Shown here: in pieces, positions 1 through 44,507 of the stretch
Position numbering within the stretch: position 1 is the first letter of the stretch
Layout of the letters: each line of letters begins with the position of its first letter
Translations under genes and position numbers: made by a program
Virus record (IMG/VR): IMGVR_UViG_3300020467_000009
Coordinates: 1-44,507 of that record
DNA: 44,507 nt
Reading direction: 5' to 3' (one strand)
Source: a virus
The notes under the pieces: generated by a model
Databases searched by the model: none
What the model saw: only the letters and a program-made list of their open reading frames with translations
Told to the model about the DNA's origin: nothing

Positions 1-81
1 GGCTGGGCAGCAATGCTTGGATTCGTAGCAGCAGTTGGTGCATATGTAACAACTGGTCAAATCATTCCTGGAATTTTCTAA
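1..81 (+). CDS. hli: High-light-inducible protein (HLIP), 3' end only
   Basis: The window opens inside this gene; 26 codons and a TAA remain. The visible protein has the chlorophyll a/b-binding-like helix of HLIPs (GWAAMLGFVAAVGAY) followed by the typical ending TGQIIPGIF. HLIPs are small thylakoid proteins that bind chlorophyll and carotenoids and protect photosystem II under stress; they are common in marine cyanophages. The upstream ExxNGR half lies outside the window. The stop overlaps the ATG of the next HLIP gene by one base (TAATG), so the two are probably translated together. Confidence 0.9.
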   Translation, partial: GWAAMLGFVAAVGAYVTTGQIIPGIF

Positions 82-206
82 TGAAAAAATTAGAAAAACA
101 AAAGGTTATTGCAGAAAACTGGAACGGAAGACTAGCAATGCTTGGTCTTGTTGCAGCTGCAACATCTGATTTACTCACAGGACATATGTTCTTTGGCGTG
201 TTTTAA
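81..206 (+). CDS. hli: High-light-inducible protein, complete, 41 aa
   Basis: A complete 41-residue HLIP. The core AENWNGRLAMLGLVAAA (residues 11-27) carries the Glu and Asn chlorophyll ligands and the Arg of the family signature ExxNGRxAMxG; the tail TGHMFFGVF replaces the more usual TGQxxPGxx ending. The protein is short even for a phage HLIP, with an 11-residue N-terminus before the helix. It is expected in the thylakoid membrane, stabilising photosystem II or its assembly intermediates. It overlaps both neighbours by one base (TAATG at each junction), so it belongs to one translationally coupled string running to about 547. Confidence 0.9.
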   Translation: MKKLEKQKVIAENWNGRLAMLGLVAAATSDLLTGHMFFGVF

Positions 207-376
207 TGCCTGAGTTGTCAGTAACTAATGAAATATCACCCTTTTTTGCAATCCTATGGTGTTTATATCCCATAGGTTTTGCAGTTTTATTAGAGCTAGT
301 TTTACGTGCTAGTAATAATGATGACGATGATGATCAGGGTGGTGGTGTAATGTCACCTATTTATCAAGGAACCTAA
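206..376 (+). CDS. Small single-span membrane protein with acidic C-terminal stretch
   Basis: A 56-residue protein: a short N-terminus, one hydrophobic segment at about residues 12-34 (PFFAILWCLYPIGFAVLLEL), then Arg, an Asn-Asn-Asp5 run and a Gly-rich tail ending IYQGT. I do not recognise the family. Its length, one membrane span and place behind two HLIP genes suggest a small thylakoid-associated subunit or factor; that is inference. Both ends overlap neighbours by one base (TAATG). The run of five Asp could be a contact or cation-binding surface on one side of the membrane. Confidence 0.72.
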   Translation: MPELSVTNEISPFFAILWCLYPIGFAVLLELVLRASNNDDDDDQGGGVMSPIYQGT

Positions 377-450
377 TGAATCATTTATTTTTCACACTTA
401 TCATTGCAGCTTATTTAGTAACTGATTTAAGTGCTATTGTTTATGCATAA
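376..450 (+). CDS. Tiny membrane peptide, 24 aa
   Basis: A 24-residue ORF that is almost all one hydrophobic helix (LFFTLIIAAYLVTD). Its ATG overlaps the previous stop by one base and its 3' end overlaps the next ATG by 8 bases, matching the coupled pattern of this string. Alone it would be too short to call. Support is positional: no space lies between neighbouring genes and the product is another small membrane segment. Function unknown; comparable in size to the smallest photosystem or cytochrome b6f subunits, but I cannot match it to one. Confidence 0.5.
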   Translation: MNHLFFTLIIAAYLVTDLSAIVYA

Positions 451-547
451 AAATATTTTTTATAGTCCATACTATCCTCTTATTGAGTTTGGATTCTTTG
501 TCATTGTAGGCACAGTGGCAGGACTATACGGTTTTCTACAAGTATAA
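443..547 (+). CDS. Tiny membrane protein, 34 aa
   Basis: A 34-residue ORF with a Tyr/Pro-rich start (YSPYYP) and one membrane span (FGFFVIVGTVAGLYGFL). It is the last of the coupled string that starts with the HLIP genes and overlaps the previous ORF by 8 bases in another frame. Size and topology resemble single-helix photosynthetic subunits, but no diagnostic motif lets me name one. Treat the function as unknown. Confidence 0.55.
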   Translation: MHKNIFYSPYYPLIEFGFFVIVGTVAGLYGFLQV

Positions 548-571
548 TTTAAGTAAAATTGATATAGAAAA

Positions 572-748
572 TTGCAGCGGTACAAAAGAAGAAATTTACC
601 ATTTTTTCAAGAAGCAAGAATAGCATTAGAAAATAAATGCGACTGCCCTCATTGTATAAATAAAGATACTCAAGCAGAAAGAGCTGGAAAATATTATGAA
701 AATTTAAGCAAAAATTGCAAAAAATTCAAAAAAAGTAACGACTCCTGA
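572..748 (+). CDS. Possible small Cys-containing protein, TTG start
   Basis: An open frame of 58 codons with a TTG start; an in-frame TGA just upstream (560-562) limits the start. The product is basic and has a CDCPHC motif (residues 23-28) that could bind metal, plus a late Cys. There is no convincing ribosome binding site. It fills the gap between the membrane-protein string and the convergent PsbN-like gene. It may be real or a chance frame in AT-rich DNA. Confidence 0.35.
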   Translation: MQRYKRRNLPFFQEARIALENKCDCPHCINKDTQAERAGKYYENLSKNCKKFKKSNDS

Positions 749-776
749 AAGAATAGTAATAAATCTAATAATTTTT

Positions 777-1007
777 TTAATCGTCGTGCTCATCCCAAGG
801 ATCGGTTAAATTTTTATTAGGTGGTCCAAATGCCATATATATTCCATAGGCTGTAACTAGGAATAATAATATAAGGATAATAGCAATTATCTGACCTTCT
901 GGTGGTAATCCAGCATAATTTCCATGTTTAATTAATGGTTGCTTTTCCCAAGTGCCAGGAAGAGTATATACAGAGGGTCGAGACAGAAAATAATTAATTA
1001 TCTGCAT
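777..1007 (-). CDS. psbN: PsbN-like protein with N-terminal extension
   Basis: A 76-residue protein whose C-terminal ~40 residues look like PsbN: a membrane helix (about 39-55, IIAIILILLFLVTAYGIY) followed by AFGPPNKNLTDPWDEHDD, the counterpart of the conserved PsbN ending FGPPS-x-L-x-DPF-x-x-HED. PsbN is a thylakoid protein needed for photosystem II assembly and repair rather than a subunit of the finished complex. Typical PsbN is about 43-46 residues; here about 35 extra residues (MQIINYFLSRPSVYTLPGTW...) precede the helix, with no internal Met before residue 58, so the extension is part of the ORF. It converges on the HLIP string. The assignment rests on the helix and tail motif only. Confidence 0.75.
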   Translation of the reverse strand: MQIINYFLSRPSVYTLPGTWEKQPLIKHGNYAGLPPEGQIIAIILILLFLVTAYGIYMAFGPPNKNLTDPWDEHDD

Positions 1008-1052
1008 TTAATATTTATATTTACTTTTATTCTATCTTTTTCTAAAAATTCT

Positions 1053-1586
1053 TCAAGAATTAGGGTCTACTGGATATTGTGTCATGTTAGGTGTTCCATC
1101 ATCTTTGTTGCTATATAAAGTAACTAAAGCTGCGGTATCTGCACATGCATCAATCTCTGTTTCTCTTGTATTACAAGCTGTTCGGACTCCATCACGATAT
1201 GTACTGATTGCTGTAGGTATTGCAGTAGATTTTTCTGCTTTTCTTACAACGTACCAATCATATATTGCTAATAAACTACCAGCAATAACTTTTTCCTGTG
1301 CTTTTAATACTGATTTAACACCTAAAGTAACAACCTGATCTCCATTATCATCTAATGCAGGATCACCATTCTCATCAACTTCATTTGTATCTGTAAGAGT
1401 CTTTGCAGTTCCATCACCCCAATAAAAACGTGAGTCATATGTAGGTGCGTCAGCAACTTCAGTAATTCCTAAAGCAATTTTTTCCTCTGCTGTTGATAAT
1501 CTTAACCAGTTGGCAGGGTAGTTTATATCGTTGTGACTAAATGCCACATCGACTGCTAATGGATTTCCGTCTAATTTAAAAGCCAT
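1053..1586 (-). CDS. Fibre-companion protein, probably tail-fibre assembly type
   Basis: 177 residues, directly downstream of the 1001-residue fibre gene. The N-terminal half has NYPANWLRLSTAEEK and a FYWGDGT patch; the C-terminal half is helical, with a DWYVVRKAEKSTAIPTAIST segment and repeated Arg/Glu residues. Small proteins of this kind follow tail-fibre genes in marine phages and resemble fibre assembly chaperones of the DUF4376 type; I name that by pattern only. It is last in the leftward fibre block, consistent with a role in folding or attaching the fibre before it. Confidence 0.6.
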   Translation of the reverse strand: MAFKLDGNPLAVDVAFSHNDINYPANWLRLSTAEEKIALGITEVADAPTYDSRFYWGDGTAKTLTDTNEVDENGDPALDDNGDQVVTLGVKSVLKAQEKVIAGSLLAIYDWYVVRKAEKSTAIPTAISTYRDGVRTACNTRETEIDACADTAALVTLYSNKDDGTPNMTQYPVDPNS

Positions 1587-1610
1587 AGTTTTATTTTAGT
1601 ATATATTTGT

Positions 1611-4600
1611 TTATCTAGCACGTGCGTACTTAAATGGTGCTTCTGCAAATGCGAAATAAATAAACTCATGACCAGCTGAAGAATTAAAATAACCAGAAGC
1701 AGCACGAGGTTTAAAACCATTAGACAATATATCTATATTTTCAGTAGTAGCTTCAGCATCACTTAAATTTGGAAATAAATAAGCACTACTTCCATGTGGT
1801 CGGTTTGTATCATATCTTTTGGTATCAAATAAAATCCAATCTACTGATGATGATATTTTCTTAATCAAGATCCAAGCTGGTCTGAAACCTGTTAAAACAA
1901 ACGTACCATCAGCATTTCCGTTGGCTATATATTTTCCAAACTTGCTATACCCTGCTACTTCGCTGAAACAGAAAGCCACATAATTTTCAGTATTAACATT
2001 AGTATCTCCTGAAAAATCTCCTACATCGCCATCACCAACGTAAAATACAGTACTTGTAGGAGTAGTTTCATACCATTGGTTTTTACTTTGACTTGTATTT
2101 GATGGTGTAGAGTTTTCATCTAATCTTAAATTTAAAGTCCAAGGGCTTTCATCAGACCCAACTGCCCAACTACGGTTTGCACTTCTATCTTTGGCAATAA
2201 TCCAGTTAGGTTTTACACCTAAACCATGTCCTATAGTCGCTCCACCAGTACCATTTCCTGTGTAAGTAACAATAGAAAACCCTGCTGTGGTATTTGCTTT
2301 TGCAGTTGATTGTATTGACCCATCAAAATTACTTGACCCAAGAGTTGTATTTGTATTGATTGAACCCCCCATCCCACTGTGAGCTGAGCACCAATAATAG
2401 AGCTGGGGTGCGGATGCTGGTACTGTTATATGTAATCTTCTTGTAGTAGCTGATGAGAATCCTGATGTGTATTGGCTATAAGTTTTTGATACTCCATCTA
2501 AGAAATAAGTTATTCCTGATGTATATACAGTTCCATTAGCTGCTGTTCCGATACTAAATGGATGACTAGCATTTGTGGAATCATCCATGTTGAAAATATA
2601 AGTACCACCTTCTGCAAGATCAAGAGTTACTGCACTTTGAGCAAATGTTGCTGAGTTAGCAGAGTTTCTAAATCTATATTTATTACCAGAATCAGAAACA
2701 ACTACTACTCTATAAGTTGCACCATCTGTCTCCCCTGCATCCCAATTCCAACCAACATACGTTCTGCCGCTGGCATTCATTCTTTGATATGCAGAATTTG
2801 AATTAGCATCATTATTTCCTTTTCCAAAGGTATATCCGTTTGAATCAAATGACTCAAAACCAGCATCAGTAGTTGTACCTTCAGCATCAGTTGCGTTAGT
2901 TCCACTAACAAATGCTCCGACATTACCATTTCCAGTTCCACTATCTGTATAAGGTGCTAAAGAATAAACCAAATAATGACTCATTATTGATACAGTTCTT
3001 GCTTTTATCCATACAAAATCAGGTTGAAATTCTAATCCTGTAATAGCTCTGTTATTTGTACTATTACCAGACCAAAGTAAAATATCAAAATGTTTATTAG
3101 GTAGCAGTATTGTTGGGTCGGGTAAGTTTGCTGAACACATAGCTTTTGCTCCCGTGGGAACTGCATATTTAAAATCTCCTATACCACTAGCATCTGTATT
3201 ACCTCCTGCTGTATTACCTCCTGAGAATGTACTATCTTGTCCAAAATTAGCGTGAAGAGTTACGTTAAATGATCCACTACCACTAAAGAGATAAAGTCCT
3301 ATTCCTTCAAATCCACCCGTAGATTCTGTAAAAAAACTATTTCCAAGAGTTATAGCACTTGTTGGAGTTGATTGATTCCAAGAGCCAGAACCATTTCCCC
3401 ATTGTCCATTTTTAGCAAAATATACTTCTGGTGTAGATGCATCCATATCAATATAAACACCCATAATATCGTTTTGTGTAGATGCACTTCCATAAGAACT
3501 ATTTGTCTCAGATCCATTTGTATTTACATATTTATCCCCATCATCACCATATATTCCAACCCATCTACTGTTAGTACTTGTTGGAGTTATAAGAACTTGA
3601 TATGGAGCTACACCAATAAATGTTTGAGCAGATGAACTTGAATAGCTTATTATTTTAACTTCTGCATACCATTTACCAGAGGTTGGCATAATTGTACTTA
3701 AAGCTGATCGGTTTAAATTTCTAGCAGAACCACTTGTACCTGATACAAACCTTAAATTTCCTTCTGACAATGATGCTCCACTTGCTGCTGGTGTTCCATA
3801 AAATCTTAATGTCGAAAAATTATTTGTAGGACTATCTTTTACAGCATCACCAGTTACAAAATTATTTGGTGTGTAGTTGTTGCCATTTCCACTTGTATCT
3901 TTGCCAAGAGTTGTTGCAGTCGTTCCAGAATTATCTGCGAAATTTAATCTGAAACCATTTGTTCCAAAAGTTAATCCTGATGTATCTATAGGAACCCATT
4001 GCCCTGTATCTGCATTTGTCTCTGCGAAAGAACTAGGTGTAAGTTGTAATCCATCAATAAAATTAAGTTCAGCTACATATCCATCAAAACTATTTGAAGT
4101 ATTTCTAAATCCTCCAATACTATGAGTGTTTCCACTGACGTTATATCCTGTGTCAACATTTTGACTAGGATAAGTTGCAGTAGTAAAGGTAGTTTCTTGT
4201 TCTCCGTTTACATATATTTTTACTCTATCAGATTGAGTTGATTGTGTAGTATCAAGAGCTAATACAATATGATACCAAGCACTAGGATCTCGAAATACTC
4301 TTTTAGTTCTAAATTGAAATTGAATACTGCCATCATAACTGTAAAAATTAAGTTCATGAATATTACTTCCTTGATATTCAAACCTTATTTCACCGTAAGG
4401 AGTTGATGATGGGTGACCATTGTATATAAGACATTGTTCTTCATTTTGAACTGTTCTTTTTACCCAAAAACTGTATGTAAAAGTTCGCCTATTACTTGTC
4501 GAACCTAAACTTTTGGTCAAATACGTACTATCACTTCTATTAAACCTTAAACTACGTTCTATTTCAAAGTCTGCAGCTCCTGAAGCTCCAACTCTTATTG

Positions 4601-4616
4601 CATCATAAAAAGACAT
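1611..4616 (-). CDS. Giant tail fibre: LamG + SPRY-like + cupredoxin-like + repeat C-terminus
   Basis: A 1001-residue adhesin-like protein. Order as I read it: LamG/concanavalin-type jelly roll at about 25-235 (FTYSFWVKR, YHIVLALDTT, KIYVNGE, DGYVAELNFIDG); SPRY-like domain at about 290-460 (GKWYAEVKI, FIGVAP, GVYIDMD); a linking domain at about 505-630; cupredoxin-like domain at about 634-752 with possible copper ligands H685, C743, H746 and M749 in the loop YWCSAHSGMGG; then a C-terminal domain of the kind seen in marine phage fibres (GHGLGVKPNWIIAK, ending FIYFAFAEAPFKYARAR). It abuts the 300-aa fibre gene and is followed by a companion gene. Likely a distal, cell-surface-binding part of the virion. 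Confidence 0.85.
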   Translation of the reverse strand: MSFYDAIRVGASGAADFEIERSLRFNRSDSTYLTKSLGSTSNRRTFTYSFWVKRTVQNEEQCLIYNGHPSSTPYGEIRFEYQGSNIHELNFYSYDGSIQFQFRTKRVFRDPSAWYHIVLALDTTQSTQSDRVKIYVNGEQETTFTTATYPSQNVDTGYNVSGNTHSIGGFRNTSNSFDGYVAELNFIDGLQLTPSSFAETNADTGQWVPIDTSGLTFGTNGFRLNFADNSGTTATTLGKDTSGNGNNYTPNNFVTGDAVKDSPTNNFSTLRFYGTPAASGASLSEGNLRFVSGTSGSARNLNRSALSTIMPTSGKWYAEVKIISYSSSSAQTFIGVAPYQVLITPTSTNSRWVGIYGDDGDKYVNTNGSETNSSYGSASTQNDIMGVYIDMDASTPEVYFAKNGQWGNGSGSWNQSTPTSAITLGNSFFTESTGGFEGIGLYLFSGSGSFNVTLHANFGQDSTFSGGNTAGGNTDASGIGDFKYAVPTGAKAMCSANLPDPTILLPNKHFDILLWSGNSTNNRAITGLEFQPDFVWIKARTVSIMSHYLVYSLAPYTDSGTGNGNVGAFVSGTNATDAEGTTTDAGFESFDSNGYTFGKGNNDANSNSAYQRMNASGRTYVGWNWDAGETDGATYRVVVVSDSGNKYRFRNSANSATFAQSAVTLDLAEGGTYIFNMDDSTNASHPFSIGTAANGTVYTSGITYFLDGVSKTYSQYTSGFSSATTRRLHITVPASAPQLYYWCSAHSGMGGSINTNTTLGSSNFDGSIQSTAKANTTAGFSIVTYTGNGTGGATIGHGLGVKPNWIIAKDRSANRSWAVGSDESPWTLNLRLDENSTPSNTSQSKNQWYETTPTSTVFYVGDGDVGDFSGDTNVNTENYVAFCFSEVAGYSKFGKYIANGNADGTFVLTGFRPAWILIKKISSSVDWILFDTKRYDTNRPHGSSAYLFPNLSDAEATTENIDILSNGFKPRAASGYFNSSAGHEFIYFAFAEAPFKYARAR

Positions 4617-5519
4617 TTATTTAACATCCAATGAAACTGCACAATGGATTACATTACTGGATTTAATAATGTAATCTATTCTGTCCGTCAATCCTGCTCC
4701 TGTAGTTAGTGTTGGTGCTGTGCCTCCTACAAATTTAAAGGCTGAATTAAATGCTGCAGTTCTAGATCCTGAACCATCCTGTGTAATAAATATTGAACCT
4801 GCCTGACCTACTACCTGATTACTTGGTGCTGCAAATGTTCTGTTACCACCTAATGTTACTGAGTGATGACAGGCTGTAGCCATATCTATTGTTATTGTTG
4901 CTCCGTCTGATAATGCTGTGATATTTGCTGCAGCTCCTCCTGTAAGTGCAACTCCTCCACTGGCTGTTTCAAATTTTTTAACGGAATTATGAAAAAGATC
5001 TACTGAACCATCTTGTGTAGCTTGTATCATATTTTCACTATTAGCTGCATTATTAACAGTAAAGCTATTAGTTAAAATTCTTAAATTTCCAGTTCCTGAT
5101 TCTTCAATGTAAGAATGGTTAGAGTCATGATAAATACTAAGATCATTTCCAGTTCCAAACCTAATCTTTTGGTTATCTACTAAATCTAATGGACTGGATA
5201 ATTTAGTTCCTGTTACTGTTCCATCAGCTGGTGAAACAACAGATGAATCTACACTCTGTCCAAGAACAACCGCAAAGAAACTTAATCCACTGGCTGGTGC
5301 TGTAGTGAATGTAAGAGTACTTCCAGCTATCGTAAAGTCTTGATTTGGATTTTGAACTACACCTCCGAGACTTACAATAATATCGTTAGCAGTTCCAGGA
5401 GATACATTAGATCCACTTACAGCAAGAGTAAATGCAGTTGTACTACCATTAAATCCACTGGAGATATCATCTACTTCCCTATTACGACCCAGTTTGGGTT
5501 CTGGTCCTATGTATGCCAT
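4617..5519 (-). CDS. Tail fibre protein with virion-attachment N-terminus
   Basis: 300 residues. The N-terminus (MAYIGPEPKLGRNREVDDIS, then SGFNGSTTAFTL and SLGGVVQNPNQDFTIAGSTL) is of a type found at the start of many marine cyanophage fibres and is shared with the 231-aa protein at 23563-24258, so it probably attaches fibres to the tail. The middle has a RFGTGNDLSIYHDSNHSYI segment typical of cyanophage fibre shafts, and the C-terminus is a small beta-rich tip. Its stop is one base from the start of the 1001-residue fibre, so the two may form one appendage. Confidence 0.8.
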   Translation of the reverse strand: MAYIGPEPKLGRNREVDDISSGFNGSTTAFTLAVSGSNVSPGTANDIIVSLGGVVQNPNQDFTIAGSTLTFTTAPASGLSFFAVVLGQSVDSSVVSPADGTVTGTKLSSPLDLVDNQKIRFGTGNDLSIYHDSNHSYIEESGTGNLRILTNSFTVNNAANSENMIQATQDGSVDLFHNSVKKFETASGGVALTGGAAANITALSDGATITIDMATACHHSVTLGGNRTFAAPSNQVVGQAGSIFITQDGSGSRTAAFNSAFKFVGGTAPTLTTGAGLTDRIDYIIKSSNVIHCAVSLDVK

Positions 5520-5593
5520 CTAAACAAATACTTTTTATATATAAGTATTTTAAATTGACTAATCTCTTAGTCTTCTCCTTCTGCAGTATTTCC

Positions 5594-5776
5594 CTAAGTC
5601 CATTCAACAGGAGTATTTCCAGCAGCTTCCCATTCTAAATATTCTTGCCAATCTTTATTGTTAGGATCACAAGGGATATGAGCATTATCTTCTATTCTGA
5701 CAACTCCGTTTGGAGCTTTAAATCCTAATGTAATTGGATCAATTACTTGTTTAGCTCTTTTGTAAGTGTAAGTCAT
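5594..5776 (-). CDS. Short tail-fibre companion (chaperone-like), possibly truncated
   Basis: 60 residues, ATG overlapping the stop of the 412-aa fibre gene by 4 bases. It shares with the companion at 24338-24715 an N-terminal pattern of Met-Thr-Tyr, an Ile-rich strand, IP and WQEYLEWEAAGNTP versus YQEYLEWAKTNTAEE. The C-terminal helical part of that protein is missing. Just past the TAG the same frame continues GNTAEGED before a TAA, which looks like a copy of the GNTP region; so the gene may have been shortened, or the tail duplicated. Probably assists folding of the preceding fibre. Confidence 0.6.
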   Translation of the reverse strand: MTYTYKRAKQVIDPITLGFKAPNGVVRIEDNAHIPCDPNNKDWQEYLEWEAAGNTPVEWT

Positions 5777-7011
5777 AATTCTGCGTCTAACCTCATGTCA
5801 GTTATGTATGGAGAACTATTAATCATAAAGATATTTAGTACCATGTTACCTACTTGTTCAGTAAGATTGGTATTACTATCACTAGAATTACGCATATTAT
5901 CAAAAGTAATTGTAGGGTTAGCTCTCATTTCTATTGGATAAAAGTAAATAATATTACCCCAACCAGCGGTATGGTTGTATGCAGCACCTGCAATATTTCC
6001 ATGATCGTCTGCATTACCTTGAGAAGAATGTGCCATGCCACCACAAGGTCTGTTGAAATATCTTTGACACTTTAATCTGACAGACCCAAAGTCTTCGTGA
6101 GCAAAATCTGTTGCTGAGTCTCCTACTTCTAATTGAACTCCTGTAAGTTCAAATGTTGCATCATTTGTTGTATACCATGTTGTTGTCACATCTTTTATTC
6201 TTGCTGAACTGCTATATGTTGACCACGCATCTTCTGTTACAGAGCTTGCAGTTTTATCTGTTCCCATCATTGGAATAATACTAATTTTAAAACCCTCAGC
6301 AGTATTATTATCAAACTGTAAATTAGAATTTCCAGGAATTGATTTTGTTATTTTTGTCCAAGTATCAGCAGTTAAAGAACCTGTTTCAAAAGGATATTGA
6401 TAAGCAGTTCCATCCATTGTTTCTATGTAGCCTTTAAAAGTTTGAGCTACACTTGATTTAACCCAAAAAGATAGTGTTATATAACTAGATGCTGATAAAT
6501 AATTCCATCCAGAATTGGCGATATCTTGTGCTTCTATTTTATTTTGAATCCAAATATAATCATTAGAACCAGCACCACTTGTTTGGTTTCCATTTGTTAT
6601 TTTTAATGATTTTCTAAATCCCAAAGTATAAGGTGTAGTTCCACTTGCTATATCGGCATGTGTAATTGTAGGGTTTTCATCTGCACCATTAATATATACA
6701 GGAAATCTATCAAGAGCTTGATAACCAGAAGATGTAGATGACGTAGTCTGCGAATCAAGGCGTTGTGCCACTTGCATAGCTCCGTTAACTACTAAATTTT
6801 TAGCTTTACCAGCACTGGAAATTCCTGTTAAAGCTGCTCCTGAGATAGCAGGCAATGCTCCAGTAAGTTTTGAAGATGTTAATCCAGAAATTTTTGCATC
6901 AGTTATGGCTGAGTTAGCTACTTTAGCTGTTGTTACACAATCTGCTGCTAGGTCAGCTGCAACTATACTTCCGTCTACTGCATCTACTAATTGGGCTTTA
7001 GTTTGTGACAT
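5773..7011 (-). CDS. Tail fibre / receptor-binding protein
   Basis: 412 residues. The start (MSQTKAQLVDAVDGSIVAAD, then VANSAITDAKI) is a repeated beta-helix-like shaft; from about residue 90 comes KNLVVNGAMQVAQR and a carbohydrate-binding-module-like jelly roll (LSFWVKSS, YLSASSYIT, ITKSIPGN), then GVQLEVGDSATDFAHEDFG and CQRYFNR. The same order of motifs (NLIINGTMEVSQR, QLEVGTVETKF, CQRYYQV) occurs in the 386-aa protein at 24712-25872, so the two are paralogues. It is followed by a companion gene with ATGA overlap. Likely recognises a host surface sugar. Confidence 0.82.
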   Translation of the reverse strand: MSQTKAQLVDAVDGSIVAADLAADCVTTAKVANSAITDAKISGLTSSKLTGALPAISGAALTGISSAGKAKNLVVNGAMQVAQRLDSQTTSSTSSGYQALDRFPVYINGADENPTITHADIASGTTPYTLGFRKSLKITNGNQTSGAGSNDYIWIQNKIEAQDIANSGWNYLSASSYITLSFWVKSSVAQTFKGYIETMDGTAYQYPFETGSLTADTWTKITKSIPGNSNLQFDNNTAEGFKISIIPMMGTDKTASSVTEDAWSTYSSSARIKDVTTTWYTTNDATFELTGVQLEVGDSATDFAHEDFGSVRLKCQRYFNRPCGGMAHSSQGNADDHGNIAGAAYNHTAGWGNIIYFYPIEMRANPTITFDNMRNSSDSNTNLTEQVGNMVLNIFMINSSPYITDMRLDAEL

Positions 7012-7049
7012 CTACTCCAAATAATATATAATTTAATTTTAAGCTTTGT

Positions 7050-7232
7050 TTATCTACGAATTCTTACTGTTTCTATTGCTGGTTTTCCTAGCTCTTGTTC
7101 AAAGTCTTGTTCGACTGAAAGAGCAGGAATATCTGAACCCGATTGACTATACAAATTCTTACGTCTTATATAACCATCTACAAAACTTTTTCCACCATTT
7201 GCCATTACTGTTGGGAAGTCATTATCTCCCAT
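7050..7232 (-). CDS. Small hypothetical protein, 60 aa
   Basis: A hydrophilic 60-residue protein (MGDNDFPTVMANGGKSFVDG..., ending VRIRR). No family recognised. It lies two bases downstream of the 110-aa gene and 38 bases upstream of the 412-aa fibre gene, in the same direction, so it is probably co-expressed with virion genes. A GYIRRKN segment and the basic end could bind nucleic acid or a partner protein; nothing more can be said. Confidence 0.6.
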   Translation of the reverse strand: MGDNDFPTVMANGGKSFVDGYIRRKNLYSQSGSDIPALSVEQDFEQELGKPAIETVRIRR

Positions 7233-7234
7233 GA

Positions 7235-7567
7235 TTAACGACCCATCATTTTTAAAAAATTACTAACTCTATCTCCAACAGGAGTTTCCTGAGATATAGC
7301 ATTCATAGGATTATTTTTTTCAAAAGCTTTTTCATTTGCTTCTTCATATGGCTCACTAACTGCCATCCCTTGATTCATAGTATCTTCCTGTTTAAATTTA
7401 GGATCTTGCATCAAAGCACTATTATCAAAACCATCTCCAATTTTTGTAGGCGACATTATTGGTGGGGGAAATCCCCTTTCAGGAAATACAACAGTAGGAG
7501 GCTGAGGTGCTTCAGGTTTTTTAGGAAAATAAAAATCTAAAAATTTTTTTAAATCTTTAGAGGGCAT
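7235..7567 (-). CDS. Hypothetical Pro/Met-rich protein, probably virion-associated
   Basis: 110 residues, Pro-rich near the N-terminus (PKKPEAPQPPTVVFPERG) and mostly hydrophilic, with a short C-terminal amphipathic helix (VSNFLKMMGR). No family recognised. It is the first gene of the leftward fibre block after the long non-coding region 7568-8005. The composition suggests a disordered virion component or adaptor; this is inference. Confidence 0.6.
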   Translation of the reverse strand: MPSKDLKKFLDFYFPKKPEAPQPPTVVFPERGFPPPIMSPTKIGDGFDNSALMQDPKFKQEDTMNQGMAVSEPYEEANEKAFEKNNPMNAISQETPVGDRVSNFLKMMGR

Positions 7568-7618
7568 GTTGTTAATTTGAACTTTTCTTTATATTAACAT
7601 TCACAAAACTACTAGGGT

Positions 7619-7636
7619 TAGGAAGTGATTGTATAT
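7619..7636 (+). repeat. Direct repeat copy 1 (TAGGAAG-N5-GTATAT)
   Basis: TAGGAAGTGATTGTATAT. A second copy lies at 7846-7863; 16 of 18 positions match. Could be a second class of binding site or a relic of a duplication. Confidence 0.4.
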
Positions 7637-7786
7637 TATTTTTTTTCGAAATGTACAACCAATTACCCACCCCTACCTCGGCATTTTTTTGAAATTTAAG
7701 TCCTTATATATAAAATAGTAGGTATGGTTAGTATGCTTTTTGACTATACTATCTTTAAAATCTATTCTCTCGCAATAAGTTTACTA

Positions 7787-7797
7787 TGAACACCCAA
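7787..7797. repeat. Inverted repeat arm 1, operator-like
   Basis: TGAACACCCAA. Its exact reverse complement is at 7937-7947. This copy also continues into GTTCA, giving a TGAAC-N6-GTTCA dyad at 7787-7802, the shape of a site for a dimeric DNA-binding protein. Confidence 0.5.
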
Positions 7798-7845
7798 GTT
7801 CACAAAAAAAATAGGGGTTTTACTCGGCTACGTGTATGTTGAGGA

Positions 7846-7863
7846 TAGGAAGAGAGTGTATAT
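7846..7863 (+). repeat. Direct repeat copy 2 (TAGGAAG-N5-GTATAT)
   Basis: TAGGAAGAGAGTGTATAT, 227 bases downstream of the first copy in the same orientation. Confidence 0.4.
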
Positions 7864-7936
7864 AAAATATTTAACAGTCACATACCTAACCTCACTTTCC
7901 CTAGAAGTAATTAAAATAGGTAAAAAAATTTGGGTT

Positions 7937-7947
7937 TTGGGTGTTCA
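7937..7947. repeat. Inverted repeat arm 2, operator-like
   Basis: TTGGGTGTTCA, reverse complement of 7787-7797. It ends 4 bases before the -35 box of the promoter at 7952-7980, so a protein bound here could block or assist RNA polymerase. Confidence 0.5.
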
Positions 7948-7951
7948 ACAA

Positions 7952-7980
7952 TTGCCATTGCTATAAAAGGGTTCTATACT
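7952..7980 (+). promoter_or_regulatory. Sigma70-type promoter for the 8006 gene
   Basis: TTGCCA (7952-7957), 17-base spacer, TATACT (7975-7980). Boxes are one or two changes from TTGACA and TATAAT at ideal spacing. Transcription would start near 7987, leaving a leader of about 19 bases without a clear Shine-Dalgarno. Confidence 0.6.
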
Positions 7981-8005
7981 AAAAATCACCACACCCCCTA
8001 CTTGC

Positions 8006-9142
8006 ATGCAAACTGAAAATCCTTTTTTATATAATCTTTTAACTCCTTATGATCAAATAAAATTCGTTAATGCCTTTAAAACTGGACTAAAAATATTAGG
8101 AAAAGAAAAATGTTGGTGTATGAAAAAAATAAAACATTCTGCTTTTGAGGGATTTAATACAAGTAAAAAGAATAAATTGCAATATCAGGGAAGAGATGCA
8201 AGAGAGTTATTACTTTATTTGACAGGTAGAGAACCTACAACTGAAAAATCAATAATTGTAAGGAAAGGTTATTGCCAGTCTCCTTATTGTCTCAATCCAT
8301 CTCATTATTATTGGGGAACTAGAAAAGATGTTGCTTATGAAAGTGCTTCAATCAATGAAAATAGTATCGATACCTTCTTAATAAGTAAGTTAAGAAAGGA
8401 AAGTCAGAAGGGTATTAGTAGTAGAAAATTATCTAAGACATATAGACTACCTTATCATTCAGTTCGTAGAATCTGTTCTTATGAGACTTATGAAGATGCT
8501 GAGAATAGAAATAATGATTACAATGAGAAAGAAGTGTGGAATAATCTTTCAGAGATATGTGAAAAAATATCTCTGTCATTTCCTGAAGAATCAAAAAAAT
8601 ACAAATTAAATTTTCTCGTGACTCAACAATTAGAATGTCCTTGGCACATTAAAGATACTAAAACCCATATAGGTAACTTTGGAATAATGGGAGAGTGTCT
8701 TGATTGTATGAAACAAATAAAAAGTGGTAGATGCATTGTAGATGTTAGAGAATTTGATTTTAGATGGTATTGGCAAGTAAAAAGATTTTGGGAACAGGTA
8801 GATGTTAAAGATGAAAATTCATGTTGGGTTTGGAAAGGAGCTACAAGAAAAAATAATTCAGAATCTACTGCTTATTTTCCATCTCCTTTTCATTCAGGTA
8901 AAACTCAATCAGCTCCACGAGTAGCTTTTTGGTTGAGTAGAGGATATACAGGTAAATACAGGATATTTAGTAAACCATCATGTGAATCATTTTGCTGTAA
9001 TCCAAAACATCTTACAATTAAAGAATTAAAAGACTTTGAAGAGCCAAAAAAAATTACCTCGATTAAACTAAGTCATGACAACATATTCGAGTATTACAAG
9101 AATAGACAAAAACCTAGCTGCCAAAAATGTCCAGATTCCTAA
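8006..9142 (+). CDS. Two-module HNH-derived zinc-binding protein, likely DNA-binding regulator
   Basis: 378 residues. Module 1 (about 33-105) begins CWCM and ends KGYCQSPYCLNPSHYYWGT; module 2 (about 268-340) begins SCWVWKGAT and ends PSCESFCCNPKHL. Both match the zinc-loop HNH endonucleases related to I-HmuI, whose signature is HxC-x4-C-x-NP-x-H. In both copies the position of the catalytic His before the first Cys is different (Gly-Tyr-Cys and Pro-Ser-Cys), so nuclease activity is doubtful. Between them lie a helix-turn-helix-like segment (about 136-157, GISSRKLSKTYRLPYHSVRR) and a CPWH...CLDC possible zinc site (C211, H214, C231, C234). A homing-endonuclease-derived DNA-binding protein or regulator fits best; it sits behind its own promoter and operator-like repeats. 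Confidence 0.65.
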   Translation: MQTENPFLYNLLTPYDQIKFVNAFKTGLKILGKEKCWCMKKIKHSAFEGFNTSKKNKLQYQGRDARELLLYLTGREPTTEKSIIVRKGYCQSPYCLNPSHYYWGTRKDVAYESASINENSIDTFLISKLRKESQKGISSRKLSKTYRLPYHSVRRICSYETYEDAENRNNDYNEKEVWNNLSEICEKISLSFPEESKKYKLNFLVTQQLECPWHIKDTKTHIGNFGIMGECLDCMKQIKSGRCIVDVREFDFRWYWQVKRFWEQVDVKDENSCWVWKGATRKNNSESTAYFPSPFHSGKTQSAPRVAFWLSRGYTGKYRIFSKPSCESFCCNPKHLTIKELKDFEEPKKITSIKLSHDNIFEYYKNRQKPSCQKCPDS

Positions 9143-9801
9143 CCACAATACCAAGTAATACAGGCTTTGTTAACTTAGGACTTGTAGAAACTTATCCAAC
9201 AGGTGGTGGAGGTCCTACAGCTTATGGACCAACATCATATTATGGATCAGATCCAAGACCTGCTGAAGATGGAGATAATTTAAATAATCCTATAGATTTA
9301 GGAGATTTTTCATCTATATTTAAGTCTTTTGAAATCAAAAATACTCATGGTGGTTTAACAAGAAAACAAACAACTTTTTATAAAATAAAACTTACTAAAC
9401 CAAGAACTATTCAATTTACTCAAAATTTTTCACAATTTTCTTACGAAGAGAATACTAATAGAAATACTTTATTAGCTTTTTATGAAATTTTAGATGATGG
9501 TAGACGAGAAGAATTACCAATAAATGATTTAGGCTATGTTCATAAAGAAAGTTCTATTGACTATTTAGATGATGATACTGGTGCATTACTTACTGATTTT
9601 CCAAGAACAACATTAGATAAGGGTAACTATTTATTCCTAATTACTAACGACATTAGATATTTAGAAACTAATTACTCAATTAACTTAAATGTTTCTGCAT
9701 TGGACTGGCGTTTTGTATCTGAAATTGTTGATGAATCTATAAATTTTGGATTAATAACTAATTCAGCTGAATCTACTTTGGATTTTGGTTCTATATCTTA
9801 A
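9127..9801 (+). CDS. Beta-rich protein, possible pre-peptidase-C-like fold
   Basis: 224 residues, starting 16 bases inside the end of the HNH-derived gene in another frame. After a Gly-rich N-terminus (GGGGPTAYGPTSYYG) come strands like those of PPC-type beta sandwiches: FYKIKLTKPRTIQFTQNF, LLAFYEILDDG, TTLDKGNYLFLITND. The C-terminus repeats an INFGLI/LDFGSI pattern also echoed near the N-terminus (VNLGLV). Likely a secreted or virion-surface protein, though it lacks a signal peptide. It converges on 9798-10388 with a 4-base overlap. Confidence 0.6.
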   Translation: MSRFLTTIPSNTGFVNLGLVETYPTGGGGPTAYGPTSYYGSDPRPAEDGDNLNNPIDLGDFSSIFKSFEIKNTHGGLTRKQTTFYKIKLTKPRTIQFTQNFSQFSYEENTNRNTLLAFYEILDDGRREELPINDLGYVHKESSIDYLDDDTGALLTDFPRTTLDKGNYLFLITNDIRYLETNYSINLNVSALDWRFVSEIVDESINFGLITNSAESTLDFGSIS

Positions 9802-10388
9802 ACAATATCCATTTTTCCTGTTTCAGGATTATATCTTCTAGGTAGTAAATCTTTAGGATCCTGTTTAGCAAAAGATGGATCTTTAGTTATAGTTGCGGTA
9901 GGTCTACCTTTTGTTTTAGCTAGTTTTACAGCATCTAAATATTCTTGCTTAGCTACATCTAAATTTTGTTTCGCAGCTTCTTTTACAAAATCTAATTGAC
10001 TTTTAGGGGCTGTCGATGGAGCTGTTGATTTACCTGTACTTGCAGGTGCTGTTTGACCCTGTTTCTGTTCGAATGCACCTTTAGTTGATGTAATTCCAAA
10101 AGGTCTTGGTGTGGTCTGAAAACTAGTGTCAGGTGTGTTTTTTGGTAAAGATGATAAATAAGCTGCTGCTGCTAACATATTTGTTCCTTTACTTCTTGCT
10201 CCAATCTCAGCTGGAGTCCCTACTTCGTCATATCTCTGTTGTTGAATTTTACCAGTTTCTTTCTCTATTCTTCCCATCTGCTCTGCTAAATCTTTAAAAC
10301 TCTTTTCTGGTATTACAGATTGAAACTGTTGAGGTTTTGTCTCAGCAGGCATTATTACAGTAGGTGCTGATGGTTTACTTCCACCCAT
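9798..10388 (-). CDS. Proline/glutamine-rich probable virion protein
   Basis: 196 residues. The start MGGSKPSAPTVIMPAETKPQ resembles that of the 161-aa protein at 42204-42689 (MGGRSAPPPQIIYPPAAPPP), suggesting both belong to one class of virion proteins. Then come a coiled-coil-like part (about 29-55), a low-complexity Thr/Pro/Ser/Gln region and a basic C-terminus with a PRRYNPETGKMDIV end. No catalytic motif. It starts two bases after the stop of the small membrane protein gene at 10390-10521, so they form a pair. Confidence 0.6.
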   Translation of the reverse strand: MGGSKPSAPTVIMPAETKPQQFQSVIPEKSFKDLAEQMGRIEKETGKIQQQRYDEVGTPAEIGARSKGTNMLAAAAYLSSLPKNTPDTSFQTTPRPFGITSTKGAFEQKQGQTAPASTGKSTAPSTAPKSQLDFVKEAAKQNLDVAKQEYLDAVKLAKTKGRPTATITKDPSFAKQDPKDLLPRRYNPETGKMDIV

Positions 10389-10389
10389 T

Positions 10390-10521
10390 TTATTTTTTGA
10401 AATTACATTCTACTGTAATTCTATCTGTAACAAACTCGTACAAATTAGTCCCTCCAATCCAAAGCATAGGAGCAAGAATTAAAATTAAAAGTAGTTCAGC
10501 ATAAGTAATTGGACGACGCAT
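10390..10521 (-). CDS. Small single-span membrane protein, 43 aa
   Basis: 43 residues: MRRPITYAEL, one hydrophobic span (LLLILILAPMLWIGG), then a polar tail with TVECNFKK at the end. It is immediately upstream of 9798-10388. A basic N-terminus, one span and a short tail would fit a small holin, antiholin or membrane anchor, but there is no signature to decide. Real by context and hydrophobic pattern. Confidence 0.55.
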   Translation of the reverse strand: MRRPITYAELLLILILAPMLWIGGTNLYEFVTDRITVECNFKK

Positions 10522-10620
10522 GATAAAAAAATATCTCTTCTTCATTGATAGTAGCTAAGATTGGGAAGATTATCAAAAGTAAGCTATGTTTTAAAAAGAT
10601 ACATGTAATATGATCCTCAG

Positions 10621-11226
10621 ATGCCAGTAGAAATAACAGAGGATTGGTTAGATATTTTAGATACTACTAATTATGCTCCTCTAAAAGACCCTGATAATAC
10701 ATATCAAAGTTATAGATTTAAAAATCTAGACATTCCATCAGTAACAACAAAAAACTTTAGAAAAAAATTATGTCCTTCTTTAATTGAACAAGTAGAAATA
10801 TTTATACCTCCATCAGGTAGTTTTTCAAACGCAGATTTAAGAAGATACTTAGATTTAATTTCAGGTTATGAAACTAGTACAACTGATGTGGTTTTAGGTT
10901 TATCACTGGCAGATCAAATACGAATCACTTTTAGTGATATGAAAACAAGTACTATATGTGATAGATACCCAGAAATTAATCTTGCAGAAAAGAGAAGATA
11001 TAGATGTGTAGCTGAATATTTAATTAGACAAGGTGAATTAGCTAAATTACGAGATGAAAATGGAAAATTAATTAAAAAAATAGGAAATATGCAAAAAGCA
11101 GTAGTTTTATATAGACCTTTACCAAAATTATTAGAAACATTGAGAAAATCAGGATTAGCTAAATTTGTTAAAATTGACAAAAAACAAAAAGATAGTAAGA
11201 ATGTAGAAGCAGTAATAACTAAATGA
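10621..11226 (+). CDS. Hypothetical protein, possibly DNA-binding
   Basis: 201 residues, not recognised. The N-terminal half is globular (ITEDWLDILDTTNYAPLKDP). A central stretch NLAEKRRYRCVAEYLIRQGE followed by LAKLRDENGKLIKKIGNMQKA looks like a helix plus coiled coil, and the C-terminus is Lys-rich. It heads a three-gene rightward operon with 4-base overlaps (11223 and 11627). The first 100 bases upstream (10522-10620) are non-coding and AT-rich and should hold the promoter, but no boxes are convincing. Confidence 0.6.
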   Translation: MPVEITEDWLDILDTTNYAPLKDPDNTYQSYRFKNLDIPSVTTKNFRKKLCPSLIEQVEIFIPPSGSFSNADLRRYLDLISGYETSTTDVVLGLSLADQIRITFSDMKTSTICDRYPEINLAEKRRYRCVAEYLIRQGELAKLRDENGKLIKKIGNMQKAVVLYRPLPKLLETLRKSGLAKFVKIDKKQKDSKNVEAVITK

Positions 11227-11630
11227 CAAGTAGAAGAATTAAGCTATTAAAAAAATTAATTGGCTCAGCTACAGGAGAAGATGAAGCTAAACTTTATAAA
11301 CTAACAATAGAAAGAATTTGTGCGGATATGTGTGAATACTATTACAAGTTTTACCACAATGATGGTCCAGGAGCGATGATTTATGTGCCTGATCATGAAG
11401 ATGAAAAGAAATCCATGTTTTATTTAACAGTAGATAATCTAATTAGTGCTGTAGATGACCTTAATAAGAATGATATGGAAGGTGCTGCAGACGTTATGAA
11501 GCAAGCAATAGTTAGAGCAGAAAAACTTGATCCTGATAAAGAAGCTTTATTTATAATTCAAGATTCCAAAGAGATGTCACTAGTACACTACAAAATTGAC
11601 AGTGAAGGTGCAAGTTTTAAAATGATGTGA
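11223..11630 (+). CDS. Hypothetical helical protein, 135 aa
   Basis: Second gene of the 10621-12232 operon, ATGA-coupled to the first. The protein is mostly helical and acidic, with ICADMCEYYYKFYHNDG and AVDDLNKNDMEGAADVMKQA segments. No known family identified. Its place before a Dam-like methyltransferase homologue suggests a role in DNA metabolism or host takeover, but this is only context. Confidence 0.6.
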   Translation: MTSRRIKLLKKLIGSATGEDEAKLYKLTIERICADMCEYYYKFYHNDGPGAMIYVPDHEDEKKSMFYLTVDNLISAVDDLNKNDMEGAADVMKQAIVRAEKLDPDKEALFIIQDSKEMSLVHYKIDSEGASFKMM

Positions 11631-12232
11631 ATAATAAGCCATATCTTTCTAAACAAATAAGTGATTTAGCTGATGATTGGCTTACTCCATGTGATTATTT
11701 ACCTTACATAGATGCATTATTAGGCGATATTGACTTAGATCCATGCTCTACATATAGTGCAAATGTAGAATTTTTACGAGCTAAAAAAATATATACACCT
11801 AAAGAAGATGGATTAAACATAGATGATCCTTGGACTGGTACGGTTTATTTATTTCCTCCTACTGTTGGAAGATGTTCATTTTCTAAAGAGAGAGGCACTT
11901 GGAGATGGAGTGTTAAAGCTGGAGTAGGAGCCAAAGCTCCAAGCGTTATATGGTTTAGAAGATTAGTAAGAGAATGGAAACTAAGAAATATTAGAGAAGG
12001 ATTATTTTTTTCTACCTATCCTGAAATGTTAAGAATATGTCCTGAAATGTGGGATTATCCTGTTTGCTTTCCTACAGATAGAGCTAATCTTATTCATGGA
12101 AAAGGAATGTACGTTATATCTCCTCCTGTTCACTGGGGATATTTTATATATTTACCTCGAATAGAAATTGGTTTTAATCAAACAGATAGATTTGAAAATA
12201 TATTTTCTAATATTGGAAAGGTAATATGTTAA
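11627..12232 (+). CDS. Dam-like DNA N6-adenine methyltransferase homologue with altered catalytic motif
   Basis: 201 residues, GTG start overlapping the previous stop (GTGA). The N-terminal half follows the phage Dam family (PF05869): DDWLTPCDYLPYIDALLG, IDLDPCST (about 35-42), Asn45-Val, A..KIYTPKEDGLN, then W-TGTVYL. At the place of the catalytic NPPY motif the protein has FPPT (76-79). Asn or Asp is needed there to hold the adenine amino group, so activity is doubtful. The C-terminal half retains a typical hydrophobic core (RANLIHGKG, HWGYFIYL). It could be an inactive methyltransferase that still binds DNA or SAM. It meets 12229-12450 tail to tail with a 4-base overlap. Confidence 0.65.
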   Translation: MNNKPYLSKQISDLADDWLTPCDYLPYIDALLGDIDLDPCSTYSANVEFLRAKKIYTPKEDGLNIDDPWTGTVYLFPPTVGRCSFSKERGTWRWSVKAGVGAKAPSVIWFRRLVREWKLRNIREGLFFSTYPEMLRICPEMWDYPVCFPTDRANLIHGKGMYVISPPVHWGYFIYLPRIEIGFNQTDRFENIFSNIGKVIC

Positions 12233-12450
12233 TTATCTCTAGGAAACTCTTGATCTTTTATTGTAGTTGGTCTAGGAAATCCGTTTTCATTTAAATTATT
12301 TGCAAATCTTTTTAAAAAATTTTTACTAGAAGAATTATCTACACCTGGCCTGACTCCACGACGTCCTTTGCTGATATCCGTTTTAGGATTCAGTGACTTA
12401 TAGAACCTATAACGATTGTCAACGTCGTAACTACTAGTAAACTTACTCAT
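12229..12450 (-). CDS. Small basic hypothetical protein, 73 aa
   Basis: 73 residues, rich in Arg, Lys, Asn and Ser (NRYRFYKSLNPKTDISKGRR). No hydrophobic core of note, probably partly disordered. Not recognised. It is a single leftward gene between two rightward operons and overlaps the methyltransferase-like gene by 4 bases at its 3' end. Confidence 0.5.
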   Translation of the reverse strand: MSKFTSSYDVDNRYRFYKSLNPKTDISKGRRGVRPGVDNSSSKNFLKRFANNLNENGFPRPTTIKDQEFPRDN

Positions 12451-12474
12451 AGAGACATTCTACGAGGAATTAAC

Positions 12475-12858
12475 ATGACCATGCCTGAATCAGAAATGAA
12501 AATTAGCGGAGTCTGTGATGATATTAAAGAACTTTTAATTAATAAAAATAGAAAATATGGTAACTCTGCTTTAAAACCTTGTAGAGTTTTCAGTAAAGCA
12601 TCGCCAGTAGAACAATTATTAGTAAGAATTGATGATAAATTAAATCGGATTATGCAGGGTGCTGGACTTCTTGCAAATGATGAAGATGTAGTAAATGATT
12701 TGATTGGATATTTAGTATTACTTAAAATAGGAATGAATGATGAAAAACATAAAGAACTTTATAATGTAGGAAGAGAAATTTTTGAAGAGGGTTTTAAATC
12801 AGTAACTATTCCTCTTCATCAAAAACCAATACCACAGGAGGATGAATGTGGAGTATAA
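12475..12858 (+). CDS. Nmad1 / DUF1599-like protein
   Basis: 127 residues. The segment NKNRKYGNSALKPCRVFSKA (about 24-43), then EQLLVRIDDKLNRIM and VNDLIGYLVLL, is the pattern of the nucleotide-modification-associated domain 1 (PF07659, DUF1599), a family common in phages and found beside nucleotide or DNA modification genes; its exact reaction is not settled. The fold is thought to be related to all-alpha MazG-type enzymes. Gene order beside the Dam-like gene supports a nucleotide-related role. It is followed by, and overlaps, a 57-aa gene. Confidence 0.75.
   Translation: MTMPESEMKISGVCDDIKELLINKNRKYGNSALKPCRVFSKASPVEQLLVRIDDKLNRIMQGAGLLANDEDVVNDLIGYLVLLKIGMNDEKHKELYNVGREIFEEGFKSVTIPLHQKPIPQEDECGV
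12836..12841 (+). promoter_or_regulatory. Strong Shine-Dalgarno setting a GTG start at 12848
   Basis: AGGAGG is six bases upstream of GTG 12848. An in-frame ATG at 12842 touches the site and is too close, so GTG is the better start. Confidence 0.55.
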
Positions 12859-13021
12859 AGATTTAATTGAAAATTATACACCTGAATTAGAGTTGATTGA
12901 TGCTTTGGAATATCTTAGAGATCAACCTTGGCTCGCTTCGGAGATCCTAGACCACTTGGCTTCTCGTTCCAGTAACGAAAAAACCGACGTAAAATCTCTC
13001 CTGAAGGATCAAGTTCTTTAA
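12848..13021 (+). CDS. Small acidic protein, 57 aa, overlapping the lysozyme-like gene antisense
   Basis: 57 residues from GTG 12848, or 59 from ATG 12842. The product is helical and acidic (EYKDLIENYTPELELIDALE, YLRDQPWLASEILDHLASRS). A perfect AGGAGG at proper spacing and an 11-17 base overlap with the Nmad1-like gene support translation. Its last 107 bases run opposite to the 3' end of the lysozyme-like gene, so both strands code there. No family recognised. Confidence 0.55.
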   Translation: MEYKDLIENYTPELELIDALEYLRDQPWLASEILDHLASRSSNEKTDVKSLLKDQVL

Positions 13022-13631
13022 ATTTTTTTTCTAAGTATTCAATTCCTTTTATTTGATTAGAGGATCCATTATAAGTTTCTACTAAATTTAATAAACAAGC
13101 CTCAGTGTGGCATTCATGACGATAGAAGGTTGGTATCTCTTTATCTGCAGCAAAATACATGTCCAATTCTGCACGTCTTCTAGCAACCATAAGATCACCT
13201 CCACTCATCCAATACCTATTAATAAATGGACTCCATTCTTTTATAATCTTAGTTTTAGAAGAATAACTATTAATTAGATCTAGTAATTTACAGTTTTTAA
13301 AAGACTGAATACCCATACTATGAGCAAAACTTAAAATCGCTGCTCTTCTATTATTATTTAAATTTACAAAGACATAATCTTTTAATTTTTCTGAAAATTC
13401 TCTTAAATCTAAAAAAAATTGTTTATCTATTTCTTGTTGTGTAGCTTTATCTTTAGCTGTAAGTGCATGACCATGAAGTTGTATACTTCCATAACCAATC
13501 TTCCAAGACTCTTCACCAAAGTCTTTATAAGCTGCATACCTTCCTAATCCAAGGAATGTTCTAGCTGAAGTATAGTTTTTTGTTAATTTATAACCTTTTT
13601 CAGAAAAGAAAGAGTATTTAGGGAACGTCAA
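12915..13631 (-). CDS. Phage lysozyme-like (GH24-type) protein, catalytic residues in doubt
   Basis: 238 residues. The AAYKDFGEESWKIGYGS segment (33-49) corresponds to the YKD-x-x-G-x-x-TIGYGH part of T4-type lysozymes, and the later RRAAILSFAHSMG, EWSPF and GGDLMVARRRAELDMYF parts match the conserved C-terminal helices. However, the position of the catalytic Glu (9 before Asp37) is Gly28, and the Thr before IGYG is Lys44. Only the Asp is kept. The protein also has about 60 extra C-terminal residues. It may be an inactive, structural or peptidoglycan-binding relative, or use other residues. Its start overlaps the stop of 13618-14001 by 14 bases. Confidence 0.65.
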   Translation of the reverse strand: MTFPKYSFFSEKGYKLTKNYTSARTFLGLGRYAAYKDFGEESWKIGYGSIQLHGHALTAKDKATQQEIDKQFFLDLREFSEKLKDYVFVNLNNNRRAAILSFAHSMGIQSFKNCKLLDLINSYSSKTKIIKEWSPFINRYWMSGGDLMVARRRAELDMYFAADKEIPTFYRHECHTEACLLNLVETYNGSSNQIKGIEYLEKKFKELDPSGEILRRFFRYWNEKPSGLGSPKRAKVDL

Positions 13632-14001
13632 CAGTGCCGTTGTAACTCACTTCAGAATAACCATCATATGTTAGTAAAACAACATAATCTTTACCAGCAT
13701 TAGTAACTGTAATACCTACTGCTCCTTTTCCCTTGCCTGCTTTCTCTATATCAAAAAATCTTTGGTATCCTGAAGGAGAACTGCTTCCATCAAATGCATC
13801 TTTTTGAAATATCTGAACATTGCGAATACCTGATGTTTTTTCAAGATTGACAATGATGTTACCTGTACTACCAGGATTCACTTCAAAACCTCTTACATCA
13901 TCACTTTTATCGCCAGTGGTTGATCCACCTACGTATGAAATTTCTGATCCTGAGTCAACACTGAATGTGTCAAGGGTTCCGTTAATTCTTCTTGTAGCCA
14001 T
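13618..14001 (-). CDS. Beta-sandwich protein, PPC-like
   Basis: 127 residues, all-beta in appearance, with RGFEVNPGSTGNIIVNLEKT, GIRNVQIFQKD, GAVGITVTNAGKDYVVLLTY. This pattern is like bacterial pre-peptidase C-terminal domains and small virion decoration proteins. It lies between the NblA-like gene (5 bases upstream) and the lysozyme-like gene (overlapping). No signal peptide. Possibly a partner of the lysozyme-like protein on the virion; this is inference. Confidence 0.55.
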   Translation of the reverse strand: MATRRINGTLDTFSVDSGSEISYVGGSTTGDKSDDVRGFEVNPGSTGNIIVNLEKTSGIRNVQIFQKDAFDGSSSPSGYQRFFDIEKAGKGKGAVGITVTNAGKDYVVLLTYDGYSEVSYNGTVDVP

Positions 14002-14006
14002 GTTTT

Positions 14007-14219
14007 TTAAGAAATTTGACCTTCAGTCGAGAGCTGAAATTGAATGTCTGCATCTATTCCATGATCTTTCATAATGCTATAAAACATTTGCCGATCCAGT
14101 GCTTTTTGATGTAAAAGCTCAATAAATGCCTCTTCTAACTCTACTCGGTCTAAAGTTTGGATTGCGATTGCAGCAGCATGAATTGCAAATTCCTGATCTA
14201 CTGGGAGGTTGACATCCAT
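14007..14219 (-). CDS. nblA: NblA-like phycobilisome degradation protein
   Basis: 70 residues. NLPVDQEFAIHAAAIAIQTL (4-23) and ELEEAFIELLHQKALDRQMF (27-46) match NblA, whose consensus reads L-x-(V/L)-E-Q-(E/Q)-F, then a helix, then L-(E/Q)-D/E-x-F-(I/V)-E-(L/V)-x-R/H-Q-K, then a Phe and SIM/GMI (here YSIMKDHG). NblA is a small helical adaptor that brings Clp protease to phycobilisomes so they are degraded. Phage copies are known, for instance in the Microcystis phage Ma-LMM01. The 13-residue tail after KDHG is longer than in most. It implies a phycobilisome-bearing host. No enzyme residues exist to check; the call rests on sequence pattern and length. Confidence 0.75.
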   Translation of the reverse strand: MDVNLPVDQEFAIHAAAIAIQTLDRVELEEAFIELLHQKALDRQMFYSIMKDHGIDADIQFQLSTEGQIS

Positions 14220-14282
14220 ATAATTTAAAACCTTTATACATATATTACCAACAGTGAATTAAGGAGCAACACTATACAGTGA

Positions 14283-14408
14283 TTATGATCTAGTATCTAC
14301 GGTAAAGTTGGGGATATCAGGAATATCATCATCAATACCAGTCTTCTTTAGATCTCTCGATTCTATAAACTCTTCCAAATGTTTCTTGGGATCTGTAACT
14401 GGGGTCAT
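14283..14408 (-). CDS. Small acidic ORF, 41 aa
   Basis: 41 residues (MTPVTDPKKHLEEFIESRDL, then KKTGIDDDIPDIPNFTVDTR). Soluble, acidic, one likely helix. It is the only open frame in the 325-base gap upstream of the NblA-like gene and lies in the same direction. No strong ribosome site. Function unknown. Confidence 0.4.
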   Translation of the reverse strand: MTPVTDPKKHLEEFIESRDLKKTGIDDDIPDIPNFTVDTRS

Positions 14409-14496
14409 GGATTCTTACGTTTCTCTTTAATAATATAGAACTTACACCATAACTGCTCCCGAAAAGTATCATAAAACTAACAGCTATAGAGGTCAT

Positions 14497-14524
14497 TTGT
14501 AATTTCTATATTTAGTTGTATTCT
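14497..14524 (+). promoter_or_regulatory. Possible promoter of the 2OG oxygenase gene
   Basis: TTGTAA (14497-14502), 16-base spacer, TATTCT (14519-14524), 20 bases before the ATG at 14545. Moderate match to sigma70 boxes in AT-rich DNA, so uncertain. Confidence 0.35.
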
Positions 14525-14544
14525 AAGACTAGTGAAACTTTAAT

Positions 14545-15339
14545 ATGACACCAGAAGATCTAGTAAAGTATTTTATAGAGGCTTCTATTAGTGGGGCTAG
14601 TAAAACACAAGTCGTAAGAAAATTTAAAGATACATATAATTTAAATAAAAATCAATTAAAAAAATTAGAATATTTAGCAAAATTTAAGAAAAAACCAAAA
14701 AGAATAAATTATAAGGAGTTTTACAAAAATGATATTACAAAAAAAACTCAAAGAATTTACTATCCATTTACTCAAATTTATAAACAAGAAAAATTTTTAT
14801 CAGATATTGAATGTGATCAACTAATATCAATGATATCAAAAAATCTTAGACCATCTACTGTTGCAGATCAAGGAGATACATGTCTTGTAAATAGTTACAG
14901 AACTAGTAAAACATCTGATTTAAATTACTTTGCTGACCCTTTTTATTTAAATATTGATAAAAAAATAGCAAAATTAATGAATTTAGAGCCATTTTTTGGA
15001 GAAACAATGCAGGCTCAAAAATATGAAGTAGGTGAATACTATAAAGAGCATTATGATTTCTTTTCACCTTTAAATCATGAATTTAAAACTTATTGTGAAT
15101 GGATGGGACAGAGAACTTGGACAACTATGATCTATCTAAATGATGTGGAGAAGGGAGGAGAAACATATTTTAAGTATTTAAATTTAAAAATAAAGCCAAA
15201 AAAAGGATTATTAATAGGATGGAATAACTTATATAAGAATGGATTTCCTAACTACAAAACTATGCATGAAGCCTTACCACCACTAAAAAATTCAAAATAT
15301 ATTATTACTAAATGGTGGAGAAGTTGGAGTCTTATCTAA
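14545..15339 (+). CDS. 2-oxoglutarate/Fe(II) oxygenase, prolyl-4-hydroxylase type
   Basis: 264 residues. The C-terminal ~190 residues are a P4H-type domain: YEVGEYYKEHYDFF gives H169 and D171, TTMIYLNDVEKGGETYF follows, then IKPKKGLLIGWNN, H241 in TMHEALPP, and K251 or K256 in KYIITKWWR for 2-oxoglutarate. The HxD...H iron triad is intact, so the enzyme should be active. The first ~75 residues are Lys-rich and helical, perhaps for nucleic acid or substrate binding. Such enzymes hydroxylate proteins or other substrates and are frequent in marine cyanophages. It stands alone on the + strand with its own promoter and faces 15340-15627 tail to tail. Confidence 0.9.
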   Translation: MTPEDLVKYFIEASISGASKTQVVRKFKDTYNLNKNQLKKLEYLAKFKKKPKRINYKEFYKNDITKKTQRIYYPFTQIYKQEKFLSDIECDQLISMISKNLRPSTVADQGDTCLVNSYRTSKTSDLNYFADPFYLNIDKKIAKLMNLEPFFGETMQAQKYEVGEYYKEHYDFFSPLNHEFKTYCEWMGQRTWTTMIYLNDVEKGGETYFKYLNLKIKPKKGLLIGWNNLYKNGFPNYKTMHEALPPLKNSKYIITKWWRSWSLI

Positions 15340-15627
15340 TTACCACTTAACTTTATGTGACCAATACCTAGCTGAAAATTTATCAGGATTAGGATCCTGT
15401 GCATTATGTCTTGCATAATAAGATTTCTTCCTAGCTTTATCCTTTTCGGATTTTGGATTTTTACCTGCACCTTTAACTCCTTGTTGACCGAATCTTATTA
15501 TCTTTTCTTTACCATCCTTACATGCTTTTACAACATGAGATTTAGTTTTATGACTAGGAGTCTTTTTTGGTTTATTACATTTCAATCTATCTTTTGAAAG
15601 TTGTTTAGCTTTTGCCCTTTTCGACAT
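15340..15627 (-). CDS. Conserved basic phage protein with RFGQQGV motif
   Basis: 95 residues, very Lys/Arg-rich, with two blocks that I associate with a family widespread in marine phages: KSHVVKACKDGKEKIIRFGQ (about 29-48), then QGVKGAGKNP, and a C-terminal KKSYYARHNAQ...SARYWSHKVKW. Function of the family is not known to me; the charge suggests nucleic acid binding. Its start overlaps the end of the Dps-like gene by 23 bases, so the two are expressed together. Confidence 0.75.
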   Translation of the reverse strand: MSKRAKAKQLSKDRLKCNKPKKTPSHKTKSHVVKACKDGKEKIIRFGQQGVKGAGKNPKSEKDKARKKSYYARHNAQDPNPDKFSARYWSHKVKW

Positions 15628-16114
15628 CAGTCCTTTCTTTATTAGAAGTCATATATGTCATTGTAGCTCTAAGATGCCATTGATTTTTTTTATGTACTCG
15701 TCCTCTCTCTACAGCTAAATCTTGTGTTAAATCATCTCCTATCATTCCAGCATATTTAGCTAACTCTTCAAATGCAGCTGCAAGCATGTCGTGAGCATTG
15801 CTTATATCTAAAATAAGTTTGTCTTGATCAAAAGGGTCAAAATTTTCTAAATCTTTTATTCTAGATGATAATAAATCTGCAACACTCACTGGAGTCATTA
15901 CGTTTATAGATCTTATATGCTCAGCAATATTATCAATACCTTCAGTCATTTCAGTCTGTATATCCCCTGTAAGAAGATGAATTTGATAAAATTTTGATCC
16001 CATCAACCCCCAGTGAACTAATTGAGTTTGATTAAAAACCATTACTGAGTCTCTAAGACATTGGACTAAATGCTCATTTACTAATGCAGCATCCTTTGGA
16101 TTTACACTATTCAT
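15605..16114 (-). CDS. Dps-like (ferritin-superfamily) protein
   Basis: 169 residues. FNQTQLVHWGLMGSKFYQIH followed by GIDNIAEHIRSIN is the Dps ferroxidase signature: H34 (HW), H46 (FYQIH), D61 and E65 (ID-x-x-AE) correspond to the usual iron ligands. The Asp four residues after the second His is shifted by one (TGD instead of xxxD). The C-terminal helices (AFEELAKYAGMIGDDLTQDL, then KKNQWHLRA) also fit. Dps forms 12-subunit shells that oxidise and store iron and shield DNA from peroxide. Start overlaps the stop of 16114-16302 by one base. A phage copy could protect host or viral DNA or capture iron late in infection; that is inference. Confidence 0.75.
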   Translation of the reverse strand: MNSVNPKDAALVNEHLVQCLRDSVMVFNQTQLVHWGLMGSKFYQIHLLTGDIQTEMTEGIDNIAEHIRSINVMTPVSVADLLSSRIKDLENFDPFDQDKLILDISNAHDMLAAAFEELAKYAGMIGDDLTQDLAVERGRVHKKNQWHLRATMTYMTSNKERTDVEKGKS

Positions 16115-16302
16115 TAAAGAATTTTTATAGTACCTTTCTGTACCTTAGCTCGAATGCTTTGATCTTCGCCACCTTCAGTTCTTGCAAGAGCATCTGGCAT
16201 ACGTGCTTTCTGTAGTTCAGGCATATATTCCATAATCTTTTGGCTTTTATCTCTTAAAAATGCTTTTGCTTTAGCTTGAGATCCATCCGATGTAGAAGTC
16301 AT
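16114..16302 (-). CDS. Small hypothetical protein, 62 aa
   Basis: 62 residues, Lys- and Gln-rich and probably helical (SQAKAKAFLRDKSQKIMEYM). Not recognised. It lies between the HNH endonuclease gene, whose 3' end it overlaps by 32 bases, and the Dps-like gene, which it touches. The C-terminal half has a GGEDQ turn and ends KGTIKIL. Confidence 0.55.
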   Translation of the reverse strand: MTSTSDGSQAKAKAFLRDKSQKIMEYMPELQKARMPDALARTEGGEDQSIRAKVQKGTIKIL

Positions 16303-16681
16303 TTGTTATATAAGGAGTTGCTTTATCTGGAGATAGAACTTTAATAGAAAGACTATTATCTTCTATCCAATGCTTTATTTTACCAAGTCTTTCCTCTGAA
16401 TAGTAATAATTAGAAGGATTATACCAATCTTCTAGTAGTACAGATCCTTTTGATCTATTACATTTATCACAACAACAAATCATATTTGATTTAACATTAT
16501 GACCTCCTTTAAACTTTGGAACTATATGATCAATAGTTGCAGAATTTGTATCTAATTTTTTATCACAATATGCACACTTCCATTCCCATACTTCAAATAT
16601 TGACTGTCTAAATTTTCGTCGAGCATTGCGAGGAGATAATTCAATTAGATTGACTAGTAAATCTTGCTCGCAATTAATCAT
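16271..16681 (-). CDS. HNH endonuclease
   Basis: 136 residues. The HNH core is clear: CAYC (C36-C39), TIDHIVPKFKGG with catalytic H52, NMICCCDKCNRSKGS with the second Cys pair (C71, C74) and N75. This is the McrA/5-methylcytosine-type zinc-ribbed HNH fold. Probably a free-standing homing endonuclease or a DNA-processing nuclease. It has a perfect hairpin (16685-16718) right before its start and no visible ribosome site, which suggests regulated translation. Overlaps 16114-16302 at its 3' end by 32 bases. Confidence 0.85.
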   Translation of the reverse strand: MINCEQDLLVNLIELSPRNARRKFRQSIFEVWEWKCAYCDKKLDTNSATIDHIVPKFKGGHNVKSNMICCCDKCNRSKGSVLLEDWYNPSNYYYSEERLGKIKHWIEDNSLSIKVLSPDKATPYITNDFYIGWISS

Positions 16682-16684
16682 ATA

Positions 16685-16718
16685 TTATGCAGCTTTGAGA
16701 AAACTCTATGCTGCATAA
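16685..16718 (-). promoter_or_regulatory. RNA hairpin just upstream of the HNH gene
   Basis: A perfect 9-bp inverted repeat, TTATGCAGC and GCTGCATAA, with a partly paired inner GAG/CTC. It lies 3 bases from the start codon at 16681 and has no U-run, so it does not look like a terminator. It occupies the space of a ribosome site and could hold down translation of the nuclease. Confidence 0.5.
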
Positions 16719-16737
16719 ACTTGCACAACTGTATCTT

Positions 16738-17004
16738 TTATTCCATTAATGAAACTAACTCAATCTCTTCTTCTATCTCACAGTCTGATTCTTCTAACAA
16801 TCTTAATAAATAATAATGAATTTTTTCAGTTACCCACTTTAAATCTTCATCCTTTACATCGTTGAATATTGCATTTAAAGATAAATCACGGGACGGGGTT
16901 CGAATATGATCGGCTAACAATCTAAGAGCTTTATATCTTTGTTTATTCATCTCCGACAACATTTCATGTGACCTCAGCAATATCAATTTTTGGTTCCTCT
17001 TCAT
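16738..17004 (-). CDS. Hypothetical helical protein, 88 aa
   Basis: 88 residues, all-helical in appearance (SHEMLSEMNKQRYKALRLLA, HYYLLRLLEESDCEIEEEIE). Basic N-terminus, acidic end. Not recognised. Its 5' end overlaps the 3' end of the 75-aa coiled-coil gene by 41 bases in another frame. A heterodimer with that neighbour is possible but unsupported. Confidence 0.55.
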   Translation of the reverse strand: MKRNQKLILLRSHEMLSEMNKQRYKALRLLADHIRTPSRDLSLNAIFNDVKDEDLKWVTEKIHYYLLRLLEESDCEIEEEIELVSLME

Positions 17005-17191
17005 GGGGATGTTCTACTTCTTTTTTAAGAAACTGAACTATTTCAATGGCTCCTAAGACTTTTAAATAGGATTCTTTTGTCTGACTTAAATCTAAATCTT
17101 TTAATTTAATATCATTAGCCATAGTGGTCTGTTGTTCCGTCAATTGTTTTAACGTATCTTCTAATTTTTCTAAGGAAACTTTGCAAGACAT
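16964..17191 (-). CDS. Small coiled-coil protein, 75 aa
   Basis: 75 residues, with a long heptad-like N-terminal half (LEKLEDTLKQLTEQQTTMAN) and an acidic C-terminal tail (EHPHEEEPKIDIAEV). Not recognised. First of two overlapping small helical genes. Confidence 0.55.
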   Translation of the reverse strand: MSCKVSLEKLEDTLKQLTEQQTTMANDIKLKDLDLSQTKESYLKVLGAIEIVQFLKKEVEHPHEEEPKIDIAEVT

Positions 17192-17241
17192 AGTAAATAT
17201 TCTATTAATTTGAGTATAGCTTCCTAAATTTTATCTAGCTA

Positions 17242-17790
17242 CTAGCAGTCGTTATAATTCCTAGCTATATCCCCACCTATTTCAGATCCTTTATCTTGAG
17301 CAAACATTGTAACGAGTCCAGCTGCTAACCATCCAACAATTGGTATGTTACTAACCACAGGAGCTGCTTTAACGCCTACAGAGGCTCCTACGACCCTTCC
17401 AGTAGCATTTCCGCTTCCCTCTACCTTTATGCAAGCAATATCCTTATCAGTCATCACAGAACCTTCTGATTGCTGTGAAGATGATTCACTATTCATTGTA
17501 TAAGTTTCTCTTAAACTTAATTTAGAATCTTTTTTAAATAATCCTTTTTCCTCATCTACAAGTTTAGTTCTTGCAAGAATTTTTGGATCATTAGCTTTAT
17601 AACTGATACTATATCCTTTTTCTGTAGTCACAACTCTATAACTCGTATAAGGACCAACTGGTAAATTTAAATTTGGATATGGACTTTTAAATTTATGAGA
17701 AACTAAAGTATTCATCAAAGAGAGATTAGATAATCCCAAGATGGATACTAAAGCTATTACTCCCCAGTTTCTTCTTTGTTTGTAGTACAT
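17242..17790 (-). CDS. Membrane or secreted protein with Gly/Ala-rich C-terminal span
   Basis: 182 residues. An N-terminal signal-anchor (NWGVIALVSILGLSNLSLMN) is followed by PYPNLNLPVGPYTSYRV, a charged region, and near the C-terminus AAPVVSNIPIVGWLAAGLVT, a Gly-rich membrane-interacting segment, ending in a Cys. Proteins with this order look familiar from marine cyanomyoviruses, where the function is unknown. One base separates it from the upstream small membrane protein gene at 17792, so they are a pair, possibly involved in the envelope or lysis. Confidence 0.65.
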   Translation of the reverse strand: MYYKQRRNWGVIALVSILGLSNLSLMNTLVSHKFKSPYPNLNLPVGPYTSYRVVTTEKGYSISYKANDPKILARTKLVDEEKGLFKKDSKLSLRETYTMNSESSSQQSEGSVMTDKDIACIKVEGSGNATGRVVGASVGVKAAPVVSNIPIVGWLAAGLVTMFAQDKGSEIGGDIARNYNDC

Positions 17791-17791
17791 G

Positions 17792-18148
17792 TCACTTATT
17801 AGTATTATCGGTAATAACTTTGATTGGAGCTTGTTCTATACGTAAAATTTGAGTAGTAACTGCATCTGATTTACTAGCTGAATCTTTAGCTTTTTGACTC
17901 TTACCTCGTGATGCATCCACACCAAAGGAACTAAGCGTGGCTGTCAGGATCGAAGCTGGAAATGTTATATCCTTAGGTTCGTTAGAATATCCAGGAAGAG
18001 AAACGTAGTTAAGGGATACTATAAATCCGCTCCAAGCAACTACAATAAGTCTGACCACGACTGAGATAAAGGCTAATTGCTCATCTTTGTCATCTATGTT
18101 TTCTTTAATTTTTTCAAAAACATTTTTCTTTTTTAAATTTTCAGTCAT
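17792..18148 (-). CDS. Small membrane protein, holin-like candidate
   Basis: 118 residues: charged N-terminus (about 1-22), hydrophobic span at about 25-47 (LAFISVVVRLIVVAWSGFIV), a second weak hydrophobic stretch around 63-75 (ITFPASILTATLSSFG), then a Lys/Ser-rich tail. Layout is compatible with a phage holin or small inner-membrane protein, but there is no diagnostic motif. It opens the leftward pair 17242-18148 and is divergent from the secreted-protein operon at 18219. Confidence 0.55.
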   Translation of the reverse strand: MTENLKKKNVFEKIKENIDDKDEQLAFISVVVRLIVVAWSGFIVSLNYVSLPGYSNEPKDITFPASILTATLSSFGVDASRGKSQKAKDSASKSDAVTTQILRIEQAPIKVITDNTNK

Positions 18149-18218
18149 TTTATAATTCGATTACATACTAAGTTTCGCTCATGTAAACTTATGTATAGCA
18201 AACAATAAGTATAAAAAG

Positions 18219-18716
18219 ATGAGAAAATTTCTCCCTTTGTTGATATTGATATTTGCACCAGCAGCAAAGGCAGATATCACTCATAAATTATCAAGTAGTG
18301 TACAACTACAAGTTAATGCTGCAGCGACTAATGTTGAAAGAGTAGGAACTTCATATAGTGTTTCAGGAAACAACGTAACAACTCAGTACACACCTGACGG
18401 TGGGTCAGCTACAAACTCTGTTGGTTCTTTGACAATTGCGTCAGGAGTTGGTTCAATTCCTACATTGTCATCAGTTCAGGCTACAGCTGGAGAAAGCTTC
18501 TCATTCTCTCAAAGCTTTACTCAAGGAGATGCAATAGTAAGTTCTGCTCCTAGTGTCGGTGCAGTAAGTCCATTATCTAGTCAAACCTCAACTGCAGCAG
18601 GAACCGCAGGTACATTAGCAGGCACAATTGATTCAAGTTCAACAATTACACTAACAGGCGGAGGGGCAGGTACTAGTGCAACAGGTCAATTTGTAAGTGA
18701 GATAACTATCAGATGA
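18219..18716 (+). CDS. Secreted beta-rich protein with signal peptide
   Basis: 165 residues. Clear signal peptide MRKFLPLLILIFAPAAKA (cleavage after AKA). The mature part is Ser/Thr/Gly/Ala-rich with repeated short strands (VERVGTSYSVSGNNV, LAGTIDSSSTITLTGGGAGT). I know related sequences from marine cyanomyoviruses but no function. First of three consecutive genes that all appear exported, suggesting an envelope or extracellular role during infection. The 70 bases upstream (18149-18218) are a divergent promoter region. Confidence 0.7.
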   Translation: MRKFLPLLILIFAPAAKADITHKLSSSVQLQVNAAATNVERVGTSYSVSGNNVTTQYTPDGGSATNSVGSLTIASGVGSIPTLSSVQATAGESFSFSQSFTQGDAIVSSAPSVGAVSPLSSQTSTAAGTAGTLAGTIDSSSTITLTGGGAGTSATGQFVSEITIR

Positions 18717-18728
18717 AGTTAAAAAATC

Positions 18729-19199
18729 ATGCTTTTGCTGTTAAAGAAAAAGAAGATAATCAAGATCTTGAAAAGTGTGATACCTGTGGTCGTATTAAGC
18801 TCACTGAATGCACCTGTAGAAGCCGTACCTGTAGTTCCCAACTTTCAGACTGGTAGTCTTACTTCTCATACAGAGACTACTTCTACGGTCACAGAAACCA
18901 TAAATGTCATTGATTATCAGACTGGGTGGCAATATACCGTAACAGGTAATAACATTAGTACAGATGCGAGTAGCTTGGTTCCTCCAGCTCAGAGTGTTAC
19001 ACAGTCAGTTAATGGTGTAAATTCGACGTGGACAAATCTAGATACAACCAACATGCCCAACTTCACGGTTACGGATTCAAGCAAGCCGTGGCAACTCACT
19101 ACGACTCTCAGTCAGCCAGGATTAAAATCTCAGACAATAATACAAAGAACAACAGAGATAACTTCAGTCACAGACACGGTTTCAACCTTCAGTCAGTAA
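18729..19199 (+). CDS. Secreted protein, second of three
   Basis: 156 residues. Basic start followed by a hydrophobic signal (LKSVIPVVVLSSLNAPVEA). The mature part is Thr/Ser-rich and beta, with repeated segments rich in Thr-Glu-Thr (TETTSTVTETINVIDY, and RTTEITSVTDTVSTF at the end). A different frame of the first 128 bases also encodes a 47-residue Cys-rich ORF (18713-18856). I keep the secreted frame because it runs on and resembles its neighbours. Function unknown. Confidence 0.65.
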   Translation: MLLLLKKKKIIKILKSVIPVVVLSSLNAPVEAVPVVPNFQTGSLTSHTETTSTVTETINVIDYQTGWQYTVTGNNISTDASSLVPPAQSVTQSVNGVNSTWTNLDTTNMPNFTVTDSSKPWQLTTTLSQPGLKSQTIIQRTTEITSVTDTVSTFSQ

Positions 19200-19840
19200 A
19201 ATATTTACTCTTAGCTTTAAATATATTTAGTGCTCCTATCTATGCAAACGAAGTAGGAGGAGTGTCCGCAACGGCAAATCCTGTGGCAAATTCCAGTGGT
19301 TCGGTATCCAATTTAGCCGTCCAAAATTTATCGGGTCCTTATATGACGAATACTCACGGAAATGGCGTTTCCTGTCAGGGATCTACTCTAACTATTACTC
19401 CTTTTACAACATTACAAAATTCATGGAAAGATCCTTATGAATATTCATATCAAGATCCAGTATTTGATAATTCAGATACTAATAATGATGGGGTATTAGA
19501 TAATCCAGGATCTGTGCTTTATTACAAACCTACCAGAACAGGTCAAAAATCTAATCATAGTATTGGATGGGGCATCAGTATGAATATAACCATACCACTG
19601 GACAAACGTCACAATGAGGGCTGTTTGGCTGCTGCTAACACTCAGAATGAATTGAATAAACAACTATTAGCTAATAAAAGATTAGACTTTGAAATGGCAA
19701 GATTAAAACATTGTGCGGAGCAGAAAAGATTAGGAGTTACCTTTCATCCATCGAGTCCAGCTGCTCAGATATGTTCAGATATTGTAGTTGCAAATCCTCA
19801 TGGAGTTATTCCTAATCATCAGCACGAGATTCCGAAATAA
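19028..19840 (+). CDS. Secreted protein, third of three, start uncertain
   Basis: The frame runs from ATG 19028, but the first ~57 codons lie inside the previous gene and are unlike a signal peptide. A signal sequence (KYLLLALNIFSAPIYA) begins at about 19199, exactly where the previous gene stops, yet no ATG, GTG or TTG is near it; the only in-frame alternative is a GTG near 19088. A non-standard start or a frameshift from the previous gene is possible. The mature part has VGGVSATANPVANSSGSVSN, an acidic DNSDTNNDGVLDNPG loop like a calcium-binding turn, and a Cys/Arg-rich helical end. Converges with 19812-20537 with 29 bases of overlap. Confidence 0.6.
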   Translation: MDKSRYNQHAQLHGYGFKQAVATHYDSQSARIKISDNNTKNNRDNFSHRHGFNLQSVKYLLLALNIFSAPIYANEVGGVSATANPVANSSGSVSNLAVQNLSGPYMTNTHGNGVSCQGSTLTITPFTTLQNSWKDPYEYSYQDPVFDNSDTNNDGVLDNPGSVLYYKPTRTGQKSNHSIGWGISMNITIPLDKRHNEGCLAAANTQNELNKQLLANKRLDFEMARLKHCAEQKRLGVTFHPSSPAAQICSDIVVANPHGVIPNHQHEIPK

Positions 19841-20537
19841 GTTTCTTTTTTCTTTTTAATCCCTTAAATTTCTCTCCTTGTTTTTTACCAAATAAAGCCT
19901 GAATTTTTTTAAAAGATTGCTTTAATAATGGACGTATTAATCTTAATAATAAGGGTGTTGCTGCTGCTGAAGCCGTTGCTACTACAGCAATTGCTGCTGT
20001 TGTACTAACTTGAGATGTATTTGGTAAATATTTATCAGTTGCAGTAGTTGGTTCATACAAAACTATGCAAGTTTTTTTATCAACACTGAGTTCATGACCT
20101 ATAACTTTTTCTTCTCCATTACGTGTTAGATCTCCAACTCTTGGTTGATTTGGAGCAGGGCATTCAACTTCTTTTTGTGGTGGAGGAAGATTATCTAAAT
20201 TAGGTTGAGGAGTGTCTAATTCTGGAGTTGGATTTACATTAGGTGCAGCTACATCTTCTACAAAAACTAAATCTTCAGGAACATAATCCATAGGAAAAAA
20301 GTATGGTACAGTCCCATCACATAAAGTTCTATTACCTCTATCATCTTCAGTTACAAGTTTTATTGATTTTTCATTGGCAGGATTAAATACAACACAACCA
20401 GGAACTTGGATTATAGGATTACCAATAGTTAAAGTTACAGGAGGACTAAAAGGTATAGATTGTATAGGCGTATGGATATAACTATTAATAGGAATTATTT
20501 CTAATTTATTTATATTTATTTGATTTATTTCAGACAA
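19812..20537 (-). CDS. Probable virion or membrane protein, Pro-rich with C-terminal span
   Basis: 241 residues. N-terminal beta region (VTLTIGNPIIQVPGCVVFNP), a Pro/Asn-rich linker (PNVNPTPELDTPQPNLDNLP), a VECPAP part, then a hydrophobic Ala-rich segment (AAIAVVATASAAATPLLLRL) and a very basic end (KGLKRKKKL). The layout, together with the 75-aa membrane protein upstream (2 bases away), is reminiscent of a pair conserved in marine cyanomyoviruses; function unknown. Confidence 0.65.
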   Translation of the reverse strand: MSEINQININKLEIIPINSYIHTPIQSIPFSPPVTLTIGNPIIQVPGCVVFNPANEKSIKLVTEDDRGNRTLCDGTVPYFFPMDYVPEDLVFVEDVAAPNVNPTPELDTPQPNLDNLPPPQKEVECPAPNQPRVGDLTRNGEEKVIGHELSVDKKTCIVLYEPTTATDKYLPNTSQVSTTAAIAVVATASAAATPLLLRLIRPLLKQSFKKIQALFGKKQGEKFKGLKRKKKLISESRADD

Positions 20538-20539
20538 TT

Positions 20540-20767
20540 TTAAAATGGAATTTTAGGTAACTCAGGAATTACACCACCAGTTGTTTCAGGTATTGGTAAT
20601 GAATCCCCTAAAGTATCTCCTAAGTTTCCTGTAACCGCCTCTAACGCCTTCTCTTTTATGTTGTTGATAATTGCATCTTTATTTAAATAAACACCTAGAC
20701 CAACTCCTACAACGGTTAAAGAAACTACACCTGAAGCTACAGCTATTGCATTAATAATTTTTTGCAT
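20540..20767 (-). CDS. Small membrane-anchored protein, 75 aa
   Basis: 75 residues: N-terminal hydrophobic span (INAIAVASGVVSLTVVGVGL), an amphipathic helix (NNIKEKALEAVTGNLGDTLG) and a Pro/Gly-rich tail (ETTGGVIPELPKIP). Possibly processed or membrane-anchored. It precedes the 241-aa gene by 2 bases and has a T4-late-type motif 38 bases upstream. Confidence 0.6.
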   Translation of the reverse strand: MQKIINAIAVASGVVSLTVVGVGLGVYLNKDAIINNIKEKALEAVTGNLGDTLGDSLPIPETTGGVIPELPKIPF

Positions 20768-20804
20768 TTTTTAAAAAAAATCTTATATTTTTATTCTACT
20801 GTTA

Positions 20805-20812
20805 TATTTATA
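20805..20812 (-). promoter_or_regulatory. T4-late-type promoter motif TATAAATA
   Basis: TATAAATA on the leftward strand, 38 bases before the start of the 75-aa gene, in an otherwise empty gap. Same motif and nearly the same distance as at 28080. Confidence 0.4.
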
Positions 20813-20831
20813 AACTAACCAGTCTAAATAA

Positions 20832-21158
20832 TTAGCTAGGCTTAGGGTTGTCTGATTTTACCTTAGCAATAGCATCTTTCCATGTTGTTGTACCATTTAC
20901 CTGATCCCAATATTGCATATCCATTTGCGATTTCCAATCTGGGTAGGAATCTTCTCTTTTTTGTTTATAGTCATTAGCACTTTTCCAAGCTGTATAAGCA
21001 GTATTAAGTTCATCATCTGTTGGTTGAGAATCACTATTACCAGAATCCCACTCAATGATTTTATGTGGAGGAGGAGTTTGATCTAATCTATAACGATTAG
21101 CATTTTTTCCTAGCTGTACTAAAGCTAAATTAATATCTGTGTCTGAGTTGATTGCCAT
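20832..21158 (-). CDS. Tail-fibre companion protein (chaperone-like)
   Basis: 108 residues following the 196-aa fibre-tip gene after two bases. The C-terminal helical part (YPDWKSQMDMQYWDQVNGTT, then KDAIAKVKSDNPKP) ends like the companion at 21755-22081 (VKDANPKP), so the two are related. Proteins of this sort are placed after fibre genes in many phages and act in fibre assembly; no catalytic residues. Confidence 0.65.
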   Translation of the reverse strand: MAINSDTDINLALVQLGKNANRYRLDQTPPPHKIIEWDSGNSDSQPTDDELNTAYTAWKSANDYKQKREDSYPDWKSQMDMQYWDQVNGTTTWKDAIAKVKSDNPKPS

Positions 21159-21160
21159 GT

Positions 21161-21751
21161 TTAAGACTCCTTAAATATTTCAACTATAGAATACATTTCT
21201 GTGCCCGTTCCTGCACCGCTTGAATTAAAACCAAATCCATAAGTAGCGTAAGTATTTTGGCATCTATGTTGTAATTCAAAAACTTTTGCGGAGGCAATTG
21301 TAAATCTAGCTCTCACAATACTAAGAGTATTTATAGGGTAACTAGCATCCATTGCATTTGTACCTTTTTGTACAAAAGAAGAATCAGTCACATTATATAA
21401 AGCCAACATTGATGCACCAATATCATAAGCAATTGCTTCTCCTACTAATCTATAAGTACCTGATTGTAAAGTAAATTGATTACTACTAATTGAGACAATG
21501 TTATCTGCATCTGCTATTTCTGTATTTAAATCTCTTGTTCGCCATGCACCGTTTGAAAAAGTACCGCCATCTGTACCAGAAGATTTAACATCAGCTAAAA
21601 TTGCATAACTAGCAAATTTACCAAAACCCGATGCAGTTCCAGAGCAAGTTGCATTTGCAGGGAAAGTAACATTACCTGACGCATCCATAGTGATTGCGTC
21701 TGCTGATGCTCCTGTGTGTCTTATGCTGTTAACTATTAATTTACTTGTCAT
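21161..21751 (-). CDS. Fibre tip / receptor-binding protein (C1q/TNF-like jelly roll)
   Basis: 196 residues. Start MTSKLIVNSIRHTGASADAI followed by TMDASGNVTFPANATCSG is a short collagen/triple-beta shaft typical of marine phage fibres; the rest (YRLVGEAIAYDIGASMLALY, then ARFTIASAKVFELQHRCQNT) reads like a C1q-type tip domain. The next gene is its companion. Likely one of several exchangeable receptor-binding tips. Confidence 0.75.
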   Translation of the reverse strand: MTSKLIVNSIRHTGASADAITMDASGNVTFPANATCSGTASGFGKFASYAILADVKSSGTDGGTFSNGAWRTRDLNTEIADADNIVSISSNQFTLQSGTYRLVGEAIAYDIGASMLALYNVTDSSFVQKGTNAMDASYPINTLSIVRARFTIASAKVFELQHRCQNTYATYGFGFNSSGAGTGTEMYSIVEIFKES

Positions 21752-21754
21752 GAT

Positions 21755-22081
21755 TTATGGCTTTGGATTGGCATCTTTCACTGCCTTAATAGAATTATAA
21801 AATGCACTAAACTTAACTTTTAAATCTGAGTCAGCATCTATTGCATGCCAAAGTAAATCCAATTGATCTCCTATGGCAGGATATGTTGTAGAACCATCAG
21901 TTGTTCTATCGGTTTTATATTTAACAGCAGCAGCTTCAGCATCTAGCGTAACTCTTGCAGCATCTATATCAGATTGAACTAAAGTGATTTGTGAGCCGTC
22001 TGATTTAAAAGCACCTGTACCATCATTAACAGTAACAGCGTCAGGATATGCTTTATAAATAGCTTCGTGATCTAAACTCAT
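21755..22081 (-). CDS. Tail-fibre companion protein (chaperone-like)
   Basis: 108 residues, start overlapping the preceding fibre-tip gene by 4 bases (ATGA). The end YPAIGDQLDLLWHAIDADSD followed by FYNSIKAVKDANPKP is a segment common after fibre genes of marine phages. Predicted to help folding or trimerisation of the 199-aa tip protein. Confidence 0.7.
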   Translation of the reverse strand: MSLDHEAIYKAYPDAVTVNDGTGAFKSDGSQITLVQSDIDAARVTLDAEAAAVKYKTDRTTDGSTTYPAIGDQLDLLWHAIDADSDLKVKFSAFYNSIKAVKDANPKP

Positions 22082-22677
22082 GCTGCTACCTCCATTACTG
22101 TAATACTAGATGGAGTTCTAGCTATATAAGTTTGATCTACGTCACCTTTACTGCGTCCAATATACATAACTCCTGTACTAGAAGCTAAATTTTTTGCTTG
22201 TAGTTTATATGTTATGGCACTTGTTGAGCTAGGAGAATCTAAATGTTGTCCACTAGCATTTACCATGTTGTAATCTGTTCCACCACCTGTGTTAGATATT
22301 GAAATGAAATTAGATATTCTTGCTCTACTACCACTAGCATCACCTAAATATATTTGTGTTGAGTCTCTTAATAATAAAATTCCTCCAGAATATCCTCCCT
22401 CTGTATTACCTGCCGTAATACTATAACTAATTAAAATTTTATTAGAAGTTGAGCTAGGTGTTATAGAAACAGAAAGTCCAGTAATATCAGCAGTTGTATT
22501 AGCATTTATACTTTGAGTATCAGTTTTTGTTGCCGAAACAACTTGAAGAATTCTTCCTCCTAATATATAATTTCCTGTATCAGGTAAAGTTAATACTCTT
22601 GTATTTCCACTAGAAGAAGGAGCCTTAATTTCAAAAGTACCTCCTCCAGAATCAGCTGTTAATTTTATAGAACTCAT
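22078..22677 (-). CDS. Fibre tip / receptor-binding protein
   Basis: 199 residues. N-terminal strand segment (GGGTFEIKAPSSSGNTRVLT, LPDTGNYILGGRILQVVSAT) leads into a jelly-roll-like tip. The GGRILQVVSATKTDT part is shared with the 177-aa tip at 23026-23559 (GGKILQVVTATTTTT) and both end with a short MEVAA or MEIAG motif, so the two are paralogues. Companion gene follows with ATGA overlap. Confidence 0.75.
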   Translation of the reverse strand: MSSIKLTADSGGGTFEIKAPSSSGNTRVLTLPDTGNYILGGRILQVVSATKTDTQSINANTTADITGLSVSITPSSTSNKILISYSITAGNTEGGYSGGILLLRDSTQIYLGDASGSRARISNFISISNTGGGTDYNMVNASGQHLDSPSSTSAITYKLQAKNLASSTGVMYIGRSKGDVDQTYIARTPSSITVMEVAA

Positions 22678-22678
22678 G

Positions 22679-23029
22679 TTAACTAGGCTCCGTTGGAAAA
22701 GTAACGGATGTCATATCTAAATCACCATTACTATCTAGTTTAGGGGATGCAGACACAGGCAAATCTCTTAGTGCTTGTCTATAAGTTTTCCAAGCATCTG
22801 CAAGTGTTAAATCTGAACTAGCTCTCCAATCAGTAGCAGCTAATCTTATATTTCGTTCCTCTCTTAATAATTTCATTGGCTCTGCATTATTTAATCTTGT
22901 AACCTCCGCATCTATTTCGGCTTCAGTAGGTTTATCACTCCCTGCTAAATTTGCATAGTCCGTTCCAACCCAAGTAAACTCTCCATTGGGTTTTAAAGAA
23001 AGAAGTGCATCAAATTTATCGTGAATCAT
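22679..23029 (-). CDS. Tail-fibre assembly chaperone-like protein
   Basis: 116 residues. The C-terminal half (LLREERNIRLAATDWRASSD, then AWKTYRQALRDLPVSASP and VTFPTEPS) is the common phage tail assembly chaperone pattern (Phage_tail_APC, PF16778): RNxxLxxTDW followed by WxxYRQALRDLP. The N-terminal part is a small strand domain. Overlaps the stop of the preceding tip gene by 4 bases. The clearest chaperone of the group. Confidence 0.8.
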   Translation of the reverse strand: MIHDKFDALLSLKPNGEFTWVGTDYANLAGSDKPTEAEIDAEVTRLNNAEPMKLLREERNIRLAATDWRASSDLTLADAWKTYRQALRDLPVSASPKLDSNGDLDMTSVTFPTEPS

Positions 23030-23559
23030 CCTGCAATCTCCATAAGAACCATATGTGCAGGCGAGTTATTATCCTGTGCTTTAAAGTTACCATCAACATT
23101 TGCAAAAGTTGTTTTATAAGCGTAAGTTCCTGCATTTCCAGGTGTATCTAAATGAACAATAGCTGCCATTTGTCCTGTAACAATATATGGGGAATAAGTT
23201 GCACCCCATAAAAGTATGTTTTGCTCACCACCTTGTAAAACTGTTGAATCTCTTACAAGATCGTAATAAACACCAGCCCTAGAATATGTAGTTCCGCCAG
23301 GGTTTCTGCAATATATTGGTTGCGAAACTGTTACAAAAACTTTACTACTATTAGTAGTTGTTGTGATAGAACAAGTTAATCCAGTATCAACTTGGGAACT
23401 TGATGATGATGCAACTGTTGTCGTTGTTGTAGCCGTAACAACTTGAAGAATTTTACCTCCAGTTCCTGCTGCAAGAGTATCAGAATCGACAGTTCCATCA
23501 GGTAAGCCACCAACTGCCAATCCTGTTAATGTTCCTGATCCGTTAATTGCAATAGGCAT
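23026..23559 (-). CDS. Fibre tip / receptor-binding protein
   Basis: 177 residues. Short shaft (MPIAINGSGTLTGLAVGGLP, DGTVDSDTLAAGTGG) then GKILQVVTATTTTTVASSSS and a jelly-roll tip ending HMVLMEIAG. Paralogue of 22078-22677. Three bases downstream of the 231-aa adaptor-type fibre gene, so the adaptor, this tip and the chaperone at 22679 form one appendage set. Confidence 0.75.
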   Translation of the reverse strand: MPIAINGSGTLTGLAVGGLPDGTVDSDTLAAGTGGKILQVVTATTTTTVASSSSSQVDTGLTCSITTTTNSSKVFVTVSQPIYCRNPGGTTYSRAGVYYDLVRDSTVLQGGEQNILLWGATYSPYIVTGQMAAIVHLDTPGNAGTYAYKTTFANVDGNFKAQDNNSPAHMVLMEIAG

Positions 23560-23562
23560 AAT

Positions 23563-24258
23563 TTAAACCACCGTATAGACTGAACCGCTAGGTATAGTCA
23601 GCGTAATACCTGCATTAATTGTAATTGGACCTGCACTTAGAGCATTGCAAGTTGCTCCAAATTCAGTACCTAATGTGTAGTTAGTTGTCATGGTTGTTCC
23701 ATTCTCCATAAACAGCTTGTCAGATCCTCCTCCGACAGCTCCACCACCTGACTGATCAACATAAGAAAGAACTCCAGCACCATTTCCAGCAAGTACCTGA
23801 CCATTAGAACCTGCAGTTGAGGGAAACTGTACAACTTTTGTACCATTAGAACTAATACCTACAGCTCCAGAACTTACTCTGAAAATTCCTGTATCTGTGT
23901 CATCTGAAAAAGTTATAGAAGGAACTGAATTTGTCCCATCTGGAAATGTTCCACCTGCATTTAGATAATCAGCTCCTGCAAAGATAACTCCGAAGAAAGA
24001 TTCACCAGATGCTGGAGCAGAACTAAAATGTATATTTGTTCCTGATAATTGAAATCCTGTTGTTCCTGAAGAGTCTGGTTCTTGAATTACACCACCAACT
24101 GAGATTAATAATTGTGTTTCATATTTTGGAAATGGTACAGGTGCAGATCCTCCAACTAAGAGAGCGAAATCTGTAGTACTACCATTAAACGAACTTGAAA
24201 TATCATCAATCGCTTTGTAATCACTATTCGACCTTAAATTATTACCTATATACGGCAT
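23563..24258 (-). CDS. Tail fibre adaptor-type protein
   Basis: 231 residues. Start MPYIGNNLRSNSDYKAIDDI, then SSFNGSTTDFALLVGGSAPV and SVGGVIQEPDSSGTTGFQLS, related to the N-terminus of the 300-aa fibre at 4617-5519. The shaft has FSDDTDTGIFRVSSGAVGIS, a phage-fibre element, and the C-terminus has TINAGITLTIPSGSVYTVV. Probably joins a fibre to the tail. Confidence 0.75.
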   Translation of the reverse strand: MPYIGNNLRSNSDYKAIDDISSSFNGSTTDFALLVGGSAPVPFPKYETQLLISVGGVIQEPDSSGTTGFQLSGTNIHFSSAPASGESFFGVIFAGADYLNAGGTFPDGTNSVPSITFSDDTDTGIFRVSSGAVGISSNGTKVVQFPSTAGSNGQVLAGNGAGVLSYVDQSGGGAVGGGSDKLFMENGTTMTTNYTLGTEFGATCNALSAGPITINAGITLTIPSGSVYTVV

Positions 24259-24337
24259 GATTACTGAAATCTTTTATTAGCTTCTTCTATTTTACAGAGG
24301 CTAATTTTTGAAAATTATTACTAATTTTTAAAAAAAA

Positions 24338-24715
24338 TTAAGTATTAGGTCCTGCAGTTGATGGTTGTGTCGGCCAAACAACTTCATCAGGAGTTTTACC
24401 TGAATAAGTTTGAGGAATGTCTCTTATAACTTGTCTATATGCAGCCCACTGTGCTTGATCAACAGAAGCACCTGTTGTCATTGTCCAATCTGTACTCTGT
24501 AATATTCCATCTCTTGTAGATCTAATATCATCCCAAGTTAATCCATCAGCCTCCTCTGCTGTATTAGTTTTAGCCCATTCCAAGTATTCTTGATAGTCAG
24601 TGTTTGCTTCGTCAAGTGGTATTGATAAATATGATCCTGTATCTGTATCATAATTTTTGATACACATTGTTTCTCCATTTTCATTGTTTACTAATTTGTA
24701 TTTTGAATAAGTCAT
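24338..24715 (-). CDS. Tail-fibre assembly chaperone-like protein
   Basis: 125 residues, start overlapping the 386-aa fibre gene by 4 bases. N-terminal domain with DYQEYLEWAKTNTAEEADGL, C-terminal chaperone part (GILQSTDWTMTTGASVDQAQ, then WAAYRQVIRDIP). The pattern is the PF16778-type TDW...YRQ...RDIP. The short 60-aa companion at 5594-5776 is homologous to its N-terminal part only. Confidence 0.78.
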   Translation of the reverse strand: MTYSKYKLVNNENGETMCIKNYDTDTGSYLSIPLDEANTDYQEYLEWAKTNTAEEADGLTWDDIRSTRDGILQSTDWTMTTGASVDQAQWAAYRQVIRDIPQTYSGKTPDEVVWPTQPSTAGPNT

Positions 24716-25872
24716 AATTCTGCTGATACTCCAAATAAAGCTGAAGAACCTTGTTTTCTTACATAAACACCACTTCCATTATTAAGTCCACTAAAACCAG
24801 TAAAATCTATTGATAAAATTCTGTTATTAGAAATGGAAGTATTAATACTCGCATTATTTCCAGTATTGCTGTTTGCGTTTCCATTTACTCTAAATCTAGT
24901 GCTACCTGATGTTTTGTCATCTAAAGAAGGAATTGCTCTCATTTCTACTAATAAAGGTCTGCCAACATAAGCATTATTACTATGTGCATAACCCATTCCA
25001 ATTAGATCTTCAGCAGTACTAGCAAGCACTTGATAGTATCTCTGACACCTAGCCAACTCATTCTCGAATGACCTATGCTCAAACTTTGTTTCCACGGTGC
25101 CTACTTCTAATTGCACTCCTGTAATATATAATTCATTACTTGTACTATCTAAAAAGTTACCTTGTCCACTCACTCCATGAGCTGCAGAGCTTGACCATGC
25201 AGTAGAGTCGGCTGCTTGTTGCATACTTGAACCAATAGATAATCCAAATCGAAGTGACAAACCTTCTGCATTAGAAGTAGTAGTTGCAACCGAATCTCCA
25301 GGAATTGTAAATGAATATCTTGCCCAACTTGTAGTTGGCGTAAATTTCTTTAAATAATATCTACCACTTCCTACAGGAGTGGTTAAGTGTGCAGCTAATG
25401 TTTTAGGATTAGTAGCTTTCATATACCAAGAAAAAGTAACACTTTTAGGAGATGTTTTTCCCCATTCCAAAGAACTTAGATCTTGTCCTTCTATTTTTTG
25501 ACTAAATAAAACGTGTTCAGAACCACTAAGACTTGTTGACGCAGTTGTACATTTTAAAAGAACAGACTTAAAAAAACCGTCAGGAGCATCTGTTGACTGT
25601 TCAGTGGATAATGCTCCCCCTGCACTACCTGCAAATATAGTCTGCCATCTGTCAACTGTGTTATAACCTTCATTACTACCATCAGAGGTAATTACAGCAC
25701 TCGTGCCACGTTGAGACACTTCCATAGTTCCATTAATTATTAAATTTCTATTACCTAACTGTCCTGCTAAAGGTAAAATATCATCTGTTAAATCTTGTTT
25801 CTCAGCTGAAGTAAAGTTTGTATTCTTTACGTTTGTAGAAAGTCTATCTGAACTTACTGTATTAAGAGCCAT
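24712..25872 (-). CDS. Tail fibre / receptor-binding protein, paralogue of 5773-7011
   Basis: 386 residues. After a short N-terminal helix comes NRNLIINGTMEVSQRGTSAV and DRWQTIFAG, then a CBM-like jelly roll (SVTFSWYMKATNPKTLAAHL, WARYSFTIPGDS), TGVQLEVGTVETKFEHRSFE and CQRYYQVL. The order and several motifs match the 412-aa fibre. Coupled to its chaperone by ATGA overlap. Likely binds host surface glycans. Confidence 0.82.
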   Translation of the reverse strand: MALNTVSSDRLSTNVKNTNFTSAEKQDLTDDILPLAGQLGNRNLIINGTMEVSQRGTSAVITSDGSNEGYNTVDRWQTIFAGSAGGALSTEQSTDAPDGFFKSVLLKCTTASTSLSGSEHVLFSQKIEGQDLSSLEWGKTSPKSVTFSWYMKATNPKTLAAHLTTPVGSGRYYLKKFTPTTSWARYSFTIPGDSVATTTSNAEGLSLRFGLSIGSSMQQAADSTAWSSSAAHGVSGQGNFLDSTSNELYITGVQLEVGTVETKFEHRSFENELARCQRYYQVLASTAEDLIGMGYAHSNNAYVGRPLLVEMRAIPSLDDKTSGSTRFRVNGNANSNTGNNASINTSISNNRILSIDFTGFSGLNNGSGVYVRKQGSSALFGVSAEL

Positions 25873-25885
25873 TTGTTATATCTCC

Positions 25886-26227
25886 TTAAGTTTGATCTAG
25901 ATAACTTACAGTTGCATCTATTTTACTCGCAGTGCCAGCTCTTATTCTAAGAATATCGTTTGCTTGCATTATTATTTTTGATCCAGCTATTATTTCTAAA
26001 GAACTACCTGCAGGTACAGGAGCATTTTTTATAAGATGAGTATTATCTCCACTGTTTTTTATTAAAGAAACATCAACCTGAACACTAGATGCTGAGGTAT
26101 TTGAAAGTAAAATACTTAATAAAACTAGTGTTGAACTACCACCAGCGGTAACAACAGTTGCATTAGAACTAGTAACTGCATCCGTTACTACGTTTAATTT
26201 AGTGTCGCTTTTGAAGGTATTTGCCAT
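25886..26227 (-). CDS. Small beta-rich virion protein
   Basis: 113 residues, all-beta in appearance (STLVLLSILLSNTSASSVQV, SSLEIIAGSKIIMQANDILR, IDATVSYLDQT). Similar small proteins sit near baseplate and fibre genes in marine phages. One base after the 26229 gene. Probably a collar or fibre-linked structural protein; no motif to narrow it. Confidence 0.6.
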   Translation of the reverse strand: MANTFKSDTKLNVVTDAVTSSNATVVTAGGSSTLVLLSILLSNTSASSVQVDVSLIKNSGDNTHLIKNAPVPAGSSLEIIAGSKIIMQANDILRIRAGTASKIDATVSYLDQT

Positions 26228-26228
26228 A

Positions 26229-26633
26229 TTATCCTAGTGCAAGAATTAATGCAATTTGATCAGAAAAATTGGTAGTAGTTGCAGATAATGTTCCCGTTAT
26301 AGTTACATTACCTGGAATTGTTACTGCCCCATTAGAATCTATTGTAAGACGTGCAACTCCTCCAGTTACTATTGATATCTCATCATTAACAGGACTTATC
26401 AAGCCTGTATTAGTGTCTCCGTTAAATTTTAAAGAACAATTATTTAGATCACCAGTTTTCGAAAATAATGAATTTGAACCATCTTGTCTTAATAATGGAA
26501 AACCTCCATTAGTTATTGCATCATGTATTACAACAGTTTTTAATGAGGTATCTACTGTGACTTCACCATCAGCACCTTTAAAACTAGTGTGCTCAGCTGT
26601 TGTTCCTCTTCTAAATTGAACTTGGGTTGCCAT
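26229..26633 (-). CDS. Fibre protein with Mtd-N-like start
   Basis: 134 residues. The start MATQVQFRRGTTAEHTSFKG followed by GEVTVDTSLKTVVIHD and GGFPLLR is the N-terminal domain seen in the major tropism determinant family (Mtd_N) and in many phage fibres; then LTIDSNGAVTIPGNVTITGT forms a short shaft, and the C-terminus IALILALG resembles the end of the 468-aa fibre. Probably a trimeric fibre segment. The 142-aa protein at 29391-29819 has a related start. Confidence 0.75.
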   Translation of the reverse strand: MATQVQFRRGTTAEHTSFKGADGEVTVDTSLKTVVIHDAITNGGFPLLRQDGSNSLFSKTGDLNNCSLKFNGDTNTGLISPVNDEISIVTGGVARLTIDSNGAVTIPGNVTITGTLSATTTNFSDQIALILALG

Positions 26634-26637
26634 AATA

Positions 26638-28044
26638 CTATCCTAAAGCCACTGCTATAGCCGTAGCAAAATCCTCCGTTGCAAAGGATCCTGACATATT
26701 AATTGTAACTTTGTTACCTGTTGCAGCAGTTGTGATGTTAGTTCCTCCTTCAATATCTAAAACTTCTGAATTTAAATCAATAGCAATAGTTCCAGAGTCA
26801 GCTTCAATATCTAAATCCTCAGCAGTAATTTGAGTATTTACATAAGCTTGAGTTGCTATAGTTCCATCTGAATCAGGAAATGTTAATGTCCTAGTCTGAC
26901 CAGCTGTAATAGAGGCAGAACTAAAAGCACCAATTTTTGTATTATCTGAGTTATTTCTAATTCTGAATCCACTGTCATTTGTAATAACTGCAGTAGAAGT
27001 TATCGATGCTAATCCAGCAAATGTTGTTGTGCTACTTCCAAGAGCAACTCCAGTGCTACCAATAGTTAAGGAACTATTTGCAAGATTACTGTTAGCAATT
27101 GAAGATGCAGTAGTTAGGACAGTTCCTGTTTCGGCTGGTAAAGTAATTGTTACATCCGCTGTTGATGCAGGACCTTTTAGTGTTGCAGAGTTTGTTCCGT
27201 TATCAGTATCTTCTTTAAAAACTATACTTCCTGCAGAAGATGACGATCCTGTAAGAACTGGATCAGTAAGACTTTTATTTGTTAAAGTTTCTGTTCCTGT
27301 TGTAGAAACTAATGTGGCATTTGAAACAGCAGTATTAAATTGAGCGAATGTCCCAGTTAAAGTATTATTTGCAAGGTTTACAGATTTATTTGTTAAAGTT
27401 TCAGAACCCGTTGTGGTTGCAAGAGTTGCATCTGTAACAGCAGTGTTGAACTGAGCTATAGTTCCTGATATTGTATTTGATCCAAGAGCTAAAGTTTTAT
27501 TTGTAAGAGTTACTGAATTATTTAAAGTTACAGGATAAGAAATATCACTTGTGAGTGCAACTGTTCCACCTGCATCAGGAAAAGTTATAGTACGATCTGC
27601 AGTCGGATCAGTGACCGCTAAAGTTGTTTCAAAATCATTCGCTGTAGCTCCTTCAAAAACTATTTGTCCACTAGCAATTGTTATTGCATTTGCAGCATCA
27701 GTAACTCCAGATATTAATGTTGTGGAGGCTAAAGATGTTAATCCTGTAAAAGTTCCTTGAGTAGCTCCAAGAGCAACTGCAGTACTTCCAATAGTTATAT
27801 CATCATTTGCTAGTTGAGAATTAGGTATTGCACTGGTTCCAAGAACTCCAGTAGAAGAGTTATAAGTTAAACCATTTCCAGACGCAACACTTACTGACCC
27901 TCTAGCTCTTGCTTGTGTAAAATATTCATTTGTACCCTCACTTAAATCGGAAGTACTATTTCCAGCAAAATCTAATTTATCTGCAGAAGAATTTAACTCC
28001 TGAAAAAGACCAGAAACAAGTACTAACGCCTTTCTAGTTGCCAT
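26638..28044 (-). CDS. Repetitive tail fibre, 468 aa
   Basis: 468 residues, rich in Thr, Ser, Ala and Gly and full of internal repeats: two copies of a DITIGSTAVALG/SLTIGSTGVALG unit about 230 residues apart, and three copies of a LTNKTLALGSNTISGTIAQF-type unit separated by ATLATTTGSET. The start has GTNEYFTQARARGSVSVASG, a marine phage fibre element, and the end is IAVALG. A long trimeric shaft is likely. A T4-late-type motif lies 36 bases upstream (28080-28087). Confidence 0.78.
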   Translation of the reverse strand: MATRKALVLVSGLFQELNSSADKLDFAGNSTSDLSEGTNEYFTQARARGSVSVASGNGLTYNSSTGVLGTSAIPNSQLANDDITIGSTAVALGATQGTFTGLTSLASTTLISGVTDAANAITIASGQIVFEGATANDFETTLAVTDPTADRTITFPDAGGTVALTSDISYPVTLNNSVTLTNKTLALGSNTISGTIAQFNTAVTDATLATTTGSETLTNKSVNLANNTLTGTFAQFNTAVSNATLVSTTGTETLTNKSLTDPVLTGSSSSAGSIVFKEDTDNGTNSATLKGPASTADVTITLPAETGTVLTTASSIANSNLANSSLTIGSTGVALGSSTTTFAGLASITSTAVITNDSGFRIRNNSDNTKIGAFSSASITAGQTRTLTFPDSDGTIATQAYVNTQITAEDLDIEADSGTIAIDLNSEVLDIEGGTNITTAATGNKVTINMSGSFATEDFATAIAVALG

Positions 28045-28079
28045 TTCATATCTCGATCAAGTCCTTAACCAAAAGAACT

Positions 28080-28087
28080 TATTTATA
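28080..28087 (-). promoter_or_regulatory. T4-late-type promoter motif TATAAATA
   Basis: TATAAATA on the leftward strand, in the gap of 28045-28110, 36 bases before the 468-aa fibre gene. The spacing agrees with the motif at 20805. Confidence 0.4.
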
Positions 28088-28110
28088 TTTATTTTACGAC
28101 CACTAAATTG

Positions 28111-28563
28111 TTAATCTATTTCTATCGGTGGCTCCGTTTTTACTACTAAAGATGTTGTAGTAGCAGCTTCTCCAACCCTTGTCACAAAATGTCCTGAGCT
28201 AGATGGGGGAGTCTTTACTATCGCTCCTGCAGAACTAGCAGATAAAAAATAATGATCTCCTGCATCTAATCCTGAAACAGGAGTAATACCTTCAACAATA
28301 CATCTAACTAAATTTCCAGCAGATACAGTTGTTTCTACAAATCCTACTACTCTTGCTTTATCTTGTGTATCATTAGCTATAGCCTTTCCAAGTTGCCCAT
28401 CACTAGATCTTGAAAATACAGCATCTCCTTGGGTTAAATTTTCAAAAGCATTTGCAGCAAAACCATTTATTTTATTTGCTATTTGTCCTGGAAAATTTGA
28501 TTTTAAATCAATTAATGCTTCAGTAAATCCCTGAGCATTAGGTGCATAAGGTTCGTAAGCCAT
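28111..28563 (-). CDS. Virion protein, paralogue of 28563-29093
   Basis: 150 residues: MAYEPYAPNAQGFTEALIDL start, then AFENLTQGDAVFSRSSDGQL, VVGFVETTVSAGNLVRC, GLDAGDHYFLSASSAGAIVK, VTRVGEAATTTSLVVKTEPP. The same order occurs in the upstream neighbour, so this is a tandem duplication. The strand pattern resembles small head-decoration or adaptor proteins, but no family is firmly identified. The two genes overlap by one base. Confidence 0.65.
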   Translation of the reverse strand: MAYEPYAPNAQGFTEALIDLKSNFPGQIANKINGFAANAFENLTQGDAVFSRSSDGQLGKAIANDTQDKARVVGFVETTVSAGNLVRCIVEGITPVSGLDAGDHYFLSASSAGAIVKTPPSSSGHFVTRVGEAATTTSLVVKTEPPIEID

Positions 28564-29093
28564 TAACTTAGTTTAACTGGGGGTTCAATTTGAATAGATA
28601 ATTTGGTTGCAGTTGCAGCCTCACCTATTCTTACAACTGCCTGTCCTGCAGAAGAAGGAGGAGTTGCAGTTATTGCACCTGCTGTTGTAGCAGATAAGAA
28701 AAATAAATCTCCTGCATCTAATCCCGATATGTCTTTTAATCCAGCTACTGCAACTTGTAATGACTCACCAGTAAGAGCAGATATATTTGCAAATCCAATC
28801 ACAAATGCATTTTCTATAGTTCCATCTGCAGCACTAGCTTTACCTACTTTTCCGTCTGATGTTCTCATATATAAAGCATCACCTTCAGTAACATTCTCAA
28901 AAGCAGTAGCATTAAATGTGACTTGAGCAGGAGCAAATGTTGGAAATCCTTCTTTTAAATCAATTACTGCATCTACTAATCCTCTGTAATTAGGCTCATA
29001 TGGTTCACGAGCTAAGTTTACATTATTAGCTATCATCAAATCTCTTAGTGCAGCAATAGCTCCTTGTATATTTGGTTCGTACCCTGTTGCCAT
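28563..29093 (-). CDS. Virion protein, paralogue of 28111-28563
   Basis: 176 residues. The N-terminus contains two copies of a YEPN-x-x-G/YRG helical motif (GYEPNIQGAIAALRDL and EPYEPNYRGLVDAVIDL) where the neighbour has one; then AFENVTEGDALYMRTSDGKV, GLDAGDLFFLSATTAGAITA, VVRIGEAATATKLSIQIEPP. Beta-rich virion component of unknown place. Duplication followed by divergence is likely. Confidence 0.65.
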   Translation of the reverse strand: MATGYEPNIQGAIAALRDLMIANNVNLAREPYEPNYRGLVDAVIDLKEGFPTFAPAQVTFNATAFENVTEGDALYMRTSDGKVGKASAADGTIENAFVIGFANISALTGESLQVAVAGLKDISGLDAGDLFFLSATTAGAITATPPSSAGQAVVRIGEAATATKLSIQIEPPVKLS

Positions 29094-29147
29094 GTTAATT
29101 ACATATAATTATCTATTTTAAACTGTGCCTACCATTATAATTAAATT

Positions 29148-29390
29148 ATGGAACCTCAAGTCATTGCAGCTATTATTTCTGGTAGTATTGGAGCCTTTGC
29201 TGGTATATCAAGGGCTTTAGGTAATTTTAATAAAAAATTAGATAGAAGATTTGAAAATATAGAAAGAAAAGTAGAAAAATTAAAAAATGAAGTTTTACAT
29301 GATTATGTATTAAAAGAAGATTTTTTAAGAGAAATGCAAGCAGTTCACAGTAAATTAGATAGAATTTTAGATCATTTATTAAATAAGTAA
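29148..29390 (+). CDS. Small membrane-anchored coiled-coil protein, on the opposite strand
   Basis: 80 residues: N-terminal membrane segment (VIAAIISGSIGAFAGISRAL) followed by a long charged coiled coil (LDRRFENIERKVEKLKNEVL, then KEDFLREMQAVHSKLDRILD). Topology is like small phage membrane-anchored coiled-coil proteins found near lysis genes. It is the only rightward gene between about 19840 and the right end and it meets the leftward 29391-29819 gene end to end. Confidence 0.65.
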   Translation: MEPQVIAAIISGSIGAFAGISRALGNFNKKLDRRFENIERKVEKLKNEVLHDYVLKEDFLREMQAVHSKLDRILDHLLNK

Positions 29391-29819
29391 CTAGACAGCT
29401 TGCCAATTATTAATTGAAGACAAATATATTTTTAAAGCTCCACCACTATTTGTATCCCAAACTAATTGCCCATTAACAGGATTAGTAGGTAATCCAGCAG
29501 AAACAGATGCAACTGCTTTTACGATTTGAAATGATGATCCATCATGAACTTTAAATATTTGAGTACTAGCTGTATCTAACCAAGTTTCACCCTTACTAGA
29601 AGAAGTAAATCCAGTAGGGGAAATGTTAGGTGCAGTAGATCCAATATGAACAGGTCCTACCTTAATTAAACCTGTACTTGGAGATGCAGTATTATCTGCA
29701 AAGAATAAACCTGGACTTACACTATTATTGTTAACCGCTAATTCACCAGCTCCTAATCTTATTGGGAAAGGTCTGTCATGTGCTGTGCTCGATCTACGAG
29801 ATTGAATTTGTACTGCCAT
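29391..29819 (-). CDS. Fibre or baseplate-linked protein with Mtd-N-like start
   Basis: 142 residues. The start MAVQIQSRRSSTAHDRPFPI and LGAGELAVNNNSVSPGLFF is like that of the 134-aa protein (QFRRGTTAEH...GEVTVD). The C-terminal part TNPVNGQLVWDTNSGGALKI is a short element frequent in phage fibres. Two bases after the 756-aa protein gene, so it may attach fibres to that protein. Confidence 0.65.
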   Translation of the reverse strand: MAVQIQSRRSSTAHDRPFPIRLGAGELAVNNNSVSPGLFFADNTASPSTGLIKVGPVHIGSTAPNISPTGFTSSSKGETWLDTASTQIFKVHDGSSFQIVKAVASVSAGLPTNPVNGQLVWDTNSGGALKIYLSSINNWQAV

Positions 29820-29821
29820 AA

Positions 29822-32092
29822 TTAGACATTTATATATAGTCCTGCATCTACTACTGTATCTTGGGCAGTCTCTGGATTATATGTTCCAGCATCCATGTTA
29901 CTTGTATTAACTGCATCATCTAATAATTCGCCATTTATATAATCTCCAGCTTGTAATAATCCTGCTTCAAAAACATTAGTAAATTCCGATAGTGGTCTAT
30001 TTACAATTCCAAATTTTATATCATCTAAAACTGTTGGAGATTTATTAAATAATTTATTGACCATTGCGATCATTCTGTTTGTAGTATTAAAAGCTTTTCC
30101 TGATCTATTCAAACCACCTGTTTCATCTCTTTTTAAACTATCAGTTAAAGTCATTGCAATAACAGAAGGATCAAAATTAGCTATATCTTGAGGTAAGTTA
30201 AAATCACCAATAATATTTTTATTACCTTCCCATTTTGTTGAGCGATTATATAAAGCAAATACTTCAACAGCTTCTTGCATCTTTCTTTTTTCTTTTGCCC
30301 ATCTTTTTTCCCAACTTTCTAATCCTTTTCCAATTGGTTTATCACTAGGCTCTAATAACCATGCTCCAACATATTCGTGTTTCTTTAAATTTTCAACAGT
30401 TACATAACCACCTGTAGTCTGTGTAAAAGGATAAATAACAGTAAAACTATTTGGATTAGGAACATCAGTAATTGTATATTCACCTGATATTGCATTTCCA
30501 CTTGTAAAATTTAATTGAATTTTATCGTTTTTATTTAAATTATGATTCTCAAAATCTACAGTAATATTAATACCATCTTGATTATATTTTGCTGCTAATT
30601 TAAGTGGTTCATTACCCTCATCATGAAGTATCGACCACATAGCTGCATAAATATGCTTGCACCAACGTAATTGATAATATTGTAAATTTTGAAAAGAATC
30701 TTGTTTTTCATCTTCATACTCAGGTAACTCGTAAAAATTATTTATAGTCACATAACCTAAATCTCTAAATACTCCAGGCTCATCTCTTCTTTCATCTAAA
30801 GATCCATCATTTTGAATTATATTTCCAGGCTTTGTATCTCGAATTGCAGTTACAGGAAACTTCTCATGATTATTTCTACTAAATAAATCATAACTATCTC
30901 GTCTAGAAAAATCTTGACAAGAACAATTCCATCTTAGTTCTGTAGTTAAAAATCTTCCTACTGCAAAACCTCTATGAGCTGGTACAGTTGTTTTAGCTAT
31001 TGTATCTACAGTTTTTGCACCATAGCTATCTGCTTTTTGAAAAATAATTTCATTTGTTGTAGCATCAGATCCTGTTACTGTATATCCAACATAATCGTCA
31101 TATCTAAATCCTCTTATTAATCTAAATAATTTTAAATTTCCTGAAGTTGTTCCAGTAGGAATTGTAGTGAATTTAAACTGTGTAGAACTAGTAACTTCGA
31201 TTGTATATCTACCTGATAAAACAGCTCCTGTACTTACTTCAACAAAAACTTTATTATCTGTAGATAATCCATGAGCGGAACTACAAGTAACGGTAACTGT
31301 AGATCCTGATCTTGAATAGGTAGAAGATATACCAGAGTCTCTTTCAACTATTCGATCTGCCATCCTTTCTCCTGCTAAGAAAGCAACTTCAGTAGGTAAA
31401 GATCTAAGTTTTACTCTTATAAATCTCCAACGAGTATCATTAAATTCTGTTGAATTATGATAAACAACATTTCCCGAAGTTGTAGCAGAATTAGAAGCAG
31501 TTAAGGTAAAAGTATTCTGTGTCTTACTTATAATTGTTAGAGTCTCATCTGTCGCACTGCCTGTAGATATATCTAAGTAAACATCATCTCCTGGAAAAAG
31601 ACCATGATCATTTTTTGTGACAACTAACGTAGTTCCACTCTGTGAGTATGTAGCATTTACTTGAGGTGCTAAATATCTAACATCTAATATTGGTAAACCA
31701 AAATCATAAAAACTAAAACCATCTGTATCTCTCATTCCACAAATATGTTCTCCTAATTCTTGATTAGTAGAAGGAAAAGTAAATATTCTTGCAGGTATGA
31801 AAACTCCAGGAAATTGTTGAAAAGTAAAAAATAATCTATAGTCTCCTCTTTTATCTCTTTCTTTAGCAGTAGATCCTAGTATCTGTTGTGTAAATGTATA
31901 TAATTCATAGCCTCTTCTCCATCTAGTCCATAAAGAATCTTGGTTATAAAATTTAACTTCACTTTCTAATGCATAACCATCAGATCCTCTTGGATAGACA
32001 CTAGGTTTTTTTGGAATATTCTCAAAATTTTTAAAATTATTTTTTAATTCGAAATTTGATTTATCTTCGAATTTTTTAAATCCGAATGACAT
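29822..32092 (-). CDS. Large tail/neck protein with three Ig-like repeats and a SWIM-type zinc motif
   Basis: 756 residues. Three copies of an about 65-residue beta domain, at about 145-213, 256-324 and 500-568, share the pattern HGL-x-x-x-D-x-V-(Y/F)-L/V-x-x-STG followed by Y-x-I and a F-x-(L/F) strand. Between copies 2 and 3 is a SWIM-type pattern: WNCSCQDF (C390, C392) and, about 85 residues on, RWCKHIYAAM (C478, H480), i.e. CxC-xn-CxH. Such an insertion is far longer than usual, but the flanking residues fit. The rest is unlike known tail proteins I can name. Position, directly after the 265-aa protein, suggests a hub, neck or tail tube-like role. Confidence 0.7.
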   Translation of the reverse strand: MSFGFKKFEDKSNFELKNNFKNFENIPKKPSVYPRGSDGYALESEVKFYNQDSLWTRWRRGYELYTFTQQILGSTAKERDKRGDYRLFFTFQQFPGVFIPARIFTFPSTNQELGEHICGMRDTDGFSFYDFGLPILDVRYLAPQVNATYSQSGTTLVVTKNDHGLFPGDDVYLDISTGSATDETLTIISKTQNTFTLTASNSATTSGNVVYHNSTEFNDTRWRFIRVKLRSLPTEVAFLAGERMADRIVERDSGISSTYSRSGSTVTVTCSSAHGLSTDNKVFVEVSTGAVLSGRYTIEVTSSTQFKFTTIPTGTTSGNLKLFRLIRGFRYDDYVGYTVTGSDATTNEIIFQKADSYGAKTVDTIAKTTVPAHRGFAVGRFLTTELRWNCSCQDFSRRDSYDLFSRNNHEKFPVTAIRDTKPGNIIQNDGSLDERRDEPGVFRDLGYVTINNFYELPEYEDEKQDSFQNLQYYQLRWCKHIYAAMWSILHDEGNEPLKLAAKYNQDGINITVDFENHNLNKNDKIQLNFTSGNAISGEYTITDVPNPNSFTVIYPFTQTTGGYVTVENLKKHEYVGAWLLEPSDKPIGKGLESWEKRWAKEKRKMQEAVEVFALYNRSTKWEGNKNIIGDFNLPQDIANFDPSVIAMTLTDSLKRDETGGLNRSGKAFNTTNRMIAMVNKLFNKSPTVLDDIKFGIVNRPLSEFTNVFEAGLLQAGDYINGELLDDAVNTSNMDAGTYNPETAQDTVVDAGLYINV

Positions 32093-32097
32093 AATCT

Positions 32098-32895
32098 TTA
32101 ATAGAATCCACCCTGTACGTTACAGTAGAATCCATTTGTTAAAGCAGTAGAACCACTTGCTGCTACATATAATGCCTGTCCTCTTCTTAGCATTAAACCT
32201 CTTTGTTTTGGAGCTATTTCATTATTAGCACCAGCAAAGTTTAATGCACCTGATTGAACTACAGGATGATTTATTAAAGGTAATTTTTCAGTTAGTGTTG
32301 TACTTAAAATTTGATTTTCTGATACTTGAGGAATACTTTGAGTAAATAGAGGGAAAAATTGGTTGATGTTTGTAATTGTTCCTGTGCTAACAAGATAAAA
32401 ACAAAAATCAATAGGTAAAGAAACATTAACATTTCCATTTGCTGCTGACTGTGATGGAACTGTTACATCAAAAGTTGTAGACGTAAAATTAGCAGTGTCC
32501 GCAACTGTAAAAGTATCATCTGTTGGAACAGTTCCTGTGTTATATGTAAGAAAATCTAAAAATACTTTTTGACCTATTTCTAAATTATGTCCACCTGATA
32601 AAGTTACTGTACAGACCGTGCCAGTTGCAGAATAAGTACCTTGAGTAGGAGTTACTGCATCAAGTTTTTGTATAGACCTTTTTGTATATGTAAACCAAAT
32701 CTCATCTATATATGCTCCACTAATAGAAGTGTCAGTTAATGCAGAGTCAACATCAAATACTTTTGTTGCATTACCAACAGCTGTTGGGATTAAACTTGTT
32801 AAAAATGATTGTCCAGACGAAACCGTACACAGTGTCGAATTCGTTGCTGGGCGATCAACCATTAATGGTTGTTTGTTTGAACTACTGCTTGCCAC
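32098..32895 (-). CDS. Virion structural protein with one copy of the beta repeat
   Basis: 265 residues. YSATGTVCTVTLSGGHNLEI and GQKVFLDFLTYNTG, then DDTFTVADTANFTSTTFDVT (about 80-155), is a fourth copy of the beta domain found three times in the 756-aa protein. The remainder has FYLVSTGTITNINQFFPLFT and ends LTNGFYCNVQGGFY. It may bind the 756-aa protein. Five bases separate the two genes. Confidence 0.65.
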   Translation of the reverse strand: MASSSSNKQPLMVDRPATNSTLCTVSSGQSFLTSLIPTAVGNATKVFDVDSALTDTSISGAYIDEIWFTYTKRSIQKLDAVTPTQGTYSATGTVCTVTLSGGHNLEIGQKVFLDFLTYNTGTVPTDDTFTVADTANFTSTTFDVTVPSQSAANGNVNVSLPIDFCFYLVSTGTITNINQFFPLFTQSIPQVSENQILSTTLTEKLPLINHPVVQSGALNFAGANNEIAPKQRGLMLRRGQALYVAASGSTALTNGFYCNVQGGFY

Positions 32896-32941
32896 GTTTA
32901 TTTATTCATAGGACTTGTTTTAATTATATAGGAAGGCTTTT

Positions 32942-33103
32942 TTACTTATCTTTTTTCTCTTCTTTTTTATTTTTCATCATTTTAGACTTATCTAAAGCTT
33001 CTTTACGCTTCTCTTTATCAGACATTTCCTTGCCATCTTCTTTCTTTTTATTTTTATTTTTAAAATATTCTAATAATTGTGGTGGCATTTTTTTCTTAGC
33101 CAT
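32942..33103 (-). CDS. Small Lys-rich protein, 53 aa
   Basis: 53 residues, nearly half Lys, with Glu, Asp and Met (MAKKKMPPQLLEYFKNKNKK, then KEDGKEMSDKEKRKEALDKS). Starts directly after the stop of the 84-aa gene upstream and fits the direction and spacing of the head-tail block. Likely disordered and able to bind DNA or acidic surfaces; perhaps packaged with DNA. Function unknown. Confidence 0.6.
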   Translation of the reverse strand: MAKKKMPPQLLEYFKNKNKKKEDGKEMSDKEKRKEALDKSKMMKNKKEEKKDK

Positions 33104-33358
33104 TTAATCTTCCTCCTCCCTCTCTATGGGAATGTCTAAAGTTTGAGTAAATCGTTTAGGTAGATTAGTACCTTTTGTATAAGAAAAAGGTGCTTCATCA
33201 GGGCGAACAGAAAATATATCTACTCGCTTTTCTCCTGCCATTCTAGTACGCCTCCTTCCTTTAAAAGGACTAGCTTTTTGTCTCTCTCTTGGACTAATAA
33301 TATCCCTATCTCTTTTTATACCTAAAGTATATCCAAGTTTAGTTGAAGGTAAAACCAT
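33104..33358 (-). CDS. Small basic protein, 84 aa, head-tail region
   Basis: 84 residues, rich in Arg and Lys (LGYTLGIKRDRDIISPRERQ, KASPFKGRRRTRMAGEKRVD). Not recognised. It overlaps the 159-aa gene by one base and abuts the 53-aa Lys-rich gene. Two basic small proteins side by side in a head module suggest roles in DNA binding or head maturation, by context only. Confidence 0.55.
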   Translation of the reverse strand: MVLPSTKLGYTLGIKRDRDIISPRERQKASPFKGRRRTRMAGEKRVDIFSVRPDEAPFSYTKGTNLPKRFTQTLDIPIEREEED

Positions 33359-33837
33359 TATCTATGATTAGTTTCTAATAATATTCTTGTTCCTACAGCT
33401 ACGTCGGCAGGTCCTGGCAGAGCTTGTATAAATTCTGCACCTTCTCTATTAAACCTGTATCTAGCTTGAGCTGGATTTCTATAGTTTGGGACATATAAAT
33501 GCATTGCTAATCTATCAGTTTCATAAATATAAATTTCTGTCCAAGTTTTTAAAGTTTCACGAAAATCTGAAGTTGCAACTGTTCTATCAACATCACCTGC
33601 AATACTCTCTATTCTATTTCTTGGAATAGTATCGTTGTTAATACTTCCAGTCATGTCTGTACGCTTTTCTGCTTCGTCACAACGACCTAACTGTTCAACA
33701 ATTTTACTAACCCAAAAAGAATCTTGAACATTATTTAATGCTTCTTCAAGTCTAGCTTGATCACCAGCAGGTATTGAAGTTAAATTATAACCTAAATGCC
33801 AACGTACTTTTGATTGTAAAAAGGTATCAAGCTTCAT
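33358..33837 (-). CDS. Probable head-tail connector protein
   Basis: 159 residues. Helical N-terminus (VRWHLGYNLTSIPAGDQARL, EEALNNVQDSFWVSKIVEQL) followed by a strand and helix part (DFRETLKTWTEIYIYETDRL). Size, mixed helical composition and position between the 146-aa and 84-aa genes, downstream of the capsid, fit a connector or head-completion adaptor. No residue-level signature, so the role is inferred from synteny. Confidence 0.55.
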   Translation of the reverse strand: MKLDTFLQSKVRWHLGYNLTSIPAGDQARLEEALNNVQDSFWVSKIVEQLGRCDEAEKRTDMTGSINNDTIPRNRIESIAGDVDRTVATSDFRETLKTWTEIYIYETDRLAMHLYVPNYRNPAQARYRFNREGAEFIQALPGPADVAVGTRILLETNHR

Positions 33838-33862
33838 TCAAACAAGTAAAATTTACCTGTTA

Positions 33863-34303
33863 CTAGTCTACTCTCACTAAGTTTTCTTTAAATATTTCAT
33901 CCCAATCTATTCTTTTAATACCTCTTAGCTGTTCTAACTTTGTAAATCTTTCTCCTGAAAGAGTAGTTTGTAAATCTTTTATATCTCTAGCAGTCTTTAA
34001 ACCTACGCCAGGTAAGGCATCTGCTATCTGTCTAGCACCTGCTGTATTAATATTTATTCTAGTGTCAACAGGAAAAGTTTCTCTATTAGATACTTTTGCT
34101 TCTTTATCTCCAGTTGCATTTAATTCTGCTTTTAATCTTTCTTCTGTTTTTATTTTTTCACTGGTAGCTCCTACACAAGGAATTAAATCTTCATCATTTA
34201 CATACTCAGTCTCGTCGTTAGCATTTATGACCATAGAAACACCTTCTCCATGCTGAGATATCTTCTCTACTATGCCTCCAGTAATTTTGTGTTGATACAA
34301 CAT
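33863..34303 (-). CDS. Protein with ComEA-type helix-hairpin-helix domain
   Basis: 146 residues. N-terminal half: an SH3-like strand part (LYQHKITGGIVEKISQHGEG) and a charged linker. C-terminal half (83-130) reads ININTAGARQIADALPGVGL and KTARDIKDL...FTKLEQLRGI, a clear HhH motif of the ComEA/competence type, which binds DNA without sequence specificity. It is in the head-completion region; it could bind the DNA end at the portal or stopper. Downstream of a terminator that isolates it from the gene 34410-35225. Confidence 0.7.
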   Translation of the reverse strand: MLYQHKITGGIVEKISQHGEGVSMVINANDETEYVNDEDLIPCVGATSEKIKTEERLKAELNATGDKEAKVSNRETFPVDTRININTAGARQIADALPGVGLKTARDIKDLQTTLSGERFTKLEQLRGIKRIDWDEIFKENLVRVD

Positions 34304-34357
34304 AATTTAAAAAAATCCTTCTTTATTTAGAATAACTCAATAAATTTTTCTTGACAA

Positions 34358-34384
34358 TAAAAAAGCGAGCCATAAAGACTCGCC
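34358..34384 (-). terminator. Rho-independent terminator after the 34410-35225 gene
   Basis: On the leftward strand GGCGAG, nine-base loop, CTCGC, then a run of six T. It lies 26 bases after the stop of the 271-aa gene and should reduce transcription into the connector genes. Confidence 0.75.
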
Positions 34385-34409
34385 TTTCTACTAATTCTAA
34401 AAATATGAA

Positions 34410-35225
34410 TTATGAATCTGTTCCACCAACTTGTGAAGCAAAGTCCACAAAGGAAGAAACGTCATCCCAAGATACAGCTGTTGCTGGACGTAAGTAGTTA
34501 ACTCTACAAACGATGTAAGCTGCTCTACCAGCAGTTGAATCGTCAGCTGAGATAAATACACCATCACCACTAACTGTTGTACCAGTAATAGCATCGACAT
34601 TATAAACTTTAAAAGTTGTGTCGGCTGTTACTTTGTACATCATGGAATTTGCAGCATCTGCTCTTTCGATAGTAGATGTTACAGATGTCCAAAATGGAAC
34701 ATCACCAGTAGTTGTATCAGATGCACCTTGAGCAAATAATGAACTAGATGCAGTCAGAGAACTATGAGCAGCAGCATTTCCTAGTAACTGAGTAGTTGGA
34801 ACACCAATTGGGTTACCACTATTATCAGGACCAAGAAGTATAAGCTCACCAGTTGTACCACCGAGATCTGCTGTTATTGGAGATGCTGGGAAGCTAGGAA
34901 GACCACCTGAAGGTGTATCCTGTGCAATTGCTATGGAAGCTCCATAAACATATGCAGGTCTAGCTGCACTTGCATTGACCACTAAACTTGTGCGGTCATC
35001 TCTCACTCTGTCACTTACTCTTCTATCTGGAGAAGGCACAGTGATATTGAAACTTTTAAAACTAGCTTTATCAGCTGCTACGTTAGTTACTTTTACATAA
35101 CCAATCTGTTCAAAAAGTTCAATTCCAGGCCAACCAAGTACACCTTCACCGTTGAATGAGGATAACTTATTGATCTGATTTCCAGGTTGCAAGATTGCTC
35201 CTGCGTTACTTTTGTAAGTTGCCAT
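34410..35225 (-). CDS. Abundant virion protein, possible decoration or second head protein
   Basis: 271 residues, beta-rich with low-complexity Ser/Thr/Ala stretches. ELFEQIGYVKVTNVAADKAS and SFKSFNITVPSPDRRVSDRV start it, and the end has RVNYLRPATAVSWDDVSSFV. The near-perfect 8-base Shine-Dalgarno at 35234-35241 and the terminator right after it indicate a strongly expressed gene, as for major structural proteins. It starts 15 bases after the capsid gene stop. A capsid decoration or major tail-type protein is likely; not identified further. Confidence 0.65.
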   Translation of the reverse strand: MATYKSNAGAILQPGNQINKLSSFNGEGVLGWPGIELFEQIGYVKVTNVAADKASFKSFNITVPSPDRRVSDRVRDDRTSLVVNASAARPAYVYGASIAIAQDTPSGGLPSFPASPITADLGGTTGELILLGPDNSGNPIGVPTTQLLGNAAAHSSLTASSSLFAQGASDTTTGDVPFWTSVTSTIERADAANSMMYKVTADTTFKVYNVDAITGTTVSGDGVFISADDSTAGRAAYIVCRVNYLRPATAVSWDDVSSFVDFASQVGGTDS

Positions 35226-35233
35226 TAGTTAAT

Positions 35234-35241
35234 ACCTCCTT
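35234..35241 (-). promoter_or_regulatory. Full-length Shine-Dalgarno for the 34410-35225 gene
   Basis: AAGGAGGT on the leftward strand with an 8-base spacer. It is the strongest ribosome site I noticed in the window and overlaps the capsid gene stop. Confidence 0.7.
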
Positions 35242-36385
35242 ATTCTGTAATTGTAAAGGAAGTGGTAATGAAGTCCTTATTCAAGTTCGCAAAGCCAGCA
35301 TAAAGTTGCCATATAAGAATAATGAATCTTGAGAAATCATCATTATTATTAATTAAAACTTGAGCGTTAGGACCACCGATACCAACACCGATAGCTTGAG
35401 GACCAAAGAACAATCCAGCAGGAGTTGTTTTTGATACTGCACCGTTTCCATCTCCAATATCGACCGTAATTGTCTTAGATGGGAAGTTTGTAGATTCAAA
35501 GAATCTTACTCCTTCAAACACGAATCCAGAAGGCATAACTGGTTCACCAGCTACGAACTGAGCTTGTCCATACTGTCCACCAGCATAGATTGCTTGGTTA
35601 GGAGCCATTGCACCCATTAAAGGTGAACCCTGACCCATTCCTGGATATCTTGCTACTTCACGGAAGCCTTGATCGGCTCTTAGATCTTTCATAAATGAAG
35701 GATCTGCTATACAACGATAATATCCGTCTGCGAATACTGGTACGTGACGCTTTCTTAGACTCTTAACTACCTCAAGGAGGTCAGTCTTAACATTGAACTT
35801 AAAACGCTCAGAAGCAAATTCTGTAGCAGAGTAAGCATTCAATTGTGTAGAGCTAGACTTTGTCTTACCATTTGGATAGTAATAACCACCCTGTGTATCA
35901 GATGCAGCACCACGAGATTCAGATTTGAATAGTTCATCAATGAATACTCTGTCTCTCCATCTACGGTAATCGTCTAACAAGGTCAACGAACCAATTGATT
36001 GATGGAACATATTTAAGTTTCCAGTATCAAGCAATAAACGCTGAGCTGTCATTAGGGTTTCTCTAGCAATCTTAAATGTGCTAGGAAGAGTTGTATTATT
36101 AGGGTCAGCAGGACCTGTATATTCCCTAAGAGATACAAGTACTTTGTCCTTTACGATAGATCTGCTGTTTGCTGTGCCAATTGTCTGGTCTTGAGTCCTC
36201 TCTCTTGAGGTCTTAGTTCCAGGATTGCCAAAGAAACGATAGCGGTCTAACTGAACGGTCTGACCTGGCTGCTTGGTGAAGTCATGTACGACCACAGGCT
36301 CGGAAGCCATTTCTACGATATACGCAGGGTGGGGCCTATACAGCTCAGCACCAAGAAGCTTCGGAAAATCGTTATCTATAAACAT
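35240..36385 (-). CDS. Major capsid protein candidate (HK97-like fold)
   Basis: 381 residues. The N-terminal half (PAYIVEMASEPVVVHDFTKQ, GQTVQLDRYRFFGNPGTKTS, then QTIGTANSRSIVKDKVLVSL) followed by FKIARETLMTAQRLLLDTGN and FADGYYRCIADPSFMKDLRA is the order of HK97-type major capsid proteins, and resembles the N4-gp56 group, where a DGYYxCIxxPxxxxDLRA block is characteristic. The name is by pattern. Upstream are possible promoter boxes (36467-36497); downstream comes an abundant virion protein. Size and place after scaffold and portal support it. Confidence 0.8.
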   Translation of the reverse strand: MFIDNDFPKLLGAELYRPHPAYIVEMASEPVVVHDFTKQPGQTVQLDRYRFFGNPGTKTSRERTQDQTIGTANSRSIVKDKVLVSLREYTGPADPNNTTLPSTFKIARETLMTAQRLLLDTGNLNMFHQSIGSLTLLDDYRRWRDRVFIDELFKSESRGAASDTQGGYYYPNGKTKSSSTQLNAYSATEFASERFKFNVKTDLLEVVKSLRKRHVPVFADGYYRCIADPSFMKDLRADQGFREVARYPGMGQGSPLMGAMAPNQAIYAGGQYGQAQFVAGEPVMPSGFVFEGVRFFESTNFPSKTITVDIGDGNGAVSKTTPAGLFFGPQAIGVGIGGPNAQVLINNNDDFSRFIILIWQLYAGFANLNKDFITTSFTITE

Positions 36386-36415
36386 TTTTAGAAGTCAGCT
36401 AGGTTTGCTGATAGC

Positions 36416-36433
36416 GAACACTTGATTGTGTTC
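36416..36433. repeat. Inverted repeat in the capsid leader
   Basis: GAACAC-N6-GTGTTC, a perfect 6-bp hairpin without U-run, about 30-50 bases upstream of the capsid start. Could fold in the mRNA leader or be a protein site. Confidence 0.4.
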
Positions 36434-36466
36434 TTTGAAACTGGAAAATAAATTCCATTAAGTACA

Positions 36467-36497
36467 ATTATACTTACCCTTAATAAACGAGATTATA
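36467..36497 (-). promoter_or_regulatory. Possible promoter boxes upstream of the capsid gene
   Basis: Two TATAAT hexamers on the leftward strand (36467-36472 and 36492-36497). No convincing -35 box for either. The gap of 36386-36507 is a plausible promoter region for the capsid. Confidence 0.3.
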
Positions 36498-36507
36498 TAA
36501 GTTCTGT

Positions 36508-36732
36508 CTAACCGATGACGTTTTCGTCAGCACGAGATGTATAACCATCTACCATATTTCCTAAAGAATAAGTTGCTGAAGGAACAACACCTATTCTATG
36601 CATTGGAGTTACATATCCATCTTCAGGTTGTAAATCAGGTTCACCAGCTTTTATCATTTCTGCTTCCATCATCATTTGAGCTAAAGCTTTTTCTGCCTTA
36701 CCTTTTGCTTTTTTAGCTTTTGCGTGTTCCAT
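36508..36732 (-). CDS. Small head-region protein, 74 aa
   Basis: 74 residues: basic helical N-terminus (AKAKKAKGKAEKALAQMMME) and a C-terminal part (RIGVVPSATYSLGNMVDGYT). Not recognised. Starts at the stop of the 142-aa gene. Possibly a small head or scaffold-associated protein. Confidence 0.55.
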   Translation of the reverse strand: MEHAKAKKAKGKAEKALAQMMMEAEMIKAGEPDLQPEDGYVTPMHRIGVVPSATYSLGNMVDGYTSRADENVIG

Positions 36733-37161
36733 TTACTTTTTACCTTTCTTTGATTCTAAAGGAGGCTGACCTACAGGTAACTGCATAAGTCCTGCTGCAG
36801 GTATGAATTTTGCCAAGAACATTTGTTCCTGACTTCTTATTACATCTTGAGTTTGTTCTGCAGCTCTTAAGTTCTGTGGAGCTAATAATCCGTTAGCAGG
36901 TAAAGGAGAACCTGGCAAATTTAATTTTAAATATGATGCATCTAAATCAGAAGGCATCTTCGCACCCTCTACAATTCTTGTATCTCCCTCTTTCATTCTT
37001 ATATTCGCATATTCATCTCTATTACCAGATGCTACTTGTGACATAGTATCAGTTCCACCAAAACCTATTAACTGGGGAGCACCTATAGGTCCACCTGCAG
37101 TTCCTATACCTTGTAAAAATTTATCTGCTTTTTCGGAAGTACTGGCTTTTTTGTGTTTCAT
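36733..37161 (-). CDS. Head-region protein, 142 aa
   Basis: 142 residues, Gly/Pro/Leu-rich, with KADKFLQGIGTAGGPIGAPQ, LPGSPLPANGLLAPQNLRAA and a basic LESKKGKK end. Not recognised. Between the terminator of the scaffold gene and the 74-aa gene, so it is probably transcribed from a promoter or by read-through at the 37178 hairpin. Confidence 0.55.
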   Translation of the reverse strand: MKHKKASTSEKADKFLQGIGTAGGPIGAPQLIGFGGTDTMSQVASGNRDEYANIRMKEGDTRIVEGAKMPSDLDASYLKLNLPGSPLPANGLLAPQNLRAAEQTQDVIRSQEQMFLAKFIPAAGLMQLPVGQPPLESKKGKK

Positions 37162-37177
37162 AGTTAAAAAATAAAAT

Positions 37178-37202
37178 GGGGTGAAATTTTAAAAATCACC
37201 CC
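37178..37202 (-). terminator. Terminator after the scaffold gene
   Basis: GGGGTGA, 11-base AT-rich loop, TCACCCC, with T-rich runs on both sides. It lies just after the stop of the 334-aa gene and is usable in both directions, though only leftward genes are here. Confidence 0.75.
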
Positions 37203-37210
37203 TTTTTTTA

Positions 37211-38215
37211 TTATTCCATTACGAGAAGTTTCTCACGGAATACTTGAGGATTTTGCTGTGCAGCATTTAAATATCTCCAAGCATTTTGTGGATCTCTATC
37301 GGCTGCTCCACCGAAATCTTTCCAAAAGTCCTGTGAATTTGCAGGAGCTTGTGGCTGTGGAGGAACAGGCATCTGTGGTCTTGCAGGAGCTTGTGCTTGA
37401 GCTTGACCTTGTGCAGCAGCTGGGTTAGGTAGCTGTTGACCTGCAAAAGTAGGAGCTTGTGGATTTGCAGGAGCTTCATCCTCTACTGGATAAGGTCCAT
37501 TCTCTCCAAAGAACTCACATGTATAGTCAGCTAAAACATCAGGATCTGTAAGAATCTGCTCATATGCTTTATGCTCTGTTGACATCTCTTGTAGTAGATT
37601 TACTGCTTCTTGTAGTTGCTGATTTGTTTGAACTAAAGAATCTTCAATCTTACAAGCATAATCATTAAGAATTGCAGGAGCATCTGCACCAAAATGATTA
37701 ATTACTTCAAGACTTGTTTCGCTTACTCCGTTTGCTAGGAGTTGGTCGTTGGTTATCCCTTGAGAAGTTTGGGAAGAGTTGTTGGAGTATGCCTGGTTGC
37801 TGTTGCTCGAAGGCATATAAGTCTGCTGACCCTGATTGCTGTATGGGGTTGTTTGTTGGAATCCGTAATTGGCTTGGTCGGCTGTTTGGCTCTGAGTCGA
37901 CTGTTGACCCTGGAACGGGAATTGGACTGGTGAACTCAGGAGTCCTACCACCTTCGTGAATGCGTCCTTGTATGGGTTCTCCGCTTGTGGGGCTGCCTGT
38001 TGTGGCTGGGGGTTGTACTGAGTAGGGTTGTATTGGATCCCTTGTACCCCCATCTGGGCTTGAGCCACTGGAGCTGGAGCCTGTTGGGGTTGGGAAGGAG
38101 CCACCCATTGGGAATTCCCTGAAACCGCTTGTGTCTGAGGAGCTACGTAGCTGCTCTGCTGGGTCGGGGATGTCTGGGGTGCTGATTGGGTCTGCTGAGC
38201 GGTAGCGTCCTGCAT
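37211..38215 (-). CDS. Scaffold-like protein, first half encoded inside the portal gene
   Basis: 334 residues. The N-terminal ~170 residues are Gln/Pro/Ala/Ser-rich low complexity (QTQSAPQTSPTQQSSYVAPQ). The middle (SLVQTNQQLQEAVNLLQEMS, TEHKAYEQILTDPDVLADYT) is a coiled coil and the end has KDFGGAADRDPQNAWRYLNA. Scaffold-like by position (between portal and capsid), coiled-coil core and acidic/polar linkers. A good ribosome site is 6 bases upstream of its ATG. Its first 509 bases lie within the portal gene in the +1 frame. The low-complexity part in both frames, and the GC rise, suggest one sequence serving two proteins. Confidence 0.7.
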   Translation of the reverse strand: MQDATAQQTQSAPQTSPTQQSSYVAPQTQAVSGNSQWVAPSQPQQAPAPVAQAQMGVQGIQYNPTQYNPQPQQAAPQAENPYKDAFTKVVGLLSSPVQFPFQGQQSTQSQTADQANYGFQQTTPYSNQGQQTYMPSSNSNQAYSNNSSQTSQGITNDQLLANGVSETSLEVINHFGADAPAILNDYACKIEDSLVQTNQQLQEAVNLLQEMSTEHKAYEQILTDPDVLADYTCEFFGENGPYPVEDEAPANPQAPTFAGQQLPNPAAAQGQAQAQAPARPQMPVPPQPQAPANSQDFWKDFGGAADRDPQNAWRYLNAAQQNPQVFREKLLVME

Positions 38216-39947
38216 AAGTTACCTCTTTTTGTAAACTTTCTAATGTTCGATATAAGAATGGAGTTAAATCCAAACGTGGATCAGCTGCCATCGGTAAGTT
38301 AGGCTGCTGAGGATGTGGGGTTCGCATTTCCTGATTTATTAAGTCAATAAATGCGGAATATGCCCTCTGTACTTCACCTACCATTCTAAACGGAAAACCA
38401 GAAAGCATCGCTGCAATTTCGTCGTCAGTTTTCGAAGGAAATAAGTACTTCAGTGCTTCTATACTATCAACCCCCAATTCTTGAAGGTTTCTAGTAAAAA
38501 TGGATTGATTGAGTTTATCTTGAGCTGTATCTTCATAAACAGGACCCATCCATCTCCAAAGAACTGTTCTATCTCCATCAGGTGCTAGTCCTAATACACC
38601 ATCAGGAATCTCTCTTGTTTCTACTGCAGTATCAATAGCCTGTTGAAGTTTTTGTTCATATTTAATTTTTTGCTTTTCATACTTTTCTAAAGCTTTAGGA
38701 TCTTCTGTATTTTCTGGTAATTCAGGATATTTTATTCCTGAAGAAAACGCTAATGATTTTCTAAAAATTTGTTCTTCTTGGAAAATAATTAATTCAAAAA
38801 CTTTACAAATTCCATACTGATAAATCTGTAAACATTTTTTCTTAGCAGTAGCACTTACACGTCCATACGCAGATTTAATTTCTGTAGCTGTTACGTTTGT
38901 GATACTTAAATCATCTATACCTCCAAGAGCTAATCTAATTTCACTTCTTAATTGTTCTGAGAATCTTGCTTGATCAGAACTGACAGCATTTGGAGTTATA
39001 AAGCCTACTCTGTCAGATGGCTCTAAATTAGCTATAACTCTTGGAACTCTCATTCCACTACCTGGCCTTCCTGTATAACCTGGCTGTTGTCTTGTTATTG
39101 GATCTTGTTTATATGTAGAGCTAAATAAATCTACATTTGAAGCAAAACCTGATTGACTAGATATACTTGGTCTTTGTGCAGTCTCAGAATCACTTTCTAC
39201 AATATCTTGTTTTGGTCTAGATGATAGAAGTGTTGGATTACCAAAGAATGATAAGTTTGCTCTTATATTCTTAACCATTTCATCATGAGCAGAAATCTGA
39301 TTAGCAATAAAATCAAATTCACCTGAACCATCTGTACCAAATGCATCAGGATTATTAAATACTTCAACACATGGAATAAACTCCATAGTATTTTCTACAA
39401 TTTTTTTATCAAAAGTCGCAAAATTTGTATTTTCTTGATCAAAGGTTATTTCTTGTTCTGCATGATATTCTTCTATTTCTGTAGCAGTAATTTTTAATCT
39501 CATATATCTTTTATCAGTATTTAAACCAACTCCAGCAAAACCTTTAGAAGATCTAACTTTATATGGATAAATAATAATTACTTCTTCTAGTTCCCCTTCA
39601 GGTGAATAATATGTCCTATAAGAATCTTTATTAAACCAATAAATTCTATAAGATTTTTTGGTTGGTCTTATATAAAATAATCCTTTTCCGTATGATAAGA
39701 ATCTATCCCATATTGCATCTAATCTTGCATCTAATTGATTAAATTTTATAACTTGCTGAATGAAATCAAATCTTTGTGTTCCAAAATTATCTTGTTGTGG
39801 ATAAAACTCAACTCCCTGTCTTATACCAAACATCTTCATTTGGGATAAGTGAGAACTAACCAACATTGTGTCTGCTGTTCCTTTTCCGTCACGAGTAATG
39901 ACGGATTTAATCATTTCATCTAGAACAGCTTTACTATTACTCTCCAT
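37707..39947 (-). CDS. Portal protein
   Basis: 746 residues. The first ~570 form a portal-like body: FIQQVIKFNQLDARLDAIWD, RFLSYGKGLFYIRPTKKSYR, ISAHDEMVKNIRANLSFFGN, then KPSDRVGF-like and SDQARFSEQLRSEIRLALGG, ITNVTATEIKSAYGRVSATA. It lies downstream of the terminase genes and upstream of the scaffold candidate, the usual order. Large, in the size range of podovirus-type portals (T7-like are ~530, N4 ~760). The C-terminal ~170 residues (from about 578) are Pro/Ser/Gly/Arg-rich and disordered, ending KRSKRNKS, and are the part that overlaps the 334-aa gene. Confidence 0.85.
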   Translation of the reverse strand: MESNSKAVLDEMIKSVITRDGKGTADTMLVSSHLSQMKMFGIRQGVEFYPQQDNFGTQRFDFIQQVIKFNQLDARLDAIWDRFLSYGKGLFYIRPTKKSYRIYWFNKDSYRTYYSPEGELEEVIIIYPYKVRSSKGFAGVGLNTDKRYMRLKITATEIEEYHAEQEITFDQENTNFATFDKKIVENTMEFIPCVEVFNNPDAFGTDGSGEFDFIANQISAHDEMVKNIRANLSFFGNPTLLSSRPKQDIVESDSETAQRPSISSQSGFASNVDLFSSTYKQDPITRQQPGYTGRPGSGMRVPRVIANLEPSDRVGFITPNAVSSDQARFSEQLRSEIRLALGGIDDLSITNVTATEIKSAYGRVSATAKKKCLQIYQYGICKVFELIIFQEEQIFRKSLAFSSGIKYPELPENTEDPKALEKYEKQKIKYEQKLQQAIDTAVETREIPDGVLGLAPDGDRTVLWRWMGPVYEDTAQDKLNQSIFTRNLQELGVDSIEALKYLFPSKTDDEIAAMLSGFPFRMVGEVQRAYSAFIDLINQEMRTPHPQQPNLPMAADPRLDLTPFLYRTLESLQKEVTYAGRYRSADPISTPDIPDPAEQLRSSSDTSGFREFPMGGSFPTPTGSSSSGSSPDGGTRDPIQPYSVQPPATTGSPTSGEPIQGRIHEGGRTPEFTSPIPVPGSTVDSEPNSRPSQLRIPTNNPIQQSGSADLYAFEQQQPGILQQLFPNFSRDNQRPTPSKRSKRNKS
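38222..38226 (-). promoter_or_regulatory. Shine-Dalgarno inside the portal gene for the scaffold gene
   Basis: AGAGG, 6 bases before the ATG at 38215 on the leftward strand. It supports the start that gives the 509-base overlap. Confidence 0.65.
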
Positions 39948-39963
39948 TAATTAGATCCCTTTG

Positions 39964-40149
39964 TTATTGGTCAATGACATAACCAGCATGTAAACGCTTT
40001 AATGTAATTACATCTCCTTCAACTTCAACATCAAATCTTTCATTTGGTTGAAGTGCCATGTCGTGACATAGCTCATCGGGTAATGAAATCACAGCTGAAC
40101 CATAAGCATCTTGCTCAAGTTCAAGTTTGTAAAATGAAGGTTCTGGCAT
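39964..40149 (-). CDS. AbrB/MazE-like swapped-hairpin protein
   Basis: 61 residues. FYKLELEQDAYGSAVISLPD followed by ELCHDMALQPNERFDVEVEG and DVITLKRL has the layout of AbrB/SpoVT/MazE-type DNA-binding domains (beta strand, LP-x-E-L helix, GE/NE-R-F-D/E strand, V-x-L/K-R). Such proteins bind DNA as dimers and often act as regulators or antitoxins. There is no toxin gene beside it. It sits between portal and terminase, 14 bases after the terminase stop side, so it could regulate late genes or play a packaging role; inference. Confidence 0.6.
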   Translation of the reverse strand: MPEPSFYKLELEQDAYGSAVISLPDELCHDMALQPNERFDVEVEGDVITLKRLHAGYVIDQ

Positions 40150-40173
40150 TGTTAATACTTCTAGTTTAAATCC

Positions 40174-41697
40174 TCAATACTCTAACTCAAGTTTTCCACG
40201 AGTCATTAACCCATTACATAGCCAAACTAGAGCATCTACGCAATCATCATGTGAGCTAACCCCAAAATTAACTATCTCATCTGTAAGTGCTCCAAACTTA
40301 CGATACTTATTAAAAATAATTTTTCTTTGTTCAAAAAGTCCCATTATTCCTCGAAATCTTGCAACTTTATCTCCACGGAATCCTTTTACTGGATGCCAAA
40401 TTAAATTATACAAACCTTGCTCAGTTTGACATATTCTTTTAAAGTCTGCTTCTAAAGAAGCCTGATATGCAACAGCCTCAGACCATACATGTAAAGAAGT
40501 TCCTGTAGGAAAATAATTTTTACCATCTTTCATAATTACACCCCACTCTTCCATCATTTCCATTAAAAGTTCTAATTTTTCTAAATTTCCCATCACCCTA
40601 ACTCGTTTGCAATCAATAATATGAATCTTATCTTTTACTCTGCCACCCATAACAAAAACTGTATAATCATTTCTTTCTCTAACTCCAGCTGATAAATCTA
40701 CCCCCACTCCTAAAGCATCAAAATCTGTGGATATATTTCCTTTAACAATTAAATCTGGAGATAAAGATAGTTCACTAGTTTGTACAACTTGATTCTGATA
40801 TTGATAACTAAATGCTATTGGAGCTATTCTTCTTCTTTGACTTAGATAATCTAAAGACCACATATCAGGCCAGTATGATACTTCTTCTCCTTCTTTATCT
40901 ACAGTTATTGCAGATTGGACTATTTGTTTCCAACCATTAGCAGCAAGAAAAGTTCTGCTATGAATATCATCATGTCTAAATCTAGTACCTAAACAAATAG
41001 CTCTTGCACCTTGAAACATAGTAGGAACAATAACTGCATTCCAATTATCTTCCATAGCTTGGCGAATATCTTTATTTTTAATATCATCAGCACTTTTAAT
41101 AGCATCATCAATTATACAAAGATGAGATCTTTTTGAAGTAACAGCACCTTTTAATCCTGCACAACAAACACTAAATTCTTCTTCACCAGTGGATTTTATT
41201 CCTGCAAATTTCCAATCTATACTCCAATATTCATTTGAATTAATTCCTTTAGCAATCTTTACTGTTGGAAAAATTTCTTTATAAATTTTACTTTCTTCTA
41301 TAATTCTTTTAATTGCTGCACTCTTTGGTCTAGCAACATCAACTGTATAAGAAATATATAAAATTTTTAAAGGCATTTTATTTAAAGCATGTATTCCAAT
41401 AGCCCATGCTGTATATAAACCTAATACGGTAGATTTTGCAGATCCTCTAGGAGCCAATATGTCAACATTAGGACCTGCAATACCCTTAAGACATTCACTA
41501 TCATCTCCTGTACATAAAAATTTGTGCCATTCAAGGTGGTGTTTCGCAGGAGGTTTTCCCCCTACAACATCACAAAAATATGCAAAACTTTTTCTAGCCC
41601 TTTCTACATCAACATTAGAAGTTTTTTTGACTACTTGTTGTTTTGCAGCTGCTCTGGCTGTGCGTCTATAAACGCTGTAAATACTTGTACCTGCCAT
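40174..41697 (-). CDS. terL: Terminase large subunit
   Basis: 507 residues. N-terminal ATPase: Walker A APRGSAKST (82-90), Walker B LCIIDD (193-198), coupling motif CLGTR (235-239). C-terminal RuvC-like nuclease: D334 in GVGVDLSAG, then DYTVFVMGG, and D484/D485 with D488 in SSHDDCVDALVW. This is the motor that cuts concatemeric DNA and pumps it through the portal into the head. The upstream 161-aa gene is a candidate small subunit. Length and motif order are standard. Confidence 0.95.
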   Translation of the reverse strand: MAGTSIYSVYRRTARAAAKQQVVKKTSNVDVERARKSFAYFCDVVGGKPPAKHHLEWHKFLCTGDDSECLKGIAGPNVDILAPRGSAKSTVLGLYTAWAIGIHALNKMPLKILYISYTVDVARPKSAAIKRIIEESKIYKEIFPTVKIAKGINSNEYWSIDWKFAGIKSTGEEEFSVCCAGLKGAVTSKRSHLCIIDDAIKSADDIKNKDIRQAMEDNWNAVIVPTMFQGARAICLGTRFRHDDIHSRTFLAANGWKQIVQSAITVDKEGEEVSYWPDMWSLDYLSQRRRIAPIAFSYQYQNQVVQTSELSLSPDLIVKGNISTDFDALGVGVDLSAGVRERNDYTVFVMGGRVKDKIHIIDCKRVRVMGNLEKLELLMEMMEEWGVIMKDGKNYFPTGTSLHVWSEAVAYQASLEADFKRICQTEQGLYNLIWHPVKGFRGDKVARFRGIMGLFEQRKIIFNKYRKFGALTDEIVNFGVSSHDDCVDALVWLCNGLMTRGKLELEY

Positions 41698-41721
41698 GAG
41701 TTTAGCTTAGCGTAGTTTTGC

Positions 41722-42207
41722 TTAAGATTCTTCTTGAAGAATTTTTGTCCAAACTCCCATTGATGCTTCCTGTAAAGGTCCTTCAATAGGATCATCTCTG
41801 AAGATAGATAACATTTCACGTAGTGCTCTATCTGCACCAGCCAAAATTAATCCTTGTTTATCTTGTAAAATTTTTTTATCTTCTATTTGTTTTATAGCTC
41901 CACGTAATTCTTTTTGTAACATTGCTATTCTTGCTGCACCCATATCTTGCTTAACAATTCCCATATCAATTGCATCACGTAATTTATTTATATCAATCTG
42001 CATATTATCTATTTCAGATTCTAAAACTATATTAAAATTACGTTTTTTAAATTCTTTTGTAGACCATTCATTGCATTCCACAACTGTCCCTTGAAAACCT
42101 AAAAAACGGGAAAATAAATATATCTGTATTGGAGAACTGGCTTTTTTACAAAATTCAAGAAAGGATTCACGGTCTTTGTTAGTTAAAGTCTGAATCCATT
42201 TCTTCAT
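41722..42207 (-). CDS. Possible terminase small subunit
   Basis: 161 residues, helical, with a basic N-terminus (MKKWIQTLTNKDRESFLEFC, KKASSPIQIYLFSRFLGFQG) and a coiled-coil middle (LQKELRGAIKQIEDKKILQD). It overlaps the 42204 gene by 4 bases and precedes the large terminase by 24 bases. Small terminases have this size and place, but the sequence shows no typical HTH that I can assign. Low-confidence function. Confidence 0.5.
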   Translation of the reverse strand: MKKWIQTLTNKDRESFLEFCKKASSPIQIYLFSRFLGFQGTVVECNEWSTKEFKKRNFNIVLESEIDNMQIDINKLRDAIDMGIVKQDMGAARIAMLQKELRGAIKQIEDKKILQDKQGLILAGADRALREMLSIFRDDPIEGPLQEASMGVWTKILQEES

Positions 42208-42689
42208 GTTCTATATTGGTCTTGTGCTTGTTCGAAATCCCTATTCTCTTTATAGCGTCTAAACATCTCTCTTTGCAACTCTGTTGTTCGAGTTTCTTTA
42301 CCTGTTTCTCTTGTTAATGCTCTATCCTGTTCTCCTGCAGTTTCTAATCCTCTTCTATACTGAAGACCAGTTTCTCCTATTTCAGCACGACGCTCCTGAC
42401 CAACAACTCTTTGTGTTGCACGAGTGTCTTCCCCTGCTTTGTCTATAGTTAGACGTTGTTCTGCAGCACCTGCCTGACCACGTCTGATATCTTGACCAGC
42501 AAAGAACTCTGCATTAGTTCTATCTAATTGAGCACCAAGTTCCATATTCAACCTTTGTTGCTTTCCACTTACTTCGTTTAAAGCTGACTGACTGGCAAGA
42601 GCCTGAGTAGGAACCTGCGTAGTAGGAGCTGGTGGTGGAGCAGCTGGTGGATATATTATCTGTGGTGGTGGGGCTGATCTGCCTCCCAT
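42204..42689 (-). CDS. Probable virion protein, Pro-rich start and coiled coil
   Basis: 161 residues. MGGRSAPPPQIIYPPAAPPP at the start, then a highly charged Arg/Glu/Gln-rich helix (LNMELGAQLDRTNAEFFAGQ, RVVGQERRAEIGETGLQYRR) to the end. Likely an internal or head protein extending as a long coil. Related start to 9798-10388. Start codon is 15-25 bases after the gene before it. Confidence 0.6.
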   Translation of the reverse strand: MGGRSAPPPQIIYPPAAPPPAPTTQVPTQALASQSALNEVSGKQQRLNMELGAQLDRTNAEFFAGQDIRRGQAGAAEQRLTIDKAGEDTRATQRVVGQERRAEIGETGLQYRRGLETAGEQDRALTRETGKETRTTELQREMFRRYKENRDFEQAQDQYRT

Positions 42690-42723
42690 GATTAATTACC
42701 TCTTAATACTCTTTTAGTTTAGA

Positions 42724-43587
42724 TTAACCAAATCGACGTTGCATTCCAAGACCTGCAAATCGAGTTGCAGCATCCTGTTGTGTAGCAGTGGCTCTTTGTC
42801 TCTCAGCTTCAGTTAAAGAAGCTAGAGATTGTTGCTCTTGTTTTGCAGACATGATCTTTTGAATATTAGAAGGCATTGCTTCTAATGCTCCTCTTACTTT
42901 CAATCCTCTTTGTGCAGCCTGTTCTGCAGCTTTATTTAAAAATGCCTGTCTTAATGGTTCTGTTGCTGCATACATCGCAGTAGAATCTATTGCCTGTTGT
43001 CTTGATAATTTTCTTTGTAAAGGAATCATTCCTTCTGCATATTTTAAATTTGCTTCAACAAGTTTATCCATATCTCCATACGGACCTAGTTTTTCTGCTT
43101 CAGCATCTTTTTTTAATTGATCTTTAATTGTTTTACTTAATTTAAAATCTGTTGGTTTACCACCTAATCCTGATAATGGATTAACATCACTCAAACCTAA
43201 AAATCCACCACCTCTTTGATCAAAATCTGTAAGATTTAAAGTAAGTGCATCACCAAGACCTGCGGTAAATCTTCCTAAACCTTTTTGTCTATCTTTAGAA
43301 ACAAGTTTTCCATCAAGTAATTCCTGTTCTTTTCCAGGAGATCCAAAAAGAAACTGTGCTACTTTACCTCTTACCGATGGTTGTATTTCAGGTGTAACAG
43401 GAACTAAATTACCTGTTGGATTCAATTCAGCTACTGCTGCCTCTGGAGTTATATCAAAGTACTTTGCATACTCACTAGTAGTAGTTATTTTACTAGGATC
43501 TGGAAACTCTTCGCTTAGCTTAACTCGTTTGTTATTGCCAACTTTTCCAGTATCTATTCCATTAAGAGAAACTGTATGTTTTGACAT
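42724..43587 (-). CDS. Possible internal virion / ejection protein, 287 aa
   Basis: 287 residues. SEFTGK-like start (VSLNGIDTGKVGNNKRVKLS), a Gly-rich part (LTDFDQRGGGFLGLSDVNPL), and a helical, basic C-terminus (KAAEQAAQRGLKVRGALEAM, AKQEQQSLASLTEAERQRAT). No enzyme motif. Its stop and start flank the 263-aa Gly/Ala-rich gene by one base, so the two are a unit; candidate internal or ejected proteins. Confidence 0.55.
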   Translation of the reverse strand: MSKHTVSLNGIDTGKVGNNKRVKLSEEFPDPSKITTTSEYAKYFDITPEAAVAELNPTGNLVPVTPEIQPSVRGKVAQFLFGSPGKEQELLDGKLVSKDRQKGLGRFTAGLGDALTLNLTDFDQRGGGFLGLSDVNPLSGLGGKPTDFKLSKTIKDQLKKDAEAEKLGPYGDMDKLVEANLKYAEGMIPLQRKLSRQQAIDSTAMYAATEPLRQAFLNKAAEQAAQRGLKVRGALEAMPSNIQKIMSAKQEQQSLASLTEAERQRATATQQDAATRFAGLGMQRRFG

Positions 43588-44379
43588 TTAATAATTGTAC
43601 CTCTGAGTAAGGGCATCTCCTGCCTGTTGAGCAGCAGTCATGCCTAAGTTTAATCCTGCTCTTTGCATATTTTCTGTAAGAGCTGCTTGAGTTGCTATGT
43701 TCTGTCTTATGCCTGCACCTGCCATGCTTCTTGCAAACTCATCTCTCTTAGCTTGCTCTGCAAACTTTCTAACAGTTGGAAGAACTATGTTCTGAGCATC
43801 TCTTAAAGCTTCAGCATCTTTTATTGTTCTTAGTCTTCTACCTGCATCTAAACCTAAAGGACTTAATACACTTAAAGGATCTCCTGTAGGTGAGATTCCT
43901 CCGTACATTCCCATTCCTGGGGGTAATGCAGATCCACCCATTCCTTCTCCTCCAACGGTTCCATATCCTGCTAATCCTGCAGCTCCTCTAGCAACATTAG
44001 CTGCTCCGCCTCCTATAGTTCCTCCTCCTAATCTTCCTGCTGCAAGACCTACACCAACAGGAGCAGCAACTCTAGCTAAATTAGTTAAAGCACCTTGAAC
44101 TTGCAAAGGAGCTCCTCCAGCTGCAGTAAGACCTTTCATTACTCCTCTTGCACCTGCTAACTGAGCACCTTTTGCCACTCCTCCTAAACCAAGAGTAGTA
44201 AGTCCACCTAAAGCTCCACCTGTGAAAGCACCGCCTAAATCTCCTCTCATTAAACCTGGGGCTGCTCCACCAACAACGCCAGCTGTTCTTAAAAGCAATG
44301 GTAATTTAGCTGCACTACCTGCTTTTACTAAAAAAGGTAGAAGCTTTCCTGCTAATGGTACTGCTGCTGCTCCAATCAT
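43588..44379 (-). CDS. Gly/Ala-rich hydrophobic protein, candidate ejection protein
   Basis: 263 residues, strongly Gly/Ala/Leu-rich with many short hydrophobic segments (GAAAVPLAGKLLPFLVKAGS, GGALGGLTTLGLGGVAKGAQ, GGGAANVARGAAGLAGYGTV) followed by a helical soluble end (FAEQAKRDEFARSMAGAGIR). Such composition suits a protein that inserts into the host envelope during DNA ejection. No homologue recognised. Confidence 0.6.
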   Translation of the reverse strand: MIGAAAVPLAGKLLPFLVKAGSAAKLPLLLRTAGVVGGAAPGLMRGDLGGAFTGGALGGLTTLGLGGVAKGAQLAGARGVMKGLTAAGGAPLQVQGALTNLARVAAPVGVGLAAGRLGGGTIGGGAANVARGAAGLAGYGTVGGEGMGGSALPPGMGMYGGISPTGDPLSVLSPLGLDAGRRLRTIKDAEALRDAQNIVLPTVRKFAEQAKRDEFARSMAGAGIRQNIATQAALTENMQRAGLNLGMTAAQQAGDALTQRYNY

Positions 44380-44439
44380 TTTCTACTATTAAATAATCCT
44401 TGTTAGCAATATTCTAAATTAACCAAATATTGGATTAAT

Positions 44440-44507
44440 TTACATAAATCCGCCAAGGGCAGCACCACCGATAGCACCTGCAGGGCCACCTTTCATAAAT
44501 CCACCAA
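44440..44507 (-). CDS. C-terminal end of a Gly/Ala-rich protein, cut by the window
   Basis: Only the last 22 codons are inside. The visible end (GGFMKGGPAGAIGGAALGGF, then Met and stop) has two GGFM units and is Gly-rich like the next gene downstream, suggesting another internal virion or ejection protein. Confidence 0.5.
   Translation of the reverse strand, partial: GGFMKGGPAGAIGGAALGGFM

Follow-up and report, generated by a model that had tools for sequence, protein, structure and literature searches.

Candidate HLIP partners: a conserved chain of small membrane-protein genes in two phage lineages, with a partial counterpart in Prochlorococcus

Introduction

Among the photosynthesis genes that ocean cyanophages carry, hli genes are widespread, and to our knowledge the attachment target of their products during infection has not been settled. 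In the phages P-HM1, P-HM2, P-SSM4 and P-SSM7, hli genes occur in clusters upstream of psbA (T4-GC 267/436/437/438). Infection in the light induces the hli genes of the host (PMC5082946), T4-like phages of Prochlorococcus have PsbN among their core genes (PMC3037559), and marine relatives of S-EIV1 with hli and ptoX form gOTU G238 (PMC5332604). In Synechocystis, the small membrane proteins Psb34 and Psb35 modulate or stabilise the binding of HliA/HliB at CP47-containing photosystem II intermediates (PMC9458560).

Here, the window (the whole stretch of viral DNA analysed, 44,507 nucleotides, IMG/VR record IMGVR_UViG_3300020467_000009) was found to begin with a chain of HLIP and small membrane-protein genes in the same order as the P-HM1-type clusters, hli followed by genes for proteins of 56, 24 and 34 residues (P56, P24 and P34), P56 being T4-GC 437; in P-HM1, P-HM2 and P-SSM4, T4-GC 438 comes after P34. 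The window differs from those clusters in belonging to another lineage, in having a PsbN-domain gene nearby on the opposite strand, and in showing no psbA in its 44.5 kb.

Results

Layout of the gene chain

An earlier note on this DNA had described five overlapping frames, comprising the end of one HLIP, a complete 41-aa HLIP and three single-span proteins; all five were confirmed at their positions, including the Asp5 run of P56 (Table 1). The frames meet in TAATG at 81, 206 and 376, P24 and P34 share 8 bases (443-450), and an SD-like AAGGA stands 5 bases 5' of the P24 ATG. The 41-aa HLIP carries the chlorophyll-binding motif ExxNGRxAMxG as ENWNGRLAMLG, and scored 19.3 bits against Pfam PF00504, under the cut-off of 22.3.

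Table 1. Features of the window discussed in the text.
Feature	Position	Strand	Basis or remark
HLIP, C-terminal 26 aa	1-81	+	phrog_178, 1.3e-13; contig begins within gene
Full 41-aa HLIP	81-206	+	phrog_178, 1.2e-15; TAATG overlap at each end
P56, 56 aa	206-376	+	phrog_7843, 4.5e-24, residues 2-55 (full-length profile match)
P24, 24-aa hydrophobic peptide	376-450	+	conserved frame, selection
P34, 34 aa, single-span	443-547	+	motif EFgFFv.VG..AG..G; phrog_17067 via relatives
Probable sixth member, 58-aa ORF with CDCPHC motif	572-748	+	TTG start, start codon uncertain
PsbN-domain protein, 76 aa, phage N-terminal extension	777-1007	-	PF02468, phrog_8051; outside chain
Portal-like protein and large terminase	37707-41697	-	S-EIV1 matches

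P56, P24 and P34 each have one hydrophobic stretch, in keeping with a single span (best 19-residue Kyte-Doolittle means of 2.18, 2.16 and 1.85, respectively). AlphaFold2 predicted a single helix (residues 12-36) and a loose acidic tail for P56 (mean pLDDT 75.9), the tail after the helix reading Asp5-GGG-M.P.YQG, and a main helix at residues 11-32 for P34 (mean pLDDT 86.8). A signal peptide was considered for P24 and rejected, the C-terminal A-x-A of some copies not being conserved.

Position 547, the end of the frames described earlier, is probably not the end of the chain: a conserved ORF comes next and probably continues it as a sixth gene. Over most of its length this ORF aligns by eye with locus L154:2627-2785 (MQTYKLKNLPFFIEARLAAEGKCDCPHC...), and shorter CPHC-bearing ORFs were seen in two other loci. 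The PsbN-domain gene (PF02468, 6.9e-16, 58.3 bits against a cut-off of 25; phrog_8051, 3.9e-24) lies ~230 bases from the module; in P-HM1 the homologue is found towards the opposite end of the record.

Phage lineage and spread of the module

The portal-like protein (52% identity) and large terminase (66% identity) strongly matched S-EIV1 and no other record, which assigns the window to the S-EIV1 lineage; an assignment to T4-like phages was dropped. At the DNA level no named phage was closely related to the 24.5-kb structural half. P56 is missing from S-EIV1 itself, which has no clear HLIP either: the one match, at 6.8e-4, lies within a 159-aa frame. Among 35 module-bearing virus records, 5 matched the portal protein of the window (one by 43 residues only, at a contig end), 5 others carried T4-type Gp23, and the rest, many of them short fragments, carried neither marker. 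T4-like isolates carry the same module, which therefore sits in two unrelated phage lineages. By profile, psbA was present in three S-EIV1-like records and was not seen in the 44.5 kb of the window or in two others, all incomplete; of 193 viral loci, 42 contained matches to a psbA motif set. HLIP-bearing phages that have neither P24 nor P34 include P-RSM4, S-SSM5, P-TIM40 and, by annotation, P-SSP7.

Evidence that the frames are genes

When only P56 served as query, 69 distinct viral loci were obtained; P34 was found behind P56 in 58, P24 in 62, and both in order in 56, and an HLIP stood upstream of P56 in all 57 with enough sequence. The named phages and single-cell virus records (n=15) gave P34 in 12, P24 in 12, both in 10 and an upstream HLIP in 15, and of the 43 loci retrieved with P34 as query, 39 had P56 in front of it. 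A pooled larger set (P24 and P34 both in 103/124) was not relied upon because it includes P34-fetched loci. The search profiles were partly built from the same sequences, which aids recovery and cannot create gene order.

In disjoint pairs, dN/dS was 0.185 for P24 (44 pairs), 0.191 for P34 (51 pairs) and 0.201 for the P56 core (47 pairs), with no in-frame stops, against 0.77-2.8 and 22-161 stop codons in the shifted frames (for P24, 0.92 with 137 stop codons and 2.1 with 43). P24 is exactly 24 codons long in 111 of 116 viral copies, its start lies inside the P56 stop codon in 72, and a Shine-Dalgarno-like word stands at the expected place before 98. A P24 profile, built from 13 sequences drawn mostly from these same viral loci, gave 172 matches in them at E<=1e-3, every one either following P56 or preceding P34. 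P56, P24 and P34 are thus real genes under purifying selection, and their translation is very probably coupled, because of the stop/start overlaps and the Shine-Dalgarno-like words before P24.

With 24 codons and overlaps on both sides, P24 might instead be a coupling or leader peptide, in which the act of translation counts and the product does not, and distant copies are indeed only 13-54% identical to that of the window. This is very improbable given the low dN/dS of P24, the concentration of its changes at third codon positions (180 of 305, with 89 at first and 36 at second positions), its constant length and hydrophobic pattern, and its retention in four loci where a gap of 48-52 bases, in place of the overlap, separates it from P56 upstream.

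The view of the frames as genes was thereby borne out, most HLIP-keeping relatives retaining them free of stops. So was the expectation that the smallest members escape annotation: in the P-HM1, P-HM2, P-SSM4 and P-SSM7 records P56 is annotated as a hypothetical protein and P34 in some, and P24 was annotated at no named-phage locus examined.

Family searches

P56 and, through its relatives, P34, both earlier called unrecognised, were linked to PHROG families that have no function annotation, whereas the term holds for P24, which had no match in PHROG, Pfam, NCBIfam or PDB (the Pfam and NCBIfam scans used a single sequence, with little power at 24 aa). The window copy of P34 matched phrog_17067 weakly (0.0029, residues 2-34 given); the P-HM2 copy, to which alignments tie it, matched the same family at 1.8e-18.

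The earlier note had also suggested phage-made thylakoid subunits. Profiles of Pfam, NCBIfam and PDB gave no photosystem, cytochrome b6f or NDH-1 subunit match for P56, P24 or P34, so a place among thylakoid subunits is something we infer, and homology to photosystem subunits was dropped. The PDB profile search returned nothing for P34 or P24, and what it gave for P56 (E>=0.16) were rhodopsins and further chains with no relation to these complexes; the rhodopsin matches of P56 (E 0.06-0.16, sharing WxxYP) were taken as chance.

Yfr6, a conserved 33-aa peptide of Prochlorococcus (PMC2518516, PMC1242208), was considered as an identity for P34. The Glutamine-II (Downstream-peptide) aptamer marks yfr6-type leaders (PMC2864571), and RF01704 gave no match at the gathering threshold in 20 host P34 loci; the identity was rejected because host P34 genes lack this aptamer.

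Homologues in Prochlorococcus

A search of 386 cyanobacterial genomes gave strong matches to P34 and P56 only in those of Prochlorococcus size, with full-length P56 in ~25; the named host loci are Prochlorococcus, one being labelled Synechococcaceae. Weak partial matches in larger genomes were, among those examined, mostly to the Asp-run tails of other small membrane proteins. For P24, 201 genomes of the host family were searched and none held a credible match. P56 and P34 are therefore not phage inventions; by these searches P24 alone looks virus-specific.

Some Prochlorococcus hli clusters, whose HLIPs are phage-like, resemble the chain of the window, with a 35-aa HLIP, a next HLIP, an Asp-run phrog_7843 protein and then P34, and differ from it in that P24 is missing and P34 is followed by additional HLIPs or small ORFs. 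The order hli-P60-P34-hli, where P60 is a 60-aa Asp-run protein of phrog_7843, was found in four genomes, and again, without P34, in a fifth; another Prochlorococcus locus has hli-P60-P34, and two loci have hli, P34 and P56 in that order on one strand. By hand count, an HLIP gene lies within 1.5 kb of ~8 of 39 host P34 copies (p ~1e-4 if 4% were expected by chance and ~0.01 if 8%, the chance rate being our own estimate). Most host P34 genes stand alone, and P34 can therefore function without an adjacent HLIP.

General membrane effectors, for host takeover, superinfection exclusion or the timing of lysis, could share the HLIP transcript by positional accident, and many uncharacterised single-span phage proteins could act in this way; P24, confined to viruses, would suit such a role. 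We regard this as improbable, since P56 and P34 are conserved chromosomal genes of Prochlorococcus, some of them within hli clusters, and the gene order is preserved in two phage lineages. A defence library also gave no match, and defence proteins were rejected as an identity.

In one Prochlorococcus clade, a P56 homologue lies directly upstream of PTOX (six loci), and at another locus P56 stands beside a PrxQ-like gene. Infection in the light raises host PTOX and hli alike (PMC5082946). The small proteins could accordingly be thylakoid stress proteins whose link to HLIPs is co-regulation only, and which would serve an electron valve by binding another partner, for instance PTOX, the plastoquinone pool or a terminal-oxidase complex. 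The HLIP, however, is the constant neighbour in viruses, and no PTOX was found in the module-bearing S-EIV1-like records checked, which are fragments; we hold such a role to be unlikely, and retain it because P56 adjoins PTOX in that clade.

Two side observations concern the host loci. A 64-aa exported-looking protein is encoded immediately before host P34 at L049:1302-1605 and two further loci, and by eye it recalls T4-GC 438 ('carboxylesterase'), with no profile match. In larger, Synechococcus-like genomes (L098-L102), small proteins that combine a single hydrophobic stretch with an Asp-rich run and GGG adjoin a CobW-kind GTPase, and perhaps represent a wider class of Asp-tailed membrane proteins.

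Discussion

Our preferred reading, held tentatively and with somewhat less than even confidence, is that P56, P24 and P34 are single-pass HLIP partners, made by coupled translation, which protect or assemble photosystems during infection. The chain would act as a single expression unit for HLIPs and small single-pass membrane proteins, with coupled translation supplying the partners at a near-fixed ratio to the HLIPs. After insertion into the host thylakoid, the small proteins would position HLIP-pigment units, or stabilise them, on intermediates of photosystem II assembly or repair, much as HliA/B are modulated by Psb34/Psb35, and electron flow might thereby last through infection; P24 would be a virus-specific helix added to the HLIP assembly. 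The steps of coupled translation, thylakoid insertion, HLIP partnership and photosystem II protection are ones that we infer. Psb34 and Psb35 serve as a working analogy, with no sequence relation detected; Psb35 is likened by description only, and Psb34 has an HliA/B-like N-terminus, which P56 lacks. Against HLIP partnership stand the failure of the searches to detect photosystem homology, the solitary position of most host P34 genes, the HLIP phages without P24 and P34, and the location of P56 by PTOX.

A further reading, possible if rather doubtful, is that Prochlorococcus and its phages share an HLIP-containing thylakoid complex that has escaped recognition, with the three proteins as its dedicated subunits and P24 present in the viral version only.

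As far as the open-access literature shows, the P24 family, the P56-P24-P34 unit, its presence in two lineages and its partial host counterpart are new; neither P24 nor the module was found described there, coverage of that literature being such that absence is weak proof. Databases already list P56 as a hypothetical protein, and the occurrence of PsbN in these phages has been published (PMC3037559).

Annotation of these viruses overlooks a 24-aa gene found in most copies of the cassette. Being conserved, nearly unannotated and common to two phage lineages, and having a host counterpart, the chain offers candidate HLIP partners that are direct targets for tagging and pull-down.

Follow-up and report, generated by a model that had tools for sequence, protein, structure and literature searches.

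In a 44.5-kb virus contig (IMGVR_UViG_3300020467_000009, positions 1–44,507, the whole of which is hereafter called the window), the end of the portal protein gene and the beginning of the gene for a probable scaffolding protein occupy the same 509 nt of the minus strand (37707–38215) in two different reading frames. Comparison with relatives, in which both frames are open and under purifying selection, indicates that this overlap is very probably a genuine dual-coding region with internal initiation of the scaffold. Out-of-frame overlap as such is known in viruses; the length and conservation of this one are unusual.

The head-gene locus and its products

The minus strand of the window carries, in order, the terminase large subunit gene (40174–41697; PF17289, E 6e-9), a 61-codon ORF, the portal gene (37707–39947, 746 aa), the probable scaffold gene (37211–38215, 334 aa), two small genes and the major capsid protein gene (35240–36385; phrog_1357 major head protein, E 2.4e-14). 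A preliminary description of this DNA had reported a 509-base same-strand overlap with the scaffold in the +1 frame of the portal, and an ORF check found its coordinates to be exact. Portal residues 578–746 and scaffold residues 1–169 lie inside the overlap, in which codon position 1 of the scaffold corresponds to portal position 2 and the scaffold wobble position coincides with portal position 1. The overlap had also been described as richer in G+C than the DNA around it, which is correct (0.47–0.58 vs. 0.26–0.40 across most of the portal core), although values of up to 0.515 were also observed in a Q/P/A-rich, non-overlapping part of the scaffold gene (37300–37499), and raised GC alone is thus no proof of dual coding.

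The product of the gene at 37707–39947 is a portal protein, as confirmed by its predicted fold. It matches phrog_20475 (virion structural protein, E 1.6e-211), and a Foldseek search with its AlphaFold model, which is of moderate confidence (pTM 0.46), revealed T7 gp8 (6qxm, E 7e-10) as the best match. All 50 matches listed were portal proteins or portal/tail complexes, and the earlier assignment of this gene is therefore borne out by the match of its predicted fold to solved phage portals. Residues 578–746, which are encoded by the overlap, are predicted to be disordered, mainly except for a helix at residues 707–724 (37776–37829, minus strand) within the GSADL...GILQQLFPNF stretch. This tail is rich in P, G, S and R and is usually basic at its end; GSAD, PGST and the predicted helix are conserved in it, and G706, A708, D709, L710 and P718 are invariant or near-invariant across 48 portals.

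The downstream gene had been called scaffold-like, an identity that we consider probable from gene order and predicted helical architecture. The gene lies between the portal and major capsid genes, and its AlphaFold model (pTM 0.28) contains a predicted helical core (residues 179–236) and a helical C-terminal region (residues 294–332). The part encoded by the overlap is predicted to be disordered, mainly except for a helix at residues 81–93 (37937–37975, minus strand), which lies within NPYKDAFTKVVGLL in the N-terminal region and recurs as NPW/Y-x-x-A-F/M... in each of the three clades of relatives described below. The earlier identification thus draws on gene position and predicted architecture, and not on homology or fold: profile and fold searches with the scaffold gave no family, PDB, PHROG or T7 gp9 match, and there was no profile-level sequence match of the window proteins to T7 gp8 or gp9. 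Scaffolds diverge fast, and missing homology is therefore weak evidence. One strong BFVD match was obtained (A0A0C4K645, 133 aa, 37% over the C-terminal part), which was rejected as an identifier of the scaffold because its length is that of a fragment annotated in the Synechococcus phage S-EIV1, and it is probably that same protein. As noted in the preliminary description, both products of the overlap are of low complexity, which would allow one DNA to serve both.

Relatives and selection in the two reading frames

When the portal was searched against 50,697 phage records, the sole match was Synechococcus phage S-EIV1 (KJ410740; 52% identity), which is the only cultured relative found. No annotated phage relatives beyond S-EIV1 were found via the portal, scaffold or capsid protein, and terminase searches gave matches elsewhere at only about 20–30%. 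Among IMG/VR sequences, 555 confirmed stretches are related to the window portal and at least 598 to the S-EIV1 portal, and a motif scan brought to light a third clade, later enlarged, with portals about 46% identical to those of the window and S-EIV1. The overlap belongs to a widespread aquatic virus lineage related to a Synechococcus phage. In addition, two sequences filed under a Bacteroidetes metagenome-assembled genome (QQUU01000043.1 and QQUU01000104.1; L163 and L164) encode this phage portal (75–77% identity) and are probably mis-binned phage DNA.

A homologous scaffold ORF is present in S-EIV1 and in the three clades, from which 392 intact loci yielded 300 distinct overlap sequences of 464–677 nt. 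Whether relatives keep both frames open had been put forward as a check on dual coding, and all of them do (300/300); the scaffold frame opens with ATG in 300/300 sequences as well, and the third frame is open in 0/300. Relatives with stop codons in the +1 frame, which had been named as evidence against the overlap, were also sought, and none was found except for a few damaged or truncated contigs. Four of these appear to be damaged sequence, namely one contig with an internal deletion (L032/L174), one with a single nonsense codon upstream of the overlap (L016), one with a stop near the contig end (L196) and one with many frameshifting indels across portal and scaffold (L372), the last of which has the look of sequencing error left uncorrected. 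No lineage without the overlap came out of two motif scans and a query with clade 3, which returned the same three clades only.

S-EIV1 has the same two genes as the window (portal AHV82224, and AHV82225) in the same +1 overlap, which is 554 nt long. Its downstream frame starts with MQDATVQ at portal YAGRYR, as that of the window does with MQDATAQ, and the start is preceded by AAAAGGAGATGAGTT. In GenBank, AHV82225 (59863–60264, 133 aa) begins past the portal stop at 59840. The intact downstream ORF starts at 59287 and encodes 325 aa; the entry thus misses about 190 codons of AHV82225, and the overlap is therefore unrecorded there. The published S-EIV1 reference is thus wrong here, with more than half of the probable scaffold protein missing. 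Gene-calling programs with a penalty on overlaps may cut the scaffold gene short throughout the lineage.

The major capsid gene of S-EIV1 is an open plus-strand frame (record 60859–61986, L001:11323–12450) whose product is 72% identical to the window major capsid protein, and over this gene GenBank records a minus-strand ORF (60784–61545) and a partial ORF (61540–62010). The S-EIV1 terminase large subunit (846 aa; record 54080–56620, L001:4544–7084) contains an intein (PF14890, E 1.4e-11, residues 202–526), unlike the window terminase large subunit (507 aa), which is uninterrupted.

The existing S-EIV1 annotation (59863–60264) would agree with a reading in which coding is confined to the portal frame, chance composition has left the +1 frame open, and the start of the downstream gene falls past the portal stop. 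Shuffles of the window portal also leave room for it: the +1 frame stayed open in 4% of trials under synonymous reshuffling with core codon usage, and in 34% when the codons of the overlap were permuted. The open +1 frame in the window alone is not very improbable and could be chance, and it is therefore the comparison of relatives that decides the case. There, the +1 frame is not merely open but ATG-started in every distinct sequence, and the substitution pattern is also at odds with coding by the portal frame alone. In the window clade, portal differences per site at codon positions 1/2/3 change from 0.076/0.037/0.324 in the core to 0.178/0.078/0.165 in the overlap, and in the S-EIV1 clade from 0.084/0.039/0.375 to 0.155/0.053/0.088. 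Substitution at the portal wobble position thus drops 2- to 4-fold in the overlap and that at the scaffold wobble position rises, so that this analysis of relatives, which had been suggested in the preliminary description, gave the pattern that dual coding predicts.

In an overlap-aware count, the values of which are approximate because sequence pairs are non-independent and the bootstrap was over columns only, the dN/dS of the scaffold frame in the overlap was 0.33, 0.24 and 0.27 in the window, S-EIV1 and third clades, respectively, vs. control values of 0.67, 0.75 and 0.69 from a pseudo-scaffold frame within the portal core. The corresponding values for the portal frame, equally approximate, were 0.44, 0.50 and 0.20, and the non-overlapping scaffold, read in a pseudo-portal frame, gave 1.42 and 1.10 in the window and S-EIV1 clades. 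As the dN/dS values lie below those of the non-coding control frames, both frames of the overlap are under purifying selection. Considering the scaffold-frame values of 0.24–0.33 against 0.67–0.75 in the control, together with the conserved Shine-Dalgarno and TAT codons described below, we regard coding by the portal frame alone as extremely improbable.

The opposite reading, in which the overlap is coding in the scaffold frame alone and the portal is functionally complete near residue 580, its tail being tolerated read-through, draws on the fact that the portion of the portal modelled with confidence stops before the tail, and on a portal frame slightly less constrained than the scaffold frame in two of the three clades. 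Yet the portal-frame dN/dS of 0.20–0.50 compares with 1.1–1.4 in the control frame, and the portal frame is open in 300/300 sequences, whereas scaffold-preserving shuffles left it open in only 0–11% of trials overall, and in 0.08% or fewer of those that preserved the window scaffold protein. With GSAD, PGST and the predicted helix conserved in the portal tail as well, this reading seems very unlikely. The dual coding proposed in the preliminary description is the reading supported by both the open frames of relatives and the purifying selection in the two frames.

The internal start of the scaffold gene

The scaffold start ATG (38213–38215, minus strand) is formed by the portal Tyr578 codon TAT and the next G. 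The AGAGG that had been noticed six bases upstream of it, inside the portal gene, is seen at 38222–38226, as part of a putative Shine-Dalgarno sequence (AAGAGGT, 38221–38227, minus strand) within the portal codons for Lys-Glu-Val. The spelling of these codons is strongly biased among relatives. At the Shine-Dalgarno site, Lys-Glu is spelled AAA-GAG or AAG-GAA in 116/117 window-clade genes; AAA-GAA, which would abolish the Shine-Dalgarno sequence, occurs in 1/117, as against about 42–48% in the portal core, where it is the commonest spelling. In the S-EIV1 clade, AAG-GAG is used in 106/106 Lys-Glu sites there vs. 3/112 in the core. Likewise, the Tyr codon at the start is TAT in 158/158 homologs checked, compared with 71% (window clade) and 52% (S-EIV1 clade) of core Tyr codons, and clade 3 has its scaffold ATG at the following portal tyrosine, 12 nt downstream. 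At the level of codon choice, it is thus shown that the predicted ribosome-binding site and start are kept by synonymous portal codons, beyond the needs of the portal protein.

Predicted pairing with the 16S tail amounts to −7.1 kcal/mol (window) and −8.9 kcal/mol (S-EIV1) at the scaffold site, and is weaker at the portal's own site (−5.3 and −2.9 kcal/mol, respectively). The scaffold ribosome-binding site of clade 3 is weak (−3.8 kcal/mol). The internal ribosome-binding site of the preliminary description is thereby supported through its conserved Shine-Dalgarno codons, with the weak site of clade 3 as a qualification. Just upstream of the start, an in-frame stop TAA of the scaffold frame (38219–38221, minus strand) is conserved in the three clades (114/117, 106/107 and 7/8 sequences), so that the scaffold N-terminus cannot extend further at this place. 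This stop is conserved even though one clade has its ATG at a shifted position.

A programmed +1 frameshift in the overlap could in principle produce a portal–scaffold fusion and thus equip the portal with a small number of scaffold domains. The geometry permits this, the scaffold frame being +1 of the portal and open throughout the overlap, and the conserved stop before the ATG would confine the junction to the overlap; however, the conserved Shine-Dalgarno sequence and ATG offer a simpler route to the scaffold, and we consider such a frameshift highly improbable.

It had also been proposed that shared DNA fixes the dose of the two proteins. As stated, this is unlikely, since the two genes are each equipped with a start and a ribosome-binding site, the scaffold ATG is located about 500 nt ahead of the portal stop, and the copies needed are very unequal, with about 12 portal copies per head and hundreds of scaffold copies. 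A version compatible with dual coding is that the overlap, possibly among other roles, sets the portal:scaffold ratio by coupling, with portal translation opening or occluding the scaffold start. Each portal ribosome must traverse the scaffold start, and the arrangement is conserved; nevertheless, the required copy numbers differ more than tenfold, and the predicted unpaired probability of the scaffold start is 0.58, 0.42 and 0.47 vs. about 0.41 at random portal sites. The start region is thus not predicted to be unusually masked, so that unmasking is not needed, and coupling of this kind appears rather unlikely. The idea that the scaffold is regulated by RNA structure masking its start was likewise rejected, as the predicted unpaired probabilities give no support to it.

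A model for the overlap and its relation to known systems

Dual coding with internal initiation, our preferred reading, would be an old out-of-frame overlap in which the portal gene reaches about 170 codons into the scaffold gene. Both frames would be translated from one late message, and the scaffold would be initiated independently by the Shine-Dalgarno sequence and ATG buried in portal codons. The shared DNA would encode two flexible arms, each with one short predicted helix, i.e., a disordered P/G/S/R-rich C-terminal tail on the portal and a disordered Q/P/A/S-rich N-terminus on the scaffold. Less firmly than for dual coding itself, we infer that the portal tail most likely projects into the procapsid, making contact with scaffold or DNA in portal-nucleated assembly, and that the scaffold arm most likely acts inside the procapsid. 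A more specific proposal is that the disordered portal tail and the scaffold N-terminal arm bind each other during portal-nucleated head assembly and that what preserves the overlap is its action as a co-evolution lock, not compactness. We consider this unlikely; if true, any mutation in the overlap would strike both sides of one interface.

As to its origin, one gene probably grew into the other, via a lost portal stop or an upstream start, and the overlap was probably then fixed, both extensions having become useful. Codon usage gave no polarity as to which gene invaded, both frames being atypical in the overlap. The Q/P/A-rich composition, which is common to the non-overlapping scaffold, hints weakly at a greater age of the scaffold reading.

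The order of portal, scaffold and capsid genes is also that of T7 (genes 8/9) and P22 (genes 1/8), but the portal and scaffold genes of these phages do not overlap, being separated by gaps of 99 nt in T7 and 13 nt in P22. Lambda Rz/Rz1 are nested genes in different frames, but they are lysis genes. The lambda scaffold Nu3 is nested in the protease gene C in the same frame, and is thus not a case of out-of-frame coding; like the probable scaffold described here, it shares DNA with a head gene, and unlike it, it does so in frame.

Long out-of-frame overlaps in viruses, known as overprinting, have been reviewed (PMC8227390), and the reviewed cases resemble the present one in their same-strand, frame-shifted dual coding and compositionally biased products. 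In a survey of virus overlaps, +1 overlaps had a median length of 14 nt (IQR 8–26; PMC8903798), in agreement with the earlier remark that the window overlap is unusually long, and in another survey overlaps common to phage families at 95% identity reached at most 185 nt (PMC7017920). In comparison with these surveys, the overlaps described here measure 464–677 nt, lie in dsDNA phage head genes and are shared by clades at about 46% portal identity. No description of this portal/scaffold overlap was found in a search of openly available papers, a set to which the S-EIV1 genome paper does not belong, and in those papers an overlap of such length and conservation between head-assembly genes appears to be undescribed. 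Among dsDNA phage head genes, the locus provides a long, old and abundant example of dual coding in different frames, and its large natural alignment makes a good test bed for two essential proteins evolving under joint constraint.

A second, shorter overlap was observed elsewhere in the window, where the plus-strand ORFs 18729–19199 (DUF6322) and 19028–19840 (GTG start, 270 aa) share 172 nt, which may be a mere matter of start-codon choice.
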